Below, piece after piece: positions 1 through 64,000 of a DNA stretch of 64,000 nucleotides. The notes under the pieces were generated by a model. That model was not told the DNA's origin. It saw nothing but the letters and a program-made list of their open reading frames with translations, and made no database searches. The DNA lies in contig JAEUPQ010000040.1 in assembly GCA_016789405.1 (NCBI GenBank), forward strand, positions 1-64,000. Reading direction: 5' to 3'. This stretch comes from Lysobacteraceae bacterium (GTDB taxonomy: Bacteria > Pseudomonadota > Gammaproteobacteria > Xanthomonadales > Xanthomonadaceae). The translations under genes were made by a program, and so were the position numbers. The number at the start of each line of letters is the position of its first letter. The first letter of the stretch is position 1.

Positions 1-945
1 AAGGAAGAGGACAAGGTGGAGATCCTCTCCGGCGTGTTCGAAGGCCGCACGACCGGCTCGCCGATCGGCCTGCTGATCCGCAACGTCGACGCGCGCAGCA
101 AGGATTACTCCAAGATCGCCGAGATGTTCCGGCCGGGACACGCCGACTACACCTACTGGCAGAAGTACGGCATTCGCGATTACCGCGGCGGCGGGCGCCA
201 GTCGGCGCGCGAGACCGCGGTGCGGGTGGCGGCGGGCGCGATCGCCAAAAAATGGTTGCAGGAAAAATTCGGCATCGTGGTGCGCGGCCACATGGCGCAG
301 CTCGGGCCGGTGAAGCTCGGGTTCAAATCATGGGATGCGGTCGGCGAGAACCCGTTCTTCTCCGCCGATCCCGATGTGGTGCCCGAACTGGAAGCGTTCA
401 TGGACCGCCTGCGCAAATCGGGCGACTCCGTCGGCGCGCTGATCCGCACGGTGGCGACCGGCGTCCCGGTCGGCTGGGGCGAGCCGGTCTACGACAAGCT
501 CGACGCCGACATCGCCTACAACATGATGAGCATCAACGCGGTGAAGGGCGTCGAGATCGGCGCGGGCTTCGCCGCGGTCACGCAAAAGGGCACGGAACAT
601 TCCGACGAAATGGCGCCGGAAGGTTTCCTCACGAACAACGCGGGCGGCGTGCTCGGCGGCATTTCCACCGGACAGGACATCGTGGTCAACGTCGCGGTGA
701 AGCCGACCTCCAGCATCCGGCTCACGCGCCGCACGGTGGACAAGGCGGGGCAGGCGACCACCATTTCCACCACCGGCCGCCACGACCCCTGCGTCGGCAT
801 CCGCGCCACGCCGATCTGCGAAGCGATGATGGCCCTCGTGCTGATGGACCAGGCCCTGCGCCATCGCGCCCAGTGCGGCGACGTGGGCGAGGTCTCGCCT
901 CGCATTCCGGCGACCATCGCGATCAAAACCGACGCCAAACGATAG
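1..945 (+). CDS. aroC: Chorismate synthase, 5'-truncated by the window edge
   Basis: Makes chorismate from 5-enolpyruvylshikimate-3-phosphate using reduced FMN, the last step of the shikimate pathway in the cytosol. The reading frame is open from base 1, so the true start and the first family signature lie to the left. The visible 314 residues include [24 protein letters not shown], the Arg/Ser-rich signature [13 protein letters not shown] and the C-terminal signature around [10 protein letters not shown], all typical of AroC. The GTG at 16 is internal, not a start. The gene ends in TAG. The next gene (asd) is 162 bases away behind a REP pair, so the two are probably not tightly coupled. Identity is secure. 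Confidence 0.97.
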
Positions 946-1023
946 CGGCGCGCCGCCGATTGGCCCCCCACGGGCAGCGACGCGCCGCAGCGGCACCGCA
1001 ACGCACACACCCTTTCTTTTCCT

Positions 1024-1086
1024 GTGGGAGCGACGCGAGTCGCGATCGGTCGCGACGATCCCCGTCGCGATTGGCGCCGCTCCCAC
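1024..1086. repeat. Paired GTGG-type REP palindrome
   Basis: Two inverted copies of a REP-like unit face each other. The left arm begins GTGGGAGCG and contains its own hairpin GCGAC-GCGA-GTCGC. The right arm ends CGCTCCCAC. Such units, starting GTGG or GTAG, are common between genes in Xanthomonadales and pseudomonads and are thought to be mobilised by RAYT transposases. It lies in the aroC-asd gap and could stabilise the 3' end of the aroC mRNA. Confidence 0.75.
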
Positions 1087-1107
1087 TTATCCAGATCAGG
1101 ATTCTCC

Positions 1108-2124
1108 ATGAGCAAGCAATTCAAGGTGGCAGTGGTCGGCGCAACGGGCGCTGTCGGCGAGACGATGTTGTCGATCCTCGCCGAGCGCAAGTTCCCGGCG
1201 AGCGAAGTCATCGCCCTGGCGAGCGAGCGCTCGGCCGGTGGCTACGTCCAGTTCGGCAACGACGAAATCATGGTGCGCGACCTCGCCACCTTCGACCCGG
1301 CCGGCGTCGACATCGCGCTGTTCTCGGCAGGCGGTTCGATCTCGAAGGAATACGGCCCGAAGTTCGCTGCCGCCGGCGCGGTGGTGATCGACAATTCCTC
1401 GGCCTTCCGCTACGACGACGACGTGCCGCTGGTGGTCAGCGAAGTGAATCCCGAGCAGGTGAAGCAGCGTCCGCGCGGCATCATCGCGAACCCGAACTGC
1501 TCGACCATGCAGATGCTGGTGGCGCTGGGTCCGATCCACCGCAAGGTCGGCATCGAGCGCATCAACGTCGCGACCTACCAGTCCGTGTCCGGCGCCGGTC
1601 GCTCGGGCCTCGAGGAACTCGGCAAGCAGACAGCCGCGCTGCTGAACTTCCAGGAGATCGAGCCGGAGCGCTTCCAGGCGCAGATCGCCTTCAACCTGAT
1701 CCCGCACATCGACGACTTCCTGGACAACGGCTTCACCAAGGAAGAGATGAAGCTGGTCTGGGAGACGCGCAAGATCCTCGGCGACGACCGCATCCAGGTG
1801 AACCCGACCGCGGTTCGCGTGCCGGTGTTCTATGGCCATTCCGAGGCCGTGAACGTCGAGACCCGCGAGAAGATCACTGCCGATGAAGTCCGCGCGCTTC
1901 TGGAGCAGGCGCCGGGCGTGGTCGTGGTCGACGAGCGCAAGCCCGGCGGCTACCCGACCCCGGTGTCCCATGCCTCGGGTCGCGACCCGGTGTTCGTCGG
2001 CCGCATCCGCGACGACATTTCGCACCCGCGTGGCGTGAATCTCTGGATCGTGTCCGACAACATCCGCAAGGGCGCCGCGCTGAATGCGGTGCAGGTCGCG
2101 GAACTGGTCGCGGCCGAAGGCTGA
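1108..2124 (+). CDS. asd: Aspartate-semialdehyde dehydrogenase
   Basis: Reduces L-aspartyl-4-phosphate to aspartate semialdehyde with NADPH, the branch point to lysine/diaminopimelate, threonine and methionine. The 338-residue protein starts MSKQFKVAVVGATGAVGE, with the Rossmann glycines at 11, 14 and 17. Cys131 in NPNCSTMQM is the catalytic thiol. His244 in RVPVFYGHSE is the likely acid/base. Length and the VPVFYGHSE block fit the shorter Asd type rather than the E. coli type. I chose the ATG at 1108; an in-frame ATG 28 codons upstream would read through the REP element and add residues unlike the family. fimV follows, as in Xanthomonas. Confidence 0.96.
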   Translation: MSKQFKVAVVGATGAVGETMLSILAERKFPASEVIALASERSAGGYVQFGNDEIMVRDLATFDPAGVDIALFSAGGSISKEYGPKFAAAGAVVIDNSSAFRYDDDVPLVVSEVNPEQVKQRPRGIIANPNCSTMQMLVALGPIHRKVGIERINVATYQSVSGAGRSGLEELGKQTAALLNFQEIEPERFQAQIAFNLIPHIDDFLDNGFTKEEMKLVWETRKILGDDRIQVNPTAVRVPVFYGHSEAVNVETREKITADEVRALLEQAPGVVVVDERKPGGYPTPVSHASGRDPVFVGRIRDDISHPRGVNLWIVSDNIRKGAALNAVQVAELVAAEG

Positions 2125-2203
2125 GCAGCGGGGCTCGCGTGGCTGGCCGTTGCGGAGCCCTCGATGGCCGGCTACAGTCTCGGCTGTGTCGCGGGGGACA
2201 AGT

Positions 2204-4138
2204 GTGATCAAAGACTTGCGAATCAAACTGAGTGCTGTACTGGCAGTGGCGATGTTCGCGTCGCCGCTGTCGGCGTGGGCGCTCGGACTGGGTCAGATCC
2301 AGGTCATCTCGCAGCGCGACCAGCCCCTGCTTGCCGAAATTCCGATCATCTCCACTGATCCGTCGGAGCTGGAAACCCTCCAGGCCCGACTGGCGTCGCC
2401 GGAAACCTTCGCCCGCATCGGCCTCGCGCCACCGGCGGGCATCGTGTCCGACCTGCAGTTCGCGGTGGCCCTGAGTGCCGATGGTCGTCCGGTCATCCGG
2501 GTGACCAGCGCCGCACCGGTGCAGCAGTCGCTGTTGACCTTCCTGCTCGAAGTGAACTGGGGGCAGGGCCGCCTGGTCCGCGAGTATTCCGCGCTGGTCG
2601 ACACGCCGCAGACGGCGGCCGCGCCGGTGCAGCCCCCGATCGAGGAAGCGGTTGCCGAAGTCGGCGGCGTCGAGACGCCGACCAGTGGCGCGATCGTGCG
2701 CGCCCCCGAGCCGCTGCCGCCGGAACCGTTGCCTGCGGAACCGAAGCCACAAGAACCCAAGCCACCCGAACCGACCCGTCCCGGATTCGCGGAAACACCG
2801 AGTGCGATCCCGCTGCAGCCGCAGGGCGAGGTGAGTACCTCGGCCCCGATCGCGCCGGCGGCGCCCATTCCGCTGCCGTCGGCCAATGGCCAGACCCACA
2901 CGGTCCGCCGTGGCGAAACCCTGGCCGGCATCGCCGGTGGGCTTGGACGCGGGCAGGGGCTCGACCAGACCATCGTCGCCCTGCTGCGCGCCAACCCCGA
3001 TGCCTTCATCGGCGGCAATGCGAACCGGTTGAAGGCCGGCGCGGTGCTGCGCATTCCCGACGACGCCGACATCGCGCGCTATTCGCCGGAAGAAGCCGCG
3101 CTGGTCGTCCGCGAACAGACCGCGCAGTGGCGAGGCGCGGGTCGCGCCTTGCCGCAGCCGCCGGCCGTCGCGGGTGCGCCTGCGGGCGATGCGTCTGCCG
3201 CGCCGGCCGCATCGGGCGTCCGCAGCGCCCGGGCCTCGGCCGGGGCACGACTTGAAATCACGCCGCCTTCCGCGATCGACGCGAAGAAGGCGGGATCGCG
3301 ATCCGGCGTCAGCGCCGGCGGTGAGGGCGACATGTTGCGACAACAGGAACTCCAGCAGACCCGCGAGACGCTGGCTGCGCGCGATGCCGAAGTGCAGGAG
3401 CTCAAGGCCCGCGTGTCGGAGCTGGAGCAACTGCAGAAGAAGCAGAACGAACTCATCGCGATGAAGGACAGCGAGCTGGCCGCCGCGCAGCAACGCATGG
3501 GCACTGCGCAGGGTGAGGCGTCCGGCGGCGGCGTCGGCCTGTGGGCCGGCATCGGCGGTGGACTGGTGTTGATCGCGCTGGGCGCATGGTGGTTCTTGCG
3601 CCGGCGCGTGCCGGTCGTGGTGCCCGCGCCTGAGCCGCCCGCACGTCGCCGGGAGACCGAGCGACTGGCCGCGGCGATTCCGAAGGCTGTCGACACGTCG
3701 CCGGATGCTGAGGCGGAATCCGGGGAGGCCCAGGAACCTGCGAAGCCGCTGCCGGCCGAGCCGGCATGGAGCCGCATGGCCAAGCCCGCGGAGCCTGAAG
3801 CGACCAAACCCAAGCCTGTGCCTGCGCCTGCGGCGCTGGGCAAGCCCACCTGGCACGCAGGCGGCAGCGAAGCGCCGTCGATCGCGGCAGCTCGCACCCC
3901 GCCGACGCCCGCCGCCGCACAGCCGCCTGCGCAGGCCGAATTGCCGGTGAGCAGCGACCCGTCCGGGCTCGCGCCGCCGATGCCCGCACCGGGCCAGGGC
4001 CGCCTCGATCTCGCGCTGGCCTACATCGACATGGGTGATCGCGACGCCGCCCGCGAGCTGCTGCAGGAAGTCGCGACGCGCGGCGCCACGGTCGACCTGC
4101 GTCGCGAGGCCGAGCGTCTGCTGCAGGAACTGGGCTGA
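2204..4138 (+). CDS. fimV: FimV-like peptidoglycan-binding protein (LysM, coiled coil, one TM)
   Basis: FimV is an inner-membrane hub for polar localisation of type IV pili and twitching motility. The protein has 644 residues. A signal peptide is followed by the FimV N-terminal block LGLGQIQVISQRDQPLLAEI. Then come a Pro/Glu-rich stretch, a LysM-like segment beginning QTHTVRRGETLAGI, a coiled coil around LEQLQKKQNEL, one membrane span (LWAGIGGGLVLIALGAWWF) and a Pro/Ala-rich cytoplasmic part. It ends with the conserved FimV C-terminal motif LALAYIDMGDRDAARELL. I chose GTG 2204, 5-8 bases after GGGGGA; GTG 2186 is also possible. It is shorter than the roughly 900-residue Pseudomonas FimV. Context (asd upstream, truA downstream) is typical. 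Confidence 0.88.
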   Translation: MIKDLRIKLSAVLAVAMFASPLSAWALGLGQIQVISQRDQPLLAEIPIISTDPSELETLQARLASPETFARIGLAPPAGIVSDLQFAVALSADGRPVIRVTSAAPVQQSLLTFLLEVNWGQGRLVREYSALVDTPQTAAAPVQPPIEEAVAEVGGVETPTSGAIVRAPEPLPPEPLPAEPKPQEPKPPEPTRPGFAETPSAIPLQPQGEVSTSAPIAPAAPIPLPSANGQTHTVRRGETLAGIAGGLGRGQGLDQTIVALLRANPDAFIGGNANRLKAGAVLRIPDDADIARYSPEEAALVVREQTAQWRGAGRALPQPPAVAGAPAGDASAAPAASGVRSARASAGARLEITPPSAIDAKKAGSRSGVSAGGEGDMLRQQELQQTRETLAARDAEVQELKARVSELEQLQKKQNELIAMKDSELAAAQQRMGTAQGEASGGGVGLWAGIGGGLVLIALGAWWFLRRRVPVVVPAPEPPARRRETERLAAAIPKAVDTSPDAEAESGEAQEPAKPLPAEPAWSRMAKPAEPEATKPKPVPAPAALGKPTWHAGGSEAPSIAAARTPPTPAAAQPPAQAELPVSSDPSGLAPPMPAPGQGRLDLALAYIDMGDRDAARELLQEVATRGATVDLRREAERLLQELG

Positions 4139-4162
4139 CGGCTTCGCCGCAGCGATGCCACG

Positions 4163-4969
4163 ATGCGCTACGCCCTCGGCGTCGAATACGACGGCAGCGA
4201 TTTCCATGGCTGGCAACGGCTGACTGCGCACGGCGAGACCCCGGTGCCCGGTCGCGAGCCGCCACTGACCCTGCAGGCCACGCTCGAAGCCGCGCTGTCC
4301 AGCGTCGCTGACTCGCCGATCGAAACCATCTGCGCCGGCCGTACCGATGCGGGCGTGCATGCCGAATGCCAGGTGGTGCACTTCGATACCGAAGTCGTTC
4401 GAGACCCGCGCGGCTGGGTGCTCGGCACCACGTCGCGCCTGCCGCCTTCCATGCGCATCCGCTGGTGCGCGTCGGTGCCCGATGACTTCAGCGCCCGTTT
4501 TTCGGCGCGCGCGCGCCGCTATCGCTACCGATTGCTCAACCACCAGGTGCGTCCGGCGCTGGGTCGCCAGTGGCTGGCCTGGGAGCGCCGGCCGCTCGAT
4601 GCCGAAGCGATGCATCGCGCCGCGCAGCAACTGCTCGGCGAGCGCGATTTCGAGGCCTTCCGCACCGTGCACTGCCAGGCCGCACACGCGCGCCGCGAAC
4701 TTCAGCGCCTCGACGTGTCGCGCGACGGCGACATCGTGACGTTCACCGTGCAGGCGAACGCGTTCCTCCATCACCAGGTGCGCAACATGGTGGGTTCTCT
4801 GCTCGAAGTGGGCGCGGGTTTGCGCCCCGAGGCGTGGATCGCCGAAGTGCTCGACGGGCGCGACCGCACGCAGGCCGGGCCGACCGCGCCGGCGCAGGGC
4901 CTGGTATTCGTGGGGCCGCGCTATCCGCGCGAGTGGCCCTTGCCCGACGAGGTACTGTTCGATGCCTGA
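4163..4969 (+). CDS. truA: tRNA pseudouridine(38-40) synthase
   Basis: Isomerises uridines 38-40 in the anticodon arm of many tRNAs. The 268-residue protein opens [19 protein letters not shown]. The catalytic aspartate is Asp62 in [11 protein letters not shown]. The C-terminal domain holds [11 protein letters not shown], the conserved second half of the family. A short insertion (about residues 21-35) follows the first strand. Its stop overlaps the trpF start by eight bases, so the two are probably translated from one message. Confidence 0.96.
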
Positions 4970-5621
4970 CATCGACCGTTTGCCGCGACGTACCCGCATC
5001 AAGTTCTGCGGACTGACCCGCGCCGAGGACGTTGCGATCGCCTGCGCGCTTGGCGTCGATGCCATCGGCTTCGTGTTCGCCGAACGCAGCAAGCGCCGTG
5101 TGACGCCTGCGCAAGCCACGCCGTTGCGCGATGCGCTCGAACCCTTCATCGCCAGCGTCGCGCTGTTCATGGACAACGATGCGGCGATGGTGCACGAGGT
5201 AATCGACACCGTGCGCCCGACGATCCTGCAGTTCCATGGCGACGAGGACGACGCGTTCTGTGCTTCGTTTGCATTGCCGTACCTCAAGGCCGTCGCGATG
5301 GGCGGCGAAGCCGCGCGCGCCGACGATCTCGCCGAGCGCTTTCCTCGAGCCACCGGCTTTCTTTTCGACAGTCACGCCGCCGGGCAGGCCGGCGGCAGCG
5401 GCCACGCCTTCGACTGGTCGCGCATTCCCCGCGACTGCCCGCGTCCCTGGCTGCTCGCCGGCGGCCTGCATCCGGACAACGTGTTCGATGCCATCCGCGC
5501 CACGCACTGCTGGGGCGTCGACGTGTCCAGCGGGATTGAATCCGCACCGGGCGAGAAGGATGCGGCGAAGATGCGGCGGTTCGTCGAGGAAGTACGACGC
5601 GCGACCGCAGACGACGCATAG
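4962..5621 (+). CDS. trpF: Phosphoribosylanthranilate isomerase
   Basis: Catalyses the Amadori rearrangement of N-(5-phosphoribosyl)anthranilate in tryptophan synthesis. The 219-residue single-domain barrel has the active-site motif [12 protein letters not shown] with Cys16, the FQFHGDED strand, the general-acid region FLFDSHAAG and the phosphate-binding end [16 protein letters not shown]. It is a stand-alone TrpF, not fused to TrpC. It overlaps truA by eight bases and is separated from trpB by the oppositely read TrpI-like regulator. Confidence 0.96.
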
Positions 5622-5645
5622 TCGATCACGGCGGACCGTTATGGC

Positions 5646-6536
5646 TCAGCGCGACGCCAGCGCCCCTCGCAACCAGTCCGCCAGTTGCCCGATCCTCGGA
5701 TTCGCGCTGCGCTTCGACGCGCACAGCACCCATTGCGCATCGGTCTCGACGAATCCCCATGGCGCGATCAGACGGCCGCTGGCGATGTCGTCGGCCACCA
5801 GCGGCTCCGGTGCGATCGCGATGCCTAGGCCGGCGGCCGCCGCCTCGAGCAGGTAGTAGAGGCGATCGAAACGCGTGCCCATGCGCAGCGTGTCCGGATC
5901 CAGGTCGATGCGCATGGCCCATTCCCGCCAGGCCTGCGGCCGCGAGGCGGTCTGCAGCAGGGCATGGTCGGCCAACGCCCGTGGTGGCGCGCCGATCAGG
6001 GCGTCGGCATCCGGCCAGCGCGGGCTGAGCACCGGGCCGATGCGTTCGGTGGCCAGGGCATGCACCTGCCAGTCGGACGGCCAGGGCGGGGTGGCGATCA
6101 TCAGCGCGGCGTCCAGACCGGCGAGCTGCGCGTCCGGGCGGGTTTCATTCGCCGACAGGTGCAACTGCAGTTCAGGGCGCTCGCGCGCCAACCGGTCCAG
6201 CCGAGGAATCATCCAGCGCGCCAGGATGCTGCCCGGGCAGCCGAGGACCAGCGGCGCGGATTGCGGTCCTCGGCGCAATTCGGTCCAGGCCGCGCGCAGC
6301 GGGTCGAAAACTTCGCTGGCGACGGCATGCAGCCGGCGGCCCAGCGGCGTCAGCGCCAGGCCGCGCCCCTCGCGGACGAAGACCGGGGCGCCCAGCGCCT
6401 CCTCCAACTGCCGGACCTGCCGGCTCACCGCGCCGTGGGTGACGTGCAGCTCCTCGGCGGCGCGGCTCACGCTTTCGAGCCGGGCCACGGTCTCGAAAGC
6501 CCGCAATGCGTTAAGAGGCGGAAGGTCGCGAAGCAT
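5646..6536 (-). CDS. trpI: LysR-family regulator, TrpI-like
   Basis: A 296-residue LysR-type regulator. The N-terminal winged helix contains DLPPLNALRAFETVARLES and the recognition helix region HVTHGAVSRQVRQLEEALG, followed by a substrate-binding domain. The opening resembles TrpI/GcvA-type regulators. It is divergent from trpB, the arrangement of trpI-trpBA in pseudomonads, where TrpI with indoleglycerol phosphate activates trpBA. I infer the same role here; neither the ligand nor the target is shown by the sequence. It is convergent with trpF, with only 24 bases between their ends. If not TrpI, it is a GcvA-like regulator of unknown target. Confidence 0.8.
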   Translation of the reverse strand: MLRDLPPLNALRAFETVARLESVSRAAEELHVTHGAVSRQVRQLEEALGAPVFVREGRGLALTPLGRRLHAVASEVFDPLRAAWTELRRGPQSAPLVLGCPGSILARWMIPRLDRLARERPELQLHLSANETRPDAQLAGLDAALMIATPPWPSDWQVHALATERIGPVLSPRWPDADALIGAPPRALADHALLQTASRPQAWREWAMRIDLDPDTLRMGTRFDRLYYLLEAAAAGLGIAIAPEPLVADDIASGRLIAPWGFVETDAQWVLCASKRSANPRIGQLADWLRGALASR

Positions 6537-6648
6537 GATCTGTGAGTTTTCCTGACATGTTCGACTGATTTTATAGCTTATACGCTTGTCGTCGTTGCGT
6601 TAAAGTAGGGTATCAGCCAGCGCATCGGCATTCCCGGCGACCGTTCCC
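6537..6648. promoter_or_regulatory. Divergent trpI-trpB control region
   Basis: These 112 bases separate the divergent regulator and trpB and are AT-richer than the surroundings. They contain the imperfect palindrome TATAGCTTATA at 6572-6582, a candidate LysR-type operator and part of a possible TATAAA -10 box for the regulator. No strong sigma-70 promoter can be fixed for trpB. The operator is a suggestion from position and symmetry only. Confidence 0.4.
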
Positions 6649-7863
<1,215 letters not shown>

Positions 7864-7993
7864 ATTCGATGCTCTGTGGAAGCGGTAGACGCCGCGACCG
7901 CAGAGGCTCCAAATCCTTGCGTTGCGCTTCCCGCCGCTCTCGCAATGGCGGCTCGTCCTTCAGATCCTCACCGACCTCGTCAAGACAATTCCC

Positions 7994-8575
7994 ATGCTCC
8001 GATCCCTGCTGCGTTCGCTCGTCTTACTGTCGTTCCTTGTCGCATCGCCGGTGTTCGCAATGGACTATCAGCCGTCCATCTGGCCTTTGCGGGACGGTTT
8101 GATTCCCGCGTTCGATCTGGCCGGGCAGGTCGAGGTCGTCAATGCTCAACCCGCGACCGAAGAAATCATCGTCTACAAGTACGGGGTCAAGTGGAAGTCC
8201 AACTACAACGCGATCACCGCCGTCATGGCGCAGCAGATCCGCGACGAGGTCGCCAAGAACGGGCGTCCCGTCGATGGGCCGGCCAAGCGGATCGAAGTGA
8301 AAGTGGTCCATCTGCTCAGCAAGTACAAATTCTTCTATTGGAACAGCGTCATCCGCTATGAAGTGCGCCTCGGTGACGGCACGGTTTTCAACAAGGAAGT
8401 CCCTCACGGCAGCGGTAATCCGCTCCAGGACCTCAACGGCTGCATCGCCGAAGGCGTGATGGTGCTGCTCAACGATCCCCAGGTGCGCGCCTATCTGTCC
8501 TCCACCGGCAGTACACCCTTGCCTGCGGAAACCGAGGTGTCGCCGACGACGCCCGCCACCACGGAAGGGCCGTGA
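7994..8575 (+). CDS. Unknown secreted protein between trpB and trpA
   Basis: Not recognised. The 193-residue product begins with a clear signal peptide (MLRSLLRSLVLLSFLVASPVFA) cut before MDYQPS, so it is probably periplasmic. The mature part is mixed alpha/beta with one Cys, in GCIAEGVMVLL, and no lipobox. I chose ATG 7994 because the signal peptide starts there; an upstream in-frame start at 7922 adds 24 unlikely residues. The stop overlaps a possible GTG start of trpA, and the gene is sandwiched in the trp transcription unit. That suggests co-transcription, not necessarily shared function. Confidence 0.75.
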   Translation: MLRSLLRSLVLLSFLVASPVFAMDYQPSIWPLRDGLIPAFDLAGQVEVVNAQPATEEIIVYKYGVKWKSNYNAITAVMAQQIRDEVAKNGRPVDGPAKRIEVKVVHLLSKYKFFYWNSVIRYEVRLGDGTVFNKEVPHGSGNPLQDLNGCIAEGVMVLLNDPQVRAYLSSTGSTPLPAETEVSPTTPATTEGP

Positions 8576-8577
8576 CC

Positions 8578-9381
8578 ATGAACCGCATCGACACCCGCTT
8601 CGCTTCGCTCAAGTCCTCCGGCCGCAAGGCCCTCGTGCCCTTCCTCACCGCCGGCGACCCCTCGAAGGAAGCCACCGTGCCGGTGATGCACGCGCTGGTT
8701 GCCGCCGGCGCGGACGTGATCGAGTTGGGCGTGCCGTTCTCCGATCCGATGGCCGACGGCCCGACGATCCAGCGCAGCTCCGAGCGGGCGCTGGCGCGTG
8801 GGGCGGGGCTGAGCTTCGTGCTCGAGGCCGTGCGCGAATTCCGCAGCGGCGACGCCGATACCCCGGTCGTGCTGATGGGTTACCTCAACCCGGTCGAGAT
8901 CCGCGGCTACGCCCGATTCGCGGCCGATGCCGCCGCCGCCGGCGTGGACGGCCTGCTGGTGGTCGACTTGCCGCCGGAAGAGGCCGGCGACCTGCGCACG
9001 GCGCTGGGCGAGCACGATCTGGCGTTGATCCTGCTGGCCTCGCCGACCACGCCTGACGCCCGCATCGACCTGCTCTGCCGGGACGCGCAGGGTTACCTCT
9101 ATTACGTCAGCTACGCGGGGGTGACCGGCGCCGACCGCCTGGACACCGGCGAGGCCGGCGACCGCCTGGCGCTGATCCGGTCCCGTGCCGGCGCGCCGGT
9201 CGTTGCAGGATTCGGCATCAAGGACGCGGCGAGCGCGGCCGCGATGGCCCGCTCAGCCGAGGGCGTGGTGGTCGGCAGCGCCCTGGTCTCTGCGCTGGCC
9301 GAGTCGACCGGCATCGACGATGCCGTCGCCCGGGCCGGTGCCTTCCTGGCGCCGCTGCGCGCCTCTCTGGACGCCGGCTGA
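8578..9381 (+). CDS. trpA: Tryptophan synthase alpha chain
   Basis: Cleaves indole-3-glycerol phosphate to indole and glyceraldehyde 3-phosphate and passes indole to TrpB. With ATG 8578 the protein has 267 residues. Glu49 ([10 protein letters not shown]) and Asp60 (PMADGPTIQ) then fall at the same numbers as the catalytic pair of well-studied TrpA proteins, supporting this start over the GTG at 8572. The phosphate-binding GFGIKD and GVVVGSALV motifs are present. accD follows after 112 bases. Confidence 0.97.
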
Positions 9382-9493
9382 GACCGGCGGTTCGGTCCTC
9401 CCGGACCGTGCGGAGGCGAACGGATCGCGCAACACAGTCTTGGTAGACTGCAACGCTCGGCCGATCCGGTCGTCTAAGAGACACACGAGACGC

Positions 9494-10384
<891 letters not shown>

Positions 10385-10391
10385 GAGCTCC

Positions 10392-11039
10392 ATGCGGTGG
10401 AGGCGGGTCGCATGGCTGAGCGGCCTGCTCGCGGTCCTGACTGCGGCAGGCTTCGGAATGTCGCTCTGGCTGGCGGCGCCATCGCCGACGCAGCCACGCC
10501 CTCCATTTCTTTCCCGCGCGGCGACGGAAATCGAGCAGCGAGCGATCGTCCATGCGGTGCGGGTCGATCTGGTCGCGGAGTTGGTTGATGGGCGCGAACC
10601 GCCGGAAGTCGATCATGCCGTTCTGTGGTTCTGCCCCGGCGGCAGGCGTCCGACCGTGACAGATGATTGTGGAGGGATGACCAGTGGTGCGAGCGAGATC
10701 ATCGTGTCGACGTCATTCGACCTGGACTTCGATGCAAGGCCCGGCGTTCCGAGGGATTTCAGGCTGGCGCTGATCGATGCGAATCTGGAACCGCGGACAT
10801 TGCCGGTTTCGGATTCGGTTCAGACGGAGCGGGGCCTGCATCCTCCGACGAAGACCGGTGACGATCGCCCAGGCATACTTCACGTCACCCGGCCGGTTGT
10901 CTCGCAGGACGGCCGGCAGGCGCTGCTCTACGCTGTGTATCGCCGGCATGCGGAGTTTGCGGTGGGGGTCCTGTTCCGCCTGATCCGTGTCGATGGCCAA
11001 TGGCAAGTCCAAAACGCGTTCACGCTCTGGATGACGTGA
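10392..11039 (+). CDS. Unknown membrane-anchored protein downstream of accD
   Basis: Not recognised. The 215-residue product starts with basic residues and one hydrophobic span ([20 protein letters not shown]), then a Pro-rich linker, so most of it should lie in the periplasm. The soluble part has two Cys (CPGG and DDCGG) that could form a disulfide. It lies seven bases after accD and 53 bases before glmM, so it is probably in that transcription unit. Codon use looks less biased than its neighbours, with more AT-ending codons, which may mark a poorly expressed or recently gained gene. Confidence 0.65.
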
Positions 11040-11092
11040 CCCTCCCTGTTGGCATCGCGCCACCACACGAACCCCAGGAGTTTCGAAACACG

Positions 11093-12463
11093 ATGGCAAG
11101 AAAATACTTCGGCACCGACGGCATCCGCGGGCGCGTGGGCGAGGGCCCGATCTCGGCGGACTTCGTCCTGCGCCTGGGCAACGCTTACGGCCATGCGCTG
11201 CGCGAGGCGGGCGTGCGTCCCGACGCACGGGCGGGCGGGCAGTGGCGCAAGCCGCAGGTGGTGATCGGCAAGGACACGCGCATCTCGAACTACATGTTCG
11301 AAGCCGCGCTGGAGGCCGGCCTGGTCGCTGCGGGCGTGGACGTGCAGCTGATGGGGCCGATGCCGACGCCGGCGGTCTCGCACCTCACGCGTTCGCTCGG
11401 TGCCGACGGCGGCATCGTCATCAGCGCCTCGCACAACCCGCACTACGACAACGGCATCAAGTTCTTCTCGGCCGAAGGCGAGAAGCTGGACGACGCCACC
11501 GAACTGGCGATCGAGGCCGCGCTCGACAAGCCGTTCAGCACCGTTCCCTCCGACCAGCTCGGCAAGGCGGTGCGGACACGCGACGCCATCGGCCGCTATG
11601 TCGAAGCCTGCAAGGGCTCGGTGCCGCGTCGCTTCGATCTCGGCGGCATGCGCATCGTGGTCGACTGCGCCCACGGCGCGACGTACCAGGTCGGCCCGCT
11701 GGTGCTGCGCGAACTCGGTGCGCGGGTCGAGACCATCGGCGTCGACCCCAACGGGGTGAACATCAACGACGACGTCGGCTCGACGCACCCCGAAGCCCTG
11801 GTCGCTCGCGTGCGCGAGACCGGCGCCGATCTCGGCATCGCCTTCGACGGCGACGGCGACCGGGTGATGTTCGTCGACAGCGACGGCACGGTCCGCGACG
11901 GCGACGACCTGCTGTACGTCCTCGCCGCCGACTGGCAGGCCAACGGCCGCCTGCGCGGCCCGGTGGTGGGCACGCTGATGACCAACTTCGGCCTGGAAAA
12001 GGCGCTCGGCGAGCGCGACATACGTTTCCTGCGCACCAAGGTCGGCGACCGCTACGTCCACCAGGGTTTGCTTGAGCACGACGGCATCCTCGGCGGCGAG
12101 ACTTCCGGGCACCTGCTGTGCCTGGACCGGGTCAGCTCCGGCGACGGCATCATCAGCGCGTTGCAGGTGCTGGAGGTGCTGCGCCGTCGTGGCGTCAGCC
12201 TGCAGCACGCGCTGGTCGGTTTCTCGAAGGTGCCGCAGAAGACCGTCAACGTGAAGGTCGCCGCCGGCAGCCGTCCGGCCGAGGCCGACAGCGTCAAGGC
12301 CGCATTGGCAGATGCCCAGGCCGCCGTGCAGGGCAGGGGGCGTGCCTTCCTCCGCCCGTCCGGCACCGAGCCGGTGGTGCGGGTCACCGTCGAAGCCGAC
12401 GAGGCGGGCCTGATGCAATCCACCCTCGACCGGCTCGCTGACGCCGTCCGCGCGGCCGTTTGA
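11093..12463 (+). CDS. glmM: Phosphoglucosamine mutase
   Basis: Converts glucosamine-6-phosphate to glucosamine-1-phosphate for UDP-N-acetylglucosamine, peptidoglycan and LPS. The 456-residue protein starts [20 protein letters not shown]. The phosphoserine is Ser113 in [12 protein letters not shown], the metal-binding loop is [11 protein letters not shown], the sugar-recognition loop is GGETSGH, and the phosphate-binding end is [11 protein letters not shown]. The SASHNP and GTDGIRG motifs favour GlmM over ManB/Pgm. Often it follows folP; here it follows an unknown gene. Confidence 0.96.
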
Positions 12464-12606
12464 TCAGGCGCGTTGACCACGCGCTTTGACCCGGCGCAAG
12501 GCGCGCCATCCGTCGTCCGGATCAGACTGTCCGGGCGACGCCATACCGCGCCGGATGTACTCTTTCCGGCCAGATCGAATACGACACAGCCCAAGACCAG
12601 GACGAC

Positions 12607-13563
12607 ATGAGCGACCAGCCCTATATCCCGACCCTCGACATCCGCCGTTTCACCGAGCCGTCGAACAGCAGCGACCGTGACGCCTTCGTCGCCGAACTCG
12701 GCGCGGCCTACCGCGAATGGGGTTTCGCCGGCATCCGGAACCACGGGATCCCGCAGGACCTGATCGACGGTGCTTACGATGCGTTCGTCGCCTTCTTCGC
12801 CCAGCCCGAAGAGGTCAAGAAGCGCTACCACGTGCCGGGCAGTGGCGGCGCGCGCGGCTACACCCCGTTCGGTGTGGAGACCGCCAAGGACTCCAAGCAT
12901 TTCGACCTCAAGGAGTTCTGGCACGTGGGTCGCGAAGGGCGTGACGAGAAGTACGCCGACGTGATGCCCGAAAACGTGTGGCCCGCCGAAGTGCCCGGAT
13001 TCCGCGAGCGCGCCCTCGCGCTGTACGGCGCCCTCGACGACCTCGGCTCGCGCGTGCTGTCTGCGCTGGCGCTGCATATCGGCCTGCCGGAGAACTATTT
13101 CGCCGACAAGACCGACAACGGCAACTCGATCCTGCGTCCGATCCACTACCCGCCGATCACCGCCGACGACATCCCGAACGTCCGCGCCGGTGCGCACGAA
13201 GACATCAATCTCATCACGCTGCTGGTCGGTGCCAGCGCCGCCGGTCTGGAAGTGAAGTCGCGCAAGGGCGAGTGGGTGCCGTTCACCGCCGATGCCGACA
13301 CCATCGTGGTCAACATCGGCGACATGCTGCAGCGCCTGACCAACCACGTGTATCCGTCGACCACGCACCGCGTCGTCAATCCGCCGGGCGAACAGGCGCG
13401 CAAGCCGCGTTATTCGACGCCGTTCTTCCTGCACCCGAACCCGGACTTCGTGATCGACGTGCTGCCGAACTGCATCAGCGCCGACAACCCGAGTCGATAT
13501 CCGGAATCGATCACGGCGCAGGGGTATCTCGAAGAGCGCCTGCGCGAGATCAAGCTGAAGTAA
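12607..13563 (+). CDS. 2-oxoglutarate/Fe(II)-type oxygenase, isopenicillin N synthase family
   Basis: A 318-residue cytosolic non-haem iron oxygenase of the isopenicillin N synthase-like group. The N-terminal domain (YIPTLDIRRF, NHGIPQDLIDGAY) matches the DIOX_N region. The double-stranded beta-helix core has iron ligands His197 and Asp199 (AHEDIN) and His254 (STTHRV). Arg268 and Ser270 (RYST) would bind the 2-oxoglutarate carboxylate. The substrate is unknown; bacterial members of this group are often annotated only by fold. It stands alone between glmM and a small membrane protein. Confidence 0.88.
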   Translation: MSDQPYIPTLDIRRFTEPSNSSDRDAFVAELGAAYREWGFAGIRNHGIPQDLIDGAYDAFVAFFAQPEEVKKRYHVPGSGGARGYTPFGVETAKDSKHFDLKEFWHVGREGRDEKYADVMPENVWPAEVPGFRERALALYGALDDLGSRVLSALALHIGLPENYFADKTDNGNSILRPIHYPPITADDIPNVRAGAHEDINLITLLVGASAAGLEVKSRKGEWVPFTADADTIVVNIGDMLQRLTNHVYPSTTHRVVNPPGEQARKPRYSTPFFLHPNPDFVIDVLPNCISADNPSRYPESITAQGYLEERLREIKLK

Positions 13564-13727
13564 GTCCGGCGCCGCCCGGAACTGCGGTTTTTGACGCCAC
13601 GCCGCGGATGGGGGAGGCCCACCGCAGCGGCCGGCGGCCGGAGACGACCATTCGTCGGCCGCGCGGCATCCGTGCAGCACCGGGACGTGGTACGTGCCAC
13701 AGTGGAGGCTCCCCCTGGATTGCCTCC

Positions 13728-14141
13728 ATGCGAAAGCCCCTCTATCGGAGCCGCGATACGGCTCCGGGGCGTTCCCTTGTCTTGCCGATCTTGATCGTCT
13801 GCGCGATCGTGGTCCTGCTGCCCTATTCCATGCGTCTGGATGCGGGGGAAGAGCTTCCGGATGCGCTCTATGGCGTCGGACTGTGGGGCGTGGCCTTCGC
13901 TGCAATGTTCGCGCGCTGGCGACTGGGGATGAGCCTGTTGCCTTCGGCTCTTGCCGCAGGCGCCGGAGTGCCGCTGGCCGTGCTGTGCAAGCTGGTCTGG
14001 GACCTGGTGCGCGACCCGACCTCACACTCGCTCTGGCCCTTCGAATTGGTCATCGCGGCGGTCATCGGCGCCGCGGCAGCACTGGTCGGCGTTCTGGTCG
14101 GGTGGGGACTCTCCGTGTTCATGCCGGCCGCCAGATCCTGA
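13728..14141 (+). CDS. Small integral membrane protein, unknown
   Basis: Not recognised. A predicted 137-residue protein with about four hydrophobic spans, including SLVLPILIVCAIVVLLPYSM and ELVIAAVIGAAAALVGVLVG, and a basic N-terminus. No catalytic or transport motif is visible. ATG 13728 is the first start giving the hydrophobic protein; the upstream open frame is antisense-like sequence over the oxygenase gene. It is convergent with the SDR gene, with 16 bases between the ends. Confidence 0.6.
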   Translation: MRKPLYRSRDTAPGRSLVLPILIVCAIVVLLPYSMRLDAGEELPDALYGVGLWGVAFAAMFARWRLGMSLLPSALAAGAGVPLAVLCKLVWDLVRDPTSHSLWPFELVIAAVIGAAAALVGVLVGWGLSVFMPAARS

Positions 14142-14157
14142 ACCAGCGCCCGCGCGG

Positions 14158-14994
14158 TCAATCCGCGTCCCGGAATTCCTTGCTGCGACCGGCTACCAGC
14201 GCATGCGCCACGCGATCCGGCAGGTACTTCGAAATGGCGGCGATCAGCCTGTTGGCGCCGCCGGTGACGCACCGCCGTTGGCCACGCTCGACGGCATCCA
14301 GTCCCAGGCGTGCGACGGCATCGGCATCCAGCCAGATCCATTTCGGCAGCTTCGACACGCGGTCCCGCATGCCGTTCACATCGTGGAATTCCGTGTACGT
14401 GAAGCCCGGGCAGAGCGCGCAGACGTTCACCCCCTTGGCTTCCGTCTCCATCGCCAGGCATTCCGAGAAGCGGATCAGGAAGGCCTTGGTCGCGCCGTAC
14501 AGGGTATGGCCCGCCGATGCGGGGACCAGTCCTGCCAGCGATGCGACGTTGATGATGCGTCCGTGTCCGGACGCTTCCATCGCGGGCAGAAAGCGGTAGG
14601 TGAGTTCGCACACGCCGTTGAGCATCACCTGCAGCGAGTCGGCATGGGTCTTCCAGTCCGACGACAGGTAGCGTCCCGGCACGCCGTAACCGGCGTTGTT
14701 GACCAGATGCGCTACCTGCAGCCCCCGCGCAGCGATCTCGGCTTGCAGCGCGGCTGGTGTCGCTGGGTCCGCCAGGTCGGCCGCCAATGTCAGCACATCG
14801 ACGCGCGGGCGCAACTCCGCTGCAAGCGATTCGAGTCTGTCCACGCGTCGAGCGGTGAGGATCAGCGGCACGCCCCGAAGAGCGTATTCGCGAGCGATCG
14901 CTGCGCCGATACCGCTCGAGGCCCCCGTCACCAGCGCGTATCCGCGCTTGCCGACCCCGTTCGCGCTGCCGCCCTGTCGTCCCGATTCCTGCAT
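14158..14994 (-). CDS. Short-chain dehydrogenase/reductase
   Basis: A classical SDR of 278 residues from the chosen start. It has the cofactor motif TGASSGIG (24-31), NNAG (99-102), catalytic Ser152, and Tyr166 with Lys170 in YGATK. An Arg pair after the second strand (LTARRVDRL) suggests NADPH. The C-terminal part (WLDADAVARLGLDAVERG) resembles the DltE/YqjQ-type SDR group; the substrate is unknown. ATG 14994 has GGAG nine bases upstream. A longer start at 15030 would add twelve residues with a weaker site. Confidence 0.88.
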   Translation of the reverse strand: MQESGRQGGSANGVGKRGYALVTGASSGIGAAIAREYALRGVPLILTARRVDRLESLAAELRPRVDVLTLAADLADPATPAALQAEIAARGLQVAHLVNNAGYGVPGRYLSSDWKTHADSLQVMLNGVCELTYRFLPAMEASGHGRIINVASLAGLVPASAGHTLYGATKAFLIRFSECLAMETEAKGVNVCALCPGFTYTEFHDVNGMRDRVSKLPKWIWLDADAVARLGLDAVERGQRRCVTGGANRLIAAISKYLPDRVAHALVAGRSKEFRDAD

Positions 14995-15094
14995 CCGCCC
15001 GCACTCCGTCCCATGACCGGCGCCCAGCATACCCGGCGGTTCGGGCGGGGGCCGTCATCGGCTATCCTGTCTGGATTCTGTTCTGGAGTTGGTC

Positions 15095-15859
15095 ATGCGC
15101 CGCAAACTCGTCGCCGGTAACTGGAAACTGCACGGCAGCCGCACCTTCGCGCGCGAACTGGTCGAAGGTATCGTTGCCGGCCTCCCGGCCCATGGCATCG
15201 ACACCGCCATCCTGCCGCCGCTGCCTTACCTGGGCGAGTTGATCGAGCGATTCCGCAACCTGCCCGCGACCCATCCGATCCAGTTCGGCGCCCAGGATGT
15301 CAGCGCCAACGAGAAGGGGGCCTTCACGGGCGAGGTCTCGGCCGCGATGCTGGTCGACATCGGGGCCCGCTATGGCCTGGTCGGCCACTCGGAGCGCCGC
15401 CAGTACCACGGCGAGAGCGATGCGCTGATCGCGCGGAAGTTCCTCGCCGCCAAGCACGCCGGTCTGGTGCCGATCCTGTGCGTGGGCGAGTCCCTGCACG
15501 AGCGCGAGGCGGGCCAGACCGAATACCGGATCGAAACCCAACTGGCCGCGATCTTCGACCATTGCGGTGCGCAGGCCTTCGCCGGCGCCGTCATCGCCTA
15601 CGAGCCGGTCTGGGCCATCGGCACCGGCCGTACCGCCACGCCGGACCAGGCCCAGGCCGTGCACGCCTTCATTCGTGGCGAAGTCGCCGCCCGCGATGCT
15701 ACAATCGCCGGCTCGCTGTCCATCCTGTACGGGGGCAGCTGCAAGCCGGACAACGCGGCGGAACTCTTCGCCCAGCCCGATGTCGATGGTGGTCTGATCG
15801 GCGGCGCCTCACTGGTGGCCTCCGATTTCCTGGCCATCGTCGCGGCCGCTCGGGGCTGA
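15095..15859 (+). CDS. tpiA: Triosephosphate isomerase
   Basis: Interconverts dihydroxyacetone phosphate and glyceraldehyde 3-phosphate. The 254-residue barrel starts RRKLVAGNWKLHG with Lys11. His98 is in GLVGHSERR, the catalytic Glu170 is in AYEPVWAIGTG, and the phosphate loop is YGGSCKPDN. ATG 15095 is preceded by GGAG at a good distance. It is divergent from the SDR gene and 74 bases before secG, a common gammaproteobacterial pairing. Confidence 0.98.
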   Translation: MRRKLVAGNWKLHGSRTFARELVEGIVAGLPAHGIDTAILPPLPYLGELIERFRNLPATHPIQFGAQDVSANEKGAFTGEVSAAMLVDIGARYGLVGHSERRQYHGESDALIARKFLAAKHAGLVPILCVGESLHEREAGQTEYRIETQLAAIFDHCGAQAFAGAVIAYEPVWAIGTGRTATPDQAQAVHAFIRGEVAARDATIAGSLSILYGGSCKPDNAAELFAQPDVDGGLIGGASLVASDFLAIVAAARG

Positions 15860-15933
15860 CCCGCTGCGCCTCCGGCGTCCCCATCGCCTGTTCCACGAGT
15901 GATCTTCGAGCGGATTTCCGCGGGTAAACCACC

Positions 15934-16401
15934 ATGATGCTGCTTCTCAACGTGGTCTTTGTGCTGGTCGCGATCGCCATGATCGCGCTGATCCTGATGC
16001 AGCGTGGCGCTGGCGCGCAGGCGGGCTCGGGTTTCGGCGGCGGCGCATCTGCCACCGTGTTCGGCGCCCGCGGCGCTTCGAACTTCCTGACCAAGGCCAC
16101 GAAGTGGCTGGCCATCGCCTTCTTCGGCATCACCCTGTTCATGGCGTGGTACGCCACCCACAGCGCCAAGCCGAAGGCTGCGGTCGAGCAGGATCTCGGC
16201 GTGATGTCGCAGGTCGCTGTGCCGAAGGCCGAGTCCTCGAAGCCGGTCGTGCCTTCGGCTGTGCCGGTTGCGCCTTCGGCGACGGCCCCGGCACCGACCT
16301 CGCCGGCGCCGGCAGTGCCGGTTCCCGCGGCGCCCGTTCCGGCCGCGCCGGTGCAGCAGCAGGCGCCCGCGCCGACCGAGCCCGCCAAGCAAGGGGGCTG
16401 A
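15934..16401 (+). CDS. secG: Protein translocase subunit SecG with a Pro/Ala-rich tail
   Basis: Small membrane subunit of the SecYEG translocon that assists SecA-driven export. Two hydrophobic spans flank the conserved cytoplasmic loop: LLLNVVFVLVAIAMIALILM, then LMQRGAGAQAGSGFGGG, then KWLAIAFFGITLFMAWY. The core is about 80 residues. The remaining 75 are a Pro/Ala/Val-rich tail, making it 155 residues against about 110 in E. coli. Its place before tRNA-Leu and nuoA is the usual gammaproteobacterial order. Confidence 0.95.
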   Translation: MMLLLNVVFVLVAIAMIALILMQRGAGAQAGSGFGGGASATVFGARGASNFLTKATKWLAIAFFGITLFMAWYATHSAKPKAAVEQDLGVMSQVAVPKAESSKPVVPSAVPVAPSATAPAPTSPAPAVPVPAAPVPAAPVQQQAPAPTEPAKQGG

Positions 16402-16415
16402 TCTCGGGGGCTGAT

Positions 16416-16461
16416 CCCGCGAAAGCGGGAAAATGCGACCGAAGCGAAAATTTTCGCTTCG
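16416..16461. repeat. Two hairpin-forming palindromes between secG and tRNA-Leu
   Basis: The first is CCCGC-GAAA-GCGGG at 16416-16429. The second is a perfect palindrome at 16440-16461 with the core AAGCGAAAATTTTCGCTT. Neither is followed by a T-run, so they are not clear intrinsic terminators. They may shape the secG 3' end or bind a protein. TACAAT at 16500-16505 downstream is a possible -10 for the tRNA gene, without a convincing -35. Confidence 0.55.
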
Positions 16462-16547
16462 AATCGCATCCGGGAGTGCGACTTTCGCGTCACATCCCGT
16501 ACAATACGCGGGCTTCGCAAACGCGGTCCGCGAAGCTGCAAAAAAAT

Positions 16548-16632
16548 GCCCAGATGGCGGAATTGGTAGACGCACTACCTTGAGGTGGTAGCGACTTAGG
16601 TCGTGGGGGTTCGAGTCCCCCTTTGGGCACCA
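16548..16632 (+). tRNA. tRNA-Leu(GAG)
   Basis: Folds as an 85-base class II tRNA with encoded CCA. The acceptor stem is GCCCAGA against TTTGGGC. The anticodon stem CTACC/GGTAG has loop TTGAGGT, giving anticodon GAG for CUC/CUU codons. There is a long variable arm, and the T-arm contains GGTTCGAGTCC. This tRNA between secG and nuoA is conserved in many gammaproteobacteria. Confidence 0.97.
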
Positions 16633-16854
16633 AACATCTGACTCATGCATGGACGCATGGGTGCTGGGGCAGGGAGGCGGGGTGCCAGCGATGGCATTCA
16701 TCCACGTTCTCCGCGTGAACCCGCGCCACGCGCGGTTCGGCGAAGGGCTGGCAGCCCGGAGCGGCGCACTCGTGGCGGGTTCCGGGCGGGTCGCGGCGAC
16801 GCGATCCGGCGACACGGAACCGACGACACACCACAACGCCGAGAGAACACACGA

Positions 16855-17211
16855 GTGCTGGCCGAATACCTGCCGACCCTGCTGTTTCTGATCGTTGCCG
16901 CCGGCATAGGCATCGCTCTCATCGCCATCGGCAATGTCCTTGGCCCCAAGCGATTCGATCCCGAAAAGCTGTCGCCCTACGAATGCGGTTTCAACGCCTT
17001 CGAAGACGCGCGCATGCGTTTCGACGTGCGCTACTACCTGATCGCAATCCAGTTCATCATCTTCGACCTGGAAATCATCTTCATCGTGCCCTGGACCCTC
17101 GTCTTCACCGAGATCGGTCCGCGCGCCCTCGTGACCATGGGGCTCTTCGTCGGCATGCTCTTCCTGGGGTTCATCTACGTCTGGAAACGCGGCGCCTTGG
17201 AGTGGGAGTGA
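16855..17211 (+). CDS. nuoA: NADH-quinone oxidoreductase subunit A
   Basis: Membrane-arm subunit of respiratory complex I. The 118-residue protein has three membrane spans and the family signature [21 protein letters not shown] chose GTG 16855, which gives the N-terminus [13 protein letters not shown]; the longer open frame upstream is Arg/Pro-rich noise. The 222 bases between tRNA-Leu and nuoA contain no gene I can support and presumably hold the nuo promoter, which I could not fix. Confidence 0.96.
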
Positions 17212-17260
17212 CGGTTCTCCGTCGCCAAGCACTGTCGCATCCACCGGAGTCCTGTTCGAT

Positions 17261-17857
17261 ATGGGCGTCACCAATACCATCCAGAAGGTCGCGGATTTCG
17301 CGAGCAACCCGATCCCAGAAGGTCGTGTAGACGACATCCTGCGCCCGGAAAGCCTGCTGTCCACCGAAGGCAATCCGTTGCTGGAGAACGGCTTCGTCAC
17401 CACCAGCATGGACGTCCTGTGGAACTGGGCGCGTACCGGCTCCATGTGGCCGATGACCTTCGGTTTGGCCTGCTGTGCGGTCGAGATGATGCATGCCGGT
17501 GCCGCGCGACTGGACCTCGACCGCTACGGCGTCGTGTTCCGTCCGTCGCCACGCCAGTCCGACGTGATGATCGTGGCCGGGACCCTGGTCAACAAGATGG
17601 CTCCGGCGCTGCGCAAGGTCTACGACCAGATGCCCAACCCCAAGTGGGTGATCTCGATGGGCAGTTGCGCCAATGGCGGTGGTTACTATCACTACTCCTA
17701 TTCCGTGGTGCGTGGCTGCGATCGCATCGTCCCGGTCGACGTCTACGTCCCGGGCTGCCCGCCGACCGCCGAAGCACTGGTTTACGGCATCCTGCAATTG
17801 CAGAAGAAGATCCGCCGCGGCACCAACTTCGGCGACAATCCGCAGGGTGTGTTCTGA
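17261..17857 (+). CDS. nuoB: NADH-quinone oxidoreductase subunit B
   Basis: Carries the last iron-sulfur cluster (N2) of complex I, next to the quinone site. The 198-residue protein has the ligand set Cys71-Cys72 ([10 protein letters not shown]), Cys136 (GSCANGG) and Cys166 ([11 protein letters not shown]). The N-terminal 40 residues are slightly longer than in E. coli. One base separates its stop from nuoC. Confidence 0.98.
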
Positions 17858-17858
17858 C

Positions 17859-18614
17859 ATGAACGAGACGGCACACGCCTTCGCTGATCGCCTGCGCGCA
17901 CGCTTTCCGTCCGCCATCGTGACGGTCTGCGAGCCGCGCGGCGAAGTCGGCATCGAATTCCCGAATGGCGACTGGCACGCCGGCTGCCTCGCGATCCGCG
18001 ACGAGTTCGCGTTTGAGTCGCTGGTCGATCTGTGCGGCGTCGATTACCTCGGCTATGGCAGCGACGAATGGGACACGGATGTGTCGTCCGAAGGTTTCAG
18101 CCGCGGCGTCGAGGGGCGCAACGTCGGTCGCTTCAAGTATGGTGAGACCACCACGCGCGAGTCCGACACGTTCGAAGGCCAGGCCATCGCGCCGGTCGCG
18201 CAGCGTCGATTCGCCGCCGTCGCGCAGTTGTTGTCGGTGCAGCAGAACCGTCGCCTGCGCGTGAAGGCGTTCGCGCAGGACGACAGCCTGCCGGTCGTGG
18301 CCTCGCTCACGGATATCTGGCCGGTGGCGAACTGGTTCGAGCGCGAAGCGTTCGACCTGTTCGGCATCCTGTTCGAAGGTCATCCCGACCTGCGCCGCAT
18401 CCTGACCGACTACGGTTTCGTCGGTCATCCGTTCCGCAAGGACTTCCCGTTGATCGGCAACGTGGAAGTCCGTTACGACGAAGAGAAGAAGCGCGTCGTC
18501 TACGAGCCCGTGACCTCGGTCGAGCCCCGCGTCGGCGTGCCGCGCGTGATCCGTGACGATGCGCGCTACGCCACCGCCACCGGCGAACAGATGGCCAGGA
18601 AGGCGGGGAACTGA
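17859..18614 (+). CDS. nuoC: NADH-quinone oxidoreductase subunit C
   Basis: Peripheral-arm subunit of complex I, a separate gene here rather than the NuoCD fusion of E. coli. The 251-residue protein holds the 30-kDa-subunit signature [20 protein letters not shown] and the FRKDFPL end. An insertion of about 40 residues (around [17 protein letters not shown]) interrupts the core, and I recall similar insertions in xanthomonad NuoC. Start at ATG 17859, one base after nuoB; nuoD starts two bases after its stop. Confidence 0.96.
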
Positions 18615-18616
18615 AG

Positions 18617-19924
18617 ATGAGTACCGTGCAACCAGCCAGCGAAGCCTTCGCCAGCAATCCCGCCGAAAGCAAGCAGGAAATCCGCAACTACACGCTGAAC
18701 TTCGGTCCGCAGCATCCCGCGGCCCACGGCGTGCTGCGCCTGATCCTGGAGATGGACGGCGAAACCGTCCAGCGTGCCGATCCGCACGTCGGCCTGCTGC
18801 ACCGCGGCACCGAGAAACTGGCCGAATCCAAGCCGTTCAACCAGTCGATCGGCTACATGGACCGCCTCGACTACGTGTCGATGATGTGCAACGAGCACGC
18901 CTACGTGCGCGCGATCGAGACCCTGATGGGCATCGAGGCGCCGGAGCGCGCGCAGTACATCCGCACGATGTTCGACGAGATCACCCGCATCCTGAACCAC
19001 CTCATGTGGGTCGGTTCCAACGCGCTCGACCTTGGCGCGATGGCAGTGTTCCTCTACGCGTTCCGCGAGCGCGAAGAGCTGATGGACGTGTACGAGGCGG
19101 TGTCCGGCGCGCGCATGCACGCGGCCTACTATCGTCCGGGCGGTGTCTATCGCGACCTGCCCGGGAAGATGCCGCAGTACCGTGAGTCGCCGTGGCGCAA
19201 GGGCGGCAAGCTCAAGCGTTTCAACGAGTGGCGCGAAGGCTCGATGCTCGATTACCTGGAGGCGTTCACGAACGACTTCCCGCATCGCGTCGACGAGTAC
19301 GAAACCCTGCTCACCGACAATCGCATCTGGAAGCAGCGTACGGTCGGCATCGGCGTGATTCCGCCGGAACAGGCGCTGGCCTGGGGCATGACCGGTCCGA
19401 TGATCCGCGGTTCGGGCATCGCCTGGGACCTGCGCAAGAAGCAGCCCTACGCGAAGTACGCCGAGGTCGATTTCGACATCCCGGTGGGCGTGAACGGCGA
19501 CTGCTACGATCGCTACCTGGTCCGCATCGCCGAGATGCGCCAGTCCAACCGCATCATCCAGCAGTGCGTGAAGTGGCTGAAGGCGAATCCCGGTCCGGTG
19601 ATCGTCGACAACTACAAGGTCGCACCGCCGAAGCGCGAATCCATGAAGGACGACATGGAAGCGCTCATCCACCACTTCAAGCTGTTCAGCGAAGGCTACT
19701 GCGTGCCGGCCGGCGAGACCTATTGCGCTGTCGAAGCGCCGAAGGGCGAATTCGGCTGCTACCTGGTCTCCGACGGCGCCAACAAGCCGTTCCGCCTGCA
19801 CATGCGCGCGCCGGGCTTCGCGCACCTGTCGTCGATGGACGAGATCGTGAAGGGCCACATGCTGGCCGACGTGGTCGCGATGATCGGCACCTACGACATC
19901 GTGTTCGGCGAAATCGATCGCTGA
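18617..19924 (+). CDS. nuoD: NADH-quinone oxidoreductase subunit D
   Basis: The 49-kDa subunit that forms the quinone-binding cavity with NuoB. The 435-residue protein includes the family signature [21 protein letters not shown] with the quinone-site His, and the conserved C-terminal [21 protein letters not shown]. The N-terminal 20 residues are a variable extension. It sits between nuoC and nuoE with short gaps. Confidence 0.98.
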
Positions 19925-19937
19925 GGGCACAACAAGA

Positions 19938-20465
19938 ATGAAAGCGACTGGTAATTTCGAAGCCTGCCGCAACGTCGACCCGATGGTCGCGTTGAGCGAC
20001 AAGACGCGGGCACATATCGATCATTGGCTGGCCAAGTTCCCGGTGGACCGCAAGCGTTCGGCGGTGCTGCAGGGTCTGCACGCGGCGCAGGAACAGAACG
20101 ACGGCTGGCTGAGCGACGAACTGATCGCTGCGGTCGCGAAGTATCTCGACCTGCCGCCGGTGTGGGCCTACGAGGTCGCGACCTTCTACTCGATGTTCGA
20201 GACCGAGAAGGTGGGCCGCAACAATGTCGCGTTCTGCACCAACATCAGCTGCTGGCTCAACGGTGCCGAGGATCTGGTCGCGCATGCCGAGAAGAAGCTC
20301 GGTTGCAAGCTCGGTGAATCCACGTCTGACGGACGCATCTTCCTCAAGCGCGAGGAAGAATGCTTGGCTGCGTGCTGCGGCGCGCCGATGATGGTCATCA
20401 ATGGTCATTACCACGAGAAGCTCACGCCCGAAAAGGTCGACGAGCTGCTTGACGGTCTGAAGTGA
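19938..20465 (+). CDS. nuoE: NADH-quinone oxidoreductase subunit E
   Basis: Binds the [2Fe-2S] cluster N1a in the NADH-dehydrogenase module. The 175-residue thioredoxin-like protein has the ligand pattern Cys100-x4-Cys105 (FCTNISC) and Cys142-x3-Cys146 ([10 protein letters not shown]), preceded by [10 protein letters not shown]. It is followed almost directly by nuoF. Confidence 0.97.
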
Positions 20466-20479
20466 GGCAGGGCGACGAG

Positions 20480-21841
20480 ATGGCACACCACGACTCGCAT
20501 CACGCCACCGGTCCCGTCGGCCCCGCGCCGAAGGAGCACCAGGTCGTCTATACCACGCTGCATTTCGACAAGCCGTGGTCGTACGAGAACTACCTGAAGA
20601 CAGGCGGCTACAGCGCGCTGCGCAAGATCATCGAAGAGAAGATCCCGCCGGAGCAGGTCGTCGAGATGGTGAAAGGCTCCGGCCTGCGCGGCCGTGGCGG
20701 CGCGGGTTTCCCGACCGGCCTGAAGTGGAGCTTCATGCCCAAGGGCACCGGCATGCAGAAGTACATCCTCTGCAACTCGGACGAATCCGAGCCGGGTACC
20801 TGCAAGGACCGTGACATCCTGCGCTTCAATCCGCATGCGGTGATCGAAGGCATGGCCATCGCCTGCTACGCCACCGGGTCGACCGTCGCGTACAACTACC
20901 TGCGCGGCGAGTTCCATCACGAGCCGTTCGAGCATCTGGAAGAAGCCACCGCCGAAGCCTACAAGCACGGCTGGCTGGGCAAGAACGTGCTCGGCAGCGG
21001 CATCGACATCGACATCCACAATGCGCTCGGCGCCGGTGCCTACATCTGCGGCGAGGAAACCGCGCTGATGGAATCGCTGGAAGGCAAGAAGGGCCAGCCG
21101 CGCTTCAAGCCGCCGTTCCCGGCGAACTTCGGCCTGTACGGCAAGCCGACCACGATCAACAACACCGAGACCTATGCGTCGGTGCCGGCGATCATCCGCA
21201 ATGGCGCGGAATGGTTCCTCAACCTCGGCAAGCCGAACAATGGCGGCCCGAAGATCTTCTCGGTCTCCGGTCACGTCAACAATCCGGGCAATTTCGAGAT
21301 CCGACTCGGCACGTCGTTCGCCGACCTGCTGGAGATGGCTGGCGGCGTGCGCAACGGCCATAAGCTCAAGGCCGTGATCCCGGGCGGTTCGTCGATGCCG
21401 GTGCTGCCGGCCGAAACGATGATGGCCTGCACGATGGATTACGACTCGATCCAGAAGGCCGGTTCCGGCCTCGGTTCGGGCGCGGTCATCGTGATGGACG
21501 AGACCACCTGCATGGTCCGTGCCTGCCAGCGCATCGCGCGTTTCTATTTCAAGGAAAGCTGCGGCCAGTGCACGCCGTGCCGCGAAGGCACCGGCTGGAT
21601 GTACCGCATGCTGACCCGCATCGTCGACAAGACTGCGACGATGGATGATCTGCACATGCTGAAGGCGGCCGCTGGCCAGATCGAGGGCCACACCATCTGC
21701 GCGTTCGGCGAAGCCGCCGCATGGCCGGTGCAGGGCTTCCTGCGTCATTTCTGGAACGAATTCGAGTACGCGATCGTGAACAAGCGTTTCCTGGTCGATG
21801 ACCAGCGCGCCGGCACCGTCGTCGAGAAGGTGGCCGCATGA
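20480..21841 (+). CDS. nuoF: NADH-quinone oxidoreductase subunit F
   Basis: Holds the NADH site, FMN and cluster N3. The 453-residue protein has the FMN/NADH glycine-rich loop [13 protein letters not shown], the [12 protein letters not shown] motif and the four-Cys ligands in [12 protein letters not shown] plus TICAFGE. I chose ATG 20480 over GTG 20462, which overlaps the nuoE stop, because the Met start has a purine-rich site upstream. The first 20 residues are His-rich and variable. The stop overlaps nuoG by four bases (ATGA). Confidence 0.97.
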
Positions 21842-24102
21842 GTGCCCCAACTGAAAGCACGCCCACAGCGCCCGCCGTGCCGGTCGTCCCCGAGGGCCAC
21901 GTCGCCATCGAGATCGACGGCCAGTCGGTGTTCGCGCCGAAGGGCTCGATGATCATCCATGCCGCCGACAAGGCCGGCGTGCCGATCCCGCGCTTCTGCT
22001 ACCACGAGAAGCTGCCGATCGCTGCGAACTGCCGCATGTGCCTGGTCGACGCGGAAATGGGCGGTCGCCCGTTCCCGAAGCCGCAGCCGGCCTGCGCGAC
22101 GCCCGTCGCCGACGGCATGAAGGTGTTCACGCGCAACGAAAAGGCGTTGAAGGCCCAGCGCAACGTGATGGAATTCCTGCTGGTCAACCACCCGCTGGAT
22201 TGCCCGATCTGCGACCAGGGCGGCGAGTGCGAACTGCAGGACCTGTCGATGGGCTATGGCCGATCGGTCAGCCGCTTCGCCGAGCGCAAGCGCGTCGTGG
22301 CCGACGAGGACATGGGTCCGCTGGTCGCCACCGAGATGACCCGCTGCATCCAGTGCACGCGCTGCGTGCGCTTCACCGCGGACGTCGCCGGCACCTATGA
22401 ACTCGGCGGCATGCAGCGCGGCGAGAACCTGCAGATCGGTACCTACGACGGCAAGCCGCTGACGACAGAGTTGTCCGGCAATGTCATCGACGTCTGCCCG
22501 GTCGGCGCGCTGACCAACAAGGTGTTCCGCTTCAAGGCGCGCCCGTGGGAACTGACCGCGCGAGAATCGCTCGGCTGGCATGACGCGCTTGGCAGCAATC
22601 TGTTCCTGCACGTGCGTCGCGGCGAAGTGCTGCGCACCGTCCCGCGCGACAACGAAGCCGTCAACGAATGCTGGCTGTCGGACCGCGACCGCTACTCGCA
22701 CCAGGGCCTGTACGCGGCCGATCGCGCAAGCAAGCCGATGATCCGCGTGGGCGAGGGCGACGATGTGTCGGCCTTCCGCGAAGCCTCGTGGGACGAGGCG
22801 ATCGCGAAGGCCGCCGATATCCTGCGCGCCGCGCGTGGCGACGAGCTCGGTGTCCTCGTACATCCGTCGACCTCGAACGAGGAAGGCGCGCTGCTTGCGC
22901 GCCTCGCCGATGCACTCGGCACCGGCAACCTCGACCACCGCATTGCGCAGCACGACCTGTCGGATGGTGCCGTGGCCGAAGCCTTCGCGATGCCCGTCGC
23001 CGACATTGAAGCCGCCGACGCCATCGTCCTGGTTGGTTCGAACCTGCGCCATGAAGTGCCGCTGCTGCACCAGCGCCTGCACAAGGCGGCGAAGCGCGGC
23101 GCGAAGATCCACGTGGTCAACCCGGTCGATTTCGATTTCACGTTCAAGGCGACCTCGAAGTCGATCGTGCCGCCGTCGCAGCTGGCTTCGGCCCTGTCCG
23201 GCCTCAAGCTCGAAGGCGCGACGCGCGCGGTCGTCGTCATCGGCGCCGTTGCTGAGCTGTCCTCCCATGCCAGCGCCATCCGCAAGGCCGCCGTCGATTT
23301 CGCAGCAGCGAACAATGCCGCGCTGTGCCGCATCCCGCAGGGTGCGAACGCGCTCGGCCTGTCGCGTGCCGGTGTGCTGCCGACCTCGCGCGATGCGCAG
23401 GCGATGCTCGCCGACGCCCGCAGTGCCTATCTGATCTACGGCATCGAGCCCGGCCTCGATTTCGCCGACCAGTCGCGCGCGCTCAAGGCGCTGGGCGGCG
23501 CGAAGGTCGTGGCCCTCAGTCACTACGCCTGCCGCTCGACCCGCGCTGTCGCCGATGTGATCCTGCCGGTCGGCGCGCTGCCGGAAATCGACGCCACGCT
23601 GACCAACCTCGAAGGCCGCACGCAGCGTGCGGTGTCCGGCGGCAAGTTGCCCGGCGATGCACGTCCGGGCTGGCGCGTGCTTCGCGCGCTGGGCGGCGAA
23701 CTGTGCGCACGCGAATTCGACTTCGTCGATCTCGCCGCGGCCGATCTCGCGCCGCGTGAGGTGAAGGTGGCTGCGTCCGCTGCGCAGAAGTCGGCGGGCG
23801 AAGGCCTCGAGCTTGCCGTGTCGCAGGCGATCTATCGCGTCGACGCCACGGTGCGCCGTGCGGCAGCGCTGCAGTCGCATCCGCTCGAAGCGGGTCCGCG
23901 CATCGTGCTGAATCCGGCCGATGCCGCCGCGGCCTCGCTGGCTGATGGTGCGATGGCCAAGGTCGACAACGGCCTCGGTACAGCGACCCTGCAGGTCGCG
24001 ATCGATGCGCGCGTGGCGACGGGTGCCGCCTGGGTCGAATCGGGTTACGGCGCGACGGCCGCGCTCGGCGCCGGCCGCGTCCGCGTGACGGGGGTGAACT
24101 GA
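21838..24102 (+). CDS. nuoG: NADH-quinone oxidoreductase subunit G
   Basis: Largest peripheral subunit, passing electrons through clusters N1b, N5 and N4. In the 754-residue protein the N-terminal ferredoxin domain has [15 protein letters not shown] and a later Cys in ACATP. The His/Cys cluster motif is [14 protein letters not shown]. The [4Fe-4S] motif is [10 protein letters not shown] plus DVCPVGAL. A degenerate molybdopterin-oxidoreductase-like domain follows. The extra N7-type CxxCxxxC motif is not seen. Overlaps: four bases with nuoF and one with nuoH. Confidence 0.97.
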
Positions 24103-25181
24103 TGGAGATGTTGCTCGACGGTTTCCGCGACTGGCTGCTTGCCTACGGCACCGCCGGCGCGCTGGCGTGGATCGTGTTGAAGATCCTCGCGATCGCCGTG
24201 CCGGTGATCACCAGCGTCGCGTTCTACGTCGTGTGGGAACGCAAGCTCATCGGCTGGATGCACGTGCGCCACGGGCCGATGTACGTCGGCTGGGGCATCC
24301 TCCAGGCGTTCGCCGACGTCTTCAAGCTGCTGTTCAAGGAAGTGCTGCAGCCGGCAAAGGCCAACAAGCCGCTGTTCATCCTTGCGCCGCTGGTCGCGTT
24401 GGTCCCGGCCTTCGCGGCATGGGCCGTCGTGCCGTTCGACGCCAAGCTGGTGCTGTCCAACGCCAACGCCGGCCTGCTGTACCTGCTGGCGATGACCTCG
24501 CTGGGCGTGTACGGCGTCATCCTCGCTGGCTGGGCTTCCAATTCGAAGTACGCCTTCCTCGGTGCGATGCGTTCGGCCGCGCAGGTCGTCTCGTACGAAA
24601 TCGCGATGGGCTTCGCGCTCGTCGGCGTGCTGATGGCCGCTGGAAGCCTGAACCTCACCGACATCGTGGTCGCGCAGTCCGGCAACAACGGCTTCTTCGA
24701 ATGGTTCTGGCTGCCGTTGCTGCCGCTGTTCGGCGTCTACTTCATTTCCGGCGTGGCCGAGACCAACCGCGCGCCGTTCGACGTGGTCGAAGGCGAATCC
24801 GAGATCGTGGCCGGCCACATGGTCGAGTACTCGGGCTCGCAGTTCTCGCTGTTCTTCCTGGCCGAATACGCCAACATGATCCTGGTCAGCTTCCTGACCG
24901 CGATCTTCTTCCTCGGTGGCTGGCTGAGCCCGCTGCAGGGCTGGATCACGGCCGACGTGTCGCCGTGGATCGACTGGGTCTGGAAGGGGGGCTGGCCCTG
25001 GCTGCTGCTGAAGGTGTTCGTCTTCGCCAGCCTGTTCATCTGGTTCCGTGCTTCGTTCCCGCGCTACCGCTATGACCAGATCATGCGTCTCGGCTGGAAG
25101 GTGTTCATTCCGCTGACCATTGGCTGGATCGCCGTCACTTCGCTGCTGGTGTTCTACAAAGTCTTCGAGGCAGGCCAGTGA
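24102..25181 (+). CDS. nuoH: NADH-quinone oxidoreductase subunit H
   Basis: Membrane subunit linking the quinone site to the proton-pumping arm. The 359-residue protein has about eight membrane spans, the conserved first loop [18 protein letters not shown] and the signature [19 protein letters not shown]. Its start shares one base with the nuoG stop (TGATG), and its stop shares one base with the nuoI start. Confidence 0.98.
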
Positions 25182-25669
25182 TGTCCCGAGTCGTCTCCTA
25201 TCTGAAGAGCCTGCTGCTGCTGGAACTGTTCCAGGGCATGGCGCTGACCTTCAAGTATCTGTTCCGTCCGAAGTACACGCTGATGTACCCGATGGAAAAG
25301 ACGCCGCAGTCGCCGCGTTTCCGCGGCCTGCATGCGCTGCGTCGCTATCCCAACGGGGAAGAGCGCTGCATCGCGTGCAAGCTGTGCGAGGCGGTGTGCC
25401 CTGCGCTGGCCATCACCATCGATTCGGAGCAGCGCGAAGACGGCACGCGCCGCACCACGCGCTACGACATCGATCTGTTCAAGTGCATCTTCTGCGGCTT
25501 CTGCGAGGAATCCTGCCCGGTCGACTCGATCGTGGAGACGCATATCCATGAGTACCACTTCGAGCAGCGCGGCGAGAACATCGTGACCAAGCCCAAGCTG
25601 CTGGCCCTCGGCGATCGCCTCGAGAAGGAAATCGCCGAACGCCGGGCCGCAGACGCCCCCTACCGTTGA
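25181..25669 (+). CDS. nuoI: NADH-quinone oxidoreductase subunit I
   Basis: Two-cluster ferredoxin-like subunit carrying N6a and N6b. The 162-residue protein has Cys63/66/69/73 ([12 protein letters not shown]) and Cys102/105/108/112 ([12 protein letters not shown]), after an amphipathic N-terminus. ATG 25181 overlaps the nuoH stop; the in-frame GTG at 25178 would only add one residue. Confidence 0.98.
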
Positions 25670-25677
25670 GGACCACC

Positions 25678-26328
25678 GTGGAATTCGCCACTCTCAGTTT
25701 CCTGGTCTTCGCCGCCATCGCCGTCGTTTCCGCCGGCGCGGTGATCACCGTCCGCAATCCGGTGCATGCCGCGCTGTGCCTGGTCCTGACCTTCTTCACG
25801 GTCGCCTGCACCTGGATCCTCGCCGGTGCCGAGTTCCTCGGCGTCGCACTGATCCTCGTCTACGTCGGCGCTGTGATGGTGCTGTTCCTGTTCGTGGTGA
25901 TGATGCTCGACATCGACACGACCGCGACACGGGAAGGCTTCGTCCGATACCTGCCCGTCGGCCTGGTCGTCGCGGTCGTGATGCTGGTCGAAATGCTGAC
26001 CCTCATCGGTGCCAAGTCCGAACTGGCGAATGCCTTCGGCGAAGACCCGGCGGCCGCCGCCGGTCTGTCGAATACAGAATGGCTCGCGCGTTCGCTGTTC
26101 ACCGAATTCCTCCTGCCCTTCGAGTTCGCCGCGGTCATCCTGACGGTCGCGGTGATCGCCGCCGTGATGCTGACCCTGCGTCGCCGCAGCGGCGTGAAGA
26201 CCCAGAACCCGGCCGAGCAGTCGCGCGTCCGTGCGCAGGACCGCATTCGCATGATCAGCATGCCTGCCGAGAAATCCCCTGAAAGCCGCGCCGGCAACGG
26301 TGAAGCCACCGAGGAGGTGAAGTCGTGA
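25678..26328 (+). CDS. nuoJ: NADH-quinone oxidoreductase subunit J
   Basis: Membrane-arm subunit of complex I. The 216-residue protein has five membrane spans and the conserved third span [20 protein letters not shown], which carries the pi-bulge region. I chose GTG 25678 (next residues [12 protein letters not shown]), preceded by GAGGA. A TTG at 25666 overlapping nuoI is less likely. The C-terminal tail (about 35 residues) is polar and variable. The nuoK start overlaps the stop. Confidence 0.95.
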
Positions 26329-26639
26329 TGGGTCCGCTTGCCCTCGGGCACTTCCTTGCGCTCGGCGCCGCGCTGTTCTGCATCAGCCTCGCCGGCATCT
26401 TCCTCAACCGGAAGAACGTGATCATCCTGCTGATGTCGATCGAGCTGATGCTGCTCAGCGTCAACATCAACTTCATCGCCTTCTCTCGCCACCTCGGCGA
26501 CGCCGCCGGGCAGATCTTCGTGTTCTTCATCCTCACCGTGGCCGCGGCCGAGGCCGCCATCGGCCTGGCGATCCTGGTCACGCTGTTCCGCAACCGGCGC
26601 ACGATCAACGTCGCCGAAATCGACACACTCAAGGGCTGA
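26328..26639 (+). CDS. nuoK: NADH-quinone oxidoreductase subunit K
   Basis: Small three-span antiporter-related subunit. The 103-residue protein has the two membrane glutamates expected for proton transfer, one in [13 protein letters not shown] and one in [15 protein letters not shown] 26328 overlaps the nuoJ stop as TGATG. nuoL starts 11 bases after the stop. Confidence 0.97.
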
Positions 26640-26650
26640 CGGGCATCGGC

Positions 26651-28786
26651 ATGGAACATTCTGCTGCAGAGCTTGCACTTTCCAAGTCCGTCCTGGTCGC
26701 GGTCGTTCTTGCGCCGCTGTTCGGTGCGATCCTGGCCGGCCTGTTCGGTCGCCGCATCGGTCGCGCCGGCGCGCACACCGTCACCATCCTTGGCGTGGCG
26801 GTCAGCTGCGCGCTGTCGATCTACACCTTGTGGCAGCTGGCAGGGCAGGGCGCCGCGCCGTTCAACGAGAACCTGTACACCTTCTTCCAGGTCGGCGGCT
26901 ACGAGGCCCACGTCGGCTTCATGGTCGACAAGCTGACCGCGATGATGATGGTCGTCGTGACCTTCGTGTCCCTGCTGGTGCACATCTACACCATCGGCTA
27001 CATGCATGAAGATCCGGGCTACCAGCGCTTCTTCAGCTACATCAGCCTCTTCACCTTCTCGATGCTGATGCTGGTGATGAGCAACAACTTCCTCCAGCTG
27101 TTCTTCGGCTGGGAAGCGGTGGGCCTCGTCTCGTACCTGTTGATCGGCTTCTGGTTCAAGCGTCCCAGCGCGATCTTCGCGAACCTCAAGGCCTTCCTCG
27201 TCAACCGCGTCGGCGACTTCGGTTTCCTGCTCGGCATCGCCGGCGTGCTGATGTACTTCGACACGCTGGACTACGCGACGGTCTTCGCCAATGCGTCGAG
27301 CACGCTGCCCGGCCTGAGCATCGAGATCTTCTCGGGACGTCCCTGGGACGTGGCGACCGTGATCTGCATCTGCCTGTTCATCGGTGCGATGGGCAAGTCG
27401 GCACAGGTGCCGCTGCATGTCTGGCTGCCGGATTCGATGGAAGGCCCGACCCCGATTTCGGCGCTGATCCACGCCGCGACGATGGTGACCGCCGGCATCT
27501 TCATGGTCGCGCGCATGTCGCCGCTGTTCGAGCTGTCCGAGACTGCGCTGCAGTTCGTGCTGTTCATCGGCGCCACCACGGCGTTCTTCACCGGGCTCAT
27601 CGGCATCGTCCAGAACGACATCAAGCGTGTCGTCGCCTATTCGACCCTGTCGCAGCTCGGCTACATGACCGTCGCCCTGGGCGTCTCGGCGTACTCGGCT
27701 GCCGTGTACCACCTGATGACCCACGCCTTCTTCAAGGCGCTGCTGTTCCTCGCGGCGGGCTCGGTCATCATCGGCATGCACCACGAGCAGGACATGCGGA
27801 AGATGGGCGGCCTGCGCAAATACATGCCGGTCACCTTCTGGACCAGCCTGATCGGTACGCTGGCCCTGGTCGGCACGCCCTTCTTCAGCGGCTTCTACTC
27901 GAAGGACACGATCATCGAGGCCGCCAAGTTCAACGCGCAGGATGGCGGTTGGGTCGCGACCTACGGTTACTGGGCCGTGCTGCTCGGTGCTTTCGTGACC
28001 TCGTTCTACAGCTTCCGCCTGCTGTACCTGACCTTCTTCGGCGAAGAGCGCTTCCGTCATGCCGAAGCACATGGCCATGAGGCGCATGACGACCATGCCC
28101 ATGACGGTCACGCCCATGATGACCACGCGCACGATGCGCACGACGACCACGGTCATGGCCATGGTCCGCACGTGCCGCATGAATCGCCCTGGGTGGTGAC
28201 GCTGCCGCTGATCCTGCTCGCGATTCCATCGATCTTCGTCGGCCTGTTCACCGTCGGCCCGATGCTCTTCGGCACCGACATGTCCGGCCACCACGAACAG
28301 CTTCCGTTCTTCCTTGGCGCAATCGAGGTTTCGGCGATCAACGACGTCATGGCAGCGCTCAAGGCCGAGCTGTGGCACGGCTGGTGGAAGTTCGGCCTGC
28401 ATGGCTTCATGGCGCCCGCCTTCTGGCTCGCCTTCGGCGGTTTCGCACTGGCGACCCTGATGTACATCGTCAAGCCGCAATTGCCCGCGAAGTTCGCCGC
28501 GTTCCCGCCGTTCAAGCTGGCCGCGCGCGTCCTCAACAACAAGTACGGCATGGACGACCTGTGGATCGGCGGATTCGCCGGTGGCGGCGTGCTCGCCGGC
28601 AAGGTCGCGCGCAAGCATGACGAGGTCGTGATCGATGGCGTGATCGTCAACGGCAGCGCCCGCATCGTCGACCTGTTCTCGGGGCTGCTGCGCAAGTCGC
28701 AGTCCGGCTACCTCTACCACTACGCCTTCGCGATGATCCTCGGTCTGATTGCTTGTCTGGCCGTGCTGATCAACTTCTGGCGCTAA
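26651..28786 (+). CDS. nuoL: NADH-quinone oxidoreductase subunit L with a His-rich loop
   Basis: Distal proton-pumping subunit of the membrane arm, with a long lateral helix at its C-terminus. The 711-residue protein has the antiporter core motifs GWEAVGLVSYLLIGFW and HAATMVTAGIFMVAR. Residues 470-510, between membrane spans, hold 16 histidines mixed with Asp, Gly and Ala (HDDHAHDGHAHDDHAHDAH). This is much richer than in E. coli NuoL and could bind metal. The protein is about 100 residues longer than the E. coli one, partly because of this loop. Confidence 0.97.
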   Translation: MEHSAAELALSKSVLVAVVLAPLFGAILAGLFGRRIGRAGAHTVTILGVAVSCALSIYTLWQLAGQGAAPFNENLYTFFQVGGYEAHVGFMVDKLTAMMMVVVTFVSLLVHIYTIGYMHEDPGYQRFFSYISLFTFSMLMLVMSNNFLQLFFGWEAVGLVSYLLIGFWFKRPSAIFANLKAFLVNRVGDFGFLLGIAGVLMYFDTLDYATVFANASSTLPGLSIEIFSGRPWDVATVICICLFIGAMGKSAQVPLHVWLPDSMEGPTPISALIHAATMVTAGIFMVARMSPLFELSETALQFVLFIGATTAFFTGLIGIVQNDIKRVVAYSTLSQLGYMTVALGVSAYSAAVYHLMTHAFFKALLFLAAGSVIIGMHHEQDMRKMGGLRKYMPVTFWTSLIGTLALVGTPFFSGFYSKDTIIEAAKFNAQDGGWVATYGYWAVLLGAFVTSFYSFRLLYLTFFGEERFRHAEAHGHEAHDDHAHDGHAHDDHAHDAHDDHGHGHGPHVPHESPWVVTLPLILLAIPSIFVGLFTVGPMLFGTDMSGHHEQLPFFLGAIEVSAINDVMAALKAELWHGWWKFGLHGFMAPAFWLAFGGFALATLMYIVKPQLPAKFAAFPPFKLAARVLNNKYGMDDLWIGGFAGGGVLAGKVARKHDEVVIDGVIVNGSARIVDLFSGLLRKSQSGYLYHYAFAMILGLIACLAVLINFWR

Positions 28787-28816
28787 CGATACGCAACCGA
28801 CGGATACCGAATCGCG

Positions 28817-30328
28817 ATGCAACACTGGCCTCTTCTCAGCATCCTGGTCTGGCTGCCCATCGTCGGCGGCGCCCTGGCGCTCGCGCTCGGCAACCAGCGT
28901 GCGCAGACCGCACGCTGGCTCGCGATCGTGGTCGCGCTGGCGACCTTCGCGTTCAGCATCCCGCTGCTGACCGGCTTCGATTACAGCGCGACCGCACTGC
29001 AGTTCGCCGAGCAGCGCGAGTGGATCCCGGCCTACGACATCCAGTACCACCTTGGTGTCGACGGCATTTCTGTCGCGCTGATCGTCCTGACCACGTTCAC
29101 CACGGTGCTGGTGCTGCTGGGGGCATGGGGTTCGATCGACAAGCGCGTGAACCAGTACGTCGCTGCGTTCCTGTTCCTCGAAGGCCTGATGGTCGGCGTG
29201 TTCGCTGCCGTCGACGCGATGTTGTTCTACGTATTCTTCGAGGGCATGCTCATCCCGATGTTCATCATCATCGGCGTGTGGGGCGGCCCGCGTCGCGTGT
29301 ACGCGTCGGTGAAGTTCTTCCTGTACACCTTTCTCGGCTCGGTGTTCATGCTGGTCGGGCTGATCTACCTGTACCTGAAGACCGGCAGCTGGCAGCTGCC
29401 CGATTGGTACGCGGCCAGCCTGAATGCGCAGGAGCAGATGTGGCTGTTCTTCGCCTTCCTGATCGCGTTCGCGGTCAAGGTGCCGATGTTCCCGGTCCAC
29501 ACCTGGTTGCCCGACGCCCACGTCGAAGCGCCCACCGGCGGTTCCGTGGTGCTGGCGGCGATCATGCTGAAGATCGGTGGCTACGGCTTCCTGCGCTTCA
29601 ACCTCCCGATCGTGCCCGATGCCAGCCATGAATATGCCTGGCTCGTCATCGCGCTGAGTCTGATCGCGGTGGTCTACGTCGGCCTGGTCGCGCTGGTCCA
29701 GGAAGACATGAAGAAGCTGATCGCGTATTCGTCGATCTCGCACATGGGCTTCGTCACCCTCGGCACCTTCATCGCCTTCATGCTGATCCGCGACCAGGGC
29801 AATACCGATGCCGCGCGCCTCGGCCTGCAGGGCGCGATGGTGCAGATGGTGTCGCACGGTTTCATTTCCGGTGCGATGTTCTCCTGCGTCGGCGTGCTCT
29901 ACGACCGCGTGCACAGCCGCATGATCAAGGATTACGGCGGCGTCGCGAACGTCATGCCGTGGTTCGCCGCGTTCTTCGTGCTGTTCGGCATGGCGAACTC
30001 CGGCCTGCCGGGCACTTCGGGTTTCGTCGGTGAATTCATGGTGATCCTCGCCAGCTTCCAGGCGCATCCGATGCTGGCCTTCACCGCTGCGATCACCCTG
30101 ATCGTCGGTGCGGCCTACACCCTGTGGCTGGTCAAGCGCGTGGTGTTCGGCGAGATCGGCAACGCGCACGTTGCGGAGCTCGAAGACATCAATCCGCGCG
30201 AGTGGATCGTGTTGTCAGCGTTCGCAGCGGGCGTGCTGTATTTCGGCATCAACCCGAAGCCGCTCACCGACCTGATGGAACCCTCCATCGCCCAACTCGC
30301 CAGCCAGCTGGCAATCAGCAAGCTCTGA
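28817..30328 (+). CDS. nuoM: NADH-quinone oxidoreductase subunit M
   Basis: Antiporter-like proton-pumping subunit. The 503-residue protein has about 14 spans and the conserved acidic-loop sequence FFEGMLIPMFIIIGVWGG, with the membrane Glu, plus the Lys/His-bearing motif TWLPDAHVEAPTGGSV. It lies between nuoL and nuoN with 30- and 9-base gaps. Confidence 0.98.
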   Translation: MQHWPLLSILVWLPIVGGALALALGNQRAQTARWLAIVVALATFAFSIPLLTGFDYSATALQFAEQREWIPAYDIQYHLGVDGISVALIVLTTFTTVLVLLGAWGSIDKRVNQYVAAFLFLEGLMVGVFAAVDAMLFYVFFEGMLIPMFIIIGVWGGPRRVYASVKFFLYTFLGSVFMLVGLIYLYLKTGSWQLPDWYAASLNAQEQMWLFFAFLIAFAVKVPMFPVHTWLPDAHVEAPTGGSVVLAAIMLKIGGYGFLRFNLPIVPDASHEYAWLVIALSLIAVVYVGLVALVQEDMKKLIAYSSISHMGFVTLGTFIAFMLIRDQGNTDAARLGLQGAMVQMVSHGFISGAMFSCVGVLYDRVHSRMIKDYGGVANVMPWFAAFFVLFGMANSGLPGTSGFVGEFMVILASFQAHPMLAFTAAITLIVGAAYTLWLVKRVVFGEIGNAHVAELEDINPREWIVLSAFAAGVLYFGINPKPLTDLMEPSIAQLASQLAISKL

Positions 30329-30337
30329 GGCCGCGAC

Positions 30338-31783
30338 ATGCTCGAAACAAACGTCACCGCTGCCGACCTGCTGCCGCTGCTGCCTGAGCTGGTGCTGGTG
30401 GGCGCAGCCTTCGCGCTGCTGATGCTCGACCTGTTCGTGTCCGAGCGCCAGCGCTTCATCGTGCACGTGCTGGCCGTTGCGACCCTCGTCGGTGTCGCTG
30501 GCATGTTCGCGTTCGACGTGGGCGGGCAGGGCACGGTCATGAACGGCATGTTCGTGCGCGACGCCATGGCCAATGTCCTGAAGATGGTCGTCTGCGCGGT
30601 CAGCGCGCTCGCGCTCGTCTACAGCTGGGCGTATCTCCGCGAACGCGGCCTGTACAAGGGCGAAGTCACGGTACTGATGCTGTTCTCGGTCGCCGGCATG
30701 ATGCTGCTCATTTCCGCTGGCAACCTCCTGGTGGTCTACCTCGGCCTCGAAATGCTGGCGCTGTGTTCCTATGCGCTGGTCGCGGTCGATCGCGACAATC
30801 CGACGGCGTCCGAAGCCGCGATGAAGTACTTCGTGCTCGGCTCGCTGGCCTCGGGCATGTTGCTGTACGGCATGTCGCTGGTCTACGGCGCCACGGGCAG
30901 CCTCGACCTGATCGCCATCAACGGTGCCGCGGGATCGACGACCCTGCTGCTGACCGGCATGGTGTTCATCGTCGCCGGCATCGCGTTCAAGTTCGGCGCG
31001 GCGCCTTTCCACATGTGGCTGCCGGACGTGTACCACGGCGCTCCGACCCCGATCACCCTGTTCATTGGCGCGGCACCGAAGCTGGCGGCCTTTGCGATGG
31101 CCTTCCGCCTGCTGGAAGCCGGCCTCGGCCCACTGGATGAATACTGGCGCACACTGGTCTCCGGCCTGGCGGCACTGTCGCTGATCCTCGGCAATCTCAT
31201 CGCGCTGGCCCAGACCAATCTCAAGCGCATGCTGGCGTATTCGACCGTCTCGCATGTGGGCTTCCTGCTGCTCGGCCTGGCCGGTGGCGGTGCGGTTGGC
31301 TACGCCGCCGCGATGTTCTATGCCATCAGCTACGCCATCATGTCCGCCGCAGCGTTCGGCGCGATCGTCGTCCTCTCGCGTCGGGGCTTCGAGGCGGATC
31401 GCATCGATGACTACAAGGGTCTCAATGCACGCAGCCCATGGACTGCAGGCCTCGTACTCTGTGTCATGGCCTCGCTCGCCGGCGTGCCGCCGTTCCTCGG
31501 CTTCTGGTCGAAGCTGGCGGTGCTGCGCGCGGCCTGGGAAGGCGAGCTGGTCTGGTTGACCATCGTCGGCATCGTGTTCGCGGTCATCGGCGCGTTCTAT
31601 TACCTGCGCGTGATTCGTGCAATGTACTTCGACGAACCCGAATCCACCGAGGGCCGTGAGCCGATGGCACAGCGCGACGACGTGACCCTTCGGTTCGTGT
31701 TCGCAGTCAATGCACTCGCCCTGCTCGTGCTTGGCTTGGCCTGGAACCCGATCATGGCCTGGTGCCAGGACGCGTTTGCCTGA
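30338..31783 (+). CDS. nuoN: NADH-quinone oxidoreductase subunit N
   Basis: Third antiporter-like subunit and last gene of the nuo operon. The 481-residue protein has about 14 spans, the motif LGLEMLALCSYALVA with the membrane Glu, FHMWLPDVYHGAPTPIT, and a Lys in LAYSTVSHVGFLLLGL. No U-rich terminator is evident in the 89 bases before the initiator tRNA; that gap carries the tRNA promoter. Confidence 0.98.
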   Translation: MLETNVTAADLLPLLPELVLVGAAFALLMLDLFVSERQRFIVHVLAVATLVGVAGMFAFDVGGQGTVMNGMFVRDAMANVLKMVVCAVSALALVYSWAYLRERGLYKGEVTVLMLFSVAGMMLLISAGNLLVVYLGLEMLALCSYALVAVDRDNPTASEAAMKYFVLGSLASGMLLYGMSLVYGATGSLDLIAINGAAGSTTLLLTGMVFIVAGIAFKFGAAPFHMWLPDVYHGAPTPITLFIGAAPKLAAFAMAFRLLEAGLGPLDEYWRTLVSGLAALSLILGNLIALAQTNLKRMLAYSTVSHVGFLLLGLAGGGAVGYAAAMFYAISYAIMSAAAFGAIVVLSRRGFEADRIDDYKGLNARSPWTAGLVLCVMASLAGVPPFLGFWSKLAVLRAAWEGELVWLTIVGIVFAVIGAFYYLRVIRAMYFDEPESTEGREPMAQRDDVTLRFVFAVNALALLVLGLAWNPIMAWCQDAFA

Positions 31784-31832
31784 GGAATCGTTCGGAAATG
31801 GGGCGGTTTTGCGGAAATCGTCCTGTTCGCTC

Positions 31833-31861
31833 TTGCAACTTTCGACGCATGTCGTCATAAT
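31833..31861 (+). promoter_or_regulatory. Sigma-70-type promoter of the initiator tRNA gene
   Basis: TTGCAA at 31833-31838 and CATAAT at 31856-31861 are spaced by exactly 17 bases. The expected start point, about 31868-31873, falls at the tRNA 5' end. Both boxes are close to the sigma-70 consensus. Confidence 0.7.
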
Positions 31862-31872
31862 TCCGCTTCTGC

Positions 31873-31949
31873 TGCGGGGTGGAGCAGTCTGGCAGCTCGT
31901 CGGGCTCATAACCCGAAGGTCGCAGGTTCAAATCCTGCCCCCGCTACCA
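31873..31949 (+). tRNA. metY: Initiator tRNA-fMet(CAU)
   Basis: A 77-base tRNA with encoded CCA. The anticodon stem has the three G-C pairs diagnostic of an initiator (GGG/CCC) around loop CTCATAA, anticodon CAU. The D-arm begins GGAGCAGTCTGG. Acceptor bases 2-7 pair (GCGGGG/CCCCGC), while bases 1 and 72 are T and T, an unpaired end as initiators require. Upstream of rimP-nusA-infB this is the metY position of enterobacteria. Confidence 0.96.
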
Positions 31950-32068
31950 CGTTCATCCTGATTCGCACATGGGGCTCGAAGGCAACTTCGCCGCCTCGCG
32001 AATCAAGGAAACGGGGCTTGTCGAAGCGATTGCTTCCGCTTCGACACCGACATCCAGCGGTATCGGAC

Positions 32069-32092
32069 AAGGGGCCCCTGCGGCCCCTTTTT
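32069..32092 (+). terminator. Intrinsic terminator after tRNA-fMet
   Basis: Stem GGGGCC (32071-32076) and GGCCCC (32082-32087) with loop CCTGC is followed by TTTTT, and flanking A-T pairs extend it. It lies 120 bases after the tRNA and 90 before rimP, so part of the transcription probably ends here. Read-through into rimP remains possible. Confidence 0.8.
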
Positions 32093-32181
32093 CGTTGCCG
32101 GTTTTTGATGGCAGCGCCATTGCGGCAATTTTCACCGTCCATCCATACGCCGTCTCCGTCGTCGTTCATCGCGGGAAGTTC

Positions 32182-32760
32182 ATGGCCGACAAAGCCACCG
32201 ATATCGCCAACCTGCTGTCGCCCACCATCCAGTCGCTCGGACTGGAGCTTCTGGGCGTTGAATACCTGCCGTCTCCGGGCGGCGCCGTGCTGCGTCTGTA
32301 CATCGACATCCCGGCGGGTGCCGAAGGCGCCGAGGGTGAAGCGCCGCGCATGGTGGGTATCGAGGATTGCGAGTCGGTGAGTCGCGAGGTTTCCGCACAG
32401 CTCGATGTCGAAGACCCGATCACCGGCCACTACACGCTCGAGGTCTCGTCGCCTGGCGTCGATCGCCCCCTGTTCACTGCGGCGCAGTTCGCGCGTTTCC
32501 TCGGCGAAGAGGCCAAGGTCGTGCTGCAGCTGCCGCTCGACGGGCGTCGTCGTTTCCAGGGGCGCATCGTGGCCGTCGAGGGCGATCGCATCGATTTCGA
32601 GGTCGATGCAAAGCCGGAACCGCAGCGTGTGTCGGTGGACATGGGCAACATCGAAAAGGCACGCCTGGTCCCGGACTGGGTCGCGCTCGGTTTCGCACCG
32701 ACGAAACCAGGCAAGAAACCCGCGGGTGGCGGAAAAGCCAAGGCTCCGGGCAGCAAATGA
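32182..32760 (+). CDS. rimP: Ribosome maturation factor RimP
   Basis: Needed for late 30S subunit assembly. The 192-residue protein starts [20 protein letters not shown] and has the conserved [20 protein letters not shown] strand and the [18 protein letters not shown] motif, followed by the SH3-like C-terminal domain and a Lys/Gly-rich tail. The open frame extends 71 codons upstream, across the terminator, but those residues do not match the family, so ATG 32182 was chosen. nusA follows 66 bases later. Confidence 0.94.
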
Positions 32761-32826
32761 CATCGGCCGGCGCATGCGCCGGTCACACGAATACACGAAC
32801 TCAGAAAGTTTCAGAGGCGCAACACC

Positions 32827-34338
32827 ATGAGTAAGGAACTCCTGCTTGTCGTCGACGCGGTCGCCAACGAAAAGGGCGTGCCCGAGTCGGTCATCATCGA
32901 GGCGCTCGAAGCCGCGCTGGCGACGGCCGCGAAGAAGCGCTACCTGGATCAGGACGTGCTGACCCGCGTGTCGATCAACCCGAAGGACGGCAACTACGAG
33001 ACCTTCCGCCGCTGGGAAGTCGTCGCCGATGACGTCGTGATGGAATCGCCGGATCGCCAGGTCCGCCTGATGGACGCCGTCGATGAAGTCGAGGGCGTCG
33101 AGGTCGGCGACTACATCGAAGAGCAGATCGAGAATCCCGAGTTCGGCCGCATCGCGGCGCAGGCTGCGAAGCAGGTCATCGTGCAGCGCGTGCGCGAAGC
33201 CGAGCGCAACCAGGTGGTCGATGCGTGGAAGCACCGCGTCGGCGAACTGGTGACCGGTGTGGTCAAGCGCGTAGAGCGCGGCAACGTCTACGTTGATCTC
33301 GGCGGCAATGCCGAAGCGTTCATCCCGAAGGACAAGGCCATTCCGCGCGACGTCGTGCGCGCCGGCGACCGCGTCCGCGGCTACCTGTTCGACGTGCGCA
33401 GCGAACCGCGCGGCCCGCAGCTGTTCATCAGCCGCGCAGCCCCCGAATTCATGATGGAGCTGTTCAAGCTCGAAGTGCCGGAAGTCGGTCAGGGCCTGGT
33501 CGAAATCAAGGCCTGCGCCCGCGATCCGGGCGATCGCGCCAAGATCGCGGTCGTCGCCTACGACAACCGCACCGATCCGATCGGCGCCTGCATCGGCATG
33601 CGCGGTTCGCGCGTCCAGGCGGTGTCGAACGAGCTGAACGGCGAACGCGTCGACATCGTGCTGTGGTCAGACAATCCGGCCCAGTTCGTCATCAACGCGA
33701 TGGCACCGGCAGAAGTGCAGTCGATCATCGTCGACGAAGAAAAGCATTCGATGGACCTCGCCGTGGCGGAAGAGCGCCTCGCGCAGGCGATCGGCAAGGG
33801 CGGCCAGAACGTGCGCCTGGCCAGCCGCCTGACCGGTTGGCAGTTGAACGTGATGACCGCCGACCAGGTCCAGGCCAAGAGCGAGGCCGAGCAGACCGCC
33901 GCACGCAGGCTGTTCATGGACAAGCTGGAGGTCGATGAGGAAATCGCCGGCATCCTGGTGTCGGAAGGTTTCAGCACGGTCGAGGAAATCGCCTATGTCC
34001 CGGTCGGCGAACTGCTTGCCGTGGAAGGTTTCGACGAGGACATCGTCGAGGAACTGCGTTCCCGCGCCCGCGACGCCTTGCTGAACGAGGCGCTGGCGGT
34101 CGAAGAGGAACTTGAGGAACACCAGCCGTCCGCCGACCTGCTCGCGCTGGATGGCATGGACAACGAGACCGCCTACGCGCTGGCTGCCAATGGCGTGCAG
34201 ACCGTTGAAGACCTGGGTGAGCTGGCCGCCGACGAAGTGGCCGAGTTCGGCATCGAAGGGCTGGACGAGGCCCGCGCCGCCGCGCTGATCCTGGCGGCAC
34301 GCGCCGAGGAAATCGCCCGCCTGGAACGCGAAAGCTGA
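32827..34338 (+). CDS. nusA: Transcription termination/antitermination factor NusA
   Basis: Binds RNA polymerase, controlling pausing, intrinsic termination and antitermination. In the 503-residue protein the N-terminal polymerase-binding domain (about 1-130) is followed by an S1 domain (VKRVERGNVYVDLGGNAEAF) and two KH domains (IGACIGMRGSRVQAV; AIGKGGQNVRLAS). Two helical acidic repeats at the C-terminus (around 365-490) resemble the AR1/AR2 repeats of enterobacterial NusA. It sits in the rimP-nusA-infB operon. Confidence 0.98.
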   Translation: MSKELLLVVDAVANEKGVPESVIIEALEAALATAAKKRYLDQDVLTRVSINPKDGNYETFRRWEVVADDVVMESPDRQVRLMDAVDEVEGVEVGDYIEEQIENPEFGRIAAQAAKQVIVQRVREAERNQVVDAWKHRVGELVTGVVKRVERGNVYVDLGGNAEAFIPKDKAIPRDVVRAGDRVRGYLFDVRSEPRGPQLFISRAAPEFMMELFKLEVPEVGQGLVEIKACARDPGDRAKIAVVAYDNRTDPIGACIGMRGSRVQAVSNELNGERVDIVLWSDNPAQFVINAMAPAEVQSIIVDEEKHSMDLAVAEERLAQAIGKGGQNVRLASRLTGWQLNVMTADQVQAKSEAEQTAARRLFMDKLEVDEEIAGILVSEGFSTVEEIAYVPVGELLAVEGFDEDIVEELRSRARDALLNEALAVEEELEEHQPSADLLALDGMDNETAYALAANGVQTVEDLGELAADEVAEFGIEGLDEARAAALILAARAEEIARLERES

Positions 34339-34447
34339 GCCCGGCCGGGATTAGAATTCCGTCCAGGACACACACGCCAGAAGCACGCACTTTTCCCGAG
34401 CGGGACCGGTTGAAAGACTGGCCCGCAACTCAGGATACGGATACCGA

Positions 34448-37087
34448 ATGTCGCAGCAAACCACCATCCGCAAGCTGGCCGAACTGGTGAACACGCCGGT
34501 CGAGAAACTGCTGGAGCAGCTGGCCGAGGCCGGCATGACCTTCAGTGGCCCCGACCAGACTGTTTCCAGCGCCGAGAAGCTGAAGCTGCTCGGGTTCCTG
34601 AAGCGCTCGCACGGCAAGGGCGATGTCGCGACGGAAGAGTCGGTCGCGCCCAAGAAGATCACCCTGAACCGCAACCGCAAGCAGGAAATCACTGTCGGCG
34701 GCGGCAAGAACAAGACCACGGTCGATGTGGTCGTGCGCAAGAAGGTCACGCTGGTCAAGCCGCAGGACGGCTCGTCCGGTGCGGGCGACGACGAGCGCGC
34801 GGAAATCCTGCGCAAGCTCGAAGAGTCCCGCCAGCGCAACCTGGAAGAGCAGCAGCGGCTGGCCGATGAAGACCGCCGCCGTGCGGACGAAGCGGCGGCG
34901 CGTCGTCGCGAATCCGAGGAGCTGGCTGCACGCGCCCGCGCAGAAGCCGAGGCTGCCGCAGCTGTCGAAGCGCCTGCGGCCACGCCGGCCGAAGGTGCGC
35001 GCGACGCGACAGCGGCAGCGCGCCCCAAGCCCGCCGCACATGGCCATGGCCACGGCCATCCGAAGCCGGCGCGCCCGGAACCGGCCCGCGTCGACGACCG
35101 CAACGCCCACAAGGCCAAGCCCAACCGTGGTTCGCACGCGATGGTCGCGGATGTCGAGGATGACGATGCCACGGCACGGTTCGCCGGCCAGCTGCACCTC
35201 TCGGCATCCGAGCGCGAACGCCGTTCGAGCTCGCGCCCGAAGGGTGGTCGCCAGACCCGGCGCCAGCCGGAACAGAGCCGCAGCGGCGGCGGCCAGCATG
35301 GATTCATGCGCCCAACGGAGAAAGTCGTGCGAGAAATCGCCATTGGCGATGCCATCACGGTATCCGATCTCGCACAGAAGCTCGCCCTGAAGGGCGGCGA
35401 CGTGGTGAAGGCCCTGTTCAAGATGGGCGTGATGGCCACCATCACCCAGACCATCGACCATGACACCGCGGTGCTGGTGACCGAGGAACTCGGCCACAAG
35501 GCGCTGCGCGCCGAAAGCAACGACGCCGAAAGCGAACTGCTCGCCCACCTGGAAGACCAGGATTCCGGCGACAAGGCGCAGCGTCCGCCGGTGGTCACCA
35601 TCATGGGCCACGTCGACCACGGCAAGACCTCGCTGCTCGATTACATCCGCCGCACGAAGGTCGCCTCCGGCGAAGCGGGCGGCATCACGCAGCACATCGG
35701 TGCCTACCACGTCGAAACGCCGAAGGGCGTGATCAGCTTCCTCGACACGCCGGGCCACGCCGCGTTCACCGCGATGCGCGCCCGCGGCGCGAAGCTGACC
35801 GACATCGTGATCCTGGTGGTCGCGGCGGACGACGGCGTCATGCCGCAGACGATCGAAGCCATCCAGCACGCCAAGGCGGCCAACGTGCCGCTGGTCGTCG
35901 CCGTGAACAAGATCGACAAGTCCTCGGCGGACCCGATGCGGGTGAAGAACGAACTGCTCGCGCACGGCGTGGTCGCCGAAGACTTCGGTGGCGACGTGCA
36001 GTGCATCCATGTCTCGGCGAAGACCGGTGACGGCATCGACGCGCTGCTCGACGCGGTGCTGCTGCAGTCGGAAGTTCTCGAACTGCGCGCCGTTCCCACG
36101 GGTCGCGCCACCGGCACCGTCATCGAATCCTCGCTGGACAAGGGCCGTGGCCCGGTCGCGACGGTGCTGGTGCAGGAAGGCCTGCTGCAGAAGGGCGATT
36201 ACCTCGTCTGCGGCGTGCAGTACGGCCGCGTCCGCGCCCTGTTCGACGAAACCGGCAAGCAGGTGCAGAGCGCCGGTCCGTCGATCCCCGTGCAGGTACT
36301 GGGCCTCTCCGGCGTGCCGGACGCGGGCGACGACTTCGTCGTGGTCGCGGACGAGCGCCTGGCCAAGGACGTCGCGCAGCAGCGTGACGCCAAGCGCCGC
36401 GAATCGCGCCTCGTTGCACAGGCCGGCAACCGCATGGAAGACATCATGGCCCAGATGGGCCAGGGTGGAACCCAGCTGTCGCTCAACCTGGTCGTCAAGG
36501 CGGACGTGCAGGGCTCGGCCGAAGCGCTGCGCCAGGCGCTGACCAGCCTGTCCAACGACCAGATCCGCATCAACCTCATCGTCTCCGGCGTGGGTGGCAT
36601 CACCGAATCCGACGCCAACTCGGCGCTGGCGGCGAAGGCCACGATCATCGGCTTCAACGTCCGTGCCGATGCCTCGGCGCGCAAGGTCATCGATGCGAAC
36701 AACCTCGACCTGCGCTACTTCTCGATCATCTACGACGTCATCGACCAGGTGAAGCAGGTCGCGTCGGGTCTGCTCGGCAAGGAAATCCGCGAAGAGATCA
36801 TCGGTACCGCCGAGGTGCGCGACGTGTTCCGCAGCTCGAAGTTCGGCGCGGTCGCGGGCTGCATGGTCGTGGAGGGCGTGGTCAAGCGCAACAAGCCGAT
36901 CCGCGTGCTGCGCGACAACACCGTCGTCTTCGAAGGCGAACTGGAATCGCTGCGTCGCTTCAAGGAGAACGTCGACGAAGTGCGCAACGGCACCGAGTGC
37001 GGCATCGGCGTCAAGGCGTACAACGACGTCAAGCCGGGCGACCAGATCGAATGCTTCGAACGCATCGAAGTGCAGCGTACGCTCTGA
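34448..37087 (+). CDS. infB: Translation initiation factor IF-2
   Basis: GTPase that brings fMet-tRNA to the 30S subunit and promotes 50S joining. The 879-residue protein starts with an IF2_N helical domain ([20 protein letters not shown]). Then come a long charged, partly coiled region and a second IF2_N copy near 330. The GTPase has G1 GHVDHGKT (387-394), G2 GGITQHIG, G3 DTPGH, G4 NKID and G5 SAKTG, followed by beta-barrel and C-terminal fMet-binding domains. Its stop shares one base with the rbfA start. Confidence 0.98.
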
Positions 37088-37473
37088 TGCCGAAGAAGTC
37101 GTTCCATCGTACCGATCGCGTGTCTGCCCAGCTCCGCAGGGAGCTGGGCACGATCATTCACGCCATCGTCCGTGAGCATGGCCTGCCGTCCATCAGTGTG
37201 TCCGACGTCGAAGTCACCCGCGACATGGCGCACGCCAAGGTCTTCTTCACTGCCCTGCAGGGTGAGCGCGCGAAGGAAGCGCTGAAGGGACTCAAGGAGC
37301 TCGCACCGGAAATTCGCCATGCGCTGTCGCGCGCGGTGAAGCTGCGGCATACGCCCGAACTGCATTTCCAGTACGACGATTCCGTCGATCGCGGCGAGCG
37401 CATCGACACGCTGCTGCGCGATCTGGACGCCGGCGAAGACGCCGCCGACGCCGATCGGGGCGAAGACGCCTGA
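37087..37473 (+). CDS. rbfA: 30S ribosome-binding factor A
   Basis: Helps process the 16S rRNA 5' end and mature the 30S subunit. The 128-residue KH-like protein starts [20 protein letters not shown] and has VEVTRDMAHAKVFFTAL and the conserved C-terminal LHFQYDDSVDRGERIDTLL, then an acidic tail. ATG 37087 overlaps the infB stop (TGATG), implying translational coupling; a longer frame inside infB was rejected. Confidence 0.96.
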   Translation: MPKKSFHRTDRVSAQLRRELGTIIHAIVREHGLPSISVSDVEVTRDMAHAKVFFTALQGERAKEALKGLKELAPEIRHALSRAVKLRHTPELHFQYDDSVDRGERIDTLLRDLDAGEDAADADRGEDA

Positions 37474-37528
37474 TTCCGTCACCCTGGCCTCGCTTCCGCG
37501 CGGGCCGGCTCGGTGATCTAATCCCCCG

Positions 37529-38479
37529 ATGGCCCAGGCCCCGAAGAAAATCTTCCGCAAGCTCGACGGCATCCTGCTGCTCGACAAGCCGCAGGGCCTG
37601 AGCTCGAACCAGGCCCTGCAGCGCGTCCGGCACCTGTTCCGCGCGGAGAAGGCGGGGCATACCGGCAGCCTCGACCCGCTCGCCACCGGCCTGCTGCCGG
37701 TCTGCTTCGGCGAAGCGACCAAGATCGCGGGCAACCTGCTCGGCTCGCGCAAGGCCTACGACACCGTCGCGCGCCTGGGCATCGTCACAGACACCGACGA
37801 CGCCGAAGGCCAGCCGCTGCGCGAACGCCCCGTGGGGCATTACGACATCGCGACGATCGATGCCGCGCTGCGCGGCCTGACCGGTCGCATCCAGCAGGTG
37901 CCGCCGATCTTTTCCGCGCTCAAGCGCGGCGGCGAACCGCTCTACGCCAAGGCGCGTCGTGGCGAAATCATCGAACTCGAATCCCGGCCGATCGACGTGC
38001 ATGCGTTCGAACTGCTGTCCGAGCAGGACCTGCTCGATGGCGATGCGCCGCAATTGCGATTGCACGTGGAGTGCGGCTCCGGCACCTACGTGCGCAGCCT
38101 CGTGCGCGACCTGGGCGAAGCCCTCGGCTGCGGCGCGCATGTCGCCGAACTGCGCCGCCTGTGGGTCGATCCTTTCCGTGATCCGCGCATGTGGACGCTC
38201 GATTCGCTGCAGGCGCTGGCCGAACGCGATCCGCATTGCCTCGACGCCTGCCTGCTGCCGATCGAGGTCGGCCTGGTCGGGCATCGGCACATCGAACTGA
38301 CCGACGAGGCGGTCCTGCGATTCCTGCAGGGCCAGCGCATCCGGCTGACCACCGGCGAATCGCAGCCGCCTGCAGGCCCGTGCGCGGTCTTCGGCCCGGA
38401 TGGCCGTGCCCGCGGGCTGGCCGACATCGATGACACCGGCTGCCTGCACCCGCAACGGGTCTTCCAGCGACAACCCTGA
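37529..38479 (+). CDS. truB: tRNA pseudouridine(55) synthase
   Basis: Makes the universal pseudouridine 55 in the T-loop of tRNAs. In the 316-residue protein the catalytic Asp49 lies in [31 protein letters not shown] near the start and [20 protein letters not shown] are also conserved. A C-terminal PUA-like domain follows. It is in the infB-rbfA-truB order seen in E. coli. Confidence 0.97.
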
Positions 38480-38489
38480 CCACGCCGAC

Positions 38490-39116
38490 ATGCCCCGCAT
38501 CCACGCTATCGTCCTTTCCATGGCCGCGCTGATCGCGCCAGGCCAGTCCGCCGCCGCCGAACTCACCCCCGATCTGCCGCCTGAAGCCGTGCTGCGAGAG
38601 GCCTACGCGAGGATGCGTGCCGGCGACTGGAACGCGGCAGCGGAAGCCTTCGATCCCGCTGCGCTGGCGCGCTTTCGCGCCATGCTGGAGCCACTGTTCT
38701 CCGCTGCGTCCGAGCCTGCCGGGGAAGGGCAGGAGAACCGGGATGCGATGATGCTGATGCTGCTGTTCGCTCCGGCGAAGTCGGTCGAGGAAGTCAGGGC
38801 CCTGTCCGATCGCGAGCTGTTCGCGCGATTGATGCGGGGCACGATGTCGCTGGCCGGTGCCGAACTCGACGATCAGGTCATCCTCGGCAACGTGGCCGAA
38901 GGCAAGGACCTGGTCCACGTGGTCACCCGAAATACCGCGCGGATGGACCAGGCCACCGTATCGAAGGTCGAGGCCGTGACCCTGCAACGCACCCCGGGGG
39001 GTTGGCGGCTGGTGCTGACCGGCGAGATCGAGGGGCTGGCCGAAACCCTGCAGGCGACGGTCGAGGCGGGTCGTCCGCCGGCCAAAGAGGGCCCGCCGTC
39101 CGTCGAGTCGCCCTGA
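38490..39116 (+). CDS. Unknown secreted protein between truB and rpsO
   Basis: Not recognised. The 208-residue product has a signal peptide ([20 protein letters not shown]) and no lipobox, so it is probably periplasmic. The mature part is helical at first ([20 protein letters not shown], a TPR-like turn) and then mixed, and it ends Pro-rich. The pattern is like small DUF-type stress or transport accessory proteins, but no family can be named. It starts 11 bases after truB, inside a gene block that is otherwise conserved. Confidence 0.7.
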
Positions 39117-39154
39117 CGACGCGATCGTGCGTGGGGCCGCCGGGCGGTTCCAGC

Positions 39155-39183
39155 TTGTCCGGGCCGCCCCCGCCCGCTACAAT
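39155..39183 (+). promoter_or_regulatory. Promoter of rpsO
   Basis: TTGTCC at 39155-39160 and TACAAT at 39178-39183 are separated by 17 bases, about 135 bases before the rpsO start. This would give a separate rpsO-pnp transcript, as known in E. coli. Confidence 0.6.
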
Positions 39184-39319
39184 TCCGCCGCTGTCCGGGT
39201 CGGTTTCCACATGCCCCGGACGGTTTCCTTTTTTTCCATTCATCCAGGCGGCTCCGGCGGTGCGTCTTGTCCGGTCCAAACCGGCCACGTTCCTGCGGTT
39301 CCCGCGTCAGAGGTCAACA

Positions 39320-39580
39320 ATGTCCATCGAATCCAGCCCCATCATCGAAGCGCACAAGCGCAGCGCCAACGACACCGGCTCGCCGGAAGTCCAGGTCGCC
39401 CTGCTCACGGCGCGCATCGTGCAGCTCACCGAACACTTCAAGGCCCACAAGCAGGATCACCACAGCCGTCGCGGCCTGCTGAAGATGGTCAACCGTCGTC
39501 GCAGCCTGCTCGACTACCTGCACCGCAAAGACGCGGAGCGTTACAAGGCCCTGATCGAGAAGCTCGGTCTGCGCCGCTAA
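39320..39580 (+). CDS. rpsO: 30S ribosomal protein S15
   Basis: Binds the 16S rRNA central domain and a 50S bridge. The 86-residue protein has the S15 core [37 protein letters not shown] and [19 protein letters not shown]. The ATG has AGAGGT upstream. A strong terminator follows, as in E. coli, where S15 also represses its own translation; an autoregulatory leader is possible here but not demonstrated. Confidence 0.98.
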
Positions 39581-39591
39581 GCTACAGACCC

Positions 39592-39624
39592 ACCGCGGCG
39601 CAGAGATGCGCCGCGGTTTGTTTT
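39592..39624 (+). terminator. Intrinsic terminator between rpsO and pnp
   Basis: A perfect 11-pair stem, ACCGCGGCGCA (39592-39602) with TGCGCCGCGGT (39607-39617), is closed by loop GAGA and followed by TTGTTTT. It matches the position of the E. coli rpsO attenuator, so pnp is probably reached by partial read-through or its own promoter. Confidence 0.85.
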
Positions 39625-39625
39625 G

Positions 39626-39741
39626 GGGGCGGAACCGCATACCGCCCCGCATCGGGCCCAGGGCCCGGAGAATTCAGGTCGCGACCGCGGCCGCCCGCAG
39701 GGGGCAGGGGCCCCTTCCGGTTCATCGTTTCAGATCGAGGA
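39626..39741 (+). promoter_or_regulatory. Structured leader of pnp
   Basis: The leader can form GGGGCGG/CCGCCCC (39626-39648) and CGGGC/GCCCG (39653-39667), with further GC-rich pairing before the start. In E. coli the pnp leader is cut by RNase III and then degraded by PNPase for autoregulation. This leader is a candidate for the same control; that is inference. Confidence 0.45.
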
Positions 39742-39750
39742 ATGACCAAC

Positions 39751-41859
39751 GTGGCAAAAGTGACCAAGCGTTTCCAGTACGGCCGGCATGAAGTGGTGCT
39801 CGAGACCGGCGAAATCGCCCGCCAGGCCGGCGGCGCAGTGATGGTGTCGGTGGATGGCACCGTGGTGCTGGTGACTGCGGTCGCCGCAAAGAGTGCACGT
39901 GAAGGACAGGACTTCTTCCCGCTCACCGTCGATTACCAGGAGAAGTTCTACGCCGGTGGCCGCATCCCGGGGGGCTTCTTCAAGCGCGAAGGCCGTGCGA
40001 CCGAAAAGGAAACGCTGACCTCGCGCCTGATCGACCGTCCGATCCGCCCGCTCTTCCCGGAAGACTTCCGCAATGAAGTCCAGATCATCGCGACGGTCAT
40101 GTCGCTGAATCCGGAAGTCGATGGCGACATCCCGGCCCTGATCGGCGCCTCCGCCGCGCTTGCGCTGACCGGCGCGCCCTTCGACGGCCCGATCGGCGCC
40201 GCGAAGGTGGGTTACAAGAACGGCGAATACCTGCTCAACCCCAGCACCACCGAACTGCTCGACAGCGACTTGGAACTGGTCGTCGCCGGCACCAAGCAGG
40301 CCGTGCTGATGGTCGAATCCGAAGCGAAGGAACTGTCGGAAGACGTCATGCTCGGCGCCGTGGTCTTCGGCCACCAGCAGATGCAGATCGCGATCGACAC
40401 GATCAACGAACTGGTTGCCGAAGCCGGCAAGCCGAAGTGGGACTGGCAGGCACCTGCCAAGAACACCGCCCTGATCGACGCACTGAAGGCCGCCATCGGC
40501 GACCGTCTGGGCGCCGCCTTCCAGATCCGCGACAAGCTGGAGCGTCGCGACGCCATCTCGGCGCTGAAGAAGGACGTCATGGCCGGCCTCGCCGCGCAGA
40601 TCGAAGCCAACGGCTGGAGCACCGCCGAAGCCTCGAAGGAATTCGGCGAACTCGAATACCAGACCATGCGCAACTCGGTGCTCAGCACCAAGGTCCGCAT
40701 CGACGGCCGCGCGCTGGACACCGTCCGCCCGATCGCCTCGAAGATCTCGGTGCTGCCGCGCGTCCATGGTTCCTCGCTGTTCACCCGCGGCGAAACGCAG
40801 GCCATCGTCGCCGTCACGCTGGGCACCGCCCGTGATGGCCAGGTGATCGACGCCGTCGCCGGCGAGTACAAGGAACACTTCCTGTTCCATTACAACTTCC
40901 CGCCGTACTCGGTCGGTGAAGCCGGCCGCATGATGGGCCCGAAGCGCCGCGAAATCGGCCACGGCCGCCTCGCCAAGCGCGGTGTGCTCGCCGTCATGCC
41001 GACGATGGAAGCCTTCCCGTACACCATCCGCGTCGTCTCGGAAATCACCGAGTCGAACGGTTCGTCCTCGATGGCTTCGGTCTGCGGCAGCTCACTGGCG
41101 CTGATGGATGCCGGCGTGCCGATCAAGACACCGGTCGCGGGCATCGCGATGGGCCTGGTGAAGGAAGGCAACGATTTCGTCGTGCTGTCCGACATCCTCG
41201 GTGACGAAGATCATCTCGGCGACATGGATTTCAAGGTCGCCGGTACCGACAAGGGCATCTCCGCCCTGCAGATGGACATCAAGATCCAGGGCATCACCGA
41301 AGAGATCATGAAGACCGCGCTGGCCCAGGCCAAGAACGGTCGTCTGCACATCCTCGGCGAGATGGCCAACGCCATCACCACGCCGCGCGAAGAGCTGTCC
41401 GAGTTCGCTCCGCGCCTGCTGACCATGAAGATCCATCCGGACAAGATCCGCGAAGTGATCGGCAAGGGCGGCGCCACGATCCAGGGCATCACCAAGGAAA
41501 CCGGCACGCAGATCGACATCCAGGACGACGGCACCATCGTCATCGCCTCGGTCAACGCCGCCGCTGCCCAGGCCGCGAAGGCGCGCATCGAGCAGATCAC
41601 CTCGGACGTCGAGCCGGGCCGCATCTACGAAGGCAAGGTCGCCAAGATCATGGACTTCGGTGCGTTCGTGACGATCCTGCCGGGCAAGGACGGTCTGGTC
41701 CACGTGTCGCAGATCTCCAACGAGCGCGTCGAGAAGGTCAGCGACAAGCTCAAGGAAGGCGACGTGGTCAAGGTCAAGGTGCTCGAAGTCGACAAGCAGG
41801 GCCGCATCCGCCTGTCGATGAAGGCTGTCGCCGAAGGCGAAGGTCTGTCGCCCGAGTAA
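39751..41859 (+). CDS. pnp: Polyribonucleotide nucleotidyltransferase (PNPase)
   Basis: Phosphorolytic 3'-5' exoribonuclease, core of the degradosome. From GTG 39751 the protein has 702 residues ([19 protein letters not shown]). It has two RNase PH domains with the helical domain between them; EREG-type and [18 protein letters not shown] blocks mark the second, catalytic one. A KH domain follows ([15 protein letters not shown]), then S1 ([20 protein letters not shown]). The GAGGA ribosome site (39737-39741) abuts ATG 39742 but lies nine bases before the GTG, so the GTG start was preferred; the family N-terminus agrees. Confidence 0.97.
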
Positions 41860-41885
41860 TCGATCGACACATCGATGCATGAACG

Positions 41886-41914
41886 AAAAAGCGGGCGAAA
41901 GCCCGCTTTTTCTT
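41886..41914 (+). terminator. Intrinsic terminator after pnp
   Basis: GCGGGC-GAAA-GCCCGC extended by an A-run and T-run (AAAAAGCGGGC to GCCCGCTTTTT, 41886-41911) and followed by CTTT. The A-rich upstream side means it could work on both strands. Confidence 0.9.
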
Positions 41915-41962
41915 TGCGCGACGCGGTCCGGAATCCTGCCTTTGCCGTGCGAGAATCCCGCC

Positions 41963-44038
41963 ATGACATCCCTTCGCCCGCTCGCCGTGTTCGCTGCCTG
42001 CGCATTCGGACTGCCGCTGGCACAGGCGCAGGATTCGGACGATGCGAAGGAATTGGATCGCATCGAAGTGATTGGCAGTCCGCGCCCGGTACCGCAGCTG
42101 CCCGGCGCGATCATGCGGATCGATGCCACGACACTGCGCGATGGCCAGCGCCAGGTGAACCTGTCCGAGGCGCTGCAGCGCGTGCCCGGATTCACCGCGC
42201 TGGACCGCAGCAACTACGCGCAGGACCTGCAGATACAGACGCGCGGTTTCGGTGCGCGGTCGACGTTCGGCATCCGCGGCGTGCGCCTGGTCGTCGACGG
42301 CATTCCGTCCAGCGGCGCGGACGGGCAGGGCCAGGCGGCGAGTTTTCCGCTGTCGTCGCTAGACCGCATCGAGATCCTGCGTGGGCCGCTGGCCTTGCGC
42401 CACGGCGGCGCGCCGGGTGGCGCGATCATCGGGACGAGCAGGGCCCCGGTCAACGATGCGGTGGATCTCGATGCCTGGGCTGCCGACGATGGCGGCTGGC
42501 GTGCGAACGCACGCATCGACGGACACAATCGAGATCTTCGCTTCCGCTGGCGCGTGCAGGCGGGTCGGTTCGCGACCGACGGTTTCCGGCCGCAGAGCGC
42601 AGCGCGCCGGCAGCACGCGAATGCATTCGGCGAGTGGCTGATCAGCGACAGCGATCTTGTTCGCGTGGTCTACAACGGCCTTCACCAACCGCTGTCCGAA
42701 GACCCTCTCGGTTTGACGCGCGCAGCCTTCGACGATGATCCCCATGCGACGGATCCGGTCGCGTCACGCTTCGATACGCGCAAGACGATCGATGACCACC
42801 AGCTTGGCATCGCATGGGAACATCGCAGCGAGGGGCACCACTCACGCTTGTCGGCATATCGCAGCGATCGCGATGTCGTGCAGTTCCTGGCGGTGCCGAC
42901 GACGGCGCAGGTGGCGGCAGGAAGTGCAGGCGGCGTGATCGATCTGGGCCGATCCTCCACCGGAATCGAATGGAGCCATCGTTTCGCGGGCGAACATGGC
43001 GCGCTCGAATTCTCGGTGGAAGCCTCGCGCCTCGACGAAGCTCGCCGTGGCTACGAGAATTTCGTCGGCACGCAGGTTGGCGTACGTGGACGATTGCGTC
43101 GCGACGAACGCAATCGCGCGGATGCGCTCGAAGCTGCCGCGACGGGCGAATGGAATCTCGACGGCGCGTGGACCTTGCTGGCGGGCCTACGCGGTGCGTG
43201 GCTGCGCCTCGACAGTCGCGACCGCTTTCTCGCGAATGGCGACGACAGCGGCGGGCGCGAGGATTCGCGCGTGTCGTGGTCGGTCGGCGCCAAATGGGAT
43301 GTGTCGGTGCCGGCCACGCTGTACATGCATGTCGGCGAACACGGCGAGACGCCGACGCTCAACGAGCTTGCGTATCGCGCGGACGGCAGCGCCGGCTTCA
43401 ATCGCGATCTCGACCCGTCGCGCGCACGCAGCTACGAGATCGGCGCGCGCTGGCGCAGCGGCAGCCTCGATGCTTCGTTGGCCGCCTATCGCATCGACAG
43501 CCGCGACGAGATCGTGCCGGCGCTCAATCGTGGCGGTCGCGCCAGTTTCGCGAACGCGGGCACGACGCGGCGACAGGGGCTGGAACTCGGCGTCTCCGCA
43601 TGGTTCTCGAAACACTGGCAGGCCAGTGTTGCCGCCAGTTGGGTCGACGCGCGCTTCGAAGACGACTTCTCGTTCGTGGTCCAGGGCGAAACGCGCCGCG
43701 TCGCAGCCGGGAACCGCATGCCTGGCATTCCCCGCGCGGATCTGTTCGCCGAACTCGAATGGCGTTCGCCTGAAGGACGCTGGACGACGGCACTGGAGGC
43801 GCGCGCCGTCGGCCGCATGGTCGTCGATGATCGCAACACGGACGCCGCTGCGGGCAATGCGCGATTCGCATGGCGGCTGAGCGGCGCGTTCGGCGGCGGC
43901 TGGCGCGCGTTCCTGCGTGTCGACAATCTCTTCGACCGGCAGGCCGCCGGATCGGTGATCGTCAACGAGGCGAACGGTCGCTTCTTCGAGCCTTCGGCAG
44001 GGCGAAGCGTGACGCTGGGAATCGGCTGGCGGCGTTGA
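41963..44038 (+). CDS. TonB-dependent outer-membrane receptor (1)
   Basis: A 691-residue outer-membrane transporter driven by TonB. The signal peptide (SLRPLAVFAACAFGLPLAQA) is followed by a TonB-box-like IEVIGSPRP. The plug domain (about 35-150) has QTRGFGARSTFGIRGVRLV and RIEILRGPLALRHGGAPGG. The rest is a 22-strand barrel. Plug motifs resemble siderophore or vitamin receptors more than peptide or sugar ones; the substrate is unknown. It ends ...GIGWRR, not with the usual terminal aromatic residue. It stands alone between two terminator-like hairpins. Confidence 0.9.
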   Translation: MTSLRPLAVFAACAFGLPLAQAQDSDDAKELDRIEVIGSPRPVPQLPGAIMRIDATTLRDGQRQVNLSEALQRVPGFTALDRSNYAQDLQIQTRGFGARSTFGIRGVRLVVDGIPSSGADGQGQAASFPLSSLDRIEILRGPLALRHGGAPGGAIIGTSRAPVNDAVDLDAWAADDGGWRANARIDGHNRDLRFRWRVQAGRFATDGFRPQSAARRQHANAFGEWLISDSDLVRVVYNGLHQPLSEDPLGLTRAAFDDDPHATDPVASRFDTRKTIDDHQLGIAWEHRSEGHHSRLSAYRSDRDVVQFLAVPTTAQVAAGSAGGVIDLGRSSTGIEWSHRFAGEHGALEFSVEASRLDEARRGYENFVGTQVGVRGRLRRDERNRADALEAAATGEWNLDGAWTLLAGLRGAWLRLDSRDRFLANGDDSGGREDSRVSWSVGAKWDVSVPATLYMHVGEHGETPTLNELAYRADGSAGFNRDLDPSRARSYEIGARWRSGSLDASLAAYRIDSRDEIVPALNRGGRASFANAGTTRRQGLELGVSAWFSKHWQASVAASWVDARFEDDFSFVVQGETRRVAAGNRMPGIPRADLFAELEWRSPEGRWTTALEARAVGRMVVDDRNTDAAAGNARFAWRLSGAFGGGWRAFLRVDNLFDRQAAGSVIVNEANGRFFEPSAGRSVTLGIGWRR

Positions 44039-44053
44039 TGCTGCACATGGCAA

Positions 44054-44077
44054 GACACCCGGCCTTGGCCGGGTGTC
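44054..44077. terminator. Bidirectional terminator-like hairpin between convergent genes
   Basis: A perfect 11-pair stem, GACACCCGGCC/GGCCGGGTGTC, with a two-base centre lies between the ends of the TonB receptor and the DUF1501 gene. T-tracts are weak on both sides, so termination strength is uncertain. Confidence 0.55.
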
Positions 44078-44107
44078 TTCGTCGATCAACCGCTGGATGG
44101 CTGAGGA

Positions 44108-45592
44108 TCAGGTCAATCCAAGCGCTGCCAGGATCTTGCGGAACCAGTGTTCTTCGTCGCGCTGGCGCGCACGGATCGCGCGCATCGACTCGCCGTAGGC
44201 CGGCTGCGGATTCGCCGGCAGGCGCGCCACGTTGGCCACATCCGCCATCGATGCGTACTGCGGTGCGAGGTCGCTGCCCTGGAAGATGCCGAGCGGCGAG
44301 TAACCCGTGTAGCCGGGGAACACGTCGCCGAGGCGGTTGTTGCCCATGCGCCGGATCAGCAGTTCGGAGAACACGCGGCGGTAGTCGGTCGTGACCGGGA
44401 TGTCGCCGAAGTAGGGCGACAGCGTCTGCGGATCGAGGCCGAGCCACTGGCCGTAGAAGCGACGCCCGTTGACTGCGCCACCGAGCACCAGCAGCGGGTT
44501 GCCGTAGCCGTGATCGGTACCGCCACTGCCGTTCTGGCGGACGCGGCGCCCGAATTCGGACTGCACGATGACGGTCACGCGCGGTGCTTCGCCGCCGGTG
44601 TTCATCTCGTTGTAGAACGCGGTCAGCGCCTGCGACAGCTCGGCGATCTTGTTCTGGTAGTAGTGGTAGCCGCTGCCTGCAGTGCCCTGGCCGTCATGCG
44701 TGTCCCAGCCGCCCAGATCCACGGTCGCGTAACGCAGGCCGAGGTTGAAGCGGATCGACTGTGCGACGGTCCACAGCTGGCGTGCGAAGGTGGTGGTCGG
44801 CCAGCCTGCCGGAAGCGTCGAGGTGTACGCTTGAGAGCCGATCACGCGCAGCGCGGCGTCGGCGCGCTGGCCTGCGCGCTCCAGGCCGGTCTGTCCGGCC
44901 CAGAGGCTGGCCATGGTTTCGTTCACGCCCTTGGTGCCGGCGGGCAGGCCGCTGCGATACTGCTGCCACTGCCAGGCGCCGGAATTGAGCGCGAAATCGG
45001 TGGGGCTGGACATGGCCAGAGACTGCGTTGCGCCGAGCAGGTTGGCCGGTTGGCGGCTGGCGACCGCGAGCTGCGGCATCACTGGCGCCGCACCGATGCC
45101 CGGCTGGGTGTTCCAGGCGCGGGTGAGCCAGCCGGTGCCGCTGCCCTGTTGCCCGGGCGTGCCCAGGTCGAGGTAGAGCTGGGCGTCGAAGTGGCTGCGC
45201 GTGACCACGGTGGGCATGCCGCAGCTGTGGACGATCGCCAGCTTGCCGGCGTCCCAGAGGTCCTTGAGGCCGGTTGCGGACGGATGCAGGCCGAAGCCGG
45301 TGGCGGCGCCACCGGCGAGCGTGAGCGGCACGCCGCCATAGGTACCGGTGGCGGCGATGTTCAGCGATGGCCGCGCTTCTTCGTAGAAGCCACGGTCGTT
45401 GCCGTCGATCGGTGGAACCAGGTTGAGGCCGTCCATGCCGCCGCGCAGGAAGACGACGACGACGGTGTCGTAGCTGTTGAGCGCAGCCTGTGCCTCGCTG
45501 GAGAACAGCATGGAGGGTCCAGCGGCGCCCACGGCGGCCGTGGCGCAGGCGCCCTTGAGGAATTCGCGGCGGTCGATGTGGAGATCGGTCAT
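44108..45592 (-). CDS. DUF1501 family protein with Tat signal
   Basis: A 494-residue exported protein. It begins with a twin-arginine signal (DRREFLKGACATAAVGAAG), so it is predicted to be folded before export to the periplasm. The core has the DUF1501 (sulfatase-like) features VVVVFLRGGMDGLNLVPP, GGWDTH and QSEFGRRVRQN. The enzymatic role is not known. Such genes almost always pair with a DUF1800 gene, and here DUF1800 lies 13 bases upstream in the same operon. An SD-like GAGGAG precedes the ATG. Confidence 0.92.
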   Translation of the reverse strand: MTDLHIDRREFLKGACATAAVGAAGPSMLFSSEAQAALNSYDTVVVVFLRGGMDGLNLVPPIDGNDRGFYEEARPSLNIAATGTYGGVPLTLAGGAATGFGLHPSATGLKDLWDAGKLAIVHSCGMPTVVTRSHFDAQLYLDLGTPGQQGSGTGWLTRAWNTQPGIGAAPVMPQLAVASRQPANLLGATQSLAMSSPTDFALNSGAWQWQQYRSGLPAGTKGVNETMASLWAGQTGLERAGQRADAALRVIGSQAYTSTLPAGWPTTTFARQLWTVAQSIRFNLGLRYATVDLGGWDTHDGQGTAGSGYHYYQNKIAELSQALTAFYNEMNTGGEAPRVTVIVQSEFGRRVRQNGSGGTDHGYGNPLLVLGGAVNGRRFYGQWLGLDPQTLSPYFGDIPVTTDYRRVFSELLIRRMGNNRLGDVFPGYTGYSPLGIFQGSDLAPQYASMADVANVARLPANPQPAYGESMRAIRARQRDEEHWFRKILAALGLT

Positions 45593-45605
45593 GTCGGCAG
45601 TCTCC

Positions 45606-47399
45606 TCAGCGGCTCATGAATTCGGGTGACATCAGGATCAGCGACACCAGGCTGCGCAGGCGCTGCTGGTTGTAGTGGCGCTTCGGGTCGCTGGCGGCCC
45701 AGGCGTCGGTGTCGGTGATGACGTAGGTCGCGGGGTCGCCGTTCTGCGCCATGAAGCCCACCAGCGTCTGCCGCCGCGCTGCCGTCGGTAGATAGCCCAG
45801 GATGCGCTGGCACCAGAAGTCCACGAGGTTGTTCGCCGTCCAGTTGCTCACGCCACTGCGCGTGGTGGCGAGGATCGGTGCCATCGGCACGGAATTCTCG
45901 CTGGTTTCGGTGATCCAGTTGAGCAGCTTCCAGGACATCGCGTAACTGTTCGCACCCGACCAGGCCAGGCCGACGTCCGGATAGCCATTCGGCGCGGCCC
46001 ATTCGTAGGGCGCATGGCCGGTCGGTGCGATGCGCCAGAACATCTCGTCGCTCTTGGCGTCGCCGACCCGCGGCGTCCAGTCGGTGCCGGTGGCGCGCAG
46101 CGCGGCGGCGACCAGCTCGAACGGCCGACGGTTCTTCATGCCCCAGCTGTGGATGAAGGCATCCGACAGCAGGATGTGGCGCAGCGTCCTCGCGATCTGG
46201 TCGGGCTGCTGCCAGTTGGCGCGGAACACGACGGCCGCGCTGTCGACGAGGGCCTGGTCCGGGCGGTCGCTGACGAAGCGGCGGATCAGCTTCCTGCAGA
46301 TGAATTTCGCGACGCGCGGATGCTGCGCGAGCCGGTCGAGGATGTCGCGGCCGTCCTTCATCGCGGGCTGTTCCGGATTGAGGAACTTGCCAAGCACGAA
46401 CTTCGGACCGGCGTCGTGCCAGGCCTGCCGGTAGACGAAAGTGCCGTCGTTTTCGGTGGGGTATTGCCAGTGGCCGTCCTTCACCGACCAGCCGGTGAAC
46501 GCCGATGCCGTCTCGTACACGTCGACATCGGTGTAGCCGATCGGGAACGACGGATCCTCGGGGCAGGGCGGCACCTGGAAGGGGTCCATGAAGCCGAGGT
46601 AGTTCTCGGCGCCGAAGGTGTGCAGTTCCAGAAGCTCGCGGGCGAAGTTCTCGTTCGGTCCCGAGCGCGTGTTCGACTCGTTGTCGAGGTAGTACATCAT
46701 CGCCGTGCTCTGCGCGACCGCTTCGAGCATCGTCCGGAAGTTGCCCAGCGCGTTGGCGCGGATCACGTCGCGGTTGTAGTGGATGTACACCGGTGCGGCG
46801 GAGAAATCGGTCAGCGTGACGTTGAAATGGTTGTGCCAGAATCCGACCATCACTTCCTGCAGCTGGCGCTTCGAATGCATCGCGCGCGCCAGCGCGGAGC
46901 GCTGCACTTCCCAGGCTGGGCGCATGCGCACGTCGTAGACCGGGTCGTTGAGCACGTGCTCGCTCCACAGCTGGGTCAGCGGTTTCGCGAGGGTGGTGTA
47001 ACCGGCGTTGGCGAGGCGCGTGTCGAATGCGCTGTCGTCGATGGATGCGGGATTGAGCTGCTGGTTGAGGAACGCGGTCAGGCGCGCCGTGTCATTGCCG
47101 CCAAGTGCGTTGAATTCCGCGATCGAAGCCGCGGTCGCGCCGAAGGTCAGGTGGTTCAGCGCGCGCACCGCGAACGGCGGGCGCGGCAGCGTGGTGAGTT
47201 CGGCCTGCGAACTGTTCGCCGTGACCAGGGCGGGCTTGGCGCCTGCCGACACCGGTCGCTCGAGGCGGGGAGGGCGCGCACTGAAGCGGATCGGACCTTG
47301 CAGGCCATGACGGCGTGCGATGACGTCGAGCATCGCCTGGCGCTGGGTCGGGGAGACAGGCCGGATGACGGCCGGGCGGGGTGCGGTGGGGCGGGGCAT
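45606..47399 (-). CDS. DUF1800 family protein
   Basis: A 597-residue protein with the DUF1800 core: ALNHLTFGATAASIAEFNAL, RALARAMHSKRQLQEVMVGF, FWHNHFNVT, NENFARELLELHTFG and FICRKLIRRFV. The function is unknown; it is the partner of DUF1501. I chose ATG 47399 because CGGAG lies a few bases upstream; ATG 47447 is possible. Neither start gives a clear signal peptide; the N-terminus is Pro/Arg-rich, which is odd for the partner of a Tat-exported protein. Confidence 0.88.
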   Translation of the reverse strand: MPRPTAPRPAVIRPVSPTQRQAMLDVIARRHGLQGPIRFSARPPRLERPVSAGAKPALVTANSSQAELTTLPRPPFAVRALNHLTFGATAASIAEFNALGGNDTARLTAFLNQQLNPASIDDSAFDTRLANAGYTTLAKPLTQLWSEHVLNDPVYDVRMRPAWEVQRSALARAMHSKRQLQEVMVGFWHNHFNVTLTDFSAAPVYIHYNRDVIRANALGNFRTMLEAVAQSTAMMYYLDNESNTRSGPNENFARELLELHTFGAENYLGFMDPFQVPPCPEDPSFPIGYTDVDVYETASAFTGWSVKDGHWQYPTENDGTFVYRQAWHDAGPKFVLGKFLNPEQPAMKDGRDILDRLAQHPRVAKFICRKLIRRFVSDRPDQALVDSAAVVFRANWQQPDQIARTLRHILLSDAFIHSWGMKNRRPFELVAAALRATGTDWTPRVGDAKSDEMFWRIAPTGHAPYEWAAPNGYPDVGLAWSGANSYAMSWKLLNWITETSENSVPMAPILATTRSGVSNWTANNLVDFWCQRILGYLPTAARRQTLVGFMAQNGDPATYVITDTDAWAASDPKRHYNQQRLRSLVSLILMSPEFMSR

Positions 47400-47543
47400 G
47401 CGAACTCCGGCGATGCGCCCGGAATACGGGCGGAACCCGCGCACCATACCCCGGATTCAGGACGCAGCGATGACTGCCGCGGGCTGCAAATCGTGACGTA
47501 AAACACGATCCTGAACATCGTGGCGATGATCGGCCGATCTGCC

Positions 47544-48179
47544 TTATTCAGCGGAGATCGCAGCCAGCAAACTCTGTGAATCAGCGCACACTTCGAGGCG
47601 CGCATGGGCCTGCAGTGCCTCCGCGCGGGTGTAGCCCCAGCCGACGCCGATGAAGTCCATGCCGAGCGCCGCGGCAGCCTGTGCATCGCGGATTTCGTCG
47701 CCGATATAGGCGGCATCGCGTGGTGGGCAGTCGAAGCGCTTCAACATCTTCCGCAGTCGTGCCGGTTTGCCGAAGATCGAGATGTCGCCTTCGAGTGCGT
47801 CGACGTGCGCCATCGCCGATTCGCCAAGCACGGCACGGACGTTGCCGGGACTGTTCGACGTCACGATCGCGATCGAAACGCCACGGGATTTCAGCGATGC
47901 GAGCAGTGTGTCGACGCCATCGAACGGCACGATGCCGGCGATGTCGCCACGCATGCGCCGACGCATCTCGCGCGTGACCATCGGCAGCTTCCACCATGGC
48001 AGGTCGAGGCGCTGCATGATCGTGCGTGCGTCCAGTCCGCGCAGCGCCTGGAGCTGCGCATCGTCCATCGGCGTGAGCCGGTAGCGCGGGGTGATCTCGC
48101 GCAGGGTCGCGGCGAACCAGCCGAAGGAATCGGCCAGCGTGCCGTCGAAATCGAACATCGCCAGCCGGTAACGCGCCAT
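47544..48179 (-). CDS. HAD-superfamily phosphatase, phosphoglycolate phosphatase-like
   Basis: A 211-residue HAD hydrolase. Motif I is FDFDGTLADS, with nucleophile Asp10 and acid/base Asp12. A helical cap follows, then motif II IAIVTSNSPGN, a Lys in FGKPARLRK, and motif IV AAYIGDEIRDAQAA. The layout is like Gph/PpaX-type phosphatases; the substrate cannot be told from sequence. It starts ten bases after the stop of the hydroxybutyrate-dehydrogenase-like gene, so it is probably co-transcribed. Confidence 0.88.
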   Translation of the reverse strand: MARYRLAMFDFDGTLADSFGWFAATLREITPRYRLTPMDDAQLQALRGLDARTIMQRLDLPWWKLPMVTREMRRRMRGDIAGIVPFDGVDTLLASLKSRGVSIAIVTSNSPGNVRAVLGESAMAHVDALEGDISIFGKPARLRKMLKRFDCPPRDAAYIGDEIRDAQAAAALGMDFIGVGWGYTRAEALQAHARLEVCADSQSLLAAISAE

Positions 48180-48189
48180 GGATGCAGGC

Positions 48190-48993
48190 TTACTGCGCTG
48201 TCCAGCCGCCGTCGATCGGGAACGAAGCGCCGGTGACGTTGTGCGCTTCGCGGCGGCACAGCCAGAGCGTGAGCGAGGCGATGTCCTCTGGCAGCGACAT
48301 GCGCTGGCTCGGCTGCTTTTCGGCGACGAGCGCGCGCACGCCGTCTTCGCGCGAGCCACCATTCCTGCGTGCTTCGATCTGCGGCTCGATCAGCGCCGTT
48401 TCGACCCAGCCCGGGCAGATGCAGTTGATGGTGATGCCGCCGCTGTCGCGGCTGCCGGATGCGGCGTACTCGAGTGCGGCGACCTTGCTGAGACCGACGA
48501 TGCCGAACTTGCTTGCCACGTACGGCGCCTTGTTCACTGACGCGACGAGGCCGTGCACCGAGGCGATGTTGACCACGCGGCCGTATCCGCGCGCGGCCAT
48601 GCCGGGCATCGCGACGCGCATGGTGTGGAACGCGGCGCTGAGGTTGATCGCGAGGATGTCGTTCCACTTCTGCGTCGGCATCTCGGCCAGCGGCACCGCA
48701 TGCTGGATGCCGGCGTTGTTGACGAGGATGTCGAGCGGCGACCAGGCCTCGATGGCCATCATCATCGCTTCGATCTGGTCCGGATCGCGCAGGTCCGCGC
48801 CGAAATGGCGGACTTCGGCGGCGCCGGCATCGCGGACGGCCTGCATCGCGGCTTCGATCTGTTCGGGCGTGCCCAGTCCGTTGATCGCGACCTTCGCGCC
48901 AGCGGATGCGAGGCCGCAGGCGATGGCGAGGCCGATGCCCGAGGTGCTGCCGGTGACGAGGACGGTGCGTGCTGCGAGGAAGCGGTCGGCCAT
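48190..48993 (-). CDS. bdhA: 3-hydroxybutyrate dehydrogenase-like SDR
   Basis: A 267-residue SDR that by motifs oxidises D-3-hydroxybutyrate to acetoacetate with NAD+. The cofactor motif TGSTSGIG (14-21) is followed by VNNAGIQHAVPLAEMP, Ser145 in NIASVHGLVAS, Tyr158 and Lys162 in YVASKFGIV. The AEKQPSQRM block and the C-terminal PIDGGWTAQ are typical of the BDH1-type family. The neighbouring GntP-family permease strengthens the call. Assignment to hydroxybutyrate is by family and context, not proven. Confidence 0.85.
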   Translation of the reverse strand: MADRFLAARTVLVTGSTSGIGLAIACGLASAGAKVAINGLGTPEQIEAAMQAVRDAGAAEVRHFGADLRDPDQIEAMMMAIEAWSPLDILVNNAGIQHAVPLAEMPTQKWNDILAINLSAAFHTMRVAMPGMAARGYGRVVNIASVHGLVASVNKAPYVASKFGIVGLSKVAALEYAASGSRDSGGITINCICPGWVETALIEPQIEARRNGGSREDGVRALVAEKQPSQRMSLPEDIASLTLWLCRREAHNVTGASFPIDGGWTAQ

Positions 48994-49078
48994 GGGGGTG
49001 TCCGGAAGTGGAGGGAGACTGACGGCGCCGCCGACGGGCGGCGTCGGGAAATTATGCGGGATGACGGACCCCGCCGTT

Positions 49079-49144
49079 GTAGAGCGGAGCTTGCTCCGCT
49101 CGCCTTTCCCGGGAGGGTCATGAGCGGAGCAAGCTCCGCTCTAC
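49079..49144. repeat. Paired GTAG-type REP (SMAG-like) element
   Basis: Two inverted hairpins. The left starts GTAG and forms GAGCGGAGC-TT-GCTCCGCTC (49082-49101). The right is GAGCGGAGC-AA-GCTCCGCTC (49122-49141), ending CTAC. This is the layout of the SMAG repeats described in Stenotrophomonas. It lies between the GntP permease and the dehydrogenase inside a minus-strand operon, where it may tune relative mRNA levels. Confidence 0.85.
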
Positions 49145-49157
49145 GAGAGCGACGGCC

Positions 49158-50561
49158 TCACACCAGGCCGGTCGCGTAGAACGCGCCGATGATCACGAAC
49201 ACGGCGGCGGTCTTGATCAGGGTGATCGCGAAGATGTCCTTGTAGGCCTGGCGATGGGTCAAGCCGGTGACGGCGAGCAGGGTAATGACCGCGCCGTTGT
49301 GCGGCAGCGTGTCCATGCCGCCCGAAGCCATCGAGGCCACGCGATGGAGCACGTCCATCGGGATGCCGGCGGCATTGGCATTCGCGATGAAGGTGTCGGC
49401 CATCGCCGCGAGCGCGATGCTCATGCCGCCCGACGCCGAGCCGGTGATGCCGGCCAGCGAGGTCACGGTGATCGCTTCGTTGACCAGCGGATTCGGGATC
49501 GAACCCAGCGCATTCGCCACGACGAGGAAGCCCGGCAGCGCCGCAATGACTGCGCCGAAGCCGTATTCCGATGCCGTGTTCATCGCGGCGAGCATCGCGC
49601 CGCCGACGGCGGTCTTCGCGCCTTCGGAGAAACTCGCGGCCACCGGCTTCCAGGCCAGCGCCAGCACGCTGAGGATGCCGACCAGCAATGCGCCCTGCAC
49701 GGCCCAGATCGCGGCGACCTTCGACACGTCCTGCACCACCGGCGCGGCCTTACCGATGACCGCGGGTATGAACTCATGGCTGCTGCCGTAGACCTCGGGG
49801 ATCCACAGGGTCAGCAGCTTGTTGACCACGCCGACCAGCACCAGCGGCAGCAGTGCGACGAGCGGGTGCGCGAGCCGCGACTCGGCGAACGGCGCGGGCT
49901 CGTTGAGCAGCGTGGCCGCATCGCCGTAGCCTTCGCCGTTGCGCTTCGCCACGCGGCGGCGCCATTCGAGATAGGTGAAGCCGACCGCGAGGATGAACAC
50001 CGCGCCGATCGAACCCAGCCACGGCGCCGCCCAGGTGGTGGTGCCGAAGAATGACGTGGGGATGATGTTCTGGATCTGCGGCGTGCCCGGCAGGGCGTCC
50101 ATGGTGAAGGTGAACGCGCCCAGTGCGATGGTGCCGGGAATCAGCCGCTTCGGGATGTCGCTCTGGCGGAACAGTTCGGCCGCGAACGGGTACACGGCGA
50201 AGACCACGACGAACAGCGACACGCCGCCGTAGGTCAGCACCGCGCAGACGGCGACGATCGACAGCATCGCGCGGTCGGCGCCGAACAGCTTGATGGCCGC
50301 CGACACGATCGACTTCGAGAAGCCCGAAACTTCGATGAGCTTGCCGAAGATCGCGCCGAGCAGGAACACCGGGAAATACAGCTTGAGGAAACCGACCATC
50401 TTGTCCATGAACAGGCCGGTGAACATCGGCGCGACCAGGGACGGATCGGTCGCGAGCACCGCGCCGAGCGCGGCGATGGGCGCGAACAGGATGACGCTGT
50501 AGCCGCGATAGGCCACGAACATCAGGAAGCACAGTGCGGCCAGGACGATGAGGAAGGACAT
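49158..50561 (-). CDS. GntP-family permease
   Basis: A 467-residue inner-membrane carrier with about 12 spans. It has the GntP-family opening SFLIVLAALCFLMFVAYRGYSVILFAP, FTMDALPGTPQIQNIIP, and the C-terminal repeat GSASGGMSIALAAMADTF followed by DTLPHNGAVITLLAVTGLTH. In Pseudomonas a GntP-type permease lies beside bdhA; here too the bdhA-like gene follows. I infer hydroxybutyrate or a related hydroxy acid as substrate. The start at 50561 gives the hydrophobic N-terminus; the longer frame is spurious. It is divergent from a TonB receptor. Confidence 0.9.
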   Translation of the reverse strand: MSFLIVLAALCFLMFVAYRGYSVILFAPIAALGAVLATDPSLVAPMFTGLFMDKMVGFLKLYFPVFLLGAIFGKLIEVSGFSKSIVSAAIKLFGADRAMLSIVAVCAVLTYGGVSLFVVVFAVYPFAAELFRQSDIPKRLIPGTIALGAFTFTMDALPGTPQIQNIIPTSFFGTTTWAAPWLGSIGAVFILAVGFTYLEWRRRVAKRNGEGYGDAATLLNEPAPFAESRLAHPLVALLPLVLVGVVNKLLTLWIPEVYGSSHEFIPAVIGKAAPVVQDVSKVAAIWAVQGALLVGILSVLALAWKPVAASFSEGAKTAVGGAMLAAMNTASEYGFGAVIAALPGFLVVANALGSIPNPLVNEAITVTSLAGITGSASGGMSIALAAMADTFIANANAAGIPMDVLHRVASMASGGMDTLPHNGAVITLLAVTGLTHRQAYKDIFAITLIKTAAVFVIIGAFYATGLV

Positions 50562-50722
50562 GGGGCGGGGCCGCGCAGGCGTGGGGAGGCCGCGCCAGTG
50601 TCGGCAGGGTCGGCTGCACGGCCCATTGTCCGAAGGTACAAGTGTCCAGCGTGGCCGCCGCGCCCTAGGCTTGCCGCACCCTGGCCGCCAAGCGTCGGCG
50701 GCTTTCCGTTGAGGACCGATCC

Positions 50723-53008
50723 ATGCGCCGCACCCGTACTGTCGAAACGCTGTCTCCCGCCGCTCTCCGCCGTGCCGCGATCCGGCACAGTGGCCTGAGC
50801 CTGGCCATCGCCCTGGGCCTGTTCGCGCCGCTGGGCCATGCCCAGGACGCCTCCGACGCCCCGGCATCCGAGGAAGGCACGCTCGACACCATCAAGGTCA
50901 CGGCCCGCAAGCGCGAGGAAACCCTGCAGGACGTGCCGGTGGCGGTGACCGCGTTCACGCCGGACACGCTCGACCGGCTCAACGTCGAGGACCTGAGCGA
51001 TCTCGATGCGCAGGTGCCGAACCTCACCATCTACGCCGCGCGCGGCTCCAGCAGCACCGTCACCGCTTACATCCGCGGCGTCGGCCAGTCCGATCCGCTC
51101 TGGGGCGTCGACCCGGGCGTGGGCATCTACCTCGACGACGTTTACATCGCCCGACCGCAGGGCGCGCTGCTCGACGTGTTCGACATCGGCCGCATCGAAG
51201 TGCTGCGCGGCCCGCAGGGCACGCTGTACGGCAAGAACACGATCGGCGGTGCGATCAAGTACGTCTCCAAGCCGCTGCCGGAAACGCTGGATGGCTTCGC
51301 GTCGATCACCGTCGGCACCGACAGCCAGTTCGACGTGAAGGGCGCGATCGGCGGCCCGATCTTCGGCGAGAACAGCGGCCTGCGCGCGCGCGTTGCGGTC
51401 GCCAGCCTCAATCGCGACGGCTTCGGCGAGAACGTCAATACCGGCCAGCCGGCCAGCGACAAGGAAATCAACGCATTGCGCTTCAACCTCGGCGCCTATG
51501 CCGGAGAGACCTTCGACGCGCAGTTCACGTTCGACTGGATGGACGACCAGTCCGGCGTGCGCGCTGCGCGCATGCTTGCGCCGAACCGCTTCGCGCCCAC
51601 CACGCAGCCGCTGGACAGCCGCTACGACGTGCGCAACGGCATGCCGAACGTCAACGACACCGAGATGAAGGGCATGTCGGCCGTGTTCAACTGGCGCCCC
51701 GCCGAAGGCTCCGCACTGGAAGGCTGGGCCTTCAAGTACGTCGCCGCACGCCGCGAATCCGACACCGAGACGAACATCGACTTCGACACGCTGCCGAACA
51801 AGATCGCCGACGTGAAGGCGTTCTACAGCGACGAACAGACCTCGCAGGAATTCCAGCTCAACTACGACAAGGGTGGCCGTGCGCGCGGTGTGATCGGCCT
51901 CTACAGCTTCGACGGCACGGCCGGTGGTCGCGTGCTGAACAACTTCTTCAACCTGCTGTTCGGCGACACGCAGGGCAAGGTCGATACCGAAAGCTTCGCG
52001 GTCTACGCCGACTGGACCTTCGACCTCACCGATCGACTGAAGCTCGACGTCGGTGCGCGCTACACCGATGAAGACAAGCGCGCCCGCGTGCTCAACCGCG
52101 GCTATTCCGATGCCACGTTCAGCCGCCCGATCAGCGTGGTCGCGAACTTCGACAAGACCATCAACTTCAAGAACACGTCGCCGAAGATCTCGCTGGATTA
52201 CCAGGTCACCGACGACATCATGATCTACGGCCTGGCGAGCCGCGGCTTCAAGTCCGGCGGCTACAACATCCGCGCACAGGCCACGGCAGTGCCGCGGTCG
52301 GCCGAGCCGTTCGACGACGAGCAGGTCGACAGCCTGGAAATCGGCACCAAGATGTCGCTCTTCGACCAGCGCCTGTTCCTGAACCTGTCGGCCTTCCACA
52401 ACAAGTACAAGGACATGCAGCTGTCGGTGTTCACCGCCTACGACAGCAATGGCGACGGCACCGACGACGCGTTCTTCGGCGACTTCACCAACGCAGGCCA
52501 GGGCACGGTCAACGGTCTGGAAGTCGAGTACCAGTGGCTGCCGACCAAGCATTGGGCGATCAGCGGCAACCTGGCCTGGCTTGATGCCGAGTTCGACGAG
52601 TACATCTTCAAGAACGTCAACATCGCCGGCCAGCAGGAATTCACCAATGCACCGGAGTTCTCCGGCGCGCTGAACCTCGAGTACCGCACCACGCTCGGCC
52701 GTGCCGGCAGCCTGTCCGCACGCCTGGGCTACAGCTACCAGAGCGAAGTGGTCGCGACGACGGAAGTGGTGCGCGACCCTGTCACCGGCGCGACCGCTCA
52801 GCCGATCACCCAGGACGGTTACGGCCTGCTCAACGCCGGCGTGATCTGGAAGCCGAACGCGTCGTGGACGCTGTCGCTGCAGGGCAGCAATCTGACCGAC
52901 AAGGAATACCTGACCACCGGCTACAACCTCGTGTCGTCGCTGGGCGTGCTCACCGGGTTCTATGGCGCACCACGCCAGTTCTCGCTCACCGCACGCTACG
53001 ACTTCTGA
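50723..53008 (+). CDS. TonB-dependent outer-membrane receptor (2)
   Basis: A 761-residue outer-membrane receptor with a signal peptide (cut near GHAQ). A TonB-box-like segment DTIKVTARKREETLQDVPVA and the plug (about 55-165) follow, with VGIYLDDVYIARPQGALLDV and RIEVLRGPQGTLYGKNTIGG. A long barrel ends in RYDF, the normal terminal Phe. The KREE-LQDVPVA signature places it among the broad IroN/CirA-like xanthomonad receptors. Start ATG 50723 follows GAGGA by nine bases. It shares a 161-base divergent gap with the GntP permease, suggesting joint control and possibly a common substrate. Confidence 0.92.
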   Translation: MRRTRTVETLSPAALRRAAIRHSGLSLAIALGLFAPLGHAQDASDAPASEEGTLDTIKVTARKREETLQDVPVAVTAFTPDTLDRLNVEDLSDLDAQVPNLTIYAARGSSSTVTAYIRGVGQSDPLWGVDPGVGIYLDDVYIARPQGALLDVFDIGRIEVLRGPQGTLYGKNTIGGAIKYVSKPLPETLDGFASITVGTDSQFDVKGAIGGPIFGENSGLRARVAVASLNRDGFGENVNTGQPASDKEINALRFNLGAYAGETFDAQFTFDWMDDQSGVRAARMLAPNRFAPTTQPLDSRYDVRNGMPNVNDTEMKGMSAVFNWRPAEGSALEGWAFKYVAARRESDTETNIDFDTLPNKIADVKAFYSDEQTSQEFQLNYDKGGRARGVIGLYSFDGTAGGRVLNNFFNLLFGDTQGKVDTESFAVYADWTFDLTDRLKLDVGARYTDEDKRARVLNRGYSDATFSRPISVVANFDKTINFKNTSPKISLDYQVTDDIMIYGLASRGFKSGGYNIRAQATAVPRSAEPFDDEQVDSLEIGTKMSLFDQRLFLNLSAFHNKYKDMQLSVFTAYDSNGDGTDDAFFGDFTNAGQGTVNGLEVEYQWLPTKHWAISGNLAWLDAEFDEYIFKNVNIAGQQEFTNAPEFSGALNLEYRTTLGRAGSLSARLGYSYQSEVVATTEVVRDPVTGATAQPITQDGYGLLNAGVIWKPNASWTLSLQGSNLTDKEYLTTGYNLVSSLGVLTGFYGAPRQFSLTARYDF

Positions 53009-53063
53009 CCCCGGGGCTGTGTCCGATCCTCGCCGGACGGCAACCGCCTGACTGCAACCTCCG

Positions 53064-53085
53064 AAAAGGCGACCTTCGGGTCGCC
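53064..53085 (-). terminator. Minus-strand terminator with CGAA loop
   Basis: Read on the minus strand, stem GGCGACC-CGAA-GGTCGCC is followed by TTTT. On the plus strand the loop is UUCG. It lies downstream of the flavoenzyme gene on the minus strand. Confidence 0.7.
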
Positions 53086-53106
53086 GCCCTCTGCGTTGCG
53101 TGCGCA

Positions 53107-53138
53107 CCGTCCCCGTCGAAACGGGGGCGGTATTTTTT
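53107..53138 (+). terminator. Intrinsic terminator after TonB receptor 2
   Basis: A ten-pair stem, CCGTCCCCGT/ACGGGGGCGG (one G-T pair), with loop CGAA is followed by TATTTTTT. It ends plus-strand transcription before the convergent flavoenzyme gene. Confidence 0.85.
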
Positions 53139-53168
53139 GCGTGCGGAGAACGTCCAGCGAGCGACCGG

Positions 53169-55247
53169 TCAATGCTTGAGGATGTCGTTTTCGTCCGTGG
53201 TATGGAAATGCCGCTTGAAAGGCACGCCATCGGCGACGGGTTCGTCGAGTGCGCGCGCGTAGCGATGTCCTGAATACACCGCATGCGCGATGAGGCCCGG
53301 TGCCAGCGCGTCGCCAATCCGAATGACGGTACGGACGCCCGCGTCGGTCCATTCGCTTTCTCGCGATGCGATCGCGTGGTACAGCGTGTCATCGGGCAGT
53401 CGCGAGGTGATCGTCACCACCGCCGCGCAGTCGAGCGTGCACGACTTGCCGCTCCAGGCGTGTTCCAGCGACAGCCGGCCATCGGCGAAGCCGGTGACGC
53501 TGTGCGAGACCACCTGCTCGACACCGAGTTCGGCCATCCGCCACTGGATGTGGCGGTAATCGAGCGTATGCGCGCTCCATGACGCGATGGTGTCGTCGGG
53601 CGTGACGTAGAAAACCTCGCGCCCAGCCTTGCGCAGGGCCTCGGCGATGACGCTTCCGGTGTGGAAATAGTCGTCGTCGTAGAGCGCGACCGGACCGTCC
53701 GGCAGTCTGCCGTCCATGATGTCGTCCGGCGTGAACACGGCCGGGTTGTCGACGAAATCGCGCAGCGCCTCGCCATGGGTGCGCCCATAGCCATCGCGGC
53801 GCCAATGGCAACCCGTCGCGATCACGACGTGTTCCGCGCCGAAGTCGAGCACGTCCTGCGCGCTCAGGATGGAGTCAAGATACGTGGCGACATTGTTCAT
53901 CTTGCGGATCTGCCCGAGTCGCCAGTCGCGCACCCGTGCCCACTCGGCGAGCCCGGGCAGACGTGCTTCGCGGGTGACGCGACCGCCCAGTTCGCGACGC
54001 GCTTCGGCCAGGTGCACCTCGTAGCCGCGCTGGCCCAATGCCCGAGCCGCTTCCAGGCCCGCCGGTCCGCCGCCGATCACCAGCACCTTCGCGCTCGACT
54101 TCGCCGGTGCGATGCGCTCGGGATGCCAGTCCTTGCGCCATTCCTCGCCCATCGTCGGATTCTGCGTGCAGCGGATCGGCGTGATCGTGTTGTCGCCGGA
54201 CACGCAGAGATTGCAGCCGATGCATTCGCGGATGTCGTCGATGCGGCCTTCCTCGATCTTCTTCGGCAGGAACGGGTCGGCGATGGAAGGGCGCGCAGCA
54301 CCGATGAAGTCCAGCACGCCGCGCCGGATCTGCGACACCATCGTGTCCGGCGACGTGAACCGGCCGACGCCGACCACGGGCTTGCTCGTCGTCTTCTTCA
54401 CGAAATCGATGAACGGCTCCTGCGCGCCCTCGGGCGCGAAGCGCGAGGGCACGGAATCGTTGTACCAGGCCGCGACGTTCACGTCCCACAGGTCCGGCAG
54501 TTCGGCGAGCATGCCGACGATGTCCTGCGCTTCTGCAAGTTCGATGCCGCCCGGGCCGAGCATCTCCTCGGTCGCGAAACGGATCGCGACCGCGCAGCGA
54601 TGGCCCACGGCGTCCTTCGTGTCCTGCAGCACTTCGCGCAGCAGGCGCACGCGATTGTCGAGCGAGCCGCCGTATTCGTCGGTCCGATGGTTGCGGCGGC
54701 GCTGCAGGAAATGCATCGCCAGCGACAGGTCGTGGCCGCAATAGACGTAGATGATGTCCATCCCGGCGCGCATGCCTCGCAATGCGGCTTCGCGATGCCA
54801 GCGCCGGTAGTTCGCGATGTCCTGTTTGTCCATCGCCCGCGCCTGCGAAGGGTAGCCATACTTCGATGGCTGGTGCGAGGGGGCGATCAGCACTTCGCGC
54901 GAGTAGAGGTTCGACGCCGTGGGTCCGTTGTGTGTCAGCTCGACCGCCGCCAGCGCGCCGTGCGCATGCACCTTGTCGCACATCAGGGCGAGGGCGGGGA
55001 TGTCGCGGTCGTCCCACAATCGCGCTTCGACGTAGGGCGACAAGTCGCTCGACGGATGGATCTCGCATTCCTCGGTCGCGATCACCGCCCAGCCACCTTC
55101 GGCCTTCACCTCGCGCATCGCGGCATGCGCCAGCGGCATCGCATGGCCCATGCCGTTGCAGTGCGGCACCTGGAAAAATCGGTTCTTCGCCGTGACCGGC
55201 CCGATGCGCATCGGCGTGAAGAGGATGTCGTAGCGAGGGTCGCGCAT
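53169..55247 (-). CDS. Fe-S flavoenzyme, dimethylamine/trimethylamine dehydrogenase-like
   Basis: A 692-residue protein with an N-terminal FMN barrel and a C-terminal FAD/NAD-binding domain, like TMADH and 2,4-dienoyl-CoA reductase. Cys30 (QVPHCNGMGH) equals the TMADH cysteine bound to FMN. Cys342/345/348/360 (CIGCNLC...RC) bind a [4Fe-4S] cluster. The second-domain dinucleotide motif is VIGGGPAGLEAARALG. From memory, residues at TMADH Tyr60 and Trp355 are Glu60 and a non-Trp residue here, so the substrate is probably another N-methylated amine or amino acid rather than trimethylamine. No electron-transfer flavoprotein gene is adjacent. Confidence 0.85.
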   Translation of the reverse strand: MRDPRYDILFTPMRIGPVTAKNRFFQVPHCNGMGHAMPLAHAAMREVKAEGGWAVIATEECEIHPSSDLSPYVEARLWDDRDIPALALMCDKVHAHGALAAVELTHNGPTASNLYSREVLIAPSHQPSKYGYPSQARAMDKQDIANYRRWHREAALRGMRAGMDIIYVYCGHDLSLAMHFLQRRRNHRTDEYGGSLDNRVRLLREVLQDTKDAVGHRCAVAIRFATEEMLGPGGIELAEAQDIVGMLAELPDLWDVNVAAWYNDSVPSRFAPEGAQEPFIDFVKKTTSKPVVGVGRFTSPDTMVSQIRRGVLDFIGAARPSIADPFLPKKIEEGRIDDIRECIGCNLCVSGDNTITPIRCTQNPTMGEEWRKDWHPERIAPAKSSAKVLVIGGGPAGLEAARALGQRGYEVHLAEARRELGGRVTREARLPGLAEWARVRDWRLGQIRKMNNVATYLDSILSAQDVLDFGAEHVVIATGCHWRRDGYGRTHGEALRDFVDNPAVFTPDDIMDGRLPDGPVALYDDDYFHTGSVIAEALRKAGREVFYVTPDDTIASWSAHTLDYRHIQWRMAELGVEQVVSHSVTGFADGRLSLEHAWSGKSCTLDCAAVVTITSRLPDDTLYHAIASRESEWTDAGVRTVIRIGDALAPGLIAHAVYSGHRYARALDEPVADGVPFKRHFHTTDENDILKH

Positions 55248-55319
55248 GGGATGTTTCCGGGCAGGATCTGCGGCTATTCTGCACGCGCCGAGACGATGCG
55301 GTATCGATGGAGTTTCCGG

Positions 55320-55481
55320 ATGAATCCCGCGCTGGATCCTGTTCCCGGTGTACATGGAGGCCCAGCCGGGTCTGCCTGCCGTTCGGACGTGTGCCCAGAC
55401 CACGGCGTGATGGTCGATGGCGCGTGTCCTGCATGCGGATGCCTCGATCGCGGCGGCGACACCCGCCCGGTGCATCCATGA
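55320..55481 (+). CDS. 53-residue Cys-rich (zinc-ribbon-like) protein
   Basis: A short open frame with GGAG eight bases before the ATG. The product has five cysteines: Cys20, Cys25 (CRSDVC), Cys36, Cys39 and Cys41 in CPACGC, plus a central His. The CPxCGC knuckle is typical of small zinc ribbons. The stop codon overlaps the next ATG (ATGA), the usual sign of translational coupling to the DUF3592 gene. I do not recognise a named family. It is easily missed because the same frame is open as antisense over the upstream gene. Codon use is ordinary for the region. Confidence 0.6.
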   Translation: MNPALDPVPGVHGGPAGSACRSDVCPDHGVMVDGACPACGCLDRGGDTRPVHP

Positions 55482-55963
55482 GCGGCATGTTCGTCGTGGT
55501 TCCGCCGGAGGTCTGGCTGGCTTTGGCCATCAGCCTGTTGACGGCCGTCGCTGCGGCGCGGGCCTGGCGCCTGTATCGCCTCGGCGAGGCGTCCCGGCGC
55601 TGGCCGCGCACCGAGGGTACGGTCGTCGACATCTGGTTCGAAGTGCGCGAGAAATCCGACGACGATGGCGGTACCTACGTCTCCACCAATGCATATCTGG
55701 TCTACGACTACGTGTTGAACGGCCAGCGTTACCGGTCCCGCCGCTTCACCTATCGCCCCTCGCGCGGACTGGGCGAGCGCGAGGCCTATGCGCTGCTGCG
55801 CGGCATCACCCGGGGCCAGCGTGTCGAGGTGCGCTACGACCCGCGCCGTCCGCAGCGCGCGGTGGTGCTGACCGGAACCGATGCCGGCAACCTGTGGTGG
55901 ATCGCGCTCTGGGCCGTGGCGGCCGCCAGTGCCCTGGGCTATGCGGTGTACCGACTCGTGTAG
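55478..55963 (+). CDS. DUF3592 membrane protein
   Basis: A 161-residue protein with two membrane spans (FVVVPPEVWLALAISLLTAVA near the start, IALWAVAAASALGYAVY at the end) enclosing a beta-rich domain. That domain has the DUF3592 pattern TEGTVVDIWFE, AYLVYDYVLNGQRYRS and GQRVEVRYDPRRPQRAVV. The function is unknown; members are widespread in bacteria. Start ATG 55478 overlaps the stop of the small Cys-rich gene. Confidence 0.82.
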   Translation: MSGMFVVVPPEVWLALAISLLTAVAAARAWRLYRLGEASRRWPRTEGTVVDIWFEVREKSDDDGGTYVSTNAYLVYDYVLNGQRYRSRRFTYRPSRGLGEREAYALLRGITRGQRVEVRYDPRRPQRAVVLTGTDAGNLWWIALWAVAAASALGYAVYRLV

Positions 55964-55984
55964 ATCCTTTCGGCCAGAGCCCGC

Positions 55985-58054
55985 TCAAGGGGCTGTCGCG
56001 GAGGGGGCTGCCACGGGGAGCGCGGAGGGCGGCATGGAGGGCTGTCTGCCGATGTGCCGCTCGAAGAACGCCAGCATCTCGGTGTAGAGCTTGAGGTTGT
56101 TCTCCGGCTTCTCGAAACCGTGCTTTTCGCCTTTCTGGATGATCACGCCTTCCGGCGGATTTCCGGCGGCGATGAGCGCCTTCTGCATCGCGATCGTGTG
56201 CTCGGGCGGACAACGTTCGTCGTCCGCGCCAGCGGCGAGGTAGACGGGGATGCGGATGAGGTGCGCGCGCTTCACCGGCGATATCTCTGCACGCGCCTCG
56301 GGCGTGGCGCCGAGCGCACGGGTCAGGTATTCGCGGCCCTGTTCGCTCTGCGCCGTATCGCTCTTCTTCATCTGTATCTCGGCGTCGTAGAGGCCGACGT
56401 AGCCGAACGCGCAGCGATAGAGGCCGGGGGCCACCGTGGGCGCCATCATCGCGGCGTAGCCGCCGAAGCTGCCGCCGAAGATGCAGATGCGGTTCTTGTC
56501 GGCATGGCCCTTGTCGATGGCCCACTGCGTCGCATCGATGATGTCGTGCATGATGCCGCTGCCCCACTGGCCATAGGCTTTGTCCTCGAAAGCGTCGCCA
56601 TAGCCGCCTGAACCTCGGAAATTCAAACGCAGCACCGCGTATCCCCGGCTCGCCAGCAGCTGGGTTTCGGCATCGAACGACCAATGGTCCCGCACCCCCA
56701 TCGGGCCGCCGTGCACGCTCACGATCATCGGCAACGCCTTGCCGTCGCTGCTGTTCGGGATGGTCAGGTAGCCGTGCACCTTCAGGCCATCGCGCGTGGT
56801 GATGCTGAAGGCGCGCGTCTTCGCCATCCGTTCGGCCGGAAGCCATTCGCGATGGCGCATCAGCATGCTGGCCTGGGTCTTGTCGCGATCGTAGAGATAC
56901 AGTTCGCCCGGGCTCTGGTCACTGCCCACGCGGAACAGGAAGCGTCGACCGTCCCTCGTGGCGCTTTCAGGCGTCACGAGCCTGCGTGGGAAGAGTTTCG
57001 CCAGCGAACCATAGAGCGCGGCATCGGGGTGGTCGCCATCGAAGATGTCGACCTTCGGCAGGCCCGCCTCGGTGACCACGCCGATGATCGTGCCGCGCTT
57101 GTCGTTGGTCGACAGCAGGTGCGCGGGATCCGCGACGGGATCCTGGAACAGGCGGGTGAACTCGCCGGTCAGCGGATCGAGCGTGCCGAGGGAGCGCGTC
57201 GAGCGACCATCGTCGTGCTGCGCGTAGATGTGGCCTTCATCCGACCATCCCCGCAGCGAAACGCGACCGGCCGCGCCGGTGTAGGTCTTCACCAGCCGCC
57301 ACTCGTTAGGCCCGATGTAGCGATGGATTTCCTCGCCGCCATCGTCGAATTTCCCGTCCGTCTTGCCTTTCCGTTTCCGGGCGCCTTGCTTGATGGGGCA
57401 CACCGCCAGCACCGGCTGGTCGAGTTTCATCGCAACGTCGCAGTGCAATCGTGGCGTGCGCGAGATCGGCTGCAGCTTTCCTTCGAAGGTATCGATCTGG
57501 CCGATCTCCTCCATCCATGTGTCGTTGCGCTGGATGTACTGGCTGACCAGGACCTTGCCGTCATCGCCGCCGGGCGCTTCGATGAGATTGAAGTAACCAC
57601 TCTTGAAGGTACTGGCGACGGCAGCGAATTCGTTGCCGCGACCGACCCAGATACGCTTGAAATCGCTGCCGTCGGCGTTGATCGCCGCCCAGTTGAACAA
57701 TTCGTCGCGCTCGGCATAGCGACCCTTCGACCGTGCAGCCGAGAACAGGATGCGTTCGGGACCGCTCCATTGCAGGCTCACGAAACGATCGCCTTTCGCG
57801 AGGTTGTTCGCGCTGATGGTCTTGAGGTCGCTGGTGCGCAGCACGACCAGTGCATCCGCGTCGTCGCGTTCGGCCATCATCGCGAGGTACTTGCCCGTCG
57901 GCGAGATCACGAGTCCGCTGAGGCTGTCGGCACGGACGAAATGCTCGATCGGAATCGGCTCCGACCGTGGTGCCTGCGCTTGCGTGGACAAGGCCTGCAG
58001 AGAGAGCGAGAGGGCGAAGAGGCAGCGCAGGGTGCGCGAACGGAATGGGCGCAT
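55985..58054 (-). CDS. S9 family (prolyl oligopeptidase-type) peptidase
   Basis: A 689-residue exported serine peptidase. A signal peptide (LRCLFALSLSLQALSTQAQA) is followed by a beta-propeller region (about 40-410) and an alpha/beta-hydrolase domain. The catalytic Ser529 is in FGGSFGGYAAMM, the Asp is 611 or 612 in GADDERC, and His645 is in GEKHGFEKP. The oxyanion region is SVHGGPMGV. It likely cuts short peptides in the periplasm or outside. It is in the same orientation as the small membrane protein and TonB receptor upstream, suggesting a peptide-scavenging unit. Confidence 0.9.
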   Translation of the reverse strand: MRPFRSRTLRCLFALSLSLQALSTQAQAPRSEPIPIEHFVRADSLSGLVISPTGKYLAMMAERDDADALVVLRTSDLKTISANNLAKGDRFVSLQWSGPERILFSAARSKGRYAERDELFNWAAINADGSDFKRIWVGRGNEFAAVASTFKSGYFNLIEAPGGDDGKVLVSQYIQRNDTWMEEIGQIDTFEGKLQPISRTPRLHCDVAMKLDQPVLAVCPIKQGARKRKGKTDGKFDDGGEEIHRYIGPNEWRLVKTYTGAAGRVSLRGWSDEGHIYAQHDDGRSTRSLGTLDPLTGEFTRLFQDPVADPAHLLSTNDKRGTIIGVVTEAGLPKVDIFDGDHPDAALYGSLAKLFPRRLVTPESATRDGRRFLFRVGSDQSPGELYLYDRDKTQASMLMRHREWLPAERMAKTRAFSITTRDGLKVHGYLTIPNSSDGKALPMIVSVHGGPMGVRDHWSFDAETQLLASRGYAVLRLNFRGSGGYGDAFEDKAYGQWGSGIMHDIIDATQWAIDKGHADKNRICIFGGSFGGYAAMMAPTVAPGLYRCAFGYVGLYDAEIQMKKSDTAQSEQGREYLTRALGATPEARAEISPVKRAHLIRIPVYLAAGADDERCPPEHTIAMQKALIAAGNPPEGVIIQKGEKHGFEKPENNLKLYTEMLAFFERHIGRQPSMPPSALPVAAPSATAP

Positions 58055-58104
58055 GGCGGACGTGGCCGACGACGGGGTGTTTTCGGAAAAGCGCGTGTGC
58101 CGAG

Positions 58105-58533
58105 TCAGCGTCCTGCCCACAGCGCGATGATCGCGGCGAGCGCGTACCAGGCCCATTCCACGGGCTGGTTGGCGAGGCAGAAGAGGGTCTGTGCGTGATC
58201 GGTTCCCAGTCGCTGCAGGGCGTCGAGGGTGCGGAAGCCCATCGGGCCACCGACCTGGCTGGCTGCGATGATCCAGTTGCTGGTCATGACGACGGCGGTG
58301 GTGGCGGCCAGCGTGCCGATGGCGCGGGGCAGGCCCGGTGCGGCACGTCCGAGGCGCAGCAGCAGCGCGATGTCGAGCGCTGCCACGGCGGCCATCCATG
58401 CGCACTGGCGATCGAGGATGAGGGCGATGAGGCCCCAGATCGCGCTCATGCCCACCACGCCGAAGATGGCGAGCATGACGGGAGCGACGACGCGGTGGCG
58501 AGGCGGAGCGGGGGAGACGGTGGGGGCGGACAT
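58105..58533 (-). CDS. Small membrane protein, unknown
   Basis: A 142-residue predicted four-span membrane protein. It starts MSAPTVSPAPPRHR, followed by APVMLAIFGVVGMSAIWGLI and later spans, with a final WAWYALAAIIALWAGR. No motif is recognised. Start 58533 is chosen over 58593, which adds a basic run with a poor ribosome site. It lies between TonB receptor 3 and the S9 peptidase on the same strand. Confidence 0.6.
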   Translation of the reverse strand: MSAPTVSPAPPRHRVVAPVMLAIFGVVGMSAIWGLIALILDRQCAWMAAVAALDIALLLRLGRAAPGLPRAIGTLAATTAVVMTSNWIIAASQVGGPMGFRTLDALQRLGTDHAQTLFCLANQPVEWAWYALAAIIALWAGR

Positions 58534-58608
58534 GCGCAGAGAGTAGCGGACGGGGGAGCGGGTGCGAAGCGCGAGCGCATTCGGCCACCGCATGCCCTCA
58601 TGAACATG

Positions 58609-58638
58609 GAGACCCGGCCACTGGAGCGGCCGGGTCTC
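58609..58638 (-). terminator. Terminator-like hairpin after TonB receptor 3
   Basis: A perfect 11-pair stem, GAGACCCGGCC/GGCCGGGTCTC, with an eight-base loop lies just after the receptor gene on the minus strand. It lacks a strong T-run, so it may protect the mRNA end rather than terminate. Confidence 0.5.
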
Positions 58639-58659
58639 GCAGGGCGATGCCCGGGTCGG

Positions 58660-61095
58660 TCAGAACTTCGCGCGCAGGCTCACGCCATAGCTGCGGTCCG
58701 GGCCCGGAATGACGGTCGGGATGCCGAACAGCAGGCCGGTGTTGCCGGCGTCGATCAGGTATTCCTCATCGGTGAGGTTGTTGCCCCACAGGCCGACGTC
58801 CCAGTTCTGGTTGAAGCGCCAGCCCATGCGCAGGTTGAGCAGGCCGTAGCTGTCCTGCTCGATGCCCGGCTGGTTCTCGTCCTCGAAATAGACATGGCCG
58901 CGCCAGTTCCAGCTCGGGCGCACGTACAGGCTGTCGCCGTTGGACAGCGGGATCGTCCAGTCGAGGCCCAGCGAAACGCTCTGCTTGGGTGTCATGCGGA
59001 ATCGGTTGCCGGCCAGCTCCTGGTAGGTGCCGTCGTCGTCGAAAGCGTTGAAGCCGCCGTCGATGTAGCCGTAATTGAACCAGCCGTTGACGTTGTCGCT
59101 GAAGCGCGCGAACAGCGAGGCCTCGAAGCCGAGGGCGTGCGCCTTGCCGGCGTTGGTGGTGACGAAGAACGGCGGCGGGCTGTCGTTCTGCACCGAGGCC
59201 TGGAAGTTGTTGTAGTCGTAGTAGAACAGCGACAGGTCGTAGACGAAGCGGCCGTCTGCGGCCGAGCCCTTCATGCCCAGTTCGTAGCTCCACACGATTT
59301 CGGCGGGAATCTCTTCGCCTTCGGGCGTGACGTCGCTGACGTTGATCATGGCCGGGCGACGGCCACGCGAGATGCTGGCATAGGTGTTGATCGTGTCGCT
59401 GACCCTGAAGCCGAGCACGGCACGTCCGACCCACGAGGTGAAGCTGTCGCCTGCGCTCAGGCGACCGGCGGTGGCCGGGAACAGCAGATTGGTGCAGGGC
59501 GGCGCTCCGCAGGCGGGCTCGCCGCGCGCGGACAGCAGGAAGCCCAGGCTCGATCCATTGCCAGGCGCGGCGAAGTAGCCGTATTCGACCTTTTCGTGCG
59601 AACCGCGCAAGCCCAGGGTGAGCGACCACTGGTCGTTGAATTGCCAGGTGCCGTCGGCGAACAGTTCGATCGCGCGGATGTCGACATCGTTGCCGAAGCT
59701 TTCGCGATGATCGGGATTGAGCGGGATCTGCAGGAAGCCGGCGGGATTGGCGGGCGTCGACGGCACCACCCCGGGGACCGGCAACCAGGTCGTCGCGACC
59801 GAGGTGTTCGGCGTCGCGTTCGGGTTCAGCAGCGGCACGATCGGGAAGTAGTAGTTCGCAAGCGTTGGACCGAGGAGGGCTGACGTATTGGTGTTGATCT
59901 CCCGAGACAGCAGCGCATACAGCTGGCGTTCGTCGGCCTGGTAGTGCAGGTCGCGCTCGGAGGTTTCGTCGAAGAAGGACGTGCCGAGGAAGCCGGTGAA
60001 CTTGCCGCCGGCATCGTAGTTGAAGCGGAATTCCTGGCTGAACTGGCGGCCGCGCGCGTCTTCGTCGAATTCGATCAGGTCGGCCTGCGAACCGTCGGCA
60101 TCGAACTTGTCGAGGCCGTCGAAGCGGCGCCAGCCGGTGATCGTCGACAGCGACCAGTTGTCGTTGAGGACGAAGTCGCCGAGCACGGTCGCGCCGTAGA
60201 CGTCGCGATCGGTGCCCAGGTCGTTGCCGCGCTGCGAATTCGCGGTATACGGGTCGAGGCTGCCTTCCAGATTGGGGATGACCTGGCTGCGGAAGCCGGT
60301 GCCCGGCGGCGTGTCCTTCTGGTAGTTCAGGATCACGTCGATGCCGCTGGCCTCGCCGATGTCGAAGTGCAGCGCACCACGGATCGCACGCGTGTCCTTG
60401 CCCTGCAGGGAGCCGCCGTCGAGGTTGTCCATGTAGCCGTCGCGGGTCTCGTAGAAGGCTGCGATGCGGCCCTGCACGTTCTCGCCCAGGTCGGTGTTGA
60501 AGTGGCCGGTGAAGCGGCGCTGGTCGTCGCTGCCCAGGCCCAGTTCGAAACTGCCGGAGCGGCCTTCGCGGGCCTTGTTCTGGATGATGTGGATGGCGCC
60601 TGTCTCCGCGGCGCGACCGAACAGGGTGCCCTGCGGGCCGCGCAGCACTTCGATGCGCTGCAGGTCGAACATCTCCACCGACGAGCCGCGTGCGCGGCTG
60701 ATCGACACGCCGTCCTGGAACAGCGAAATGCGCGGCTCCTGGGTCGGGTCGTCGAGGTCGGCGGTGATGCCGCGGATCGAGATGCTCGGGTTGCTCACGC
60801 TCTGGGTCTGGACTTCCAGGCCCGGGACCAGGCTGCCGAGGTCGCCGTAGTCGACGATGCCCTGGGCCTCGAGGAACTCGCCCGAGTAGGCGTTGATCGC
60901 GATCGGCACGTCCTCGATCTGCTGCTCGCGCTTCTGTGCGGTGACGATGATCCGGTCCAGTTCCTCGTCGGCGGGTCGGGGCGTGTCCTGCGCCAGTGCC
61001 GGCAGGGCGACGGCCTGGGCGACCAGGGCGCAGGCGAGGGCGGTGAACAGGGTGGCGCGGCGGTACGGCCTGCGGGCTTGCAGTGTTCGGGACAT
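58660..61095 (-). CDS. TonB-dependent outer-membrane receptor (3)
   Basis: An 811-residue receptor. A signal peptide is followed by DEELDRIIVTAQKREQQ (TonB box region) and a plug (about 55-170) with RIEVLRGPQGTLFGRAAETG. The barrel ends in SLRAKF. It belongs to the same broad family as receptor 2. The start at 61095 has GGGAGGA nine bases upstream. The long loop region holds a disulfide-capable Cys pair (EPACGAPPCTNL). The substrate is unknown; the S9 peptidase downstream suggests peptides. Confidence 0.92.
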   Translation of the reverse strand: MSRTLQARRPYRRATLFTALACALVAQAVALPALAQDTPRPADEELDRIIVTAQKREQQIEDVPIAINAYSGEFLEAQGIVDYGDLGSLVPGLEVQTQSVSNPSISIRGITADLDDPTQEPRISLFQDGVSISRARGSSVEMFDLQRIEVLRGPQGTLFGRAAETGAIHIIQNKAREGRSGSFELGLGSDDQRRFTGHFNTDLGENVQGRIAAFYETRDGYMDNLDGGSLQGKDTRAIRGALHFDIGEASGIDVILNYQKDTPPGTGFRSQVIPNLEGSLDPYTANSQRGNDLGTDRDVYGATVLGDFVLNDNWSLSTITGWRRFDGLDKFDADGSQADLIEFDEDARGRQFSQEFRFNYDAGGKFTGFLGTSFFDETSERDLHYQADERQLYALLSREINTNTSALLGPTLANYYFPIVPLLNPNATPNTSVATTWLPVPGVVPSTPANPAGFLQIPLNPDHRESFGNDVDIRAIELFADGTWQFNDQWSLTLGLRGSHEKVEYGYFAAPGNGSSLGFLLSARGEPACGAPPCTNLLFPATAGRLSAGDSFTSWVGRAVLGFRVSDTINTYASISRGRRPAMINVSDVTPEGEEIPAEIVWSYELGMKGSAADGRFVYDLSLFYYDYNNFQASVQNDSPPPFFVTTNAGKAHALGFEASLFARFSDNVNGWFNYGYIDGGFNAFDDDGTYQELAGNRFRMTPKQSVSLGLDWTIPLSNGDSLYVRPSWNWRGHVYFEDENQPGIEQDSYGLLNLRMGWRFNQNWDVGLWGNNLTDEEYLIDAGNTGLLFGIPTVIPGPDRSYGVSLRAKF

Positions 61096-61279
61096 CGACG
61101 GGTTCCTCCCAGGGAGTCTGAAAAGACGCAATGCCGGCCTCCCCTGCCGCACGCGTCCGTAACTGAACAGTGCGTTCTTTATAACCCACCAGCATGACGC
61201 GACATAAGCCGGCCACGGACGAGGCGCGTCCGGTACAATGAGGACCCGCTAAACACCTGAATCCACGGAACTTTCGCCC

Positions 61280-61831
61280 GTGTACTCCCGCAGCAGTGAA
61301 CCGGTCCGCTTCGAGCGCGACTGCGAAGCCGTCCTCGTCCCTCAGGGCGACTCGGTGACCTTGCCGGCCGGCAGCGTCGGCTACATCACCCAGGCCCTTG
61401 GTGGGAGCTGGACGGTGTTCGTCGAAGGCAACCTGATGCGGATCGCGGGCAAGGACGCGGACGCCATCGGCAAGGAACCGCCGCCGCCGATCGAACTGCC
61501 CGAAGGCGCCGACGACGAGGAAGTGGAGAAGCTGGTCTGGTCGCAGCTGCGCACCTGCTTCGATCCCGAGATCCCGATCAACATCGTCGAACTCGGACTG
61601 GTCTACGGCGTGGAGATCAAGCGCAGCGACGAGGGTGCACGCATCGTCGAAGTGCGCATGACCCTGACCGCACCGGCGTGCGGGATGGGCGAGGTTCTGG
61701 TGGACGACGTGCGCGGCAAGATCGAACTGATCCCGACCGTCGTCGAGGCCGATGTCGAACTGGTGTTCGACCCGCCGTGGACGCGCGAGATGATGTCGGA
61801 AGTGGCGCGCCTCGAAACCGGCATGCTCTGA
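61280..61831 (+). CDS. sufT: Fe-S cluster assembly protein SufT
   Basis: A 183-residue protein of the MIP18/DUF59 family, thought to help mature iron-sulfur proteins. The C-terminal half has DPEIPINIVELGLVYGVEI and the conserved Cys in LTAPACGMGEVLVDDV, ending ELVFDPPWTREMMSEVARL. The N-terminal half (LPAGSVGYITQALGGSWTV) is the SufT-specific extension. It starts with GTG 61280. A possible -10 box, TACAAT (61234-61239), lies upstream without a good -35. It is divergent from TonB receptor 3. Confidence 0.9.
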   Translation: MYSRSSEPVRFERDCEAVLVPQGDSVTLPAGSVGYITQALGGSWTVFVEGNLMRIAGKDADAIGKEPPPPIELPEGADDEEVEKLVWSQLRTCFDPEIPINIVELGLVYGVEIKRSDEGARIVEVRMTLTAPACGMGEVLVDDVRGKIELIPTVVEADVELVFDPPWTREMMSEVARLETGML

Positions 61832-61902
61832 CACGGGGCTGTGGCCGGCACGCCGAGACAGACGCGCCGAGAGAACGCGTGCCGTGACAAGCGTGCTTTG
61901 AC

Positions 61903-61940
61903 GGACATGATTCGACATCCGCGCTTTGACAATCATGTCC
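61903..61940. repeat. Inverted repeat downstream of sufT
   Basis: GGACATGAT (61903-61911) and ATCATGTCC (61932-61940) are inverted nine-base copies 20 bases apart. Each arm is flanked by GCTTTGAC-type sequence, so the unit also looks like a diverged direct repeat. The role is unknown. Confidence 0.4.
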
Positions 61941-61973
61941 TGTCTGTCGCGATCCGGCTGTCACGTCATGGCC

Positions 61974-62010
61974 GTGATGTTCTCGGAGTGATGTTCTCGA
62001 AGTGATGTTC
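61974..62010 (+). repeat. Short tandem repeat, 14-base unit
   Basis: Units GTGATGTTCTCGGA and GTGATGTTCTCGAA are followed by a partial third copy, GTGATGTTC. The copies differ at one base. It lies in the sufT-TPR gap. It may be a slipped-strand variable site or a protein-binding array. Confidence 0.55.
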
Positions 62011-62199
62011 GACAGCCATGATCGAATGTCCTGCGCACAATCTTTCTTGTCATGGTGCGCGCCATCCTGCAAGCGGGAAACGACGCTTTCGCGGCGCCGC
62101 GATGTCGCGGTTTCGTCGCGTCTGCTGCCTTCGCACCCGTGCGCATCCGTCAAAAACGGGACCGCACGCGCGTTTTGATTTCATTTGAGCTTTTTTGAG

Positions 62200-62372
62200 G
62201 CCCGATGCATCGCGCGAACGCGATGCCGGCTCCACCATCCATGTGCCCGCGAGAGCCCTCGTCGGGGATGCGTCGCGACGGGTCCACCCCTCCATGGAAC
62301 CGTCGCGATCGGCATGCGATGCGACATTCACGACTCTTGAGGCCGCGCGTGCTCCACCGCGGCCTATTTTTT
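62200..62372 (+). ncRNA. Possible structured small RNA or leader RNA ending in a terminator
   Basis: Three GC-rich hairpins lie in series. The first is GCATCGCG-CGAA-CGCGATGC (62207-62226). The second is TCGCGACGG/CCGTCGCGA (62273-62308), with a 3-pair inner extension TCC/GGA. The last is AGGCCGCG/CGCGGCCT (62340-62365), followed by ATTTTTT, a plus-strand intrinsic terminator. No protein gene on the plus strand ends here, and sufT stops 510 bases earlier. A promoter could not be identified. An unusual long 3' end of sufT is the main alternative. The 5' boundary is a guess. Confidence 0.4.
62340..62372 (+). terminator. Orphan plus-strand intrinsic terminator
   Basis: Stem AGGCCGCG (62340-62347) and CGCGGCCT (62358-62365) with a ten-base loop, then A and six T. 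Read on the minus strand it has no T-run, so it is oriented for plus-strand transcription although the nearest gene to the right is on the minus strand. Confidence 0.7.
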
Positions 62373-62403
62373 GCGCGAGTCGTCTGCGCGAGGATCCTGT
62401 CGC

Positions 62404-64000
62404 CTACCTGGACGCGCGTGCCGACAGCCAGTCCAGCCGGGCGCCAGGCAGCGGGTCATCGGCCGTGCTGCGGGATGTCGACGCCGTCTCCCCCAGGCTG
62501 CCGTCGCGTGCCAGCGCATCGAGTTCGGCCAGCAGCACGCCGTCGTCGTGGCGACGTGCGCGGTCGCGCAGCTGCGTCCAGCGTGCATGCGCCTGGGCCG
62601 GATCGCCGGCCTGCAGGGTGTCGAGCAGATCCAGGGTTTCCAGCCTGCGCTGCAGCGCCCACACGTCCGGCTGGGAACGCTTGCGCGCATCGTCGGCGAT
62701 GGCGCGGCTGCGCGTCAGGTCGCCGCGCGCCATCGCGATTTCCGCCAGCCCGATCCGCATGCCGGTGGCGAGCAGGTCGTAGCCTGCATCCTCGCAGCGT
62801 TGCAGTGCGGTGCCGTACAGCCGTTCCGCGCGGTCGTATTCGCGGACGCGCGCAAGCAGCGAGGCCACGGTTTCGACCATGATCCAGTGGTCGGTGCCGC
62901 GCGGCATGGCATCGATCGCTCGTTCGATCTGGTCCAGATGCACGCGTGCCTGGGCCTCGTCGCCATCGAGGAGGTCCGCTTGTGCTTCCAGCACCTGGGA
63001 CCACTGACGCAGATAGGGTTCTTCCGCATGCCGACAGGCGTCGATCCTGCGTCGTGCTGCCGGAACGTCGCCGCGCGCCAGGTCCAGGTCGCCACGCACG
63101 CAGGACAGTCGCGCGGCGATGCGGCTCGGCAGCGACTGCCCCTGGGCCGTGAGTCGCTGTTCCACCCGTTGCAGAACGGCTTGCGCCGTCGCGGCATCGC
63201 CGCCGCGCAGGTGCAGCATGGCGTCGAATTCGGCGGCCCAGTAGACGCGCTCGTCGCTGTGCGTGCCGCGGCTGAGTCGTGCGATGCGCGCCCTTGCGCT
63301 GGCGTGGTTGCCGATCAGCGCGTCCTGGTTCAGGAGGTCGAACTCGAGTGAATCCTGCAACATGGTGTCGCCGGACGCATTGGCGACATCCAGTGCGTCG
63401 CGCAGCAGCGTGCGGTACTGGGCATGCGAGCCCGCGTTGTAGTGCTTGAAGGCTTCGCGACGCAGTACCTCGGTTTCGATGGCGGCATTGCCCGCGCGTC
63501 GCGCTTCTTCGCGCAGGGCGCGCATCGCCGCCGTCTCGCCCAGCGCATCCCCGCGCCGGGATTCGTCGGCGAGATAGCGCGCGTAACGACCGGCCAGGCG
63601 ATCGCCCGCGGCTTCGAATTCCCCGGCGGCCAGTTCGAACATCGATGGCGAGGGCGCGTTCCCTGCCTGGCTGTGGTGCACGCGCGCCAGTTGCAGCCGT
63701 ACCGATCCGCGTTCCTGCGCCCAGCCCGGGCCGAGTCGTGCCAGTTGCGAAAGCGTGCGCTGTGCCCGTGCACGCGCGTCGTCGAGGTCGCCATCGATCC
63801 CCGCGATGTCGGTGAGCAGGAACTCGCGACGGATGCGTCGATCGAGCGGCTCGCGTGCCCAGTCGACGGTGCGTGCCTGCAGCAGCGCGTCCGCTGCGCG
63901 CGGGTCGCCATTGCGCAGCAGCAGGCGTGCGTGCGCGAGTGCGAAGTCGGCGCGCGCGGGGAATGCGCGCGACAGCGTGGCCAGTGCGCGGGCCGCCTCA
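62404..64000 (-). CDS. TPR-like helical protein, start beyond the window
   Basis: The frame is open to the right edge, so the N-terminus is missing; 531 residues are visible. The whole visible part is helix-turn-helix repeats rich in Ala, Leu and Arg (for example ARLSCVRGDLDLARGDVPAARRRIDACRHAEE), typical of TPR-type scaffolds. No catalytic motif is seen. Such long TPR arrays often sit C-terminal to a winged-helix DNA-binding domain or a kinase domain in this group, but nothing of that kind is visible here. The GTG at 63681 is internal. Confidence 0.75.
   Translation of the reverse strand, partial: EAARALATLSRAFPARADFALAHARLLLRNGDPRAADALLQARTVDWAREPLDRRIRREFLLTDIAGIDGDLDDARARAQRTLSQLARLGPGWAQERGSVRLQLARVHHSQAGNAPSPSMFELAAGEFEAAGDRLAGRYARYLADESRRGDALGETAAMRALREEARRAGNAAIETEVLRREAFKHYNAGSHAQYRTLLRDALDVANASGDTMLQDSLEFDLLNQDALIGNHASARARIARLSRGTHSDERVYWAAEFDAMLHLRGGDAATAQAVLQRVEQRLTAQGQSLPSRIAARLSCVRGDLDLARGDVPAARRRIDACRHAEEPYLRQWSQVLEAQADLLDGDEAQARVHLDQIERAIDAMPRGTDHWIMVETVASLLARVREYDRAERLYGTALQRCEDAGYDLLATGMRIGLAEIAMARGDLTRSRAIADDARKRSQPDVWALQRRLETLDLLDTLQAGDPAQAHARWTQLRDRARRHDDGVLLAELDALARDGSLGETASTSRSTADDPLPGARLDWLSARASR

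Follow-up and report, generated by a model that had tools for sequence, protein, structure and literature searches.

Between a sufT-like gene and the gene that runs towards it, a 173-nt stretch of the plus strand (positions 62200-62372 of the window, i.e., of the whole 64,000-nt stretch of DNA that was analysed) presents a series of hairpins of which the last is an intrinsic terminator. The reading preferred here, which we give about an even chance of being correct, is that this structured RNA and its plus-strand terminator end transcripts that have read through from sufT. The 3' UTR of sufT would then measure about 540 nt and end at the terminator. The terminator, that is, would halt polymerase before it could enter the opposing, convergent gene, and the stems before the terminator would stabilise the RNA's 3' end. 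We thus infer from the DNA transcription of the stretch, the origin of its RNA with sufT, and both an insulating and a stabilising role. Among the genomes searched, and so far as sequence comparison can tell, the element is known from this genome only.

Gene Neighbourhood

The sufT-like gene (61280-61831, plus strand) is an open reading frame of 183 aa with a GTG start that matches the Pfam family FeS_assembly_P (PF01883) at 46.9 bits, versus a cut-off of 23.5. The name sufT comes from the earlier note on this DNA and fits that family. SufT matches are found in 9 of 11 genomes of the genus and in 97 of 99 of the family, the present genome included in each count. Past the sufT stop lies a convergent intergenic region of 572 nt (61832-62403), and then a minus-strand gene (62404-63999) which ends at 62404 and runs past the end of the window. 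That gene has relatives in two longer sufT loci, L037 and L038, and its scanned part (62407-63681) gave no Pfam match.

It had been claimed earlier that no gene ends at the terminator, which was described consequently as an ‘orphan’. The first of these statements does not hold, as sufT ends upstream on the plus strand at 61831, and the second is half right. Because the site is found between convergent genes, sufT on the plus strand and the other on the minus strand, the terminator can end sufT read-through. Nevertheless, 508 bases separate the sufT stop from the terminator stem. A gene hidden within the intergenic region was considered as well and rejected, since none of six scanned open reading frames overlapping that region reached the Pfam cut-off (there was one chance match, at E 0.19). 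These six do not include four further overlapping frames that lie for the most part inside the neighbouring genes.

Hairpins and Terminator

The stacked hairpins and plus-strand terminator that the earlier note described are both present, in the place that it gave. Hairpin 1 (62207-62226, plus strand) consists of 8 perfect pairs closed by the four-base loop CGAA. Hairpin 2 (62273-62308, plus strand) has, as had been said, a 9-pair stem, that is, 9 perfect pairs, which are followed by one mismatch and then by 4 more pairs. Its arms are thus 14 nt in length and 93% complementary, and its 8-base loop is C-rich, reading CCCCUCCA in the minimum-energy fold. That fold places hairpin 2 inside of a larger branched domain, itself closed by a stem, and adds a short hairpin (62246-62266) between hairpins 1 and 2. 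The terminator (62340-62372, plus strand) is an 8-pair stem with a 10-base loop (62340-62365), then an A and six T's (62367-62372). Seven of its 8 stem pairs are G-C and the T run comes directly after the stem, as is expected of intrinsic, i.e., Rho-independent, terminators.

Only on the plus strand does this T run come 3' of the stem, and relative to shuffles the fold is stronger on the plus strand (z -3.3) than on the minus strand (z -1.8). The anatomy supports an RNA 3' end on the plus strand. A stock terminator scan did not pick up the 62340-62372 terminator, as the 10-base loop exceeds that scan's loop limit of 8. A looser custom scan, run without a shuffle control, did recover it, as one of 9 plus-strand and 8 minus-strand sites across the window, several of which are probably due to chance.

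Another terminator of the window (53106-53131) offers a comparison. It too combines a GC-rich stem with a position between convergent genes, in this case a TonB-receptor gene (plus strand, ending at 53008) and an OYE-like gene (minus strand, ending at 53169), and it has the same ten-base tail, ATTTTTTGCG, as the terminator following sufT. A terminator with this tail between convergent genes is, then, an ordinary arrangement in this genome. The two differ in that the 53106-53131 terminator lies 97 bases rather than 508 from the upstream stop, in that its stem has 11 pairs and a loop of 4 instead of 8 pairs and a loop of 10, and in that only the 62340 terminator has another two or three stems in front of it.

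Structure Relative to Chance

The minimum free energy of the 173-nt stretch is -80.5, versus -66.4 (sd 4.3) for shuffles (the z of -3.3 given above), and an equally good fold was seen in 1 of 200 of those shuffles. Perfect hairpins, counted as stems of at least 8 pairs with loops of 3 to 12, number two (hairpin 1 and the terminator) versus 0.066 expected, a count that 4 of 2000 shuffles equalled. The window was sampled as well, at 200 stretches, one per 320 bases, with 20 shuffles each, which makes for rough z values. By this measure none of the 200 other stretches had a z as low as the element's, the nearest being -3.95 versus -3.98, although 5 of the 200 were at z <= -3. The element therefore is not alone among the structured places of the window: it is among the most structured of those sampled, without standing apart.

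Search for Relatives

In the two nearest relatives within the genus, SufT is near-identical (97 and 98 percent) and the same convergent partner is kept (78 and 77 percent). The gap between these genes, however, counted by eye from the printed sequence between stop codons, is about 30 and 87 nt in those relatives versus 572 nt here. No stretch resembling the element is found between the genes in either, nor, by eye, does a terminator comparable to that at 62340-62372 follow sufT there, and sufT in those genomes thus manages without one. Stems broken in relatives had been named beforehand as what would speak against an RNA. Strictly, that is not what is seen: the whole stretch is missing in these two genomes rather than its stems being broken. 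As a separate observation, in three other genomes of the genus (loci L006, L007 and L009) the next gene after sufT, some 430-480 nt on and read in the same direction, seemingly is another one (by eye), and the neighbourhood downstream of sufT thus varies within the genus.

A DNA search of 59 relatives, with E up to 0.001, returned the element from its own genome only. The same search with this genome's own copy of the small RNA sX13 as control gave matches in 24 of 59 genomes, among them 10 of the 11 genus genomes (both counts include the own genome), so the method does detect a conserved sRNA of this family. Going by such comparison, the element does not behave like one. Among 395 family genomes, for which two candidates per genome were scored, 89 (own included) had a DNA match at E <=0.01; 8 of these, not counting the own genome, were at E <=0.001, with a best E of 5.7e-5. 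The matches outside of the own genome were rejected as homologues, all being of 57 nt or less and none spanning the element; the fragments mostly represent hairpin 1 plus bases flanking it on either side. The 369 bases upstream of the element gave, in 11 genus genomes, off-site matches of at most 54 nt at E 0.002 or weaker, of which nine fell in the own genome, none of them stronger than E 0.4. When the region was compared with 34 sufT loci by local blastn, there was, within 61832-62403 and not counting the ends of matches that start in sufT, nothing longer than 20 nt or stronger than E 0.27; the longer loci L037 and L038 were compared instead by eye.

A covariance model (R1) was also employed, a weak probe in that it consists of a single sequence entered twice. 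With E up to 1 it found weak, scattered matches in 12 of 118 other family genomes, in 7 of 10 other genus genomes and at two further places in the own genome (21.6 and 14.8 bits). The best of its matches, in genome G004 (25.9 bits, E 6.2e-4, versus 221.7 bits for the element itself), was rejected, as the stretch is covered by several long overlapping open reading frames; one of these seems to resemble PspA. Against the window and 36 sufT loci, i.e., 34 distinct places with L037 and L038 as longer copies of L004 and L003, only the element scored above 15.4 bits.

A mobile element was rejected as an explanation: plasmid and phage databases gave no match to the element, a 25-base core of it had no exact match in viral contigs, and no second copy was found by DNA in the own genome. 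Narrow literature searches found nothing on this locus, so that publication elsewhere is possible.

Comparison With sX13

Across the whole window, Rfam returned only two tRNAs at gathering score. With E up to 10, region 61832-62450 gave four matches, all of E at least 2.2 and far below gathering, which were rejected as chance, and sX13 (RF02232) was not among these four. What has been described of sX13 is a conserved RNA of 115 nt located after polA, with three stems whose C-rich loops act on G-rich motifs (PMC3771888). This genome's own sX13 (L074:1130-1237, minus strand; RF02232, 58.4 bits versus gathering 50) is downstream of polA as well, and also matches the alphaproteobacterial ar14 below gathering (34.4 of 58.8 bits). 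The element and sX13 have in common serial hairpins, an unpaired C-rich loop, and occurrence in the same family, Xanthomonadaceae. The element, though, is longer, sits after sufT rather than after polA, possesses just one plainly C-rich loop, and by DNA matches 1 of 59 genomes (its own) versus 24 of 59 for sX13. Indeed, polA and sX13 are on another contig, while the element is flanked by the sufT-like gene and by the gene lacking a Pfam match.

As for C-rich motifs, the loop of hairpin 2 is fully unpaired in the ensemble. The motif UCCACC occurs three times in 128 nt, which none of 2000 shuffles achieved, though this motif was picked after inspection. Its first copy is mostly unpaired, and the other two each have 4 of 6 bases mostly paired. 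Across the window UCCACC is not enriched (33 copies versus 29 expected), and within the element neither CCUCC nor CCCC is in excess, with one copy of each; of 2000 shuffles, 482 and 1630, respectively, have at least as many.

Promoter-Like Sites

A weak promoter-like site, GTGACA-16-CATGAT (61884-61911, plus strand), agrees at 9 of 12 positions and was the one such site found, versus 0.2 expected, in a 4-kb scan. RNA from there to the terminator would measure about 450 nt. No site of at least 8 of 12 was present within 240 bases upstream of 62200, where a site at 62150-62179 is weak, at 7 of 12. Overlapping the -10 of the 61884-61911 site is a perfect 10-bp inverted repeat, GGACATGATT / AATCATGTCC (61903-61940, arms 18 bases apart), which occurs once in the own genome and could be an operator.

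Alternative Readings

The earlier note had left a choice between an undescribed sRNA and a sufT 3' end with a regulatory role. A plus-strand 3' end is indeed supported by the structure and the terminator, and a sufT end, not necessarily a regulatory one, is the simpler of the two, sufT being the nearest upstream plus-strand gene, while an sRNA is without a convincing nearby promoter or a relative in the genomes searched. A sufT 3' end is thus more likely than a separate sRNA. It is not without difficulties, as a gap of 508 bases between stop and stem makes for a long 3' UTR (versus the 97 at the other convergent pair), sufT in the two nearest relatives does without a comparable terminator (by eye), and the 9-of-12 site at 61884 along with the three UCCACC copies would suit a separate regulatory RNA. 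That latter RNA, which we hold to be somewhat unlikely, would stand alone, at about 185 nt if begun from 62150-62179 or about 450 nt if begun from 61884-61911, with its C-rich loop and linker binding G-rich ribosome-binding sites in the manner of sX13. Structure in excess both of shuffles and of sampled window stretches is consistent with such a molecule, as are the unpaired loop of hairpin 2, the cluster of UCCACC and the promoter-like site at 61884-61911, and sRNAs of this style do occur in the lineage, as the own sX13 demonstrates. Against this, no relative was found in 59 genomes and nothing but short fragments in 395, the promoter-like sites are weak (the best shortly upstream being 7 of 12), there is no excess of CCUCC or CCCC, and pairing takes up most of the bases of two of the three UCCACC copies.

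More doubtful still is that the stretch is intergenic DNA rich in hairpins, which this lineage gained or else the two relatives lost, and in which the terminator is an accident and no function has been selected. The occurrence of the whole element in one genome only, with the two nearest relatives doing without, would fit with this, as would the lack of a second own-genome DNA copy and of phage, plasmid or viral-contig matches, and the five other window stretches of 200 at z <= -3. Chance is nevertheless an unlikely source of stems plus a textbook terminator in a space of 170 nt, going by the two perfect hairpins that 4 of 2000 shuffles matched. A bolder proposal, and to us quite improbable, is of a recent regulatory RNA of one Lysobacter-like lineage, arisen from DNA gained between sufT and its neighbour, which by convergence would act through C-rich sequence as sX13 does (CCCCUCC in the loop and UCCACC in the linker, directed at G-rich ribosome-binding sites), possibly with a regulator at the 61903-61940 repeat.

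Were the element a real sRNA, it would exemplify the birth of an sRNA in a single lineage, and closely related genomes would show what the site looks like when the sRNA is lacking. Should it instead be the 3' end of sufT, as preferred here, then it would be ordinary, another case of convergent genes with an intrinsic terminator between them.
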